The notes below the pieces were generated by a model that made no database searches, had not been told where the DNA came from, and saw only the letters and a list, made by a program, of their open reading frames with translations. Source: Deltaproteobacteria bacterium (GTDB lineage Bacteria; Desulfobacterota; Deferrimicrobia; Deferrimicrobiales; Deferrimicrobiaceae). From it: 50,435 nucleotides of DNA. Shown here in pieces: positions 1 to 50,435 of the stretch (position 1 is its first letter; every line of letters starts with the position of its first letter). A program made the translations under genes and the position numbers. The DNA lies in NCBI GenBank assembly GCA_025356865.1, contig JANXQJ010000074.1, positions 1 to 50,435 of the forward strand. The letters run 5' to 3'.

Positions 1-480
1 ATCGACCGGTACTTCGAGGCGTTCGAGGCGGGGACGTTGAAGGCGGAACTGTGCAACGAGAAGGTCCGGGATCTGCGGGAGCGGATGGAGGAACTGGAGG
101 GCGAGAAGCAGTCGCTTACGACCAGGCGGGAGCGGCTGGAGCTGCCGGCCATCGACCAGGAGATGCTCGGCGGCATCATGGACCATTTCGAGAAGGTGAT
201 GGCGGAAGGCGAGAACGCAAAAAAGAAGCACCTTCTCCACAAGCTCGTGAAGAAGGTGCTTATTCGAAGCCGCGACACCATCGAGGTCTGGTACTGCTTA
301 CCAAACTCTCGCCGGTTCGCAGACTGGCACATCTGGCTCCCTGGGCGGGTTTCGGCCACTACGCCTTCGCCATCCAGGCTCCGGCTGCGTAGCCTCCCCT
401 CGGAGTCCTGTCGCGGCACATCCTGTGCCGCTACTCCTCCCTATCCGGTCGGCGGACTCCTCGCTTCGAACCCCGCGTGA
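1..480 (+). CDS. Serine site-specific recombinase, C-terminal end (5' truncated by window edge)
   Basis: The reading frame is open from the first base, so the start lies outside the window and only about the last 160 residues are seen. The visible part is the charged coiled-coil tail typical of large serine recombinases (RDLRERMEELEGEKQSL, residues ~22-38 of the fragment), followed by an amphipathic KHLLHKLVKKVLI segment. Family knowledge: these enzymes integrate and excise elements through an N-terminal serine nuclease domain that is not visible here. The natural protein probably ends near residue 110. The rest (WLPGRVS and beyond) is a translation of a tRNA-Asn 3'-end copy at 332-354 and of non-coding-looking DNA. 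The identification rests on the tail alone, so it is likely but not certain. Confidence 0.7.
   Translation: MDRYFEAFEAGTLKAELCNEKVRDLRERMEELEGEKQSLTTRRERLELPAIDQEMLGGIMDHFEKVMAEGENAKKKHLLHKLVKKVLIRSRDTIEVWYCLPNSRRFADWHIWLPGRVSATTPSPSRLRLRSLPSESCRGTSCAATPPYPVGGLLASNPA
332..354. repeat. 23-bp direct repeat of the tRNA-Asn 3' end (att-like core, copy 1)
   Basis: These 23 bases are identical to 534-556, the CCA end and T-arm half of the tRNA-Asn gene downstream. Copy 1 lies inside the 3' part of the recombinase frame. A duplicated tRNA 3' end beside a recombinase gene is the usual mark of an integration site, but the copies are only 202 bp apart, so they do not bracket a normal element. Confidence 0.7.
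413..431. repeat. Perfect 8-bp inverted repeat between recombinase and tRNA
   Basis: Arms 413-420 (GCGGCACA) and 424-431 (TGTGCCGC) are separated by 3 nt. It sits in the 180-bp segment between the two att-like copies. It may be a recombinase binding site or a small hairpin; its function is not known. Confidence 0.45.
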
Positions 481-492
481 ATCGCCAGAACG

Positions 493-525
493 GAAAAGGG
501 CTGCCTCCGGAAACGGAGGCAGCCC
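493..525 (-). terminator. Rho-independent terminator of tRNA-Asn
   Basis: A perfect 12-bp stem pairs 498-509 with 514-525 around a 4-nt loop. Read on the minus strand it is followed by TTTT. It starts 11 nt beyond the CCA end of the tRNA on the same strand. Confidence 0.85.
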
Positions 526-533
526 TGCTGAGT

Positions 534-556
534 TCTGGCTCCCTGGGCGGGTTTCG
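534..556. repeat. 23-bp direct repeat, copy 2, at the tRNA-Asn 3' end
   Basis: Identical to 332-354. It covers CCA, the 3' acceptor strand and part of the T arm, the usual core for tRNA-targeting integration. Confidence 0.7.
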
Positions 557-610
557 AACCTGCAACAACCCGGTTAACAGCCGGGTGCTCTGCCGTTGAG
601 CTACCAGGGA
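536..610 (-). tRNA. tRNA-Asn(GTT)
   Basis: The minus strand folds into a complete cloverleaf. The 7-bp acceptor stem pairs 610-604 (TCCCTGG) with 546-540, followed by discriminator G and an encoded CCA at 538-536. The anticodon stem CCCGG/CCGGG carries loop CTGTTAA, giving anticodon GTT (Asn). The T arm contains GGTTCGAAACC. It has its own promoter upstream and hairpin terminator downstream. Confidence 0.97.
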
Positions 611-631
611 ACGTCAAAAAGACAGACAGAA

Positions 632-661
632 AATATAATCCGCCGACAGGGCGCCCGTCAA
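632..661 (-). promoter_or_regulatory. Sigma-70 promoter of tRNA-Asn
   Basis: On the minus strand TTGACG (661-656) is followed after 17 nt by TTATAT (638-633), or after 18 nt by TATATT. The tRNA 5' end is about 23 nt further on. Confidence 0.7.
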
Positions 662-768
662 GCGATATCCACGGACAATTGGTGCCCGCTGCTTCCGGAG
701 CGCAGGGGACGGGGGTTCGAGCAACGGCGAGCGGCCCCCTCCCCGGAGCGAAGGATTCGTGGGCGCCA

Positions 769-1779
769 CTACCCCTTGAACCGGTCGCGCAGCGGCGGGC
801 CGAAGAGGCGCCAGAAATAGTCGTCGCGCGTGCGCAGGTACGCCTTCCCCGCCCCCGTCATGTTCTCGCCGGCGAGGTGGCCCTGCGCCATCGCGCTGCG
901 CCAGCCGAAGTTGAAGCGGCTTTCGTGCGTCGTCCGGTCGTACAGCTCGGCGCAGTCGCCGGCCGCGAATATGCCGGGGATGTTCGTGCGGAGCGCGTCG
1001 TCGACCAGCACGCCGGTGCCCGACTCGACCCCGCTGCCGCGCAGGAACGCCGTGTTCGGGTGCCGCTCGGTCGCGACTACGACCATCGAGACCGAAACCG
1101 GGTCGCCGCCCTGGCTCGGGGTGACGATCAGGCCGTCGCCCGACTCGCGCGCCTCGCCGATTCCTGCGCCGTCGAACACCACGATCCCGGCGGAGCGGGC
1201 CGCGGACAACACCCCTGCGTCGACCCGCCCCCCTTCCGGGTTGCCGAATCGCGGCTCGCCCGGTTTCAGCCAGGCGACTTCCTTCCCCAGCGTCCGCAGG
1301 GCCAGCGCCGTCACCGCCGCGAGGAAACCGGGACCGAGGACCGCGACGACGCCGCGCGCCTTCGCGCGCTCGCGGATTCGCAGCGCGTTGGCGAGCGAAT
1401 CGATCGGCACGACCTTGTCTTCGAAATGGCGCAACTTGTGCGGGATGGCCGGCCGGCCGCCTGTCGCGATCAGCAGCGCGTCGAACGATTCGACCGTGCC
1501 GGCGGCGAATGCAACCGTTCGGGCCGAAACGTCGAGGCGGGTCGCCTTCGCGCCGAACCGCATCGCGATCCCGCGGCCGGCCAGTTCGGCAGCCTGCGGG
1601 TTGACCAGCGACCCGGCATCCCGATCGCCGGTCACGACTTCGGTCAGGAGGGGGCGCAGATAGGGGGCGGACGGCTCTTCGCCCACCACCAGCACGTCGG
1701 CGGCGGCATCGCTTTCACGGACGGCCTTGGCGGCGGAAATTCCGGCGGGGCCGTTTCCGAGGATCAGGTAGCGCATCAT
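769..1779 (-). CDS. NAD(P)/FAD-dependent oxidoreductase
   Basis: This is a two-dinucleotide-fold flavoprotein of the pyridine nucleotide-disulfide oxidoreductase superfamily (336 aa), probably cytosolic. The FAD-binding GNGPAG is at residues 8-13, a second Rossmann motif GPGFLA (NAD(P)) at 149-154, and the FAD ribityl motif FAAGDCAE at 271-278. No CxxC redox disulfide of the thioredoxin or lipoamide reductase type is seen, so it resembles the NADH-rubredoxin/nitrite reductase-like group. The substrate is not identifiable. The gene begins ATG ATG (1779 and 1776); AGAGG lies 4 and 7 nt upstream respectively, so the second ATG may be used. It is 34 bp downstream of corA on the same strand. Confidence 0.8.
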   Translation of the reverse strand: MMRYLILGNGPAGISAAKAVRESDAAADVLVVGEEPSAPYLRPLLTEVVTGDRDAGSLVNPQAAELAGRGIAMRFGAKATRLDVSARTVAFAAGTVESFDALLIATGGRPAIPHKLRHFEDKVVPIDSLANALRIRERAKARGVVAVLGPGFLAAVTALALRTLGKEVAWLKPGEPRFGNPEGGRVDAGVLSAARSAGIVVFDGAGIGEARESGDGLIVTPSQGGDPVSVSMVVVATERHPNTAFLRGSGVESGTGVLVDDALRTNIPGIFAAGDCAELYDRTTHESRFNFGWRSAMAQGHLAGENMTGAGKAYLRTRDDYFWRLFGPPLRDRFKG

Positions 1780-1813
1780 CGCACCTCTTGGGGATGGGTT
1801 CTTGCCATGTCCC

Positions 1814-2881
1814 TTATAGCCATTTTTTCCGGCGGAAGAACCAGACCATCCCGCCCGTCGCGGCCAGCATCACCAGCCACACCGCCGGATAGCCGTACCG
1901 CCATCCCAGTTCGGGCATGTTGTACGGCGACGCGGCCCGGTCGAAATTCATCCCGTAGAGACCCACGACGAACGAGAGCGGCATGAAGATGGTCGCGATG
2001 ATCGTCAGCACCTTCATGATCCCGTTCATCCGGTTCGATACGCTCATCATGTACTCGTCCACGAGACTGGAAGAGACGTCCCGGAACGTCTCGACCATGT
2101 CGAGCAGCTGCACCGTGTGGTCGTAGCAGTCGCGCAGATACGTTTTGGTCGCCGGATGGACCAGGCCGGAATCGTCCCGCAGCAGTTCGTTCATCGCGTC
2201 GCGGGCGGGCCAGACGGCATGCCGGACGTCGAGCAGCCGCCGCTTGAGTTCCCGGATCTCGCGGAACGTGTCCTGGGACGTCTCGGAGAGGACCTTGTCC
2301 TCCAGCGCATCGGCCTCTTCCCCCAGTTTTTCGAGCGTCGGGAAAAAACCGTCGATGATCGCGTCGCACAGTTCGTAGGCCAGCATGTCGGGTCCGCTCG
2401 ACCGGAGCATGCCGGCCATTTTCCGCAGCCGATCCCGAACCGGATTGAACGCGTCCCCGACCCGCTCCTGGAAAGTGACCACGACCGCGGCCGAGAGGAA
2501 GATGCTGACCTGCTCGGCCATCTCCGGGTAATGGGATTCCCGCAGGACGATCAGCAGGTGGCCGTCATAGTCGTCGACCTTGGGCCGCTGCGGCACGTTG
2601 AGGACATCCTCGAGCGCAAGCCGGTGGAATCCGAACCGCTCCCCGATCGTCTGGACGAGCGCCGGGTCTCCCAGCCCGCAGACGTCGATCCACAGAACCC
2701 CTTTTTCCGGAGGCGCCAGGGAGGCGACCTGGGAGACGGGAATGGACCATTCGCGGAAGGAACCTGCGTCGTAGGCGATCGCGGAAAGGGAGACCGGGCA
2801 GAGCGACGCCTCGGCGTGGGCGGTCAGCGTCCCCGGCATCGTCCCCGGCGTCTGCCACCGTTTTCTCCGTTTGTTCGCCAT
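1814..2881 (-). CDS. corA: CorA-family magnesium/cobalt transporter
   Basis: An inner-membrane divalent cation channel (355 aa). The long N-terminal cytosolic part is alpha/beta then helical, with a coiled stretch before the pore. TM1 ends in the family signature GMNF at residues 310-313, preceded by LSFVVGLY. TM2 (about 330-349) is followed by a basic tail, as in the family. The loop after GMNF carries the MPEL acidic residue. The start is supported by GGGGGAGG before the ATG. Family knowledge: it works as a pentamer with Mg gating. The identification is firm; whether the ion is Mg, Co or Zn is not determined by sequence. Confidence 0.93.
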   Translation of the reverse strand: MANKRRKRWQTPGTMPGTLTAHAEASLCPVSLSAIAYDAGSFREWSIPVSQVASLAPPEKGVLWIDVCGLGDPALVQTIGERFGFHRLALEDVLNVPQRPKVDDYDGHLLIVLRESHYPEMAEQVSIFLSAAVVVTFQERVGDAFNPVRDRLRKMAGMLRSSGPDMLAYELCDAIIDGFFPTLEKLGEEADALEDKVLSETSQDTFREIRELKRRLLDVRHAVWPARDAMNELLRDDSGLVHPATKTYLRDCYDHTVQLLDMVETFRDVSSSLVDEYMMSVSNRMNGIMKVLTIIATIFMPLSFVVGLYGMNFDRAASPYNMPELGWRYGYPAVWLVMLAATGGMVWFFRRKKWL

Positions 2882-2916
2882 CGTTTTTCCTCCCCCGCCC
2901 GCCCGGACTTCCCCGG

Positions 2917-3771
2917 CTATTGCGCGGACAGCTCCGCGATCTGCCGGTCGATCGCCTTGATCTCGACCGAAAGTTTGTCGCGGTCGGCTGAAAGCGTCCG
3001 TTTGTCCCGTTTTTCCCTCTGCAGGAACACCGTGCTGTCGCGCTTGCGGTCCTGCGCCGAACGGAGGGAATCGCGCTCCGACGAAAGACGGCCGTTGAGC
3101 GACGTGACCTGGGTGGTCAGCCGGTTTCGGCCCGCCCGGTCTTCACGCGGCAACGCGTCGCGCTGCGACTGCGCCTCGTTGCGCTGATCGGTCAGGTCGT
3201 CGATCCGCTGCTGCGCCCGGGCGATATCCTGCTCGGCGCTGTCGGCACGCGACCGGGCTTTCTCCTGCTCGCCGGCGATGTCGCGGGTGGCATCGGCAAT
3301 CCAGCCGTCGAGCTTCTCCTTCTCCGCTAGAAGGCGCGACCGGCGCTCCTTGAGATCGGCCGCCTGCTTCAGCTGTTCCCATCTCCGGGAGGACGCCTTC
3401 TCCTGGCCGATCTGCTTGGCGTATTCGGCTGCGATCTTCCGCATCAGCTTGTGCGTGGTCTTGTCGGCGGCAAATGGCTTGACGGGCATGCCGGTTCGGA
3501 TCGCCTCGAAATCCTCGGGCGACAGCGGGGCGCTCCAGAACCGATTCTTGAAGATTTCGGCCGGAAAGACGGGCACCGCCTGGTCCTTGCCGACCTGGAC
3601 CTCGAAGTCGCTCTCGAGCGTGATGCCGTTGTCGGAACCCGCGGGGACGGAGAGGGACCGGCTCTCGTCATTCCTGAGATCGACGGCAAGCCCCGCCGCC
3701 CCGGCCGCCGGACGGAAGGCGAGCACGATAAGGGCGGCCAGGAGCGAAACGGCGAGACTGGCGGTTTTCAT
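2917..3771 (-). CDS. Secreted or periplasmic coiled-coil protein of unknown function
   Basis: 284 aa. Residues 1-25 form a signal peptide: a short basic start, a hydrophobic core and an AGA-like cleavage region. A globular stretch runs to about residue 100. From about residue 105 to the end it is almost entirely charged, heptad-like coiled coil rich in K, E, R, D and Q. No catalytic motif is recognised. It is 35 bp upstream of corA on the same strand and may be cotranscribed. A structural or tethering role in the periplasm is possible but only inferred from the coiled coil. Confidence 0.7.
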   Translation of the reverse strand: MKTASLAVSLLAALIVLAFRPAAGAAGLAVDLRNDESRSLSVPAGSDNGITLESDFEVQVGKDQAVPVFPAEIFKNRFWSAPLSPEDFEAIRTGMPVKPFAADKTTHKLMRKIAAEYAKQIGQEKASSRRWEQLKQAADLKERRSRLLAEKEKLDGWIADATRDIAGEQEKARSRADSAEQDIARAQQRIDDLTDQRNEAQSQRDALPREDRAGRNRLTTQVTSLNGRLSSERDSLRSAQDRKRDSTVFLQREKRDKRTLSADRDKLSVEIKAIDRQIAELSAQ

Positions 3772-3794
3772 ATCCCTTCCATCCTTCCGGCGGT

Positions 3795-3800
3795 TATAAT
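3795..3800 (+). promoter_or_regulatory. -10 box for the heme gene cluster
   Basis: A perfect TATAAT lies 48 nt before the GTG start of the radical SAM gene, in the divergent gap with the secreted coiled-coil gene. No good -35 is seen 16-18 nt upstream. Confidence 0.5.
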
Positions 3801-3848
3801 TAGAGGATAACCCAGCCGGCAGTCGTAAGGTTCCCGAAAGGAAAAGTC

Positions 3849-4937
3849 GTGACCACGCCCGAATTCATCCCGAAATGGATCGCATGGGAAACCACCCAGC
3901 GGTGCAACCTCCGGTGCGTCCATTGTCGCTGTTCTTCCGATCTCTCATCCTCCGAGGGCGATTTCACCACCGGCGAGGGAAAGAATCTCCTGAAGGAAAT
4001 CTCCGACTTCTCCAAGCCGGTCGTCGTCCTCTCCGGCGGCGAACCGCTGATGCGGAAGGATATCTTCGAACTGGCGGGATACGGCACCTCTCTCGGCCTG
4101 CGGATGTGCATGGCGACCAACGGCGCGCTCGTCACCGACGAGACCTGCGAAAAGATGAAGGCGGCCGAGATCAAGATGGTGTCGCTCTCGCTCGACGGAT
4201 CCACCGCCGAACTGCACGACAACTTCCGCCAGTGCCCCGGCGCCTTCGCGGGCGTCGTCAACGCGGCCGAACTGTTCCAGAAGCACGGCATCAAGTTCCT
4301 GATCAACTCGTCGTTCACCAAGCGGAACCAGCACGACATCGCCGACACGTTCAAGATGGCGAAATCGCTGGGCGCCACCGCCTGGTACATGTTCATGATC
4401 GTCCCCACCGGCCGCGGCGAGGAGATCATGGCCGAGCTGATCTCCAAGGACGACTACGAGGAAATCCTCGAGTGGCACTACCAACAGGAGAAGCTCGAGG
4501 ACGACATCCTGATGCGCCCCACCTGCGCGCCCCACTATTACCGCGTGGTGCCGCAGCGCGCCAAGGCCGAAGGGGTGAAGTTCGAGCGACGCTCCCTCAC
4601 CTTCTCGACCGGCGGCGGCAAGGGGTGCATCGCGGCACAGACCATCTGCCTGATCGACTGCTTCGGCAACGTCAAGCCGTGCTCCTACTTCCACCGCTCG
4701 GCGGGCAACGTCAAGACGACGCCGTTCAAGGAGATCTGGGAAAACTCCGAGATTTTCAAGGAGCTGCGCGACTTCAAGGCGTACAAGGGCAAGTGCGGCG
4801 AGTGCGAGTACCTCAACGTGTGCGGCGGCTGCCGCGCCCGCGCCGACGCCGTCCACGGCGACTACATGGAAGAGGAACCGTTCTGCAACTACGTGCCCAT
4901 CAAGACACGCAAGCGGCTTGATGCCGAAGGGAAATAG
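3849..4937 (+). CDS. Radical SAM/SPASM protein, AhbD/NirJ-like (putative heme biosynthesis decarboxylase)
   Basis: 362 aa from a GTG start. The radical SAM cluster motif CxxxCxxC is at C19, C23 and C26 (CNLRCVHC), followed by the GGEP motif (SGGEPLM, ~58-64). The C-terminal ~90 residues hold a SPASM-type cysteine cluster with the pattern [19 protein letters not shown] and a final EEPFCNY. That pattern, and an internal TCAPHYYRV, resemble AhbC, AhbD and NirJ, which modify tetrapyrrole side chains. It is followed after 58 bp by hemE, then hemH and hemG. The context supports a heme role such as decarboxylation of iron-coproporphyrin III. A different tetrapyrrole step remains possible, since the family splits into several activities. 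Confidence 0.82.
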
Positions 4938-4995
4938 CCCCCGCGACAACCTGCAACGACCCGATATCAACCTACAGATCCGGAGAATAAAGACG

Positions 4996-6024
4996 ATGAG
5001 CGACTACCGATTCCTGAAAGCCTGCCGGTGCGAACCGGTCGACAAGACGCCCGTCTGGCTGATGCGCCAGGCCGGGCGATACCTGCCCGAGTACATGAAG
5101 GTGCGCTCGAAGGTGTCGTTCCTCGAACTGTGCAAGACCCCCGAGCTGGCCGCCGAGGTCTCGATCCAGCCGGTCGACATCCTGGGCGTCGACGCCGCCA
5201 TCCTCTTCTCCGATATCCTGACGCCGGTCGAACCGATGGGGCTCAAGCTTGACTTCGTCCCCGGACCCGTCTTCGAGAAGCCGGTCCGCTCGATGGCCGA
5301 TGTCGATGCGTTGATCGTGCCGGACCCCGAAGAGGGCGTCCCCTACGTGATGGAGACGATCAAGATCCTCCGCCGGGCCTTCGAGGGCCGTGTGCCGCTC
5401 ATCGGCTTCGGCGGCGCGCCGTTCACGCTCGCCTGTTACATGGTCGAGGGGAAGGGCTCCAAGGATTTCGCCCTGATCAAGAAGATGATGTACACCGCCC
5501 CCGACGTCTACGCCGCGCTGATGAACAAGATCACGGCGATGGACACCCTCTATCTCAATGCGCAGATCAAGGCGGGCGCGCAGGCGATCCAGATCTTCGA
5601 CACGTGGGGCGGCATCCTTTCTCCCTCCGACTACGCGCACCACGTCCTGCCGTACACGCAGAAACTGATCAACGGCCTCGACCTTGCGGGCGTTCCCGTC
5701 ATCCACTTCGTCAAGGGCGCCGGCACGATGCTCGACATCGTCAAGCAGGCGGGCGGCGACGTCATGGGGCTCGACTGGCACGTCAACCTGGGCAAGGCGC
5801 GCGACATCCTCGGCGCCGGCATGGCGGTGCAGGGCAACCTCGACCCGACGGTGCTCTTCGCGCCGAAGGCGGTCATCGAGCGGGAAGTGCGTCGGGTCCT
5901 CGACGAGAACGCGGGGCGTCCCGGCCACATCTTCAACCTCGGGCACGGGATCCTGCCGACCGTGCCGCCCGAGAACGCCATCGCGATGGTCGAAGCGGTC
6001 CACGCCTTCAGCAGCAGGAACTGA
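4996..6024 (+). CDS. hemE: Uroporphyrinogen III decarboxylase
   Basis: Cytosolic enzyme converting uroporphyrinogen III to coproporphyrinogen III by four decarboxylations. 342 aa, the normal length. The N-terminal signature WLMRQAGRYLPEY is at residues 21-33 (the arginines bind substrate carboxylates), and the second signature GFGGAPFTLACYMVEG is near 137-152. The start at ATG 4996 is chosen over an upstream in-frame ATG (4918) because GGAG lies 10 nt before it and homology begins there. The frame extended to 4918 would overlap the end of the radical SAM gene. It is second in the heme cluster. Confidence 0.97.
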   Translation: MSDYRFLKACRCEPVDKTPVWLMRQAGRYLPEYMKVRSKVSFLELCKTPELAAEVSIQPVDILGVDAAILFSDILTPVEPMGLKLDFVPGPVFEKPVRSMADVDALIVPDPEEGVPYVMETIKILRRAFEGRVPLIGFGGAPFTLACYMVEGKGSKDFALIKKMMYTAPDVYAALMNKITAMDTLYLNAQIKAGAQAIQIFDTWGGILSPSDYAHHVLPYTQKLINGLDLAGVPVIHFVKGAGTMLDIVKQAGGDVMGLDWHVNLGKARDILGAGMAVQGNLDPTVLFAPKAVIEREVRRVLDENAGRPGHIFNLGHGILPTVPPENAIAMVEAVHAFSSRN

Positions 6025-6044
6025 TTCGCACCGTTCCGCCAATC

Positions 6045-6081
6045 GGGGCGCCCGGCCTGGCCCTCCCCGGCCGGGCGCCCC
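6045..6081 (+). other. Strong GC hairpin between hemE and hemH
   Basis: A perfect 13-bp stem pairs 6045-6057 with 6069-6081 around an 11-nt loop. No T run follows on either strand, so it is not a classic terminator. It lies 20 nt after hemE and ends 19 nt before the hemH start, where it could affect mRNA stability or hemH translation. Confidence 0.7.
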
Positions 6082-6100
6082 AACCCTTCGAGCCCATCAT

Positions 6101-7090
6101 TTGACGAACATCTCGGCCCGACAGAAGACCGGCGTTGTCCTCCTGAACATGGGAGGCCCCGACACGCTTTCCGCCGTCCGTCCCTTTCTGGCGAACCTTT
6201 TCTCGGACAAGGAACTGATCCGGCTTCCCGCCGCCTGCGTGACGCAGCCGATCTTCGCCTGGCTCGTTTCGGGCTTCCGGGCGCGCCACGTCCGCGAATA
6301 CTACGCCGAGATCGGCGGCGGCTCCCCCATCGCCCGGATCACCGAAAGGCAGGCGCGAGCACTCGAAACCGCCCTGAACGGCGCCCCGGGCGGGCGCGAC
6401 TTCCGCGTCCATGTCGGGATGCGGTACTGGCACCCGCTGACCAAGCACGCCGTCTTGCAGATGAAGGATGACGGCGTGACCGAGGTCGTCGCGCTCCCGC
6501 TCTACCCGCACTACTGCGCCGCCACCACCGGCTCGAGCATAAACGACCTGAAACGCCGACTCCGGTGGGCCGGGCTTTCGGCACCGCTTCGCGAAGTCCG
6601 CTCGTATCCGGACAACCCCGGCTACGTGGCCGCGGTGGGCGGGAAGATCACCGAGGCGATCAAGGGGATTCCGACCGAGGGGATGCACCTCCTCTTCAGC
6701 GCCCACGGCGTTCCGAGATATTTCATCGACGAGGGCGACCCGTACGAGGCCGAGATCCAGCGGTGCGTCGCCGCCGTCGGCACCTGGTTCCCCGGCATCC
6801 CCCGGTCGATCTCCTACCAGAGCCGCGCCGGACGGGCAGTCTGGCTCGGCCCCGATACGGTCGACGAGACGAAGCGGCTCGCGGCATCGGGCGTGAAGAC
6901 GCTCGTCGTCGTGCCGGTCAGCTTCGTCTCCGAGCACATCGAGACGCTGCACGAGCTCGACATCCGCCTCCGGGCCGACGCGCTGGCCGCCGGCATCGAA
7001 CGGTTCGTGCGCGTGCCCACGCTCGACGACGACCCGGCATTCGTCGCCACGCTTCGCGATCTGGTCCTACGAAAATTGCAGGAGGGTTGA
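6101..7090 (+). CDS. hemH: Ferrochelatase (protoporphyrin or coproporphyrin ferrochelatase)
   Basis: Inserts Fe2+ into a porphyrin. The sequence begins TNISARQKTGVVLLNMGGPD, the typical ferrochelatase N-terminus, so TTG 6101 is chosen as start; no ATG is available before the conserved LLNMGGPD. 329 aa. The signature LLFSAHGVP carries the catalytic histidine (H202). The later YQSRAG and the FVSEHIETLHELD region fit the C-terminal active-site segment with its conserved histidine and glutamate. The stop is 5 bp before hemG, whose ribosome binding site GGAGG lies within the hemH 3' end. Whether protoporphyrin or coproporphyrin is the substrate cannot be told by eye. Confidence 0.95.
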   Translation: MTNISARQKTGVVLLNMGGPDTLSAVRPFLANLFSDKELIRLPAACVTQPIFAWLVSGFRARHVREYYAEIGGGSPIARITERQARALETALNGAPGGRDFRVHVGMRYWHPLTKHAVLQMKDDGVTEVVALPLYPHYCAATTGSSINDLKRRLRWAGLSAPLREVRSYPDNPGYVAAVGGKITEAIKGIPTEGMHLLFSAHGVPRYFIDEGDPYEAEIQRCVAAVGTWFPGIPRSISYQSRAGRAVWLGPDTVDETKRLAASGVKTLVVVPVSFVSEHIETLHELDIRLRADALAAGIERFVRVPTLDDDPAFVATLRDLVLRKLQEG

Positions 7091-7095
7091 CGCAC

Positions 7096-8499
7096 ATGCC
7101 GCGCATCGCCGTCATCGGAGCCGGAATATCGGGACTGTGCACCGCCCACTACCTCATCCGCGAGCTCTCGGCCTCGCACCGCGACGCCGAGATCCTGATC
7201 CTCGAATCCGAGGAGACGCCGGGCGGCAAGATGCGCACGGTCCGTCAGGACGGGTTCAACCTGGAATGGGGGCCCAACGGCTTCCTGACCAACAAGCCGC
7301 ACTCGCTCGACCTGGTGCGCGAACTGGGCGCCGAGGACCGGCTGGCGGTCTCCTCCGACCTGGCCCGCAAGCGGTTCATCTTCTCGGGCGGCACGCTCCA
7401 CCGGCTCCCCGAATCGCCGCCCGCCTTCCTCAAGTCGAAGCTGATGACCACCTCGGGCAAGTTGCGCATCTTCATGGAACCGTTCGCCAAGCCGCCCTCC
7501 CGGATGGTCGAGGACGAATCGCTGGGCGATTTCGCCCGCCGGCGGCTTGGGCCCGAAGCGCTCGAGAAGCTGCTCGACCCGATGGTCACCGGCATCTTCT
7601 GCGGAGACCCCGAACGGATGTCGCTCAAGAGCTGCTTCCCCGCCATCCACGACATGGAGCGCAAGTACGGCAGCCTCGTCAAGGCGATGCTGGCGCTGCG
7701 GCAGGAAAAACGGCGGAAGGGCGTCAAGCAGGAGATGTCGGCCGGCCCGGGCGGCGTCCTCACCTCGTTCGACGACGGCACGCAGGTGCTGGTCGACCTG
7801 CTGGCGGGCAGGCTGGCCGAGGGGCTGCACACCGGCGTCACCGTCGACCGGATCGAGCGGAAGGACGGCCGTTACCGGCTCTCGGTGACGGAAGCCGGCA
7901 AGCAGGACGAGATCCTGGCCGACGCCGTGGTCGTCTCGACGCCCGCCTATGCGGCCGGCGCGCTCCTCTCGCCGCTCGACGCCTCTCTGGCCGACGCGCT
8001 CTCCGCCATCCCCTACGCGCCGATCTCGGTCGTCGCAATCGGCTACGACAAGGCCACGCTCGAAAATCCGCTCGACGGCTTCGGCTTCCTCATCCCGCGG
8101 AAGGAACAGCGCAAGATCCTGGGCGCGCTGTGGGATTCGAGCGTCTTCCCGAACCGCGCGCCTCAGGGGAAGGCGCTGATCCGGGCGATGGTGGGCGGCG
8201 TCCGCGCCCCCGAGCTGGCGTCGATGCCGGCGCCCGAACTGGTGCGCCTCGTACGGCAGGAGTTGCACGACATCATGGGAATCACCGCCGAGCCGGTGCT
8301 GGGCCGCGTCTTTTTCCACGAGAAGGGGATCCCGCAATATTTCGTCGGCCACGGCCGGCTGCTCGACCGGATGGACGCGGCGCTGGCCGCCTTCCCCGGC
8401 CTCTACCTCAACAGCAACGCCTACCGCGGCGTCTCGCTCAACGACTGCGTCCTTCAGTCGCGCCTGGCCGCCCAGCGCCTCTGCAAGGAACTTGTGTAG
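7096..8499 (+). CDS. hemG: Protoporphyrinogen/coproporphyrinogen oxidase, FAD-dependent (HemY type)
   Basis: 467 aa. The Rossmann FAD motif GAGISG is at residues 8-13, followed by ESEETPGGKMRT (dinucleotide-binding continuation). EWGPNGFL, ALEKLLDPMVTGIFCGDPERMS and the C-terminal YLNSNAYRGVSLNDCV are characteristic of the HemY/PPOX family. The family oxidises protoporphyrinogen IX, or coproporphyrinogen III in organisms using the coproporphyrin route, normally with O2. It is last in the radical SAM-hemE-hemH-hemG run, with GGAGG 10 nt before its ATG. The symbol follows common usage in related genomes; structurally it is HemY, not the flavodoxin-like HemG of E. coli. Confidence 0.93.
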   Translation: MPRIAVIGAGISGLCTAHYLIRELSASHRDAEILILESEETPGGKMRTVRQDGFNLEWGPNGFLTNKPHSLDLVRELGAEDRLAVSSDLARKRFIFSGGTLHRLPESPPAFLKSKLMTTSGKLRIFMEPFAKPPSRMVEDESLGDFARRRLGPEALEKLLDPMVTGIFCGDPERMSLKSCFPAIHDMERKYGSLVKAMLALRQEKRRKGVKQEMSAGPGGVLTSFDDGTQVLVDLLAGRLAEGLHTGVTVDRIERKDGRYRLSVTEAGKQDEILADAVVVSTPAYAAGALLSPLDASLADALSAIPYAPISVVAIGYDKATLENPLDGFGFLIPRKEQRKILGALWDSSVFPNRAPQGKALIRAMVGGVRAPELASMPAPELVRLVRQELHDIMGITAEPVLGRVFFHEKGIPQYFVGHGRLLDRMDAALAAFPGLYLNSNAYRGVSLNDCVLQSRLAAQRLCKELV

Positions 8500-8592
8500 G
8501 ACGCGGTCGGCGCTCGATTTCTCCGGCGTCCGATATTAGTATCTTCCCGTAGGATCACTTATCGCTTTTCGAAGAAAAGGAGTTTGGGCCGA

Positions 8593-9126
8593 ATGGACTT
8601 TCTGCAGGTCGACCGGATACTGGTGGAGGCAATTCTCGCTGGAACAAGCGCCGGGTTCATGATGAGCGGGGTCGAACCGGCGGCCGTGGGCGTTTCGAAA
8701 CTGGCCCCCCACTCCCAGGAAATCGCGGTGCTCGTCGGCCTGGCCGGCAAGCGGAGCGGCACGGCCACCCTCCTGATGTCGCGGCGGGCGGCGGTCTACC
8801 TCGCCTCCCGGTTCCTCGGCTGCGAGCACGCCGAGGCCGAGCAGGAGATGCGCAACGCCCAGATCGAGCTCTCGCTGATCCGCGAGGACATCTTCGACGC
8901 CATCTCCGAGATCGCGAACATCCTCGCGGGGACGGTCAAGGAGAAACTCGAGGCGTACGGCGTCACCAACATCTCGTGCCCGTCGATCATCTTCGGCGCC
9001 GACTACAACATGTACCACTTCAAGGGCTTCGACACCGCCTCGATCGAGTACGAGATCAAGGAAATCCCGCAGTTCTTCTTCATGGACCGCTACATCGGCG
9101 TGGTCATCTCCCTCAGTTCGAACTGA
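8593..9126 (+). CDS. CheX/CheC-like chemotaxis phosphatase
   Basis: 177 aa. The helix DAISEIANILAGTVKEKL matches the CheC/CheX phosphatase signature D/S-x3-E-x2-N (here D, E and N at the expected spacing), followed about 21 residues later by the conserved proline. Family knowledge: these dephosphorylate receiver-domain aspartates, chiefly CheY-P. ATG 8593 is chosen because AAGGAG lies 10 nt upstream. It is 28 bp before a hybrid histidine kinase with its own receiver, which is a plausible substrate. No other chemotaxis gene is in the window. A CheX-fold protein without phosphatase activity is an alternative. Confidence 0.85.
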   Translation: MDFLQVDRILVEAILAGTSAGFMMSGVEPAAVGVSKLAPHSQEIAVLVGLAGKRSGTATLLMSRRAAVYLASRFLGCEHAEAEQEMRNAQIELSLIREDIFDAISEIANILAGTVKEKLEAYGVTNISCPSIIFGADYNMYHFKGFDTASIEYEIKEIPQFFFMDRYIGVVISLSSN

Positions 9127-9154
9127 CGGCCGACCCCGCCCGGGGAATCCCGAC

Positions 9155-11851
9155 ATGAACCCTGCCCCCCCCACGCCCGCCGAGGACGGATTCAGCGAAC
9201 GGGAACGCTGGCTTCGCGACGCCCAGAAGGCGGGCGGCGTCGGCTGTTTCCATTTCGACCTCCAGGCAGGCACCTGGAAATGCACCTCAACGATGGAAGA
9301 CATCTTCGGCATCGGCCCCGATTACCCCAAGACATTTCCCGGATGGCTTGAAATCATCGCACCAGAGCAACGGGAGGTGATGGCGGAGTATTACGCGGCG
9401 CTCGCCGCAAGCGGCGCACCCTTCGACAAGGAATACCGAATCCGGCGGATCTCCGACGGCGAAGAGCGGTGGGTGTACGGACGCGGTGAATTTCTCCGGG
9501 GCACCACCGGCGCCCCCGTCAGCTTGATCGGGACGATCATGGACGTCACCAGCCGAAAACGGGAAAAGGAAAAACTTCGCCTGAGCGAAGAGAAATTCTC
9601 CCGCGCATTCGCCGGCGCCCCCCTGATCATGGCCATTTCATCGCTTGAGGACGGCCGCTACTTCGACGTGAACCGATTGTTCTGCGAATCGCTGGGCTGG
9701 ACGCGGGAGGAAGCGATCGGGAAGACTTCCGTGGCGTTGGGACTGATCCCGCTCGAGTACCGCGCGCGGGTTCGGGAGGAACTCCGGACAACCGGGCGGG
9801 TCGACCGGATCGAGATCCCGGTGACCACGAGGGACGGACGCCACCTCGACTGCATCTTCTGCGGCGAGCCGATCGTGATCGAGGGCGAAACGCGGCTGCT
9901 CTCCATCACGGTCGACATCACGGAGCGGAAGCGGGCGGAAGAATCGCTGCGTGAAAGCGAGGCGAAGTTCGCCGCGGTGTTCAACCAGGCACCGCTGCTG
10001 ATGAGCATCAGTTCGCTTGAAGATGGCCGCTACCTCGACGTGAACCGGATGTTTTGCGAAACCTCCGGCTTTTCCCGGGACGAGGTGATCGGAAAAAGCT
10101 CGATCGAGCTTGGCTGGATCACGGCCGGGGATCGCGACCGGATCCTTGAAGAAATCCGCCGGACGGGGCGCGTATCCAACCTGGAGCTGTCGCCGACCGC
10201 GAAGGACGGGCGGCCGGTTGCCTGCCTCTTCAGCGGTGAGCTGATATCGGTCGAAGGAAAGCAGCTGCTCTTGTCGATCGCGCTCGACGTCACCGAGCGA
10301 AGCCGGACCGAGGAAGCGCTGCGGGAGAGCGAGGCCCGCTTCACCCTGTTCATGGAGCACCTGCCCGCCGCCGCGTTCATCAAGGATCCCGAAGGAGTGA
10401 CCTTGATGGCCAACCGTTACCTTCGCGACCTGGCAGGCGGAATCGACATGCTGAACCGGACCACCGCAGAGCTGTTCCCGCCCGAGGTGGCCTCGAAGAT
10501 GATCGCGGACGACCGTCGGGCGCTGGCCGCCGGGCTGACGGTCGTCGAGGAAACGCTGCAGGATATCGAAGGAAGGGAGCGCCACTTCCAGACCATCAAG
10601 TTTCCCGTTCCCATGGGCGGCGGTAAAACCGTCCTCGGAGGCATCGCGGTCGACATCACGGAACGGAAGCAGGCCGAAGAAGAGCGGATCCGGATGCAGG
10701 AGCAGTTGAACCGGGCCCAGAAACTCGACTCGCTCGGCGTGCTTGCGGGCGGCATCGCGCACGACTTCAACAACATACTGACTGCGGTCCTCGGCAACCT
10801 GTCGTTTGCGCGACGGCTGCTGGGAAACGATCACCGGGCGGCGGCTCGGCTGGCCGAATGCGAGAAGGCGACAGTCCGCGCCAGCGAGCTTACGCAGCAA
10901 CTTCTGACGTTCGCGCGGGGAGGCGCACCGGTCAAGGGAACCGTCGATACCACGGCGCTGCTTGAAGAAGTGGTGCACTTCGCGTTGCACGGCTCGAACG
11001 TGCGCGGCGTCCTGGACCTTTCGCCCGGCCTTTGGTGCATCAACGCAGACGAGGGACAGGTCGGCCAGCTATTGAACAACCTGCTCATCAACGCCGGCCA
11101 GTCAATGCCCGGCGGAGGCACCATCACCATTCGGGCCGGAAACGAGACGATGGACGGAAATCCGGGAAACACCCTGCCGCCCGGCCGTTACGTGGCGTTT
11201 TCGGTACGAGACGAGGGATGCGGGATTCAACCCGAGAATCTCGCCCGGGTCTTCGACCCCTATTTCACGACCAAGGAAGGCGGATCGGGGCTGGGGCTGG
11301 CGTCGGTCCACTCGATCGTCCGGCGGCACGGCGGCGACGTGGCGATCTCTTCGGTTCCGGGGAAGGGGACCGAATTCATCATCCGGCTTCCGGCCGCCGC
11401 CGGGGAGGAGACGCCCGGCGAGGCCCGACACTCGGATGCGCACGAAGCGCTCCCCACGGGCAACGGGCGCGTACTCGTCATGGACGACGAAGAGATGCTC
11501 GGCCGGCTTGTGACGATGATGCTCGAGGAACTCGGATACCGGGCCGAGGCGTGTTCGAACGGATCGGAGGCCGTCGACCGGTACCGGGTGGCGCTCGAAA
11601 AAGGAGACCCTTTCGCGGTCGTGATCCTCGATCTCACCATCCCCGGCGGGCTCGGCGGGAAGGAGACCGCGGCGCGCATTCTTGAAATCGACCCCGGCGC
11701 CGTGCTGATCGTCTCGAGCGGCTACTCGAACGACCCGGTCCTGGCCGACTGCGCGGCCTACGGCTTCAAGGGCACGGTCGCGAAACCCTACGCGATGGAA
11801 ACGCTCGCCTCCGAAATGGCCCGGCTCACGAACCCCCGTCCCCACGGGTAA
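9155..11851 (+). CDS. Hybrid sensor histidine kinase, four PAS domains plus receiver
   Basis: 898 aa, no transmembrane segment, so probably a cytosolic sensor. Order: PAS1 (~25-130), PAS2 (~145-262), PAS3 (~269-386), PAS4 (~392-505), HisKA with the phospho-histidine in GGIAHDFNN (H536), HATPase (~620-745; N box NNLLINA, G boxes DEGCGI and GGSGLGLAS) and a receiver (~770-890) with D826 as phospho-acceptor and K877 conserved. PAS2 and PAS3 are near copies of each other with a 124-residue period. No separate output regulator is adjacent. The CheX-like gene just upstream may act on the receiver. The ligand is unknown. Confidence 0.95.
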   Translation: MNPAPPTPAEDGFSERERWLRDAQKAGGVGCFHFDLQAGTWKCTSTMEDIFGIGPDYPKTFPGWLEIIAPEQREVMAEYYAALAASGAPFDKEYRIRRISDGEERWVYGRGEFLRGTTGAPVSLIGTIMDVTSRKREKEKLRLSEEKFSRAFAGAPLIMAISSLEDGRYFDVNRLFCESLGWTREEAIGKTSVALGLIPLEYRARVREELRTTGRVDRIEIPVTTRDGRHLDCIFCGEPIVIEGETRLLSITVDITERKRAEESLRESEAKFAAVFNQAPLLMSISSLEDGRYLDVNRMFCETSGFSRDEVIGKSSIELGWITAGDRDRILEEIRRTGRVSNLELSPTAKDGRPVACLFSGELISVEGKQLLLSIALDVTERSRTEEALRESEARFTLFMEHLPAAAFIKDPEGVTLMANRYLRDLAGGIDMLNRTTAELFPPEVASKMIADDRRALAAGLTVVEETLQDIEGRERHFQTIKFPVPMGGGKTVLGGIAVDITERKQAEEERIRMQEQLNRAQKLDSLGVLAGGIAHDFNNILTAVLGNLSFARRLLGNDHRAAARLAECEKATVRASELTQQLLTFARGGAPVKGTVDTTALLEEVVHFALHGSNVRGVLDLSPGLWCINADEGQVGQLLNNLLINAGQSMPGGGTITIRAGNETMDGNPGNTLPPGRYVAFSVRDEGCGIQPENLARVFDPYFTTKEGGSGLGLASVHSIVRRHGGDVAISSVPGKGTEFIIRLPAAAGEETPGEARHSDAHEALPTGNGRVLVMDDEEMLGRLVTMMLEELGYRAEACSNGSEAVDRYRVALEKGDPFAVVILDLTIPGGLGGKETAARILEIDPGAVLIVSSGYSNDPVLADCAAYGFKGTVAKPYAMETLASEMARLTNPRPHG

Positions 11852-11859
11852 CCGGCAGG

Positions 11860-13536
11860 TTACCGCTTCAGCCGCTTGTACTGCACCCGGTGCGGCTGGT
11901 CGGCCGCGACGCCGAGCCGTTTTTTGCGGTCGTCCTCGTAATCCTGGAAGTTCCCCTCGAACCACACCACCGTCCCGTCGTCCTCGAACGCCAGGATGTG
12001 CGTCGCGATCCGGTCGAGGAACCAGCGGTCGTGCGACACGACCACCGCGCAACCCGCGAAATCGAGGAGCGCCTCCTCGAGCGACCGGAGCGTATCGATG
12101 TCGAGGTCGTTGGTCGGCTCGTCGAGCAGGATCAGGTTGCCGCCGCTTTTCAAAAGCTTGGCCAGGTGCACCCGGTTGCGCTCCCCGCCCGAAAGGTCGC
12201 CCACCCTTTTCTGCTGGTCGGATCCCTTGAAGTTGAACGACGCGCAGTAGGCGCGCGACGGCACCTTCCGCTTCCCCACTTCGAGCGTGTCGGCCCCTTC
12301 CGAGATCTCCTCGTAGACCGTCTTCGCCGGATCGAGCGCGTCGCGTGACTGGTCGACGTAGGCGATCTGGACGGACTGCCCGATCTTGAACGTGCCCGAA
12401 TCGGGCGTCTCGGCGCCGGTCAGGATGCGGAGCAGCGTCGACTTGCCCGCGCCGTTGGGTCCGATGATCCCGACGATACCGCCCGCCGGCAGCCGGAAGC
12501 TCATGTTCTCGAAGAGGACGCGGTCGCCGTACGCCTTCGACAGCCCCTCGGCCTCGATGACCAGGTCGCCCAGCCGCGGCCCCGGCGGAATGACGATCGC
12601 CCCAGCCTCGACCTTGTCGAGATGCTCCTCGTTCAGCAGCTTCTCGTACTGGTTGATGCGCGCCTGCCCTTTCGCGTGACGCGCCTTGGTGCCCATCCGG
12701 ATCCATTCGAGTTCGCGTTCGAGCGTCTTGCGCTTGGCGACCGCCGACTTTTCCTCGAGCGCCATCCGCTGTTCCTTCTGTTCGAGCCACGACGAGTAGT
12801 TGCCCTCCCACGGGATGCCGCGGCCCCGGTCGAGCTCGAGGATCCAGCCCGCGACATTGTCGAGGAAGTAGCGGTCGTGGGTGACGCCGACCACGGTGCC
12901 GGGATATTCGCCGAGGAAACGCTCGAGCCAGGCGACCGACTCGGCGTCTAGGTGGTTGGTGGGCTCGTCGAGCAGCAGGATGTCGGGATGCTGGAGCAGC
13001 AGGCGGCACAGCGCCACGCGCCGTTTTTCACCGCCGGAAAGCGGCCCCACGACGGCATCGGGCGGCGGCAGCCGCAGCGCGTCCATCGCGATGTCGAGGC
13101 GCCGGTCGAGTTCCCACGCGTCGGATGCGTCGATCGCGTCCTGGAGGTTGCCCTGCTCGGCGAGCAGCTTCTCCATCTCGTCGTCGCCCATCGGCTCGGC
13201 GAACGCCATGCTGATCGCCTCGAAGCGGTCGAGCAGCGCCCGCGTTTGGGCGACGCCTTCCTCGACGCACTGCTGCACGGTCTTTTCGGGATCGAGCTGC
13301 GGCTCCTGCGGCAGGAAGCCCACCGATACGCCGGCGCCCGGCACCGCCTCGCCGAGAAATTCCTTGTCGACGCCCGCCATGATCCTGAGCAGCGTCGACT
13401 TGCCCGCGCCGTTCAAGCCCAGGACGCCGATCTTCGCCCCTGGGTAGAAGGAAAGCCAGATGTCCTCGAGGATCATCCGCTTGGGCGGAACCACCTTGCC
13501 GAGTCCCTTCATCGTGTAGACGTACTGAAGCGCCAT
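11860..13536 (-). CDS. ettA: Energy-dependent translational throttle protein EttA (ABC-F ATPase)
   Basis: 558 aa, the usual EttA length. There are two ABC domains without membrane parts: Walker [10 protein letters not shown] and GPNGAGKST, signatures [11 protein letters not shown] and [11 protein letters not shown], and Walker B followed by DEPTNHLD and DEPTNDLD. The linker between domains is the charged P-site tRNA-interaction motif region. The start [14 protein letters not shown] is typical. Family knowledge: it binds the ribosomal E site and gates entry into elongation by ADP/ATP ratio. AAGGAG precedes the ATG. It is convergent with the hybrid kinase (9-bp gap) and divergent from yjbQ. Confidence 0.96.
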
Positions 13537-13576
13537 ATCGAAAGCTCCTTCTTTGGAGAGAAATTACGGGAGAGAG

Positions 13577-13625
13577 ACTATACCATCACAGCGGCACCAA
13601 CGGTCCGCGAGATCGTGGTATACCG
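13577..13625. promoter_or_regulatory. Divergent extended -10 promoters for ettA and yjbQ
   Basis: On the minus strand TGGTATAGT (13585-13577) faces ettA, about 40 nt from its ATG. On the plus strand TGGTATACC (13616-13624) faces yjbQ. The shared arms TATACCA (13579-13585) and TGGTATA (13616-13622) form a 7-bp inverted repeat with a 30-nt spacer. Confidence 0.55.
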
Positions 13626-13653
13626 GTTCCATCCCCCTTTCCAAGGATAGACC

Positions 13654-14073
13654 ATGAAAAGCTACCGGAAGGAACTGTGGTTCGACATCCCGACGCGGCG
13701 GGCGTTTTTGCACATCACCCCCGAGGTCGAGAAGTGCCTGCGCGAGAGCGGCATCCGCGAAGGGCTGTGCCTCGTCAACGCGATGCACATCACGGCGTCG
13801 GTCTTCATCAACGACAACGAGTCGGGACTGCACGCCGACTACGAGCGCTGGCTGGAACAGCTGGCGCCGCACGAGCCGATCCGGCAGTACCGGCACAACG
13901 ACACCGGCGAGGACAACGGCGACGCGCACCTCAAGCGCCAGATCATGGGCCGGGAGGTGGTCGTGGCGGTCACGGAAGGCAAGCTCGACTTCGGCCCGTG
14001 GGAACGGATCTTCTACGGGGAGTTCGACGGGCGGCGCCGCAAGCGGGTGCTGGTCAAGATCATCGGGGAATGA
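13654..14073 (+). CDS. YjbQ/UPF0047 family protein (secondary thiamine-phosphate synthase family)
   Basis: 139 aa, the normal length. Conserved features include [10 protein letters not shown], the [18 protein letters not shown] stretch with its central histidine, [20 protein letters not shown], and the C-terminal [13 protein letters not shown]. Weak thiamine-phosphate synthase activity has been reported for some family members, but the physiological role is unsettled. AAGGA lies upstream of ATG. Its stop overlaps the start of the pabB-pabC gene by 4 bp (ATGA), implying translational coupling with folate biosynthesis. Confidence 0.93.
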
Positions 14074-16034
14074 CGCGGCCCCTCTCCCCGGCGGAGCGCT
14101 TCGCCCCGGCAACGGGCGAGACCGGCGCCATCCTGCTCGAAACGCAGCGGCCGGACGTCCGCGACCGCTTCTCCTTTCTGTTTCGCAAGCCCGTTCGCAC
14201 GCTGACCGCGCGAACCTTGGCCGAGGTCGTGCCTTGCCTCGAGGAAGCGGCCGGCCTCCAGGCGAGCGGATTCGCCGTCGCCGGCTTCGTCGCCTACGAG
14301 GCCGGGTTCGCGCTGGACGACGCGTTCGAGAAACAGACCCGCACGCCCGCGGGGGAATCCGGGACGGGGCACTCTGCCGATTTCCCGCTGGTGTGGTTCG
14401 GCGTATATGACCGGTGGCTCCGGTACGACCACCTGGCGAAACGGTGGGCGACGGGCGGCAAGGAACCGGTTGCGTGGCCGGTCGCGAATAACCCCGACGC
14501 GGGTCGGGGATGCGCTCCCGTTCCGTGGGCCGGTGCCCTCCCCGATCCCGCGTACTCCCTGTCGGCGGCGGAACACGCCGGGAAGGTCGAGGCGGTCCGC
14601 GCCGCCATCGCCCGGGGCGACGTCTACCAGGCCAACCTGACCGGCACGTTCCGCTTCCCGTTCACGGACGATCCGTATTCCCTCTACCTTCGGCTTCGCG
14701 CCGCCCAACCGGTTCCTTTCGGCGCCTTTCTCCGGTCGAAGGACGGCTGCATCGTGTCGCAGTCGCCCGAGTTGTTCTTCCGCGTGCGGGGACGAAAAAT
14801 CGTGACGCGGCCGATGAAAGGGACCGCCGCCCCCGGCGCAACGGACGCCGGGGACCGCGCCGCCGCGAACGCCCTCAGGCACGACCCGAAGAACCGGGCC
14901 GAAAACGTCATGATCGTCGACCTGCTCCGCAACGACCTGGGCCGGATCTGCGAAACCGGCACCGTCCGGGCGACCCGGCTCTTCGAGGTCCAGCAGTACC
15001 GGACCGTCCTGCAGATGGTGTCGACCGTATCCGGCACCTTGCGGGACGGGCAGGATGCGACGTCGCTCTTCCGCGCCCTGTTCCCGTGCGGTTCGATCAC
15101 GGGCGCACCCAGGATCTCCGCCATGCGGCTGCTGAAAGCCCTCGAACCGGAGGCGCGCGGCATCTACACCGGTGCGATCGGGCTCCTCCTTCCGGGCGGC
15201 GGGATGACCTTCTCGGTCGCGATCCGGACGGCGACGATTCGCGACGGCGTCGCGACTGCCGGCGCGGGAGGCGGCATCGTCTGGGATTCCAGGGCGGAGG
15301 ACGAATATCAGGAAGTTTTCCGGAAGGGACGGTTTCTCACCGCTCCCCCCTGCGATTTCCGGCTGATCGAAACGATGGCTTGGCGGCCGGAGCGCGGTTT
15401 CGTCCATCTTCCCCAACATCTGAAACGGCTCGCCGGCTCGGCGCGCCACTTCGGCTTCCCGGTGAACCTGCGCGCTCTCCGGTCGTCGCTCGATGCCTGC
15501 GTGGCGGGCGTCACGGACGGTCTCCCGAAAAGGGTGCGCCTCCTGCTCGACAGTGCGGGACGGGCGACGGTCGACCTGGGTGCTCTCCAACCGGAGGCGG
15601 GCGACGCCCCCCCGTGGAAAGTCCGGCTCTCCCGGATCTCCGTCTCCTCCGGCGACCCGTTCCTCCGGCACAAGACGACCCGTCGCGACCTCTACGATTC
15701 CGAGCGGGCGGCGGCGCTTTCCGACGGATTCGACGAGGTGCTCTTCCTGAACGAGCGCGGTGAACTCACGGAAGGGACGATCACGAACGTCTTCCTGGAA
15801 ATCGGCGGAGCGCGTTTCACGCCGCCCTGCTCGTGTGGCCTGCTGAACGGCGTCCAGCGGGGCATCCTGCTCGGGGATCCGGCCATGCGTGCATCCGAGC
15901 GGGTCCTGACGGCGAACGACCTGCGGATCGCGACACGGATCCTCCTGGCCAACTCGGTGCGGGGGACCGTTCCGGCGATCCTGGGACCGGGCCGGCCAAC
16001 CGATAAATCACCGGGATCGACGCGCGTCATTTAG
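14070..16034 (+). CDS. pabB: Aminodeoxychorismate synthase component I fused to aminodeoxychorismate lyase (PabB-PabC)
   Basis: 654 aa, two enzymes in one chain making p-aminobenzoate for folate. The PabB part (~1-420) has the chorismate-binding core: PMKGTAAPG (~247-255), [20 protein letters not shown] and [15 protein letters not shown]. The PabC part (~430-654) is a class IV PLP aminotransferase-like lyase with catalytic lysine in [10 protein letters not shown] (K535) and [11 protein letters not shown]. The amidotransferase PabA is not in the window. The start ATG 14070 overlaps the yjbQ stop. The long frame upstream of it is a shadow of yjbQ. No break is seen between the two parts. Confidence 0.95.
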
Positions 16035-16037
16035 AAT
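16032..16037 (+). promoter_or_regulatory. Candidate -10 box for the LOG-family gene
   Basis: TAGAAT 36 nt before ATG 16074, leaving a short leader with a GGGGG ribosome site. The -35 region is poor. Confidence 0.35.
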
Positions 16038-16073
16038 ATCAACCAGTCCGAACACGACAGGGGGATTCCCAAG

Positions 16074-16817
16074 ATGGAAGATCTGGCCGGAAGCGAAACG
16101 TGGCGCGTATTCCGAATCATGAGCGAGTTTGTCGAAGGGTTCGAGTCGCTTTCCCACATCGGCCCGGCGATCACGATCTTCGGAAGCGCCCGGACGGGGA
16201 AGAACGACAAGTTCTACAAGAAGACGCTCGAGGTCGCCGAACTGCTGGCGCGAAACGGCTTCGCGGTCATCTCGGGGGGCGGCCCCGGCATCATGGAGGC
16301 GGCCAACCACGGCGCGCAAAAAGGGAAAGGGCTCTCGGTCGGGCTCAACATCATGCTGCCGATGGAGCAGAAGCCGAACCGCTTCCAGGACAAGTCGCTC
16401 ACCTTCCGCTACTTCTTCGTGCGCAAGGTCATGTTCGTGAAGTACGCCTCGGGGTACATCATCATGCCCGGCGGATTCGGCACGCTCGACGAATTCTTCG
16501 AGTCGCTCACGCTGATCCAGACCGGCAAGCTCCGGCGCTTCCCCGTCGTACTGATGGGGAAAAAATTCTGGGGCGGCCTGCTCGACTGGGTGAAGAACAC
16601 GATGGTGCGCGAGGGAATGATCTCTCCGGCCGACCTCGACCTGTTCCACGTCACGGACGACCCGGAGGACGCGCTCGCCCATATCGTCGCCTTCCACGAG
16701 AAGCAGGCCCGGCCGGTCGGTGAACGGCGGGAACGGAACCGGCTGCCGCCGAAAAACATGGAAAGCGGGAAAGCAAAGGGAAAGATCACGGCCCCGCGCG
16801 CCCGCGTCGCCAAATAA
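16074..16817 (+). CDS. LOG-family Rossmann protein (TIGR00730; nucleotide 5'-monophosphate phosphoribohydrolase-like)
   Basis: 247 aa. It carries the family motifs SGGGPGIMEAANHGA and PGGFGTLDEFFE, the latter holding the catalytic glutamate and nucleotide-binding glycines. Characterised relatives cleave the ribose phosphate from cytokinin or purine/pyrimidine monophosphates. The exact substrate here is unknown. The tail (last ~25 residues) is basic and probably disordered. The glutaredoxin gene follows after 17 bp. Confidence 0.92.
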   Translation: MEDLAGSETWRVFRIMSEFVEGFESLSHIGPAITIFGSARTGKNDKFYKKTLEVAELLARNGFAVISGGGPGIMEAANHGAQKGKGLSVGLNIMLPMEQKPNRFQDKSLTFRYFFVRKVMFVKYASGYIIMPGGFGTLDEFFESLTLIQTGKLRRFPVVLMGKKFWGGLLDWVKNTMVREGMISPADLDLFHVTDDPEDALAHIVAFHEKQARPVGERRERNRLPPKNMESGKAKGKITAPRARVAK

Positions 16818-16834
16818 CCGAAGGGGCCTCTCCC

Positions 16835-17092
16835 ATGGGGAAAACAGTCGTGATGTACTCGACCACCTGGTGCGGCGACTGCCGGCAGGCGATAAAGTTC
16901 ATGGACGAGCACGGCATCGCCTTCGAGGAGATCAACATCGACGACGTTCCGGAAACCGCCGCGATCGTGATGAAACTCAATAACGGCAACCGCAGTGTCC
17001 CCACGCTCGACATCGAGGGGACGATCGTCTCCGGCGACCGCTTCAACGCCGCCCGCTTCGAGAAGGACCTGCGCGAGGCGGGGGTCCTTTAG
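16835..17092 (+). CDS. Glutaredoxin-like protein (mycoredoxin-type)
   Basis: 85 aa, one thioredoxin fold. The active site is WCGDC (C13, C16) directly after the first strand. The cis-proline is in RSVPTLDI. It probably reduces disulfides or mixed thiols in the cytosol. AAGGGG lies upstream of ATG. It sits between the LOG gene and rqcH, all on one strand with short gaps, so cotranscription is likely. Confidence 0.93.
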   Translation: MGKTVVMYSTTWCGDCRQAIKFMDEHGIAFEEINIDDVPETAAIVMKLNNGNRSVPTLDIEGTIVSGDRFNAARFEKDLREAGVL

Positions 17093-17120
17093 CCGGACTC
17101 CCGCACCGCCTCCCATCCCG

Positions 17121-18785
17121 ATGGACGCGTTCCTCGTCCGGCAGGTCGTCTCCGAACTTTCCGTCGACATTCGCGGCGCCCTCGTTTCCAGGGTGCACCA
17201 ACCGGCTCCCCGCGACATCGTCCTCGTCCTGTGGACAGGCCGCGCCGACCGCCTGCTGCTCCTGTCGGCCGACCCGGAACTTTGCCGGATCCACCTCGTC
17301 TCGCGAAAGCCGCCCAATCCGCAAACGCCGCCCCGCTTCTGCCGCTACCTGCGCCGGCACCTTGAAGGGATGCGCGTCGAGGCGGTCGACGTCGCTCCGT
17401 TCGACCGGTCGGTCCGGATCGACTTCGTCTCCACGCGCCCCGATGCGCTCCACGCCCGGACCACGCTGTACGCCGAATTGTTCGGCCGCCATGCCAACCT
17501 GATCTACGTCGACGGCGACGGCACCATCCTCGAGCCGCTCCGGGCAGTTTCCCCGGACGAAAGCGCGATTCGCAAAGTGACCGCCGGAGTCGCCTACCGG
17601 CCGCTCCCGAAACCCGAACGGCGCTTCCTTCCCGACTTTTCCCTGTCCGATGCGGAAACGGTGTGGGCGGAGGGACTGACCGAGGGCGCGGGGCGGGCGC
17701 TGCAGCGCGCCGTGGCCGGGGTGGGACGCGAACTCGCCGAAGAGGCGGCGGCGAACAACGGCGGGGCGGCGGGCCTTCACGCCGCGATCCGCGAGTTGGC
17801 GCGCCGGTACGAGACGGGCGCGTTTCAGCCGGGCGTCGGAACGATGCCGTCCGGGAAAAGTCGACTTCTCCCCTTCCCCTGTCCCGGCGCCGGCTTCGTT
17901 TCCTTCGAGCCCTTCGAGAGCGCCAACGCAGCTGCGGACCATTTTTTCGGAGAGGTCGTCTCGCTGCGCGACTTCTCGACGCTCCGGCAGCAGATCGGCT
18001 CCCGCCTCGCCACGCTTTTGAAAAAGGAGCGAAGCACGCTGGCCAAGGTGGGAAACGACGAGCAGCGGTTGCGCGACGGGCTGGCGGGCGGCGGTTGCGG
18101 GGAGACGCTGAAGTACGCGCTGGGGCGGATCCGGAAGGGGATGACCGAATTCGAGGGAATCCCGCTGGACCCCGCGAAGACGCCCGTCGAGAACATGGAA
18201 CGGTATTTCCGGATGGCGAAGAAGGCAAAGGGGGCGGCGGAGATCATCCGGAAACGGATCCGGGACCTCACGGAATCCGTCTACTACCTCGAATCGCTGG
18301 AAGCGCAGCTGGCCGATGCGAAGACGGTCGACGACCTGTCGGCGATCCGGCAGGAGCTGTCGGAGACGCATGCCCGGAAGCAGTCCGGCGGAAAGAAGGG
18401 TCCGCAGGTCAAGAAGAAGGCCGCAGCCACGCCGCCGCTCATTCCGCAGGTCGAGCGGATCGAATTCCGGGGACACGTGATCCTGGTCGGCCGCAACAAC
18501 GTCGGCAACGACCGGATCGTGCGGGAACTGGCTGCCCCCGACGACCTGTGGCTCCACGCGCAGGGGATCCCGGGAAGCCACGTGCTGGTGAAGAAACCGT
18601 CCGGCGCGGAAGTCCCGGCCGAAGTGATCGAGGAGGCGGCGCGACTTGCGGTGTTGCACAGCAAGGCACGCGGGTCATCCAACGTGCCGGTGTTCCTGGT
18701 CGCCGCCCGCGACGTCTCGAAATTCAAGGGCGCGAAACCGGGGCTGGTCCGGATCGCGGCCCACAAGACGATCAACGTCCGGTAA
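17121..18785 (+). CDS. NFACT family protein (RqcH / Rqc2 homolog)
   Basis: 554 aa. The N-terminal NFACT-N domain begins MDAFLVRQVVSELS and contains the HARTTLYAELFGRHANLIYVD region. A helical and coiled middle follows (~300-440). The C-terminal NFACT-R domain has the signature DDLWLHAQGIPGSHVLVKK (~473-491). Family knowledge: RqcH binds the stalled 50S subunit and adds C-terminal alanine tails in ribosome quality control; older annotations call it fibronectin-binding. ATG 17121 is used because family similarity starts there. A Lys/Ala-rich linker (GGKKGPQVKKKAAA) separates the middle and the R domain. Confidence 0.92.
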   Translation: MDAFLVRQVVSELSVDIRGALVSRVHQPAPRDIVLVLWTGRADRLLLLSADPELCRIHLVSRKPPNPQTPPRFCRYLRRHLEGMRVEAVDVAPFDRSVRIDFVSTRPDALHARTTLYAELFGRHANLIYVDGDGTILEPLRAVSPDESAIRKVTAGVAYRPLPKPERRFLPDFSLSDAETVWAEGLTEGAGRALQRAVAGVGRELAEEAAANNGGAAGLHAAIRELARRYETGAFQPGVGTMPSGKSRLLPFPCPGAGFVSFEPFESANAAADHFFGEVVSLRDFSTLRQQIGSRLATLLKKERSTLAKVGNDEQRLRDGLAGGGCGETLKYALGRIRKGMTEFEGIPLDPAKTPVENMERYFRMAKKAKGAAEIIRKRIRDLTESVYYLESLEAQLADAKTVDDLSAIRQELSETHARKQSGGKKGPQVKKKAAATPPLIPQVERIEFRGHVILVGRNNVGNDRIVRELAAPDDLWLHAQGIPGSHVLVKKPSGAEVPAEVIEEAARLAVLHSKARGSSNVPVFLVAARDVSKFKGAKPGLVRIAAHKTINVR

Positions 18786-18813
18786 CCCGCCGACCGCTCG
18801 AACCCGCGGCAGA

Positions 18814-18912
18814 CTATCCCGTTTTCGTGAGAAACCCGGTCGCCAACGCCATCAGCAACAGGAGCAGCGCGGGGAGAACGAGGTAATACAGGAGCGTCTT
18901 CAGGAAACTCAC
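18814..18912 (-). CDS. 32-residue single-span membrane microprotein
   Basis: The product starts MSFLKTLLYYLVLP and ends FLTKTG. Residues ~7-28 form one hydrophobic helix with a leucine run. The start is GTG at 18912-18910, preceded by GGGAGG at a spacing of 8 nt on the minus strand, an excellent ribosome site, and the stop is TAG at 18814. It lies 52 bp downstream of nadE on the same strand and convergent to rqcH. The function is unknown; a small inner-membrane regulator or toxin-like peptide are both possible. Support is from composition plus ribosome site only. Confidence 0.7.
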   Translation of the reverse strand: MSFLKTLLYYLVLPALLLLLMALATGFLTKTG

Positions 18913-18964
18913 GAGGGAACCTCCCGGAACCGGGGACGCGACGGGCCCTTCTGAAAAATCGGGG

Positions 18965-20596
18965 CTACCGGCCCTGCCGGTTGGCGCGGTTGGTGATCGG
19001 CATCCGGCGGTCCTTGCCCAGTGCGCGCGGCGTGATCTTGACGCCGGGGGGGGCCTGCCGCCGCTTGTATTCGCTGCCGTCGACGAGCGACACGACCCGC
19101 CGCACGACGTCTTCCGGATAGCCCGCCGCCATCATCTCGGCAGCGCTCTTCTCTTCCTCGACGTACATCTTGAGCACCCCGTCGAGCACGTCGTATTCGG
19201 GCAGCGAGTCGGAATCCTTCTGGTCGGGGCGCAGTTCGGCGGAGGGCGCCTTGACCAGGATGTTCTCGGGAATCGCGTCGTATCCAAGGCGGCGGTTGTA
19301 GTCTCGGCAGACCGCGTAGACCGTCGTCTTGAACAGGTCCTTGATGACCGCGAAGCCGCCCGCCATGTCGCCGTAGAGCGTCGCGTACCCCACGCTCATC
19401 TCGCTCTTGTTGCCCGTGGTCAGGACCATATCCCCGAACTTGTTCGAGAGCGCCATCAGGATCGTCCCGCGGACGCGCGCCTGCAGGTTTTCCTCGGTTA
19501 GGTCCTTCGCGCGGCCGGCAAAGGAGGCGGCCAGCGTGGAATCGAACGCCTCGCACGCCTCGCGGATGGAGAGGTCCCGGCACCGGATGCCGAGATTTTT
19601 TGCCAGCCGGTGCGCGTCGTCGACGCTTTCCCCGGAGGTGTAGACCGACGACAACGTAACGCCGGTGACGCGGTTCCCGCCGAGCGCCTCTTTCGCGATC
19701 GCCGCGACCAACGCCGAATCGATGCCGCCCGAAAGGCCGATGATCGCGCCGGGGAAGCGGTTCTTCTCGAGATAGTCGCGCGTGCCCAGCACGAGGGCGC
19801 GAAAGATCTCCTCCTCGCGCGTTTCGGGAAAAGCGGCGATGGCCCCCACGCCCTTTCGTTTCATGCCCAGGTCGCAGGAGAGCAGCGCCTCTTCGAATTG
19901 CGGCGCACGGGCGAGCAGCGCGCCGTTTTCGGCGACCACCATCGAGCCGCCGTCGAACACCAGTTCGTCCTGCCCGCCGATGAGGTTGCAATAGGCCACG
20001 GCGCACCCCGCGGCCTTCGCACGTCGCGCCAGCAGGTTGCGCCGCAACTCCCACTTCCCCGCGTGATAGGGTGACGCCGAGATGTTGACGACGAGGCCTG
20101 CGCCCGATTTCGCCTCGCGCGTCATCGGCCCGCCGCCGACCCAGATATCCTCGCAGACGGTCAACCCCACGCCGGTCCCGGCGACCGGCACCACAAGCGG
20201 CTCGGTTCCCCGTGTGAAGTAGCGCATCTCGTCGAAGACGCCGTAATTGGGCAGCCGCATCTTGCGGTAAACGCCCCGGACCCGTCCTCCGGAAGCGACG
20301 CCCGCGGCGTTGTAGACGCAGCCCCGCTCGTCGCGATCGGCAAAGCCGACGACCGCGGTGATGCCCTTGACGGACGCGGCGACCTCGCGCCACGCCTCGA
20401 TGTTGTCGGCGACGAACGAGGGGCGCAGCAACAGGTCTTCGGGCGGGTAGCCGGTGATCGCAAGCTCGGGGAAAAGCACGAGCCCGGCGCCCGCATCCCG
20501 GGCACGGGCCGCGTATTCGAGAATCTTCGCGGCGTTTCCCCGGATGTCTCCGACGGTCGTGTTGATCTGGGCAAGGGCGACGCACAGCGGTCTCAT
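18965..20596 (-). CDS. nadE: Glutamine-dependent NAD+ synthetase
   Basis: 543 aa, a two-domain enzyme making NAD+ from deamido-NAD, ATP and glutamine. The N-terminal nitrilase-like glutaminase holds the Glu-Lys-Cys triad in FPELAITGY, YRKMRLPNYG and LTVCEDIW. The C-terminal synthetase has the ATP pyrophosphatase P-loop GLSGGIDSALV and TTGNKSE. The start at 20596 is taken because the nitrilase fold begins with RPLCVALAQIN. A 15-codon extension upstream would run across the promoter-like palindrome. No Shine-Dalgarno sequence precedes the ATG, and a TACCAT box ends 6 nt before it, consistent with a leaderless mRNA. Confidence 0.96.
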   Translation of the reverse strand: MRPLCVALAQINTTVGDIRGNAAKILEYAARARDAGAGLVLFPELAITGYPPEDLLLRPSFVADNIEAWREVAASVKGITAVVGFADRDERGCVYNAAGVASGGRVRGVYRKMRLPNYGVFDEMRYFTRGTEPLVVPVAGTGVGLTVCEDIWVGGGPMTREAKSGAGLVVNISASPYHAGKWELRRNLLARRAKAAGCAVAYCNLIGGQDELVFDGGSMVVAENGALLARAPQFEEALLSCDLGMKRKGVGAIAAFPETREEEIFRALVLGTRDYLEKNRFPGAIIGLSGGIDSALVAAIAKEALGGNRVTGVTLSSVYTSGESVDDAHRLAKNLGIRCRDLSIREACEAFDSTLAASFAGRAKDLTEENLQARVRGTILMALSNKFGDMVLTTGNKSEMSVGYATLYGDMAGGFAVIKDLFKTTVYAVCRDYNRRLGYDAIPENILVKAPSAELRPDQKDSDSLPEYDVLDGVLKMYVEEEKSAAEMMAAGYPEDVVRRVVSLVDGSEYKRRQAPPGVKITPRALGKDRRMPITNRANRQGR

Positions 20597-20602
20597 GCCA
20601 GT

Positions 20603-20612
20603 ATGGTACCAT
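20603..20612. promoter_or_regulatory. Palindromic bidirectional extended -10 element for nadE and the MFS gene
   Basis: ATGGTACCAT is a perfect palindrome that reads TGGTACCAT on both strands. The -10 hexamer TACCAT ends 6 nt before the nadE ATG (minus) and 7 nt before the MFS ATG (plus). The whole gap between the two start codons is only 23 bp. Confidence 0.6.
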
Positions 20613-20619
20613 CGGCGGA

Positions 20620-21774
20620 ATGCGCGCGTCCTCTTCCGCAACCGTCTACGATCGCGACTACCTCGTCGTCAACAGCGCCAACGTCTTCTATTCGCTCCAC
20701 GCGACGATGTTCATCTTCATGCCGGCGTACCTGTACACGCTCCACCTGCCGGCCGGGACGATCGGGTTGCTGATGGCCACGGGCACGTTCGCCTCCGTCC
20801 TTTTCAAGCCGCTCAACGGGTGGCTCGTCAACCGCGGGCGCCACGGCCTGTTCATGGCGTTCGGCGCCCTGATGTCCGGGCTCGCAACGGTGCCCTGGCT
20901 GTATTCCCATGAAGCCGGCCCCGCGCTCTACCTCCTGCGGGGGTGCCAGGGCGCCGCCTATTCCTTCTTCGCCACGGCCGCCTACGGGTACGTCGCTTCC
21001 GCCGCCCCGTCAGACCGGCGCGGCGAGGCGCTCGGCGTCTTCGGCCTGTCGTTTTTCATCCCGACCGCGCTCGGCGGCCAGCTCGGGGAGATGATCGTGC
21101 GGCACGCCGGCTTTCACGGCATCTTCCTCGGGGCCCTGGTCGCGGTGCTGCCCGCCGTGCTGCTGCCGCTGGCGCTCCGGCGGCGGCACGAAGGGGCATC
21201 GCTCACCCTCTCCGAACTCCGGCATTTCTTCGCCCCGCACACGCTCGTCCCGAATACGGCCGGCTTCCTGTTCGGAGCCGCGTACGGAACCATATTCACT
21301 TTCCTTCCGGTCTTCCTGATGATCCGGGGCGGCGGGACGCTGGGTCATTTCGTCCTCGTCTACTCGGCCGCCGTCGTTTCCACGCGAACCCTGGGCCGCC
21401 GCCTGGTCGACCGCTTCCCGCGCGAGTGGATCAGCCCGGGCGCACTCCTCCTCCTCGCGGCCGGCATCGTGGGGATCCCCGCGCTGCACGGCAACTTCGG
21501 CCTGGCGCTGGTCGGAATCGCCACGGGACTCGGGCACGGATTCCTTTTTCCCGCACTCTCGGCGCTGGCGATCGACCGGGCCGGGACAGGAAGGGAAGGG
21601 ATGGCGATGGCGCTTTACACGGGATCGTTCGACATGGGGACAGTCGCGGGGTCCGGGGTTCTGGGATTCGTGGCGGAGCGGTTCGGCTACCAGCCGATGT
21701 TCTGCATTGCCGCGTTGCTGACGGCCGCGGGAGCGGGCTTCTTCCTGCTCCCGGGAATGCGCTCCCGCCGTTAA
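20620..21774 (+). CDS. Major facilitator superfamily transporter
   Basis: 384 aa with about twelve hydrophobic segments across the whole length. The loop between TM2 and TM3 (KPLNGWLVNRGRHG) matches the MFS loop 2-3 pattern, and the second half repeats it less clearly (TRTLGRRLVDRFP). It is an inner-membrane permease or exporter with unknown substrate. It is divergent from nadE, sharing a 23-bp gap. Its last 4 bp overlap the end of plsC on the other strand. Confidence 0.9.
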   Translation: MRASSSATVYDRDYLVVNSANVFYSLHATMFIFMPAYLYTLHLPAGTIGLLMATGTFASVLFKPLNGWLVNRGRHGLFMAFGALMSGLATVPWLYSHEAGPALYLLRGCQGAAYSFFATAAYGYVASAAPSDRRGEALGVFGLSFFIPTALGGQLGEMIVRHAGFHGIFLGALVAVLPAVLLPLALRRRHEGASLTLSELRHFFAPHTLVPNTAGFLFGAAYGTIFTFLPVFLMIRGGGTLGHFVLVYSAAVVSTRTLGRRLVDRFPREWISPGALLLLAAGIVGIPALHGNFGLALVGIATGLGHGFLFPALSALAIDRAGTGREGMAMALYTGSFDMGTVAGSGVLGFVAERFGYQPMFCIAALLTAAGAGFFLLPGMRSRR

Positions 21775-22490
21775 GCGGTTTGAACCGGAGGTTGCAGCGC
21801 TTCCCGGACGGCAGCCATCAGTTCCGGGATGTCGGCGACCGTTTTACCGGTGACCGGGATGGGCGGCAAGATCTCGATCCGGGCCGTTCCGCCCAGGACG
21901 CGCAGCGAGTCGGCCGCCACGATCTCCCGCGTGCCCGAGACCCGCACGGGGACGATCGGCAGCCCCGCGTCGATCGCCATCCGGAAGCCGCCCTTCTTGA
22001 GCGGCAGCAGGCGCCCGTCGCGGCTTCGCGTCCCTTCCGGATAGATCATGATCGAGTTGTTGCCCGAGAGCGAATCCAGCGCCGCCTGCAACGCACCGGC
22101 GGCCTGCTGCCGGTCGGCGCGGTCGACCATGATCTGCCCGCCCGCCCGAAGCGTCCAGCCGAAGAACGGGATGGAACCCAGTTCCTTCTTGAACACCCAG
22201 TGGAGCGGTTGCGGGAGAACGACGGCCAGCGCGGGCGCATCGGCGTGGCTGATGTGGTTGGCCATGAATATGTACGGTTTCGCCGGGTCGATGTTCTCAA
22301 GCCCCGATCGCTTGATCCGGATCCGGAACAGCCGCAGGGCGAGGCCGCAATAGCCCTTGGCGATCAGGCGGAAGAAACGCCCCTTTCGCGACCGGCCGGG
22401 CAGCAGCAGGCCGATCGTAATGCCCGGAACGCCGAACAGCAGCGTCAGGAGGCCAAGACCGATGAATTGCAGCACGTTGAGGGGACTCAT
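21771..22490 (-). CDS. plsC: 1-acyl-sn-glycerol-3-phosphate acyltransferase
   Basis: Makes phosphatidic acid from lysophosphatidic acid at the inner membrane. 239 aa. There is an N-terminal membrane helix (GLLTLLFGVPGITIGLLL), then the acyltransferase motifs: NHISHAD (NHx4D catalytic), IPFFGW, and the phosphate-binding PEGTRSRDG, then IVPVRVSG. The start at 22490 is chosen for its 4-bp ATGA overlap with nth. An upstream in-frame ATG (22559) would lie inside nth. Confidence 0.94.
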   Translation of the reverse strand: MSPLNVLQFIGLGLLTLLFGVPGITIGLLLPGRSRKGRFFRLIAKGYCGLALRLFRIRIKRSGLENIDPAKPYIFMANHISHADAPALAVVLPQPLHWVFKKELGSIPFFGWTLRAGGQIMVDRADRQQAAGALQAALDSLSGNNSIMIYPEGTRSRDGRLLPLKKGGFRMAIDAGLPIVPVRVSGTREIVAADSLRVLGGTARIEILPPIPVTGKTVADIPELMAAVREALQPPVQTA

Positions 22491-23197
22491 GTCGCGGGAG
22501 ACTTCCTTCCGGATTGCTGGCCGGTCGGGCAGACGGGGCACAGCGGGCATTCCGGGCACAGCGGCGCCCGGGGCTTGCAGATTTCCCGCCCAAGCCTGAG
22601 CAGGTTGAGGTGGAGCGGAGCGCCCTCTCCCGGCGGCACATCCGGTTCGAGCGCGAGCGCGGCGCCGGCGAGATCGGCGCTTTCGGGAACGAGGCCGAGC
22701 CGCTTCGCGACGCGCAGGATGTGCGTATCGACCGGGAAGGCGGGCATCGCAAACGAGAACAGCAGCAGGATGTTCGCAGTCTTGACGCCGACGCCGGAAA
22801 AGGAGGTCAGGTAGCTGCGCGCCTCTTCAAGAGGCAGTCCGGCCAGGAAGTCGAGGGTGAACGTCCCCCGCTCGGTGCGGATGCGACGCAGCGCCGACAG
22901 GATGGCGCCGGCCTTCGCCTTCGCGAGCCCGCCCACCCGGATCGTCTCTTCGACACGGTCGGCCGGAGCGTCGGCGAGCGCATCGAACGTCGGGAAAGCC
23001 GACATCAGCCGTTCATAGGCGAGATCCCGGTTCCGGTCGGTCGTGTTCTGGGAAAGGATCGTGAGGACGAGGTTGTGGACGCCCTCGGTGACGTGGGCGC
23101 ACAGTTCGGGCCGACCGAAGGCGACCGCCAGGCGGCGCGAGATGTCGGGAAGACGCCCGGGCTTGACCTTCGCCGGCGCCGGTGCGGCTGCCGTCAA
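22487..23197 (-). CDS. nth: Endonuclease III-like DNA glycosylase/AP lyase
   Basis: 236 aa. The helix-hairpin-helix is SFSGVGVKTANIL, with the catalytic lysine at the expected place, and the catalytic aspartate is in FPVDTHILR. The C-terminal [4Fe-4S] loop has cysteines in the pattern Cx6Cx2Cx5C (CKPRAPLCPECPLCPVC). It removes oxidised pyrimidines in base excision repair. The start is taken as TTG 23197, which overlaps the preceding gene's TGA (TTGA) and is followed by TAAAPAPAKVKPGRLPDI. The longer open frame to 23563 reads through another gene and looks random. The C-terminal tail GQQSGRKSPAT is probably disordered. Confidence 0.92.
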   Translation of the reverse strand: MTAAAPAPAKVKPGRLPDISRRLAVAFGRPELCAHVTEGVHNLVLTILSQNTTDRNRDLAYERLMSAFPTFDALADAPADRVEETIRVGGLAKAKAGAILSALRRIRTERGTFTLDFLAGLPLEEARSYLTSFSGVGVKTANILLLFSFAMPAFPVDTHILRVAKRLGLVPESADLAGAALALEPDVPPGEGAPLHLNLLRLGREICKPRAPLCPECPLCPVCPTGQQSGRKSPAT

Positions 23198-23457
23198 GCC
23201 GCCGGGCCGCCTTCCAGCTTCAGCGCCAGCGTCAGCCCCTCTGGCGAAAGACGGATCGCGGGCTGCATCTGCCAGTACTCGACCAGCCCCTTGGCGCGCA
23301 ATCCCTTGACCGCATCCTCGAGATCCCAGGGCGTGATATCCGCCTCGTCGCCCAGCCCCCGGATCGCGGGCACCGCACCCGGCCCCTGCTCGCGGTAGAA
23401 GAGCAGCAGGACGGCGAGCAGCTTCCGTTCGGCTTCGGTCACATCGGGAAACGTCAT
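23194..23457 (-). CDS. Small winged-helix-like protein of unknown function
   Basis: 87 aa. The pattern is helix-helix-helix then a short beta wing: TEAERKLLAVLLLFYRE, then DLEDAVKGLRAKGLVEYW, then AIRLSPEGLTLAL. This resembles MarR/ArsR-type DNA-binding folds with the usual ‘glycine-leucine’ turn before the wing. No conserved metal or ligand site is evident. CGGAG lies before ATG. Its stop overlaps the nth start, so the two are translationally coupled. It may regulate the operon or act in DNA metabolism; that is inference. Confidence 0.75.
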   Translation of the reverse strand: MTFPDVTEAERKLLAVLLLFYREQGPGAVPAIRGLGDEADITPWDLEDAVKGLRAKGLVEYWQMQPAIRLSPEGLTLALKLEGGPAA

Positions 23458-23474
23458 GGAAACTCCGGTGGTTT

Positions 23475-23789
23475 TCAGGATTGGGATGCGGGCGGCTTTT
23501 CGGGAGATGCTTCGGGCGGCCCGGCAAAGGGCGATTTCGCGGCGCCCGCGGTTGCGCGCTCAAGCTCGCGCTCGAGGTCGCGCACGCGGCGCGACTTGCG
23601 CAGCGACGCCGGAATCCCGGCCAGGAACCCGGCCGCCGCCCCCGCGGCGAACGCCGCGGCGATCACGCCCAGAAGCTGCGCCGCCCAGGCGAACCCGAAG
23701 AAGCGCACCTCCACCAGGGCGGAGTTCTGGAACGTGAAGAGCGCCACGAGTCCGAGGATCAGTACGATGAGAAAGAGGATCGCCCGCAT
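23475..23789 (-). CDS. lapA: LapA-domain membrane protein
   Basis: 104 aa. Two hydrophobic helices (about 3-20 and 38-60) flank the conserved FQNSALVEVRFFG motif of LapA. A basic segment (SLRKSRRVRDLERELER) and a disordered Pro/Ser-rich tail follow. In enterobacteria LapA belongs to lipopolysaccharide assembly; here the role is by homology only. It heads the lapA/87-aa/nth/plsC run. No Shine-Dalgarno sequence precedes the ATG; an extended -10 ends 9 nt before it. Confidence 0.85.
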   Translation of the reverse strand: MRAILFLIVLILGLVALFTFQNSALVEVRFFGFAWAAQLLGVIAAAFAAGAAAGFLAGIPASLRKSRRVRDLERELERATAGAAKSPFAGPPEASPEKPPASQS

Positions 23790-23798
23790 AGTGCGCAG

Positions 23799-23807
23799 AT
23801 TATACCA
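23799..23807 (-). promoter_or_regulatory. Extended -10 promoter of lapA
   Basis: On the minus strand TGGTATAAT, a perfect extended -10 hexamer, ends 9 nt before ATG 23789. There is no recognisable -35. Confidence 0.6.
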
Positions 23808-23859
23808 TGCAGGGGGAAGGGGGAGCCCTGACGGCCCCCCCCCCTCGCGGTATGGACGC

Positions 23860-24789
23860 TTAGAACTTGTAGGTGAAGCGCAGCGTCGAGCGGTTGCCCT
23901 GCGGGCGGTTCTCGGCGGCCATTTCCCAGGCGGTCTTGAGGCCGATCGAGAAGTGGTCGTCCACGATCCAGTGGGCGGCGGGCCCGATCGCGAAGACCTG
24001 TTCCTTGGAACCGGTCTGCTTGACGCCGTCGATCTCGTCCTCGGAGAGCTGCTTCAGGTAATAACCCGAGGCCGCCACCCGGAGGTTTTTCCGGAGGGCG
24101 TATTCGACCGAATAGTTCGCGTGGAAGGCCTGGCCCGGCTTCACCTTCCTCCCGCCGAACGCGTCGTCGTTTTCCGTGCTGTAGGTGTAGTGAAGACGCC
24201 AGGAGGTCGACAGTTCGGGCGTCAGGAACCAGCTGAAGGCGTAGTACGGTTCGATCACCCACGTGTTGGAGCCGGGGTTGAGAAGGTACTTGCGGTCGTA
24301 GTCGCCGGTCGGCATCGACAGGTCGAGTTCGACCCGCTGGATGAAGGGCCGCCCGAGAAGCTTGGTATCGAACCACTGGAGGAACGGTCCGACGGTGACG
24401 TCGCCCAGCAGCGCGGGGTTGGACGTGACGGGAGGGCCGCCGCCCAGGTTGCCCGACGTCGAGATCGACACGACCGGCAGCAGGAAGTCCGCACCGAGAT
24501 TCGCGCCTCCGAGCTTGTGGGGATAGATGTGGATGAGCTGGTTCATCGACAGGAGCGTCGCGACCTGCGGATCGCCGGGAATCCCGTTTCCGTCCTTGTC
24601 GTTGAACGCGTGGGACGAATACGCCTGGATGTACTCGGTGAAGTAGGTGCCGGGACCCGGAGGGCCGCCATCGAGAATGTCGGTCAGGCCCAGGTTCATC
24701 GGCGGCTGGTTGAACGCCCCCGCGGGTTGCACCGCCAGCGTCGCAAGCGCGCCGGTTGCGATAATCATTGCGGCCAAGACCTTTTTCAT
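23860..24789 (-). CDS. Outer-membrane beta-barrel protein, SphA / phenol degradation 'meta' family
   Basis: 309 aa. The signal peptide (1-25) ends in a PAGAFN region. The mature part alternates polar and hydrophobic residues, aromatic-rich, with NLGLTDILDGGPPGPGTYFTEY at the start and a C-terminal RSTLRFTYKF ending in F, as in outer-membrane barrels. Family members are transporters or anchors reported near aromatic degradation genes, but substrates are mostly unknown. The start ATG 24789 has GGAGG before it, and the upstream extension to 24978 belongs to the kinase gene. It lies directly downstream of that kinase. Confidence 0.82.
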   Translation of the reverse strand: MKKVLAAMIIATGALATLAVQPAGAFNQPPMNLGLTDILDGGPPGPGTYFTEYIQAYSSHAFNDKDGNGIPGDPQVATLLSMNQLIHIYPHKLGGANLGADFLLPVVSISTSGNLGGGPPVTSNPALLGDVTVGPFLQWFDTKLLGRPFIQRVELDLSMPTGDYDRKYLLNPGSNTWVIEPYYAFSWFLTPELSTSWRLHYTYSTENDDAFGGRKVKPGQAFHANYSVEYALRKNLRVAASGYYLKQLSEDEIDGVKQTGSKEQVFAIGPAAHWIVDDHFSIGLKTAWEMAAENRPQGNRSTLRFTYKF

Positions 24790-24829
24790 CCGTTCCTCCG
24801 TATAGGCGGGTATTTGCAGACTCGGGATT

Positions 24830-27616
<2,787 letters not shown>

Positions 27617-27674
27617 GTTCCTATCTCAGCACACCGTTGCCTCCGGATCAATCGGAAGCGGCCGCAATGTGGGT

Positions 27675-27680
27675 TAATAT
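27675..27680 (+). promoter_or_regulatory. -10 box placed 6 nt before queE ATG
   Basis: TAATAT ends at 27680 and ATG is at 27687. No Shine-Dalgarno sequence is present between. This is the spacing expected if transcription starts on the A of AUG. Confidence 0.5.
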
Positions 27681-27686
27681 GTCCGG

Positions 27687-28325
27687 ATGCTTCGCATGAC
27701 CGAGATATTCGCCAGCATCCAGGGGGAATCGTCCCATGCCGGGTTGCCGTTCGTCTTCGTCCGGCTGACCGGATGCAACCTGCGCTGCCGATACTGCGAC
27801 ACGACCTATGCCTACGACGGCGGAACCGATGTCGCGATCGACGACGTCATCCTGCAGGTCGGGGCGTTCGCCATTCCCAGGGTCGCGGTTACCGGCGGCG
27901 AACCGCTCCTGCAACCCGGCGCGTTCGACCTGGTGCGCCGACTGCTCGACCTCGGACACCCCGTTCTCGTCGAGACCAACGGGACGGTACCGCTTGCAGC
28001 CCTCGACCCGAGGGCGGTCAAGATCATGGACGTAAAGTGCCCGTCATCGGGGGAAGCGGACAAGATGGTGTGGGAAAATTTCGGTGCACTGACGGCGCGG
28101 GACGAGGTCAAGTTCGTCATCGCCGACGCCGAGGACTACGCCTACGCGAAAGAGGTGATCGCGAAATACCGCCCGGCGCGCGACTTCCAGCCGCTTTTCT
28201 CGCCCGCCTTCGGGCTGATGCCGCCCGACCGGCTTGCGGGATGGATCGTCTCCGACGCGCTCGACGTCCGCTTCCAGATCCAGCTTCACAAGGTCATCTG
28301 GGACCCCGCCCGCCGCGGCGTCTAG
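27687..28325 (+). CDS. queE: 7-carboxy-7-deazaguanine synthase
   Basis: Radical SAM enzyme of the queuosine/deazapurine pathway. It rearranges 6-carboxytetrahydropterin to CDG. 212 aa. The cluster motif CNLRCRYCDT is at residues ~30-39, and EIFASIQGE is the family N-terminus. VAVTGGEPLLQ, VETNGT and VKCPSSGE are all typical. Start ATG 27687; a second ATG three codons on is possible. The partner queC is 6 kb away on the same strand, and folE/queD are not in the window. Confidence 0.96.
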   Translation: MLRMTEIFASIQGESSHAGLPFVFVRLTGCNLRCRYCDTTYAYDGGTDVAIDDVILQVGAFAIPRVAVTGGEPLLQPGAFDLVRRLLDLGHPVLVETNGTVPLAALDPRAVKIMDVKCPSSGEADKMVWENFGALTARDEVKFVIADAEDYAYAKEVIAKYRPARDFQPLFSPAFGLMPPDRLAGWIVSDALDVRFQIQLHKVIWDPARRGV

Positions 28326-28340
28326 CGAACGCCTTGCCGC

Positions 28341-29645
28341 CTACGACGCCAGGTACTCCTTGATGCGGGCGGCGAGCGTCTCGTAGATCTTCATGCACGC
28401 CTTTTCGTCCTTTTCGAGCAGCGTGACGCGGAAGCCCTGCAATCCGGTGTTGAACGACGAGAGCGGCACCACGCATATCCCCGTGCTCGCGAGGATGTAG
28501 TAGACGAACCGCTTGTCGAACGAGACGCCCGGGGCGTCGACCAGACCCTCGACCAGCGACCGAACCTCGGGATTGTCGATCGGCAGTTTCTGTTTCCCGG
28601 TCAGCAACCCTTCCGCAAACGACACCGCCATGTAGAAGGCGCCGTTGGTCCGGTTGACGACAAGGCCCGGCACCGTCTTGAGGAAATCGTAGGTGATGTT
28701 GCTGTTGCGCTCGTAGGTGGCGATCCGCTCCTTGAGATACGGCTGGTATTTCGGGTGCTGCATGATCGCCGGAATCACCGCCTGGGGCAGCGAGGTCGAG
28801 CACACCTCGTTCATCTTCGAGCTGAGGATCGTGTTGATGTACCGCTGGAACTGCTCGTCGCGCCCCGAGTTGTAGACCTCGATCCAGCCGCAGCGCGAGC
28901 CGGGCCACGGCAGTTCCTTGGAGATCCCTTTCATCGCCAGCGCCGGCAGGTCGCCCACGACATCGGAGATCGGAACGGTCTTCTCGCCGTTGTAGACGAT
29001 GTTGTTGTACACCTCGTCGGCGACGAGGAAGAGGTCGTGCTCGCGGCACACCGACACGATCTCGCGCAGCGTCCCGGCCGGGTAGACCATCCCGGTCGGG
29101 TTGTCGGGGTTGATGATCATGATGCCGACGACCTGCGGGTTGTAGCGGGCGAAGTTGCGCAGCGCCTCGATGTCGGGATACCAGCGGTTGCCCGGATCGA
29201 GCGGGAAGGCGATGGGATCGGCGTTGGCGTGCCCGGCCTCGCCGAGGGAATGCGTCGTGTAGGTCGGCGACGGCACGAGGACCCGCGCCGGCGGCCGCAG
29301 CGCCCCGTACACCTTGGCGATCGCGTCGCCCAGCCCGTTGAAGAAGATGACGTCGTCGGGGGTGATCTGCGTGCCGCCGCGCCGGTTGGTCGTCTCGCAG
29401 ATGAACTCGCGCGTCTGGAGGACGCCTCTCGTGGGGCAGTACCCCCAGGTGTCGTTCTCCATCGCCGCCTTCGCCACGATCTCCTTCATCCAGACGGGAA
29501 TCGTCTCGCCCTTGACGATCGGGTCGCCGATGTTCTCCCACTGGATCCGGACCCCGAGCGCCTGCAGCTTCTCCGCCACGTTGACGATGTTGCGGATTTC
29601 GTAGTTCATTCCTCCCGCGCCTGCCACCACCAGATCCTTGCGCAT
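28341..29645 (-). CDS. PLP-dependent class I/II aminotransferase
   Basis: 434 aa. Fold-type I motifs: YCPTRGVLQTREFI near the start, NPDNPTG, DEVYNNIVYNGEK, and the PLP lysine in GISKELPWPGSRCGW. The C-terminal GVSFDKRFVYYILASTGICVVPL fits the small domain. It probably acts on an aromatic, aspartate-like or branched amino acid; the substrate is unclear. ATG 29645 is chosen for GGAGAG nearby and the MNYEIRNIV motif. It lies 59 bp downstream of dapL on the same strand and is likely cotranscribed, which hints at a link to lysine or related amino acid synthesis. Confidence 0.88.
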   Translation of the reverse strand: MRKDLVVAGAGGMNYEIRNIVNVAEKLQALGVRIQWENIGDPIVKGETIPVWMKEIVAKAAMENDTWGYCPTRGVLQTREFICETTNRRGGTQITPDDVIFFNGLGDAIAKVYGALRPPARVLVPSPTYTTHSLGEAGHANADPIAFPLDPGNRWYPDIEALRNFARYNPQVVGIMIINPDNPTGMVYPAGTLREIVSVCREHDLFLVADEVYNNIVYNGEKTVPISDVVGDLPALAMKGISKELPWPGSRCGWIEVYNSGRDEQFQRYINTILSSKMNEVCSTSLPQAVIPAIMQHPKYQPYLKERIATYERNSNITYDFLKTVPGLVVNRTNGAFYMAVSFAEGLLTGKQKLPIDNPEVRSLVEGLVDAPGVSFDKRFVYYILASTGICVVPLSSFNTGLQGFRVTLLEKDEKACMKIYETLAARIKEYLAS

Positions 29646-29704
29646 GACCTTCGCCCTCTCCTGTCCCTTTATGTTTCCTGCTTCCCTGTCGCGGGTCGCA
29701 GCCG

Positions 29705-30943
29705 TCAGCCGGCCTTCAGGTTCTTCCGGATCCGCTCGACCGCTTCCACGACATTGTCGCGGTTCCCGAACGCCGAGAGCCGGAAGTATCCCTCGCCGCT
29801 CGGCCCGAAGCCGCTGCCCGGCGTGCCGACCACGTTGCATTCGGTCAGGAGCTTGTCGAAGAAGTCCCACGAGGAGGCGCCGCCCGGGGTTTTAAGCCAG
29901 ATGTAGGGCGCGTTGACGCCGCCGAAGACGGTGACCCCCGCAGCCGACAACCCCTCGCGGATGATGCGGGCGTTCTCCATGTAATAGTCGATGATCGCTT
30001 TCGTCTGCCGCCACCCCTCGTCGGAGTAGACCGCGGCCGCCGCCTTCTGGACCGGGTAGGAGACGCCGTTGAACTTGGTCGTCTGCCGCCGGTTCCAGAG
30101 CTTGTTGATCTCGACCGGGCGGCCGTCCTTCGTCTTCGCGACCAGCGCTTCGGGCACCACGGTCAGCGCGCACCGGACGCCGGTGAAGCCGGCCGTCTTG
30201 GAGAAGGAGCGGAACTCGATGGCGCACTGCTTCGCGCCCTCGATCTCGTAGATCGAGTGCGGGATGGCGGGGTCGGTGATGAACGCCTCGTACGCCGCGT
30301 CGAAGAAGATGATCGAATCGTTGGCCAGCGCGTAGTCGACCCACCCTTTGAGCTGTTCCTTCGTCGCCGTCGCGCCCGTCGGGTTGTTCGGGAAGCAGAG
30401 GTAGATGATGTCGACTTTCCCGGACGGGTAGGCCGGGAAGAAGCCGTTGGCCTCGGTGCACGGCATGTAGACGAGCCCCTTGTAATAGCCCGTCTCGTCG
30501 GCCTCGCCGGTGCGGCCGATCATCACGTTGGTGTCGTTGTAGACGGGGTAGACCGGGTCGCCGATCGCGACCGTGTTGTCGAGCGAGAAGATGTCGAGGA
30601 TGTTCGCGGTGTCGCACTTCGAGCCGTCGGAGATGAAGATCTCGGACGTCTTGAGCGACACGCCCAGCGGCTGGTAGGACTTCTCGATGATCGTGTCTAT
30701 CAGGAAGTCGTAGCCCTGCTCGGGGCCGTAGCCCATGAACGACTTCTCGACCCCCAGTTCGTCGACCGCGTCGTGGAACGCCTTGAGGATGGCGGGCGGC
30801 AGCGCCCGGGTGACGTCGCCGATACCCAGCCGGATCACCTTCGCCTCCGGGTTGGCGGCTGCAAACGCGCGCACGCGGCGACCGATCTCGGGAAAGAGGT
30901 ATCCTGCCTTCAGCTTCAGATAATGTTCGTTAGCCAGCGCCAT
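29705..30943 (-). CDS. dapL: LL-diaminopimelate aminotransferase
   Basis: Converts tetrahydrodipicolinate and glutamate directly to LL-diaminopimelate for lysine and peptidoglycan synthesis. 412 aa, the normal length. It begins [14 protein letters not shown] and has [38 protein letters not shown], the PLP lysine in [14 protein letters not shown], and [15 protein letters not shown] lies before ATG. It is divergent from the radical SAM gene with interlocked promoters. Confidence 0.97.
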
Positions 30944-30964
30944 CGCGGTTTCTCCTGGGTCAAA

Positions 30965-30982
30965 TGGTAGAATATGATAACA
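30965..30982. promoter_or_regulatory. Interlocked divergent extended -10 promoters (dapL minus, radical SAM plus)
   Basis: The plus strand has TGGTAGAAT (30965-30973) and the minus strand TGTTATCAT (30982-30974), end to end. Both fit TG-N-TANNNT. The plus one would start transcription near 30980, downstream of the first possible ATG. Confidence 0.55.
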
Positions 30983-30994
30983 CCCGTTCGCGCC

Positions 30995-32062
30995 ATGGAA
31001 AGGACCCGTTTGCCCTTTTCGACAAAAGCTTCAGACACCCTCAGGCTGCTCTACCGGGCGGCGAATCCGGGACGGGGGCGTCATTCGTTTCCCTACAAGC
31101 TCACCTTCGTCGCAACCGAACGGTGCAACCTGCGGTGCCGGGCGTGCCGCGTCTGGGAGAGCGGCGAGGCGGGGCTTCCGCTTTCGGACATCCGCACCTT
31201 CTTCGCGCGTTCGGACCGCTTCTCATGGATCGACGTGACGGGCGGTGAAATCTTCCTGCGCGACGACATCGTGGACGTCTTCGCGGCCATCGTCGAAAAC
31301 AGCCGAAAGCTCGCGCTGCTCCACTTCCCGACCAACGGCTTCCTGACCGACACGATCGTCGACGCCACGCGCGCCATCCTCCGGATGAAGCCGGGCCGCC
31401 TCGTCGTCACCGTGAGCGTCGACGGCCCGCCCGCATTGCACGACGCGCTGCGCGGCGCGGAGGGCAGCTTCGACCGGGCGGTCGAGACGTACGCCCGGCT
31501 GCGCGAACTCCCCGGTTGCGACCCCTACCTCGGCATGACGCTTTCAGACGACAACCTGGGCGCCGTCGACGAGACGCTGGCCGCCGTCCGGCGACGCGTG
31601 GCGCGCGTGAAGCCGACCGACCTGCACGTCAACCTGTTCCAGCATTCGGAGCACTACTACCGGAACGCCGAAAGCGCCCGCCCGGACCCGGGCCCGCTGT
31701 CGCGCACCCTGGCCTCGCTGCACGGAAAGCGCGGGCGTTCCATTTCCCCGTTGAACCTGGTCGAGCGACGGCACCTGGCGCTCGCGCAGCGGTACCTCGA
31801 GACGGGCCGGTGCCCGATCCCCTGCCAGGCGCTCTCGGCCAGCTGCTTCGTCGACGCAAAGGGCACCGTCTTCCCGTGCGTCACCTGGAGCCGTCCGCTG
31901 GGCAACCTCGCCGACTTCGGCTTCGACCTCGCGAAACTCTGGAATTCGCCGGAGGCGGTCGCGTTGCGGGAGGAGATCCGTGCCGGACGGTGTCCCGGTT
32001 GCTGGACCTCCTGCGAATCGATCCCCGCAATGGCCGCACAATGGTGGCGAACCCTCGGCTGA
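30995..32062 (+). CDS. Radical SAM/SPASM-like protein of unknown substrate
   Basis: 355 aa from ATG 30995, or 362 from ATG 30974. The later start is preferred because an extended -10 at 30965-30973 would start RNA after the first ATG. The cluster motif CNLRCRAC is followed by [11 protein letters not shown] (the GGE motif). The C-terminal cysteines ([12 protein letters not shown], a central FPCVTW, then CPGCWTSC) suggest one or two extra Fe-S clusters. Family members modify peptides, sugars or cofactors. It is convergent with a second radical SAM gene 104 bp away. No precursor peptide was found. Confidence 0.83.
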
Positions 32063-32072
32063 ATCCTGAAGG

Positions 32073-32167
32073 AGCGGGGCTAGCCCGCTTCGCGTCTCGG
32101 GTACCCCCTCCCGGGTAGCGAAGGAATTAGAGGCATCCGCCCTTGGGAGCGCGCCAGCCGCCCCGCT
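32073..32167. other. Inverted repeat framing the convergent gap
   Basis: AGCGGGGC at 32073-32080 is complementary to GCCCCGCT at 32160-32167, enclosing repeat copy A. It may be a bidirectional terminator-like or structured element; there is no T run. Confidence 0.35.
32105..32153 (+). repeat. Dispersed intergenic repeat, copy A
   Basis: About 49 bp, similar over its length to 46116-46164. Shared blocks: GGTAGCG, AGGAAT, GGCATCCGC and GGGAGCGCG. It lies in the convergent gap between the two radical SAM genes. The arms CCTC and GAGG can pair, as CCCTTC and GAAGGG do in copy B. Confidence 0.65.
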
Positions 32168-33279
32168 CAGATTTTCGTGAACGGGTTGAAGAGGAGGTTG
32201 AGCTCGGCCTGGCAGTTGAGGGTGCAGGCGCGGCAGGCGGCGATTTCCCGGCGGGCCGGGTCATACGCCTTCGAGTACCAGAACGTTTCGAGGTCCGTGG
32301 TCGAGAGGTCGCCCACGGGCCGGTCCCAGTTGACGTAGGGCACGCACGGGAAAATCCGGCCGAAGCAGTCGACCGCCAGCGAGTTGTAACCCGCGTGGCA
32401 GGAGAGCGGCGACGGCTCGCCCCGGAACGAGGCGGCGAAGAGCGCCAACATCCGGCCCGAATTTTCAAGCGGCACCGGAAGCGCCGCGCCCTCCGAAAGA
32501 AGCCGGACCACGGCATCGACCTTCGCGAGCGTCGCCTCGTCGGCGCGCGCGCCTTTCCCGGCCCCTTCCGGAAAAGGCTGCCGGGGGATGAACTCGACGC
32601 AATCCACCCCGAGCGCCGCCGCCAGCGCCAGGTAGTCGGCCACTTCGTCCAGATTCTCTTCCGACAGGACCGCGACGACTTTCAGCCGGAGGTCGGCCCG
32701 CCGTTCCTTCCGCATCCGGTCGGCCCGCCGCACCGCCTCGACCGTCTTGCCGAAGCTGCCGGAGACGCCGCGGGTCCGGTCGTGGCTCGCTTCCGTCGCC
32801 CCGTCGAGGGAGATGTTCATCGAGGAGACGCCCGCGTCCAGGAGAGCGCCAACCGTCGCATCGTCCAGCAGCGTCCCGTTGGTGTTCAAGTGCGTGAGCA
32901 TCCCGAGCGTCCGCGTGTGGCGCAACAGGTCGAGCAGGTCGGGGCGGAGCAACGGTTCCCCGCCGGTGAAGCCGATCCCCCGCGTGCCAAGACGGGCAAA
33001 ACCGTCGATGACCGAGCGCATCCCTTCCGTTGAAAGGGGTTTGTGCCCGGACTCCCTGAGGCGGGCGTCATCCTGCGGCATCCGGCACATCCGGCAGCGC
33101 AGGTTGCAACTGTAGTTGGTAACCAGCGTCCCCAGGATGGGGCCGCAAAGCGGACGACCCGTGACGTGTGACAGCTTCGTCAGCGCATACTGGGACCCCA
33201 GCCCGAAAAGCCATCCGATCCGGCCGGACGCCACCTGCTTCTTGACGAAATCGAAATAAACCTTGCGAACCCGCACCAT
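32167..33279 (-). CDS. Radical SAM/SPASM protein of unknown substrate
   Basis: 370 aa. The cluster motif CNLRCRMC (residues ~57-64) follows LGTLVTNYS; GFTGGEPLLRPD is the GGEP motif. NISLDGATEASHD and the C-terminal auxiliary cysteines (SCHAGYNSLAVDCFGRIFPC, then CRACTLNC) show a SPASM-type domain. The N-terminal ~45 residues form an amphipathic helix-rich lead. Start ATG 33279 is taken because the frame upstream looks random. Substrate unknown. It faces the other radical SAM gene. Confidence 0.85.
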   Translation of the reverse strand: MVRVRKVYFDFVKKQVASGRIGWLFGLGSQYALTKLSHVTGRPLCGPILGTLVTNYSCNLRCRMCRMPQDDARLRESGHKPLSTEGMRSVIDGFARLGTRGIGFTGGEPLLRPDLLDLLRHTRTLGMLTHLNTNGTLLDDATVGALLDAGVSSMNISLDGATEASHDRTRGVSGSFGKTVEAVRRADRMRKERRADLRLKVVAVLSEENLDEVADYLALAAALGVDCVEFIPRQPFPEGAGKGARADEATLAKVDAVVRLLSEGAALPVPLENSGRMLALFAASFRGEPSPLSCHAGYNSLAVDCFGRIFPCVPYVNWDRPVGDLSTTDLETFWYSKAYDPARREIAACRACTLNCQAELNLLFNPFTKI

Positions 33280-33504
33280 AATTACAATCCCGTCATAATC
33301 GCGATCCCGATGGACACATTTTTGATACCCCGCCTCGGCCCGGCATTGTGGCCGCCTGCGACTGGAAACAAGATAACACAATAATTCCGGCATGTTGCCG
33401 ATCTTGAACCGGTCCATCCCCGCTGAAATCCCGCAACGGCACACCGTGTGAATCGCTTTAGGGTCAAGCGACGGAAAAATCGCTGAACCGAAAGGCGGCA
33501 CAAA
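33280..33504. other. 225-bp divergent intergenic region
   Basis: It separates the radical SAM gene (minus) from two exported Fn3-like proteins (plus). An extended -10-like TGTTATCTT is on the minus strand (33378-33370), about 90 nt from the ATG. A small stem AGCGA/TCGCT lies near the plus gene. No riboswitch class was recognised. Confidence 0.4.
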
Positions 33505-33966
33505 ATGGCGAATCGCAAAAACATCCGGATGACTCTCGCAGCGGCACTCCTGGCAATGGCAGCCGTTTCAACCGGTTGCGGCAGCGGCGGCGGAACCTCG
33601 ACCGCCTCGGGCCAGGCGCCGGCGCCGGCCGCAGTGATCGAAGCCGTCGAATGGAACCCGCCGACCAGCTACTTCGACAACACGCCGCTCAATCCCCGGA
33701 CCGACCTGTCCCATTATGATATCTACGTCGGCCCCTCGCCGACCTTCACCGACAACGACGCCCCGGTCGCGGCCGTCGCGGCCGTCACCGCCGAAATCGG
33801 CCCGGACGGCCGAATCACCGGCCAGAAAGTGACCAACAGCTTCAACCTGAGCCACCTGGCCCCGTTCGTCGAACAGGGCCGGATCTATTACGTCTCCGTT
33901 CGCGCCGTGGGAACCGACAACCTCGTGTCGTCGTTCTCGTCGCCCGTCGAATGGGACCTCGGCTGA
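33505..33966 (+). CDS. Lipoprotein with fibronectin type III-like fold
   Basis: 153 aa. A basic start and hydrophobic core are followed by a lipobox-like VSTGC with the modified cysteine at residue ~25, then a Gly/Ser/Ala-rich linker. The mature part (~45-153) reads as a single Ig/Fn3-like beta sandwich: EWNPPTSYFDN, LSHYDIYVG, IYYVSVRAVG and SSFSSPVEWDL. Tryptophan and tyrosine spacing fits Fn3. It is probably an outer-membrane or periplasmic lipoprotein. The next gene, 41 bp downstream, is a related exported protein. Confidence 0.8.
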   Translation: MANRKNIRMTLAAALLAMAAVSTGCGSGGGTSTASGQAPAPAAVIEAVEWNPPTSYFDNTPLNPRTDLSHYDIYVGPSPTFTDNDAPVAAVAAVTAEIGPDGRITGQKVTNSFNLSHLAPFVEQGRIYYVSVRAVGTDNLVSSFSSPVEWDLG

Positions 33967-34007
33967 TCACAACACAACCCAAGCGAATCCCAAAGAAGGA
34001 GCACCCC

Positions 34008-34418
34008 ATGTCCGGCCTGCTGAAAAGAAATGCCCTGACCATCCTGACCCTGCTCGCACTGACCTTCACCGCGATTCCCGCCTTCGCGGAATCTTATACG
34101 GCCTCCTGGGACCCCGTGACGGCCTACTCCGACGGCGTGGCCTTCGAAGCCGGCAAGACCGTGACCTACACGGTCTACTGGTCGACCGATCCGACCCTGT
34201 CGGTCGCCTCCCTGAAGCCGATCATGTCGGCCACCGCGGCCACCTCCGCGACGTTCGACCCGACCGTGGCAACGATGACGCGCGGAAACACGGTCTATTT
34301 CACCGTGAAGTCCATCCTGAACTCGGGCGAGGAATCGGGGTTGTCAACTGCCGTCGCCTGGTCCGTACCCAAGAAGACCCCGGGGGCTCCGGGTGGCATG
34401 AAGATCATCAAGCTCTGA
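34008..34418 (+). CDS. Exported Fn3-like protein
   Basis: 136 aa. The signal peptide (1-26) ends AFAES. The mature part resembles the preceding lipoprotein: SYTASWDPVTAYSDG, TVTYTVYWSTDPTLS, VYFTVKSILNSGEESGLSTAVAW. The C-terminus (GAPGGMKIIKL) is short and polar/basic. AAGGAG lies before ATG 34008. Function unknown; together the two look like small cell-surface or adhesion modules. A longer frame upstream runs through the previous gene's end and is not used. Confidence 0.8.
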   Translation: MSGLLKRNALTILTLLALTFTAIPAFAESYTASWDPVTAYSDGVAFEAGKTVTYTVYWSTDPTLSVASLKPIMSATAATSATFDPTVATMTRGNTVYFTVKSILNSGEESGLSTAVAWSVPKKTPGAPGGMKIIKL

Positions 34419-34459
34419 GCATCCGACCCGACTCGGCCCTGCGGCCGGCAAGTACGAAG

Positions 34460-34492
34460 ACACGGCGCCCCGACCCGATCGGGGCGCCGTGT
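34460..34492. terminator. Perfect 14-bp hairpin after the Fn3-like gene
   Basis: The stem 34460-34473 pairs with 34479-34492 around a 5-nt loop. No strong T run follows. It ends the Fn3-like operon and overlaps the start of the queC promoter element. Confidence 0.55.
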
Positions 34493-34498
34493 TACAAT
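34490..34498 (+). promoter_or_regulatory. Extended -10 promoter 6 nt before queC ATG
   Basis: TGTTACAAT, hexamer TACAAT at 34493-34498; ATG at 34505. No Shine-Dalgarno sequence. It implies a leaderless transcript. Confidence 0.6.
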
Positions 34499-34504
34499 TT
34501 CGGC

Positions 34505-35197
34505 ATGCCCCCCCAAAGCAAACCCGAGGGAATCGTCCTGCTCAGCGGTGGAATGGACAGTTCGGTCCTGGCCGCCTTCGCGCAGCGCGAATCCGACCTC
34601 TCGCTGCTCCACGTCAATTACGGCCAGCGGACGGAACGGAAGGAACTGGACTGCTTCCAGGCCATCGGCGACCATCTGGGCATCACCCGGCGCCTGACCG
34701 TCGACATCGGTCATCTCGCGCAGATCGGCGGCAGCGCGCTGACCGACGCCTCGATCGACGTACCGGCCGCCAACCTCGACCACGACGGCATTCCCGTCAC
34801 CTACGTCCCGTTCCGCAACGCCCACTTCATCGCCATCGCCGTCTCGTGGGCCGAAGTGATCGGGGCGACCCGCATCTATCTCGGCGCCGTCGAGGCCGAC
34901 TCCTCGGGCTACCCCGACTGCCGACCCGCCTTCTACGACGCGATGAACGAGACGATCCGGCAGGGGACGAAACCGGGCAGCGGCATCGTCGTCAAGACAC
35001 CGTTCATCGGACTGAAGAAGAAGGACCTCATCCTTTTGGGAAAATCGCTCGGCGTCCCGTTCGAGCACACCTGGTCGTGCTATCGGGACGACGCACCCGC
35101 CTGCGGCGTCTGCGATTCATGCGCCTTGCGCCTTCGATCCTTCGCCGAGGCCGACGTCGACGACCCGATCCCCTACGCGGTGCGCCCCAAGTACTGA
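34505..35197 (+). CDS. queC: 7-cyano-7-deazaguanine synthase
   Basis: Makes preQ0 from CDG with ATP and ammonia. 230 aa, normal. The PP-loop SGGMDSS (residues 14-20) binds ATP. The C-terminal zinc site is the cysteine set in SCYRDDAPACGVCDSCALR. SGYPDCRPAFYDAMN is a typical substrate-loop stretch. It lies 6 kb from queE. Confidence 0.96.
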   Translation: MPPQSKPEGIVLLSGGMDSSVLAAFAQRESDLSLLHVNYGQRTERKELDCFQAIGDHLGITRRLTVDIGHLAQIGGSALTDASIDVPAANLDHDGIPVTYVPFRNAHFIAIAVSWAEVIGATRIYLGAVEADSSGYPDCRPAFYDAMNETIRQGTKPGSGIVVKTPFIGLKKKDLILLGKSLGVPFEHTWSCYRDDAPACGVCDSCALRLRSFAEADVDDPIPYAVRPKY

Positions 35198-35209
35198 CCG
35201 GGACCCCCG

Positions 35210-35968
35210 CTACGGTTTTGTCGCCGCCAGGAGAATCCGGCGGAATGTGAAGAAGTGCGGTCCCATCGGGAGGGCGGACGCCAGCAGTTCGCGGTACCTG
35301 GCGACGAACGGTTCGTGGAGCGCCTGCGGCAGTCGCTCGAACCAGGGGACCAGCGTCGACCCCTTCGTCCACTCCGAAATATCGGCGGCACACGGCAGCC
35401 GGACCGGGTATACCTTTTCCATCGCCACGATTTCTTCCCCGCCAAGCCCGTCGAGCAGCGTCGCATAGGCGTCGATCTCGAGCACGGGGGAGGGCCGGTT
35501 CCACCCTCCGAGCGCGGAGCGGAACGGTTCCCCGGCGGCCGCGGCCAGCACGCAGGTGTGGGACGGATGCCGGTGGTTGGCGGGAATCTGGAAGGCGATC
35601 TGCCCACCGGGCCGGACCATCGACCAAAGACGCGGGAAGAGCGCCGGATGGTCGTCGATCCAATGGAGCACCGCGTGGGAAAACACGAGATCGTATTCGC
35701 CTGCCACATCGAGGAGATCGCCCTGCTCGAACGTCACCCCCGTTGCCCCCGCCGCACGCGCCTTCTCGAGCATCCTGGGGGAGCCGTCGACGCCCAGGAC
35801 ACGGCTTTCAGGCAGGCGTCGCGCCAGTTCGACGGTCAATTCGCCCGTGCCGCAGCCGAGATCGACGACCGACATCCCGGGCCGGCCGTGAATCAGGGCA
35901 AACAGATCCGAAAATGGGGCGAAGCGGGCCTGCGTGAATCGGTGATACTGTTCCGGGTCCCAGGGCAT
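35210..35968 (-). CDS. SAM-dependent methyltransferase, trans-aconitate methyltransferase-like
   Basis: 252 aa, class I fold. Motif I VVDLGCGTGELTVELA is near residue 32-47, followed by VLGVDGSPRML and QGDLL. DLVFSHAVLHWIDDHP matches the trans-aconitate 2-methyltransferase (Tam) pattern, as does the WDPEQYHRFTQARFAPFSDL start. The substrate is therefore likely a carboxylate but is not proven. ATG 35968 is chosen for AAGGGAG nearby. It is convergent with queC. Confidence 0.85.
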   Translation of the reverse strand: MPWDPEQYHRFTQARFAPFSDLFALIHGRPGMSVVDLGCGTGELTVELARRLPESRVLGVDGSPRMLEKARAAGATGVTFEQGDLLDVAGEYDLVFSHAVLHWIDDHPALFPRLWSMVRPGGQIAFQIPANHRHPSHTCVLAAAAGEPFRSALGGWNRPSPVLEIDAYATLLDGLGGEEIVAMEKVYPVRLPCAADISEWTKGSTLVPWFERLPQALHEPFVARYRELLASALPMGPHFFTFRRILLAATKP

Positions 35969-36024
35969 GGCGCGGTCTCCCTTCGGGTGCGTGTTGAAGC
36001 CGCAATCGGCGGCCTTTTTGCCGG

Positions 36025-36053
36025 TTGACACCCCGGGTGGGTGCGGTTAGAGT
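36025..36053 (+). promoter_or_regulatory. Consensus sigma-70 promoter of the 69-aa gene
   Basis: TTGACA (36025-36030), 17-nt spacer, TAGAGT (36048-36053). It points to the small gene at 36137, leaving a leader of about 77 nt. One of the two best -35/-10 pairs in the window. Confidence 0.75.
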
Positions 36054-36136
36054 CTATTCCCCGGCGGGCGGAGAAAAATAGCAGTGAATCTTTCGGGCCA
36101 ACCTGCCGTTCTAATACTCAGGGAGATATAAAAGAC

Positions 36137-36346
36137 GTGGCCAACTTCTACGAAGACCTGAGCGAGCAGGAAACCGACTGGGAGGACGTGGGCGGATTCA
36201 ACACCCACCTGCTCAGCGAGATCCGAAACGCGCTTCTTTCGGTCGACTCCGACACCGTCAGGCCGCAGGGCACCATCAACACCCTCGCCGCCGACTGGAT
36301 CAAGCGCCTTCCGTTGTTCGATTTCCCGGACGACGAGATCGGGTAG
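36137..36346 (+). CDS. Small conserved-looking protein of unknown function (69 aa)
   Basis: GTG start with GGGAG 11 nt upstream. The protein is strongly acidic at its start (YEDLSEQETDWEDVG) and ends in a compact WIKRLPLFDFPDDEIG. No hydrophobic segment or cysteine pair is present, so it is probably cytosolic. It has a near-consensus promoter and its own 77-nt leader. Its 3' end is 3 bp from the end of glnE (convergent). I do not recognise the family. Confidence 0.7.
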   Translation: MANFYEDLSEQETDWEDVGGFNTHLLSEIRNALLSVDSDTVRPQGTINTLAADWIKRLPLFDFPDDEIG

Positions 36347-36349
36347 TTT

Positions 36350-39300
36350 TCACCCTTCGATTCCGAGAACCTCAAGAAAAACAGACCGAACCCGCTCCGT
36401 TTCCTCTCGATAGCGCATCAGCGTCCCGGGCTCGATGACCGAAGGGTCGAACTGCTCGATCGACGCGTCATGGGTCAGCCGCAGCCGGACTTCAAGACTC
36501 CTCAAGAAACGGTACCCTTCCTCGAGCGCCCGGTACCGGTCCTCCGGGAGCTCGCCCGCCCGCCACAGTTCGTATAACGCCTTGAGCGTCGAACGGGTCC
36601 GGACCGCCGGGGTGGCCGGGCCGTGGACAAGTTGCAGGTACTGGGTGGCGAACTCGACGTCGACGACGCCGCCCCGCCCCACCTTGAGATTGAGCCGGTC
36701 GTCGCGCTCGCGCCCCAGCTCGACCTCCATCCGGGTGCGAAGGCGGTGGATCTCGGATGCCGCGTCGTCCGGCAGCGGACGCCCGTAGACGTATTCGCGG
36801 ATTTTTTCCTCGACCCGCTTCCCGAAGGGTCGGTCGCCCGCGACGAAGCGCGCCTTGAGCATCGCCTGCCGCTCCCAAAGCTGGGCGCTCGTCTCGTGGT
36901 ACGACTGGAACGCGGCGAGCGAGGTGACCAGCGGACCCGAATTGCCCGAGGGACGGAGCCGCGTGTCGAGCTTGTAGACGGCGCCCTCACGGGTCGACAT
37001 CGTCAGGATGAAGATCAGCCGCTGCGCAATCTTCGCGAAATACTCGTGGTTTCCGATCCGGCGGAACGGTTCCGTTTCGCCGGCCCCGGGAAGCGGCGCC
37101 GTTTCACCGGCTCCCTCGTAGAGAAAGATGATGTCCAGGTCGCTGTGGTAAGAGAGCTCCTCGGCACCCAGCTTTCCCATCCCGATGATGCAGAACGCGG
37201 CCTCGACGGCAGGCCCGTCCCCTTCCCCCGGCGAGAGCATCGGCACGCCGAACCGCCTTTGGACCTCGCGGCGCGCCAGGTCGAGCGCGACACCCAGCAG
37301 CACTTCGGCCAGCGCGGCGTGCTGGAACGTCGCCTCTTCCAGCGACAACTCCCCGGCCAGTTCGTGAATGCCGATCCGCAGCGTCTCGACGTGCTTGTAC
37401 CGGCGCAGCTCGTCCATCTCCTGTTCGAGGTCCGAACAGGCGGAGAGCAGCTCTCCCAACTCCCGGCGCAACTCGGACTTCGACTTGATGAAGACGCCGA
37501 AATTGTGGCGGAGGAACAGGTCGAGCAGTTCCGGGTGCTGCAAGAGGTAGCCCGATAGAAACGGGCTGCTCCCGAACAGGCGCGCGAGCGCCTCGATCAC
37601 CTTGCGGTTTTCGAAGAGCAGCGCGTAGTACATGGTGCGGGCGCCGACGGCGCTCAGGAACCGCTCGAAATGGACCAGCGCCAGGTCGGGATCGGGTGTT
37701 TTCATGGCGCACCCGAGGATCACCGGAACGATCTTCCCCAGGTAGCGTCGTGCCCTCGCGGAGAGGTGTCCGCGGGTCGATCCCTCGCGAATCGATGCGA
37801 GATTGCGGGCCGCGGCCGCCCCATCGGCAAAACCCGCCGCCGCGAGAGCCGACGCAAGCTCGCCCTCTTTCCCGTCGGCGTCCACCAGGATCGCCAGTTC
37901 GGTCGGGAGTTCCTCGACCGTCTCGCGCCGCTCGCCGCCGAACAGCCGGCCGTAGATCGCCTGGACGCTCTCTCCGTGCCGCCCGAGCACATCGAGCAGG
38001 TCTTCGCCACCCGGCAGCCCCATCGTCCGGGCCAGCCGGAACAGGTCTTCTTCCCGGTCCGGCAACACGTGCGTCTGACGCTCTCCGAACACCTGGATCC
38101 GGTGTTCGAGCCTTCGCATGAAATCGTATGCCGCCTCGAGAACCTGGCATTCTTCGGGCGATACCGCGCCGAGCGACAACAGGACCCTCAGCGTCTCCAT
38201 CGTCCCGCGCAGGCGAAGCTCGGGCGATTTCCCGCCGTAGACCAGCTGGTGGGCCGAGACGAAAAACTCGATTTCGCGGATGCCGCCGATCCCCAGCTTG
38301 AGGTCACGCCCGCCGATCCGCTTGCGGGCCGACTCGAGGTTGATCTTCTCCTTCATCTCCTTGATTTCCTCGACCGCCGTGAAGTCGAGGTATTTCCGGA
38401 AGACAAAGGGAGAGATGATCCGCAGGAACTCCTCGCCCAGCGAGATGTCGCCTGCGACGGGGCGCGCCTTGATCATCGCGCCGCGCTCCCAGGTCATCCC
38501 CCAGGACTCGTAGTAGATCTCGGCGGAGCGGAGCGAGCAGGCAAGGTCGCCCTTGCTCCCTTCGGGGCGCAGCCGCATATCGATCCGGAAGACGAACCCG
38601 TCCTCGGTGATCTCGGAAACGATGCGCGTGACGATTTCGGACAGGCGGACGAAATATTCGTGCAGCGAGACCGACTTGCCGCCGGTCCCCCCTTCGGTCG
38701 CCCCCCGGTCCGTTTCGTAGAAGTAGATGAGATCGATGTCGGAGCTGAAGTTGAGCTCGAGCGCGCCGAATTTCCCCATGCCGAAGACGACAAAACGCGC
38801 GGGACGCCGATCCGCTCCTTCTCCCGCCCAGGGGATGCCGTACCGGGCGTCGAGCTGGCGTCGGCCGAAGGCGACCGCCGCATCCAGCGCGGACGAGGCC
38901 AGGGAACTCAGGTCGGCCATGACCGCGGTCAGGTCGGAGAGCCCCGATAGATCGCGCGCCGCGATCCGCGCCACCTCGCGCCACTTGATCGCGCGGAGCG
39001 ACGCCTTCGCCTGTTCTTCGCTCTCCCCGGCGAGGACCGCCTGCATCGCCTCTTCCGCCAGCGCCGCGGACGAAAGGCGTTCGTGGACGCTCCCTTCGGA
39101 AAAGAGGAACGGGAAGAGCCGGGGACGCCGGACGATCTGGCGTGTCAGGAATTCGGAGCCGCCGAGCAAAGCCCCGATGACCGGGACGTTGCGGTCATCG
39201 GTGAAGGCCGCGCGAATTTCGCCGGCCGAGAGGGCGTCGTGCAGGTGGGACAGGTTGAGGAAGAAGAGATTGGGGTCGGGAGCGAGAGACGCGGCCCGGT

Positions 39301-39429
39301 AGATCTTTTGCCAAAGCGGATCCGGCAACGGGATGACGTCGGACAGTTCGATCGCAAGCGGAAGGGCACGCGCCACGTCGCGCACCCCGGCCGCCAGCAG
39401 TCGGAGTTCGGTCGTGCATGGCGCTTCCG

Positions 39430-39433
<4 letters not shown>
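36350..39433 (-). CDS. glnE: Bifunctional glutamine synthetase adenylyltransferase/deadenylase
   Basis: 1027 aa, the full size for GlnE. It controls glutamine synthetase by adding or removing AMP in response to nitrogen state. Two nucleotidyltransferase cores are visible: GMGKFGALELNFSSDIDLIYFYE in the N-terminal (deadenylylating) half and GMGKLGAEELSYHSDLDIIFLYE in the C-terminal (adenylylating) half, both with the DxD metal pair. GTG 39433 is chosen because it overlaps the mtnA stop (GTGA). The far longer open frame upstream is a shadow of mtnA. Confidence 0.95.
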
Positions 39434-40464
<1,031 letters not shown>

Positions 40465-40509
40465 AGATGTTTCCTTTCGGAAGCCGCCGCAGGCGGCCCG
40501 CTATATTTG

Positions 40510-42768
40510 TTATTTCCCTTTCGCCAGCGCCCCGGAATCGATCGCCATGGCCGGCGACGCCAGCCCCCCCGAGACGACCAGCGGAATCTCGATCCGCCCG
40601 CCCGGCCCGGCGAGGAATTTGCCCTCGGTTCCCCGGATGCGCCCGGAGAGCGGAACCGGCAGCCGGACCCGCCCGACGAAGTCGACCGTCTTGTCGAAGC
40701 CGAATGCCGCGGAACCCTCGAGCCCGAACCGGTCGGAGTCGATGCGCAGCAGGTCGGTGCGGATCTTCCCGCCGCCGATCCGGAAACCCGCCGACAACCT
40801 GGAAAACGGCGTCTCCCTGACGGCGTCCGGCGGAACGAAGGCCGAGAGCCCCGCCAGCCGTGCGGCCTTGCCCGGCAGGTCGATCCCGCGAATCTTTCCG
40901 GCCGAAACCGACAGCACCCCCTCACCGGTGGCCGACCGCGAAAATTCCCCGAAGTCGCGGATGCGCCCACCCAGTTCGACGGTCATCGTCACGGGACCGG
41001 AGACGAAATTCCCGAGCGTCGTCCGGGTCGCAAGCAGTTGCGACGCCTCGACGTTCGCAAGTGCGATCCGGGCCCGGAAATCGGGGGCGGATCCCGTGGT
41101 GTCGATCCGTCCCGTGGCCTCGGCCTCGCCGCCGAAAACCTTCGCTTTCATCTTCTCGAACGTATGGATCCCCTTCTCGAAACGGACCTGCCCGGACAGG
41201 TCGCGGAAATCGACGCCCTTGGCGCGCCCGGCGTCGACCGACAGGTTGGCGAGAAATGCCACCTTCGGAGGATCGGCCGGAAAGAGCGCATCGAGGTCGA
41301 GGAAGGCCATCTTCAGGTCGAGCGGGCCGGCGGCCACTTCGCCCGGAACCGTCTCTCCCCGCGCCATCTTCCCGCGGAGGGAGAAGCGCTGGCCGTTGAA
41401 CAGCCCTGCGAGCGGCGAGAACTCGACCGCGCCCGGCGACAGGACGAGGTGCCCCTCGAGCGACCCGAAATCTATGTCCGATTCGGGCTTCTGGAAACCG
41501 ACTTCGCCCAGGTCGACCCCGATGTTCCACGATCCTGCGGCGTCCCCGCCCACCCGGCTTCCCCGCCCGGACGCGGTGAGACGGCCGGTGGGAGACCAGC
41601 GCTGCAGGAACTCCCCGCGGCTTTTCGCGAAGTCGACCAGCGAAGTGATGCGGGACGAGGCCGACCACTCGTAAGCGCCGGTGGCGGGAACCACCGACAG
41701 GTTGCCGATCAGGAGCAGCGGGGGAAAACGCAGTTCGGCATTCGAGAGCAGCAGTTGATCCGGAAACCGGCGTCCCTGGATGACCACGTTGCACGGCATG
41801 TCGATGAACTTCTGGATGCCCGGGAGAACCGTCCAGCCGGCATCGTTCAGGTCTGCGTCGATCTCGAAGCCGAGCGCTTCGGGTGTGCCGGACAACTTGG
41901 CCGAAAGCGATGCAGTCCCTTCGAGACGGGCTTTCGCAAGCGCAGCGGACGGTTCCCGTAACAATTCCGCCAGGTCGCCCATCCGGATTTTCGGCATCGA
42001 TAACGCCAGGTCGATTTCGGGCACGCCGCCGCTTGTGACGATTTTTCCGTCGACCGAAAGATCCTGCCGGAACAGGTCGCCCACGGCATTGAGCCGGTAC
42101 GCGGACGTGCCGCCGCGTTCCTTTTCGAGGCGGCCCGCAAGGGCGACGTGGCCGCGCATTTTCCCGCCGATGTGGCCCGCGACATCGAAATCGGTCCTCG
42201 ATCCGCCGCCTGCGCCCGCGATGCGCGCCGTCACCGGGACGATGTCGTACGCACGCTCGCGGCCGTCACCGCCCGGCAGGCGGAGGGCGACCCTTGCCTC
42301 GCGGATGTCGAGCGAGTCGATCGCGAACGAAACGCCGTTCCCGTCGGCGGGCAAGGGCGCGGAAGGCGGCAGCGAAATCCGACGGAGCATTTCAGAGACC
42401 GACGTGGTGCCGTCCGCATGGATCCGGAAGAGAATCGCGGGGCGCACCAGGATGATTTTCGTGAAGCGGGGGCGGCCGGACAACAGGGGGATGATCGCGA
42501 ACCGGATCTCGGCCTCCGGCGCGTCGAGCAGCCTTTCGGATTCGAAGCCCGGATCGCCCGAGAGCGATAGTTCCCCCACCTTGACCCCGACGCCGGGGAA
42601 CATCGACAGGGATATCTTCGAGAACGTCGCCTTCCGCCCGCTCTTTTCCTCGAGCGCCGCGATGATCCGGGGACGCAGGCCTTCGAGCGAAACGACGCGC
42701 GGCAGGACGACAACGAGAAACAGGTACGCGACGAGGATCGCCGCCACGACGTAAGCCGCTTTGCGCAT
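40510..42768 (-). CDS. AsmA-family protein
   Basis: 752 aa. The N-terminal membrane anchor is at ~4-22 with the rest periplasmic. The N-terminal AsmA domain shows LEGLRPRIIAALEEKSGRK, and the C-terminal half the repeating beta pattern with SGPVTMTVELGGRIRDFGEF. AsmA-like proteins are linked to lipid transport between membranes and outer-membrane assembly. It sits between gatB (4 bp) and mtnA (45 bp) on the same strand. Confidence 0.85.
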   Translation of the reverse strand: MRKAAYVVAAILVAYLFLVVVLPRVVSLEGLRPRIIAALEEKSGRKATFSKISLSMFPGVGVKVGELSLSGDPGFESERLLDAPEAEIRFAIIPLLSGRPRFTKIILVRPAILFRIHADGTTSVSEMLRRISLPPSAPLPADGNGVSFAIDSLDIREARVALRLPGGDGRERAYDIVPVTARIAGAGGGSRTDFDVAGHIGGKMRGHVALAGRLEKERGGTSAYRLNAVGDLFRQDLSVDGKIVTSGGVPEIDLALSMPKIRMGDLAELLREPSAALAKARLEGTASLSAKLSGTPEALGFEIDADLNDAGWTVLPGIQKFIDMPCNVVIQGRRFPDQLLLSNAELRFPPLLLIGNLSVVPATGAYEWSASSRITSLVDFAKSRGEFLQRWSPTGRLTASGRGSRVGGDAAGSWNIGVDLGEVGFQKPESDIDFGSLEGHLVLSPGAVEFSPLAGLFNGQRFSLRGKMARGETVPGEVAAGPLDLKMAFLDLDALFPADPPKVAFLANLSVDAGRAKGVDFRDLSGQVRFEKGIHTFEKMKAKVFGGEAEATGRIDTTGSAPDFRARIALANVEASQLLATRTTLGNFVSGPVTMTVELGGRIRDFGEFSRSATGEGVLSVSAGKIRGIDLPGKAARLAGLSAFVPPDAVRETPFSRLSAGFRIGGGKIRTDLLRIDSDRFGLEGSAAFGFDKTVDFVGRVRLPVPLSGRIRGTEGKFLAGPGGRIEIPLVVSGGLASPAMAIDSGALAKGK

Positions 42769-42772
42769 GGCT

Positions 42773-44188
42773 TTACCCCAGCAGTTTCCTGCACACCTCG
42801 GACACGATTTTCGGGTTGGCCTTGCCCTTCGTCTCCTTCATCACCTGCCCGACGAAGAACGACAGCAGCCCCTCTTTGCCGCCCTTGTAGATTTCGACTT
42901 CCTTCGGGTTGGCCGCAATGACGGCGGCAACCACGGCCTCGAGCTCGCCGGTGTCGGACATCTGCGTCAGCCCGAGTTCCTCGCGCAGCACGCGGACGGC
43001 TTTCCCGGTCGCGATCGACTGCTCGATCAGCGTCTTGCCCGCCGTCGCCGAGATCAACCCCGTCTCGCGGTCCTCGACGACCTGGCCGATCGTCTCGACG
43101 GATACGGCGTTGGCGAGAATCGCGTCCTTCCACTGGATGCATTCGTTCGCGGTCGTCTTCGGGTTCTTTCCGAACGCCGCAACGGCGCCTTCGAAGAAGT
43201 CGGCCAGCGCCCGCACGGAAGCGAGCAGCGACGCGTCGTAGATCGTCAGCCCGTACCGTTCCGTGAAGCGCGCGCTTTTCGGCACCGGAAGCTCGGGGAT
43301 GGTTTGGCGCAACTCGTCGATCCAGGCGTCCGCGATTACGAGCGGCAGCAGGTCCGGATCCGGGAAGTAACGGTAGTCGTGGGCTTCTTCCTTGCCCCGC
43401 ATGGAGCGCGTCTCGTTCCGGTCGGCATCCCAGAGCCGCGTCTCCTGGACAACCGTGCCGCCATCTTCGATCAACTCGACCTGGCGGCGGATCTCGTGCT
43501 CGATCGCCTTCTCGACGTTGCGGAACGAATTCATGTTCTTGAGCTCGGCCCGGGTGCCGAGCTTCTCCTGCCCCCGCGGACGCACCGAGACGTTGGCGTC
43601 GCAGCGGAACGACCCCTCTTCCATGTTGCCGTCGCACACCTCGAGGTAGACAAGGATGTCCCGGAGTCGGCGCAGGTAGTCGCTCGCCTCTTCCGCCGTG
43701 CGCATGTCGGGTTCGGAAACGATCTCGATCAGCGGCACGGAGCAGCGGTTGAGGTCGGCCAGGGACCCCTGGCTCCCGGCGGACGACCCGCCGTGGATCA
43801 GCTTGCCGGCGTCCTCCTCCATGTGGATCCGGGTGATGCCGACCCGCTTGGAAACGCCGCCCGCCTCGATGTCGAGGTGGCCGCCCAGCGCGATCGGCAG
43901 TTCGTACTGCGAGATCTGGTACGCCTTGGGGAGATCGGGGTAGAAATAGTTTTTCCGGGCGAAGACGCTCCGGCGCTGGACGGTGCAGCCCGTGGCGACC
44001 GCCGCCCGGATCGCGAACTCGACCACGCGCCGGTTGAGCACGGGCAGGACGCCGGGCATCCCGGTGCAGACGGGGCACGCGTTGGCGTTGGGCGTGGCGC
44101 CGAACTTCGACGAGCAGGCGCAGAAGATCTTGCTTTCGGTTGAGAGCTGGGCGTGAACCTCCAGCCCGATGACCGCTTCGAAATCCAT
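42773..44188 (-). CDS. gatB: Aspartyl/glutamyl-tRNA amidotransferase subunit B
   Basis: 471 aa. It begins [21 protein letters not shown] and has the zinc site cysteines in CACSSKFG and ACPVC, then [10 protein letters not shown]. Activates Gln-tRNA/Asn-tRNA formation by transamidating mischarged tRNA with ammonia from GatA. The YqeY-like tail ends the chain. AGAGG precedes ATG; gatA is 10 bp upstream. Confidence 0.97.
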
Positions 44189-44198
44189 AAAGATCCTC

Positions 44199-45674
44199 TT
44201 AGCCCTTGAACGGGGCGACGCGGGGCAGCGGGATCGCCCGCTCGATCGCGCCGGCCGCCGTCAGCAGCGTTTCTTCGCGGAAGTGGTTGGCGAGCAGTTG
44301 CGCGCCGATCGGCAGCCCTTCGGAGGACATGCCGCAAGGCACCGAAATGCCCGGGATGCCGGCGAGGTTGCACGGGATCGTGTAGATGTCGGACAGGTAC
44401 ATCGTCAGCGGGTCGTCGGTCTTCTCCCCGATCCGGAACGCCGGCGTCGGCGCCGTGGGGGTCAGCAGGACGTCCGCCTTCTGGAATGCGGCGTCGAAGT
44501 CGCGCCGGATGAGGGTGCGCACCTTCTGCGCCTTGCCGTAGAACGCCTCGTAGTAGCCGGCCGAGAGCGCATAGGTGCCGATCATGATGCGACGCTTGAC
44601 CTCGGGGCCGAACCCTTCGGCGCGCGTCTTCGACATCATCTCGATGAGGCCGGACGTCCCCTCCGCTCGGTGGCCGTACCGGACGCCGTCGTAGCGCGCC
44701 AGGTTCGACGACGCTTCGGCCGGCGCGATCAGGTAGTAGGTGGAGAGCGCGTATTCGGTGTGCGGCAGCGACACCTCGACGGCTTCGGCCCCCGCGGCGA
44801 CGAGGGCGGCGAGCGCCCGGTCGACCGCGGCGCGAACCTGCGGGTCGAGCCCCTCGCCCTCGAAGTATTCCTTCGGCAGCCCCACGCGCAGCCCCTTGAC
44901 GTCGCGCCCGAGGGCGGCGTCGTAGTCGGGCACGGGCAGGTCGAGCGAGGTCGAGTCGCGGCGGTCGTGGCCCGCCACGATGCCGAGCATCAGCGCCGCG
45001 TCGGCGACCGTGCGCGTGACCGGGCCGCCCTGGTCGAGCGAGGAGGCGAAGGCGATCATCCCGTACCGGGAAACGCGGCCGTAGGTGGGCTTCAAGCCCA
45101 CGACCCCGCACAACGACGCCGGCTGACGGATCGATCCGCCCGTGTCGGTGCCCATCGCGGCGAAGCACATCGCGGAAGCGACGGCCGCCGCAGTGCCGCC
45201 CGAAGAACCACCGGGAATGCGCGACGGGTCCCACGGATTGAGCGTGTTTCCGAAGAAGGAGGTCTCGGTGGAGGAACCCATCGCGAACTCGTCCATGTTC
45301 TGCTTGCCGAGCAGCACCGCCCCCGCGCACAGCACCCTCTCGGTGACGGCCGCATCGTAGGGGGGGACGAAATTATGGAGGATCCGGCTGCCGCAGGTGG
45401 TCTTGATCCCCTTCGTGCAGAAGATGTCCTTCAGGCCCACGGGCACGCCGTGCAGCGGACCGGCGGATTCGCCCCGGGCCTGCATCTCGTCAAAGACCGC
45501 CGCCTGCGCCATCGCCTTTTCGGGAATGACGGTGACCCAGGCGTTGATCTTCGGATTGATCGCCGCGATCCGGCCGAGGATCGCCTCGGTCAACTCACGG
45601 GATGAAACCCCGCCGGACCGGATCCGGTCGGCCGCTTCGCGCAGCGTCCATTCGTGAACGGGAATCGTCGACAT
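44199..45674 (-). CDS. gatA: Aspartyl/glutamyl-tRNA amidotransferase subunit A
   Basis: 491 aa. It has the amidase signature with the Ser-cisSer-Lys triad: GLKDIF (Lys), [12 protein letters not shown] and [12 protein letters not shown] (serines). Provides ammonia from glutamine. ATG 45674 is taken because MSTIPVHEW starts the family match. A frame extending to 46283 reads through gatC and is a shadow. It is second in the gatCAB run. Confidence 0.97.
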
Positions 45675-45685
45675 GGGCGGACTCC

Positions 45686-45976
45686 CTAATCTTCGATGAC
45701 GCGGGGAACGCGGAACGCGTCGCCCTCGCGGTCGGGGGCGTTGGCGAGCAGCGCCTCCCTGTCGGGAAACGGAACGGCGACATCCTCGCGGAACGGCGTG
45801 CCCGTCTCGACCGCGTGGGACGTGGGAAGCACGCCCGCCGTGTCGAGCCGGTCCAACTGTTTCACGTAGTCGAGAATCTGGCCGAGCTGCCCGCCGAGCG
45901 TTGCGAGCTCGCCGTCTGAAAGCGCAAGACGCGCAAGACGCGCCACGTGCCGGACCTCGTCCGTCGAGATCGCCAT
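45686..45976 (-). CDS. gatC: Aspartyl/glutamyl-tRNA amidotransferase subunit C
   Basis: 96 aa, normal for Gat[33 protein letters not shown], then the [10 protein letters not shown] belt and PRVIED end. A structural wrap that holds GatA to GatB. GGGGG lies 10 nt before ATG 45976. The extra upstream frame to 46093 covers the promoter and is not used. Confidence 0.95.
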
Positions 45977-46014
45977 CGCGTTGAACCCCCATCGTAACGT
46001 GCTGAATGACCCCC

Positions 46015-46023
46015 AATTTACCA
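46015..46023 (-). promoter_or_regulatory. Extended -10 promoter for the gatCAB-asmA-mtnA-glnE run
   Basis: TGGTAAATT on the minus strand, about 38 nt from the gatC start. No convincing -35. Confidence 0.5.
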
Positions 46024-46115
46024 CAGCGGCGCGTCCCCGGCAAAAGGCGGTGTTGCCCCGTAATCTCTTCATGGTCGGCCCCACGCCCCCCATCTAGCGC
46101 CACGCGGGGGGGGCT

Positions 46116-46164
46116 TCCCTTCCCGGTAGCGGAGGAATCGAAGGGCATCCGCTTGGGGAGCGCG
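46116..46164 (+). repeat. Dispersed intergenic repeat, copy B
   Basis: Similar to 32105-32153 in the same orientation. The arms CCCTTC (46117-46122) and GAAGGG (46139-46144) can pair. It lies upstream of the rRNA methyltransferase gene, ending 20 nt before its -10. Confidence 0.65.
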
Positions 46165-46183
46165 AAACGGGGTCGTGTCGGGT

Positions 46184-46189
46184 TATGAT
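46184..46189 (+). promoter_or_regulatory. -10 box 6 nt before the rRNA methyltransferase ATG
   Basis: TATGAT ends at 46189 and ATG is at 46196. No usable ribosome site: the intervening GGGGGA is too close to the ATG. Confidence 0.5.
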
Positions 46190-46195
46190 GGGGGA

Positions 46196-47362
46196 ATGGA
46201 AAAAACCAGGTATTTCGCGACGACGAGCAAGGGGCTTGAAGAGACGCTGGCGGGGGAGATCGTCGCCATCGGGGGCGAGGCAATTTCCGCCGTCACGGGG
46301 GGCGTTTCCTTTTCCGGCGACGCCGACCTCGGGATGCGCGCCAACCTCTGGCTGCGCACCGCCAACCGGGTGCTGCGCCACCTGGCCGACTTCGATGCCC
46401 CCACGCCCGAGGCGCTCTACGACGGCGTGAAGGCGATCTGCTGGACCGACCTCTTCGCGGTTTCCCGAACCATCGCCGTCGACGCCACCGTGCGCGATTC
46501 GGGCATCACCCACTCCCACTTCGCGGCGCAGAAGACCAAGGACGCCATCGTCGACGCATTCCGCGAGAAATTCGGCACCCGTCCCGACGTCGACCGGCTT
46601 TCCCCCCAGGTGCGGATCAACCTCCGCATCGTGCACGACGAGGCCACCCTCTCGCTCGACCTGTCGGGCGAGAGCCTCAATCGGCGGGGCTACCGCACCG
46701 ACCCGGCCACCGCCTCGCTCCGCGAGACGCTGGCGGCCGGAATCCTGCTGCTGGCGGAGTACGACGGCGAACAGCCGCTCATCGACCCGGCGTGCGGCGC
46801 GGGAACCCTTCCGATCGAGGCCGCGCTGATCGCCTCCAACACCGCGCCGGGACTGCTCCGCGACGACTTCGGCTTCAAGAACCTCTCCGATTTCGACCCG
46901 AAGCGGTGGACCCGCCTGGTCGACGAGGCGAACGCCGCCGTGCAGGTGCGCCGGATGGCACCGATCTCGGGTCACGACATCTCGTCCTTCTCGCTCAACG
47001 ACGCCCGACGCAATGCCCACAACGCCGGGTTTGCCGACCGGATCTCCTTCTCGGTCCGCGACGTCTCCGCGCTTGCCCCCGAAGGCGCGCCGGGGATCGT
47101 CGTCTGCAACCCTCCCTACGGCGTCCGGCTGAAAGGGGGCGACGACGGGATCGAGCCGTTCTACGCGGGTCTCGGGAAAGCGCTCAAGGACCATTGCGGC
47201 GGCTGGACCGCCTGGATCCTGTCGGGCAACGCCGACGCCACCCGCGCCCTGAAACTGAAGACTTCGCAAAGGATTCCGATCATGAACGGACCCATCGACT
47301 GCCGTCTCCTCCGGTACGACCTGCGGCCGGGCGTTTCCGGAGGGATGACCCCGACCCGATGA
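46196..47362 (+). CDS. THUMP-domain class I SAM-dependent RNA methyltransferase (RlmL/RlmK-like)
   Basis: 388 aa. N-terminal THUMP RNA-binding domain (~1-150), starting [20 protein letters not shown]. The C-terminal methyltransferase has [17 protein letters not shown] (SAM motif) and the catalytic NPPYG of N-methyl guanine enzymes. Relatives modify 23S rRNA guanine 2445. ATG 46196 is chosen; an earlier in-frame codon at 46175 would lie upstream of the -10. It overlaps trmO by 4 bp. Confidence 0.93.
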
Positions 47363-47829
47363 TCCCCGCCGGCAAAGCATACGGATTGCGGCCCGTCGGC
47401 GTCGTCCGGTCGCCGATCCGGAATCCCGGCGATGCGCCGCTTCAGGGCGCCTTGTCCGACGTCATCGCCGAGATCGTCGTCAACCCCGCGTTCGCGGAAG
47501 GATTGAAAGGGATCACCGACCGGGTGAATCCGCCGTGGGTCGCATCACTGCCGGACGAACGCCACCGGCGGCAGGCCAGGATCATCGTCCTGTGCTGGCT
47601 GCACGAGGCCAACCGGGACCGGCTGCTCGTTCACCCGAGAGGCGACGTGACGCGCCCGATGCGCGGCGTCTTCGCGACCCGGTCGCCGCACAGGCCCAAC
47701 CCCATCTCGCTGCACACGGTGACGTTGCTTGAAGTTCGGGGAAACGTGCTTCGCGTCAAGGGGATGGACGCGATCGACGGGACGCCGGTTCTCGACATCA
47801 AGCCCCACGCGCCGGAACTGGACGATTGA
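47359..47829 (+). CDS. tRNA (N6-threonylcarbamoyladenosine-37)-N6-methyltransferase TrmO family
   Basis: 156 aa, TsaA/VirR-like beta-barrel family. LRPVGVVRSPIRNPGDAP is the conserved N-terminus, then FATRSPHRPNPISLHTV, LRVKGMDAIDGTPVLDIKPH. It methylates t6A37 of some tRNAs, using SAM. ATG 47359 overlaps the methyltransferase stop (ATGA), pairing two RNA modification genes. Confidence 0.92.
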   Translation: MIPAGKAYGLRPVGVVRSPIRNPGDAPLQGALSDVIAEIVVNPAFAEGLKGITDRVNPPWVASLPDERHRRQARIIVLCWLHEANRDRLLVHPRGDVTRPMRGVFATRSPHRPNPISLHTVTLLEVRGNVLRVKGMDAIDGTPVLDIKPHAPELDD

Positions 47830-47851
47830 ACCCGGTCGGGTGGGAACCCGG

Positions 47852-48346
47852 TCAGTCGCCGAACGGGAAATCGCCGGGAGGCAGTTCGTCGGCCAGGTCG
47901 GCCAGGTGGTCGACCACTTCGGCCGGGATCGATCCGGGCGGAACAACCCCGGTTTTCAGGAACGGGGCACATGCCGCACAGTGATGCGCGTGCTGTTCGG
48001 CAATCGACGTCAGCGCCGGCGGAAGATCGCCGGAGGCGAAGAGATCGACCAGCCGCCGCGCAAAGAGTATCCGTTCCTCGATCGTGCAGGTCGTGTACCG
48101 TTCGATGTCGGCCCGGTGTTCCCGCGCCTTCTGGACCACGAACGCCTTGAGCTGGTCGCGAACCTCGGGCGGGATCTCGTCGCACCGGATCGACCGGCAC
48201 AGGATCCGGGTCTTGTCGTATGTTTTAAGGAAGTTGGTGCAGACGTCGCACAACTTGATGTGTTCGCCCAACTCTTGTCGAAGGTGCGGCTCCATCGAGC
48301 CGTCGAAATAATCCCCGAGCAGGTATACGAGTTCCTTGCAGTTCAT
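47852..48346 (-). CDS. Zinc-binding anti-sigma factor with two ZAS-like motifs
   Basis: 164 aa. N-terminal ZAS/zf-HC2 domain: C3, then H29xxxC33xxC36. A second motif follows in the C-terminal half: C87, then H119xxxC123xxC126, with a similar helix before it. No transmembrane helix. It starts 3 nt after the sigma gene, so a cytosolic redox- or zinc-sensing control of that sigma factor is likely. The doubled motif is unusual for a family that normally has one. Confidence 0.85.
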   Translation of the reverse strand: MNCKELVYLLGDYFDGSMEPHLRQELGEHIKLCDVCTNFLKTYDKTRILCRSIRCDEIPPEVRDQLKAFVVQKAREHRADIERYTTCTIEERILFARRLVDLFASGDLPPALTSIAEQHAHHCAACAPFLKTGVVPPGSIPAEVVDHLADLADELPPGDFPFGD

Positions 48347-48349
48347 CGG

Positions 48350-48955
48350 CTACTCCACCTTCCCCTGCGTCATATACCGGGTCAGGCGCTCCCGAAGGTA
48401 AAGCCGCGCGCGGTGCAGTCGCGACTTCACGGCCGGCACGGACAGTCCGAGAATCTCGGAGGTCTCCTCGTTCGAAAGCCCTTCTACGTCGCTCAAAACG
48501 AATACCACGCGATATTTCTCGGAAAGGCTGTCCGTGTATCTCTGGATGACCCCCCCGAGCTCCTTGTTCAGCAGGTTGCGCTCGACTTCCTTGCTCCAGT
48601 CGTCGACCAGGCTTGCATGCATCCCCTCTTCGGTGAAAACGGGCATGAACTCCTCGATCGAGACGGTCTCGTTTCGCCGCCTGCTGCGCAACCGCATGAG
48701 GCAACTGTTTACGCAGATGCGGTAGATCCACGAGTAGAGCGCCGAGTCGCCCTTGAACGTCCCGACCTTGCGGATGACCGTGATGAATACGTCTTGGGCC
48801 GCTTCCTGAGCGTCGCTGTCGTTCTTGAGAATCGAGAGCGCCAGACTGTAGATTTTCCCGTGGAACCGCTCGAACAGCGCCTCGACCGACGCCTCGGTTC
48901 CGGCCCTGAGTTCCTCCAGGAGCAAATTGTCGTCCTGCAGCCGATCGGTGGACAT
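48350..48955 (-). CDS. ECF-type RNA polymerase sigma factor
   Basis: 201 aa. Region 2: ALFERFHGKIYSLALSIL, then AQEAAQDVFITVIRKVGTF and WIYRICVNSCLMRLR. Region 4: LSEKYRVVFVLSDVEGLSNEETSEILGLSVPAVKSRLHRARLYLRERL. ATG 48955 is selected because GGGGAG lies 6 nt before it; an upstream ATG (48988) lacks one. It is followed by the anti-sigma gene. A TTGACA (49020-49015) upstream on the same strand lacks a matching -10. Confidence 0.95.
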   Translation of the reverse strand: MSTDRLQDDNLLLEELRAGTEASVEALFERFHGKIYSLALSILKNDSDAQEAAQDVFITVIRKVGTFKGDSALYSWIYRICVNSCLMRLRSRRRNETVSIEEFMPVFTEEGMHASLVDDWSKEVERNLLNKELGGVIQRYTDSLSEKYRVVFVLSDVEGLSNEETSEILGLSVPAVKSRLHRARLYLRERLTRYMTQGKVE

Positions 48956-49089
48956 TTCCACTCCCCTGTAAGATTCGAACTGCCCCATCCGGGTTTCGAA
49001 AAACCTCGGGACGGTGTCAAGAATTACACGAATCGCCCGATTCACGCAAGGATCGACACGATTTTCTGCATTTTCAAGCCGTTCCGGAC

Positions 49090-49118
49090 TTGGCGGACGA
49101 TGTGGAATACCGTACAAT
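49090..49118 (+). promoter_or_regulatory. Sigma-70 promoter of the small membrane gene
   Basis: TTGGCG (49090-49095), 17-nt spacer, TACAAT (49113-49118). Transcription would start near 49125. Confidence 0.65.
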
Positions 49119-49177
49119 CTTGTCAGGAGGCGGATTGCGGAAAAGACGCGGCCGCCAGACGGGGGTTCAAAGTTACC

Positions 49178-49342
49178 GTGAAGAAGAAACAGGTTTTCGT
49201 CACCACGCTGCTGGTTGCCGCGACGGCGACCTTCGTTTTCGCCCTGCTCAAGCGGCGGCAGGACCAGAAGCTTTCACCGCTCTACGGCCGGCCCAAGGGG
49301 GGCGAACGCGACGGTGAAGAACTGCTCTTCATCGGTTCCTGA
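49178..49342 (+). CDS. Small single-span membrane protein (54 aa)
   Basis: GTG start. Residues 1-4 are basic (VKKK), then a hydrophobic helix (QVFVTTLLVAATATFVFALL), then a KRRQDQ stop-transfer and a polar cytosolic tail. The ribosome site is poor (GGGGG 10 nt away). The frame with better AGGAGG spacing (TTG 49135) encodes an Arg-rich chain that looks like a shadow. Function unknown. It is divergent from the sigma/anti-sigma pair. Confidence 0.6.
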   Translation: MKKKQVFVTTLLVAATATFVFALLKRRQDQKLSPLYGRPKGGERDGEELLFIGS

Positions 49343-49344
49343 AA

Positions 49345-49368
49345 TCAAGGGCTGATCCGCCCCTTTTT
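49345..49368 (+). terminator. Terminator of the small membrane gene
   Basis: An imperfect stem (AAGGGC with GCCCCTT, one bulge) around TGATCC is followed directly by T6. It lies in the 26-bp gap before the convergent helicase gene. Confidence 0.6.
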
Positions 49369-50435
49369 TCAGTAGAACAGTTCCATCTTCGCCGCCCGGA
49401 CGAGCAGTTTCTTGAGCCCGTACACCGGGAACCGGACGATCAGTTTCTGCTCGGCCCCTTCCCCCTCGCACGCTTCCACGCGCCCTTCACCGAAAACGGG
49501 GTGACTCACCCGTTTGGGGCTGTTCGGGTCCAGTTCCTTTTTATCGCCGAACGGAGACACTTCCCGTTCGACCGGCCTTCGAACGACCGTCGCCGGTTTC
49601 GGCCGGGCCTCGGTCCGGGTGGGATAAGCGCGCGACGACGAAAGATAGCTGCTCGTCGTCTCGACGCGGTTGCCGGTCGGATACGGCCTGCCCGAAACAA
49701 AACGGGCCCGTTCCTTTTCGGCCTCGTCCGAGGTCTCGTCTTCCCAGCGCACCATCGCTTTCGGAATTTCCGAAAGGAAGCGGGAAGGCACCGCGTCCTT
49801 CCAGGAACCGAACAGGTTGCGTCGCCGGGCGAACGAGATCGTGGCGCGCTCGCGTGCCCGCGTCAGCCCGACGTAGAAAAGCCGGCGCTCTTCCTCGACC
49901 TCTTTTTCGTCGTCGGCCGACCGCGAATGCGGGAGCAGGCCCTCTTCGACCCCGACCAGGAAGATCACCGGGAACTCGAGCCCCTTGGCGTTGTGAAGCG
50001 TCATCAGCCGGACCGCCTCGCCCTCTTCCGCATTCATGTCGCGCGGCGAGAGGGAAACCGTCTCGAGGAACGCCGTGACCCCGTCCTCGCCCATCCCCTC
50101 GAACGCGTCCCCCATCTTCAACAGTTCCCCGATGTTGGCGAGGTCGTCCTCGCGCTCCTTGGCCGTGGCGTTACCGCCCGCCTCGCGAATCCAGTCGAGG
50201 TACCCGCCCTCGGTGAGCAGGGCGCGAAGCGCCTCACCCGGGGTCCGTTCGGGGAGCGCCGAGAGCCAGGCCTCCCGGAGTCGGAAGAGCGATTCGAGCT
50301 GCGGAATTCCCGCCAGCATCGACGAAATCGGGACACCGCCGCGCCGGGCGCTTTCGGAGGCGGCCGCCAGCTTGGCCTCGCCGACACCGCGTCGCGGGCT
50401 CTTGAGAAGCCGCTTCAGGGAGACCATGTCGTCGG
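49369..50435 (-). CDS. UvrD/PcrA-type superfamily 1 DNA helicase, C-terminal part (5' truncated by window edge)
   Basis: About 355 residues are visible; the start lies beyond the window. It has helicase motifs V and VI: VRLMTLHNAKGLEFPVIFLVG and EERRLFYVGLTRARERATISFA, with the VEEGLLPHSRS in between. The end carries the PcrA-type beta (Tudor-like) tail: RVSHPVFGEGRV and LIVRFPVYGLKKLLV. Acts in DNA repair and replication restart. PcrA/UvrD is more likely than Rep because of the C-terminal tail. Confidence 0.93.
   Translation of the reverse strand, partial: DDMVSLKRLLKSPRRGVGEAKLAAASESARRGGVPISSMLAGIPQLESLFRLREAWLSALPERTPGEALRALLTEGGYLDWIREAGGNATAKEREDDLANIGELLKMGDAFEGMGEDGVTAFLETVSLSPRDMNAEEGEAVRLMTLHNAKGLEFPVIFLVGVEEGLLPHSRSADDEKEVEEERRLFYVGLTRARERATISFARRRNLFGSWKDAVPSRFLSEIPKAMVRWEDETSDEAEKERARFVSGRPYPTGNRVETTSSYLSSSRAYPTRTEARPKPATVVRRPVEREVSPFGDKKELDPNSPKRVSHPVFGEGRVEACEGEGAEQKLIVRFPVYGLKKLLVRAAKMELFY

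Follow-up and report, generated by a model that had tools for sequence, protein, structure and literature searches.

Can a gap of only 23 bp serve as promoter for two genes that are transcribed away from each other, and if so, do the two directions compete? This question is raised by the divergent pair of nadE and an MFS transporter gene in the window (the whole analysed stretch of 50,435 nucleotides). The features involved are the following:

18965..20596, minus strand: nadE, glutamine-dependent NAD+ synthase, 543 aa (NF010588 above cut-off, PF02540, PF00795)
20597..20619, no strand: intergenic gap of 23 bp, all of it the proposed two-way promoter (from the sequence)
20603..20612, no strand: palindrome ATGGTACCAT with overlapping -10 elements in the ANNNTANNNT geometry (from the sequence)
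20603..20611, minus strand: predicted extended -10 element TG-G-TACCAT of nadE, 6 nt 5' of the ATG (counterpart kept in genus members)
20604..20612, plus strand: predicted extended -10 element TG-G-TACCAT of the MFS gene, 7 nt 5' of the ATG (counterpart kept in relatives)
20620..21774, plus strand: MFS transporter gene, 384 aa (PF07690)

The nadE product scores 734.9 bits with NF010588, against a cut-off of 479, and the NCBIfam matches of the MFS protein all fall far below the curated cut-offs. The A of the nadE ATG is at 20596 (minus strand) and that of the MFS ATG at 20620 (plus strand), leaving a gap of exactly 23 bp, and both starts are backed by alignments with relatives that begin at or near residue 1. 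The first-pass annotation, which had the starts of the two genes flank a 23-bp divergent gap, is borne out by the sequence, and the same holds for its description of the palindrome as an identical extended -10 element on both strands: TG-G-TACCAT is read both ways, with TA at 20607-20608 common to the two TACCAT hexamers.

Placed at the optimal distance from the hexamer, the predicted start sites are 20619 for the MFS gene (plus strand; 20620 is the alternative) and 20596 for nadE (minus strand), and 20619 and 20596 are 23 bp apart. Because the hexamers lie 7 and 6 nt, respectively, from the ATGs of the MFS gene and nadE, both mRNAs are predicted to be essentially leaderless. Leaderless genes have been recognized by a TANNNT motif about 12 bp 5' of the start codon, counted from the first T (PMC3160421), and this T lies at 12 bp for nadE and at 13 bp for the MFS gene; by eye, no Shine-Dalgarno sequence is seen at a usable spacing before either ATG (...CCATACTGGC-ATG, ...CATCGGCGGA-ATG). 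The hexamer TACCAT matches TATAAT at only four of the six positions. A scan for consensus sigma-70 promoters detected no site, as expected for a promoter without a -35; neither a recognisable -35 nor a recognisable activator site was found here.

Promoters with starts 7-25 bp apart on opposite strands are defined as bidirectional (PMC10268837), and in E. coli, the commonest start spacing of such promoters is 18 bp, and spacings of 10 and 23 bp are frequent too (PMC12825309). The opposite-strand -10 elements of the nadE-MFS gap overlap, and the spacing of the predicted starts falls within the defining range. With a probability of roughly 0.78, the gap is best read as a bidirectional promoter of the housekeeping type, born of gap contraction, that would yield leaderless or near-leaderless nadE and MFS mRNAs from two directions that are independent at the basal level. 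Each strand has its own extended -10 element (TGnTACCAT), and the two overlap through the common TA, which would allow RNA polymerase to bind in either orientation and to initiate about 7 bp past each hexamer, at each ATG or one base before it. Ancestrally, the gap would have been longer, with a separate promoter close to each start, before it contracted in the studied genus. Exclusion would matter only if one direction became strongly active; at basal strength, both would probably fire independently of each other. In this scheme, we infer the start sites, the promoter activity, the sigma factor and the lack of competition at the basal level.

The proposed promoter resembles the bidirectional promoters with overlapping -10 elements described by Warman, Grainger and colleagues (PMC12825309, PMC10268837) in the overlap of -10 elements on opposite strands, in the steric exclusion this entails, in the 23-bp spacing of the predicted starts and in the presence of an mRNA gene on each side. 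It differs from them in that the promoter takes up the entire intergenic gap, both messages are predicted to be leaderless, and the predicted site is an extended -10 promoter in which no -35 can be recognised. A second likeness is to the leaderless genes of Deinococcus and Actinobacteria (PMC3160421, PMC12340547), in which a -10 element is located 6-7 nt before the ATG and there is no Shine-Dalgarno sequence; unlike in those genes, two elements are fused back to back here, and the extended TG is present.

How often would such an arrangement occur by chance? The rarity of the palindrome was considered as evidence and rejected, given that the window contains 90 perfect 10-bp palindromes against 79 expected, which is the background level. 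The copy of ATGGTACCAT in the gap is the only one in the window and also in the 2.8-Mb genome. In a random 24-nt gap at 60% GC, the chance of two correctly placed extended -10 elements is 1.3e-5. In the congener G002 (730 kb), the sequence ATGNTANCAT is found once, at the nadE-MFS gap; G000 (2.8 Mb) has six copies, and no further one there lies clearly between two divergent starts (an assessment by eye that used open frames instead of gene calls). Neither 730 kb of G002 nor 1.2 Mb of G013 yielded a further divergent pair with a common -10 element at both starts.

Within the genus, the core of the gap is ATGATACCAT in G002 and ATGGTAACAT in G001 (identical to the L001 sequence). The first-pass annotation had proposed conservation of the palindrome in relatives as a check, and the outcome is split: the perfect palindrome is not kept, being broken in each congener at one place, which serves one strand as the n of TGn and the other as hexamer position 3, and the promoter-defining bases are kept on both strands. 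Specifically, TGn-TAnnAT is present on both strands in G002 and in G001/L001, so that the bases that define the extended -10 element are retained in all three genus members. On the minus strand, the TG and the -12, -11, -8 and -7 bases are identical in the three genomes, two of which have the nadE ATG at a distance of 6-7 nt. The eight core bases are the same in all three genomes, with a probability of about 0.003 if they were neutral, i.e. evolving like fourfold sites (three-way identity of 40-54%), a value that comes from three genomes and from a core chosen after looking. The flank towards the MFS gene, CGGC, is conserved as well and, therefore, conservation is not limited to the core. A scan of genome contigs for the MFS protein yielded one relative, the promoter region of which has the same sequence as that of G001.

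In G001, the two-way promoter and nadE appear to have a group II intron between them (L001 1-136 and L003 1-135, on contigs C276 and C170): judging by Rfam matches, one contig ends in the 5' part of the intron beside the MFS promoter, and the other opens with domains V/VI just 5' of the nadE ATG. We infer the join across the contig ends.

Leaderless-type promoters are not confined to this locus. With genes and starts called by a simple home-made codon-model gene caller (the model for G013 being seeded from G002), TGnTANNNT is found 6-10 nt before the starts of 12 genes in G002, all with ATG, compared with 2.7 expected (P 2e-5), and before four starts in the window, compared with 0.6 expected (P 0.003), two of these four being the nadE-MFS pair itself. 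In G013, TANNNT precedes 43 starts against 27 expected (P 0.003), and the enrichment of TGnTANNNT is weaker (10 against 4.5 expected, P 0.018). Leaderless genes with an extended -10 element are enriched in the studied genome and its congener. Leaderless genes as such are not new here because earlier work had predicted them for 8 of 33 delta-proteobacterial genomes (PMC3160421). Genes at 34505, 27687, 23475 and 46196 of the window also have TANNNT 6-9 nt 5' of the ATG and are candidates for leaderless messages; by their N-terminal sequences, the first two resemble queC and queE.

Most genomes of the family have the divergent nadE-MFS pair, usually with a longer gap and two separate start-proximal promoters, and the gap can therefore be taken to have contracted in the studied genus. 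The -10 element of the MFS gene in the relatives (TATAGT, TAAAAT, TAAGAT or TACCAT) is located 7-10 nt 5' of the ATG in most of them. In several genera, this promoter sits in a near-palindrome, GGGTATAGTACCC (L036, L037, L038, L039, L040), the other strand of which reads TACTAT. The nadE gene of the relatives has a conserved block of its own, exemplified by TTCCCC-N17-GAGAAT on the minus strand of G013, 6-7 nt 5' of the ATG. This block, CATTCTCCCGGAAACnGG...GGGGGGAAG (L009 3112-3150; equivalents in most other loci of the family, namely L005-L008, L012, L013, L015-L017 and L019), is a spaced pattern with one other match in G013, and may be an unusual promoter or regulatory element; the exact pattern is absent from G000 and G002. 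In G006, the gap is 18 nt long; TATAGT and TACTAT have an overlap of five bases and spacers of 7 and 6, the geometry of the 18-bp spacing. G006 belongs to a different genus and is placed apart from the studied genus in the nadE tree, so that contraction seems to have happened twice, apparently independently, the second case being a single genome with a run of N in nadE. The possibility that nadE is broken in G006 was dropped, the apparent gap in the gene being that run of N. One bin, G008, contains two divergent nadE-MFS pairs (contigs C72 and C144; L053 and L046) that differ in their MFS promoters, which could reflect duplication or a mixed bin.

This family history also bears on the strongest rival to the bidirectional promoter, namely that only one direction, most likely that of the MFS gene, is a real promoter. 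The match on the minus strand would then arise from the symmetry of -10 elements, and transcription of nadE would begin elsewhere, such as inside the first part of the MFS coding region. The conserved start-proximal -10 element of the MFS gene in most relatives, whereas nadE there has a different block, is consistent with this possibility, and incidental divergent initiation caused by -10 symmetry is documented (PMC10268837). Nevertheless, we consider it unlikely: the ancestral nadE block is gone in the studied genus and no other promoter-like site was found 5' of nadE, and the minus-strand bases listed above, as well as the spacing to the nadE ATG in two of the three genomes, have been maintained.

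A less probable proposal is a real regulatory switch in which NAD synthesis and transport are traded against each other through mutually exclusive initiation, a stronger claim that is compatible with the bidirectional promoter and would come on top of it. The first-pass annotation had polymerase bind in only one direction at a time, which is to be expected sterically: the overlap of the -10 elements excludes simultaneous binding, as is the case for opposing polymerases at bidirectional promoters in general (PMC12825309). Regulatory competition does not follow from this. In E. coli, competition appeared only once one direction was strongly activated, and the basal activity of five tested bidirectional promoters was too low for it (PMC12825309). 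The further claim that NAD synthesis and the transporter are coupled or compete is thus unsupported, and most relatives keep the gene pair with separated promoters. With no recognisable activator site or -35 element, and with an MFS protein that has neither an assigned substrate nor a known link to NAD, a metabolic connection is guesswork.

That the palindrome, a perfect 10-bp inverted repeat placed between divergent genes as operators commonly are, is instead bound by a dimeric regulator of both genes is very improbable and was rejected because ATGGTACCAT has a single copy in 2.8 Mb, hence none upstream of other genes, and its symmetry, which stops at 10 bp, a size at which palindromes are at background frequency, is broken in both congeners where the -10 elements stay intact.

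Returning to the bidirectional promoter, the nadE-MFS gap is a well-supported further case of the already described 23-bp class, with the small twist that both sides are predicted to be leaderless; the known mechanism is left unchanged. If confirmed, it would be a minimal natural two-way promoter, with about 23 bp serving two genes and a leader on neither side. A broader, speculative and rather doubtful generalization is that, in this family, the shrinking of divergent gaps has more than once turned two leaderless promoters into a doubly leaderless bidirectional one (23 bp in the studied genus, 18 bp in G006). The conserved promoter block of nadE would thereby have been lost and the gene locked into permanent mutual exclusion with a transporter, and this arrangement may keep down expression noise or the amount of the NAD-making enzyme. 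Because the relatives retain the arrangement with separate promoters, the evolution of a bidirectional promoter by gap contraction could be traced and tested in this family.
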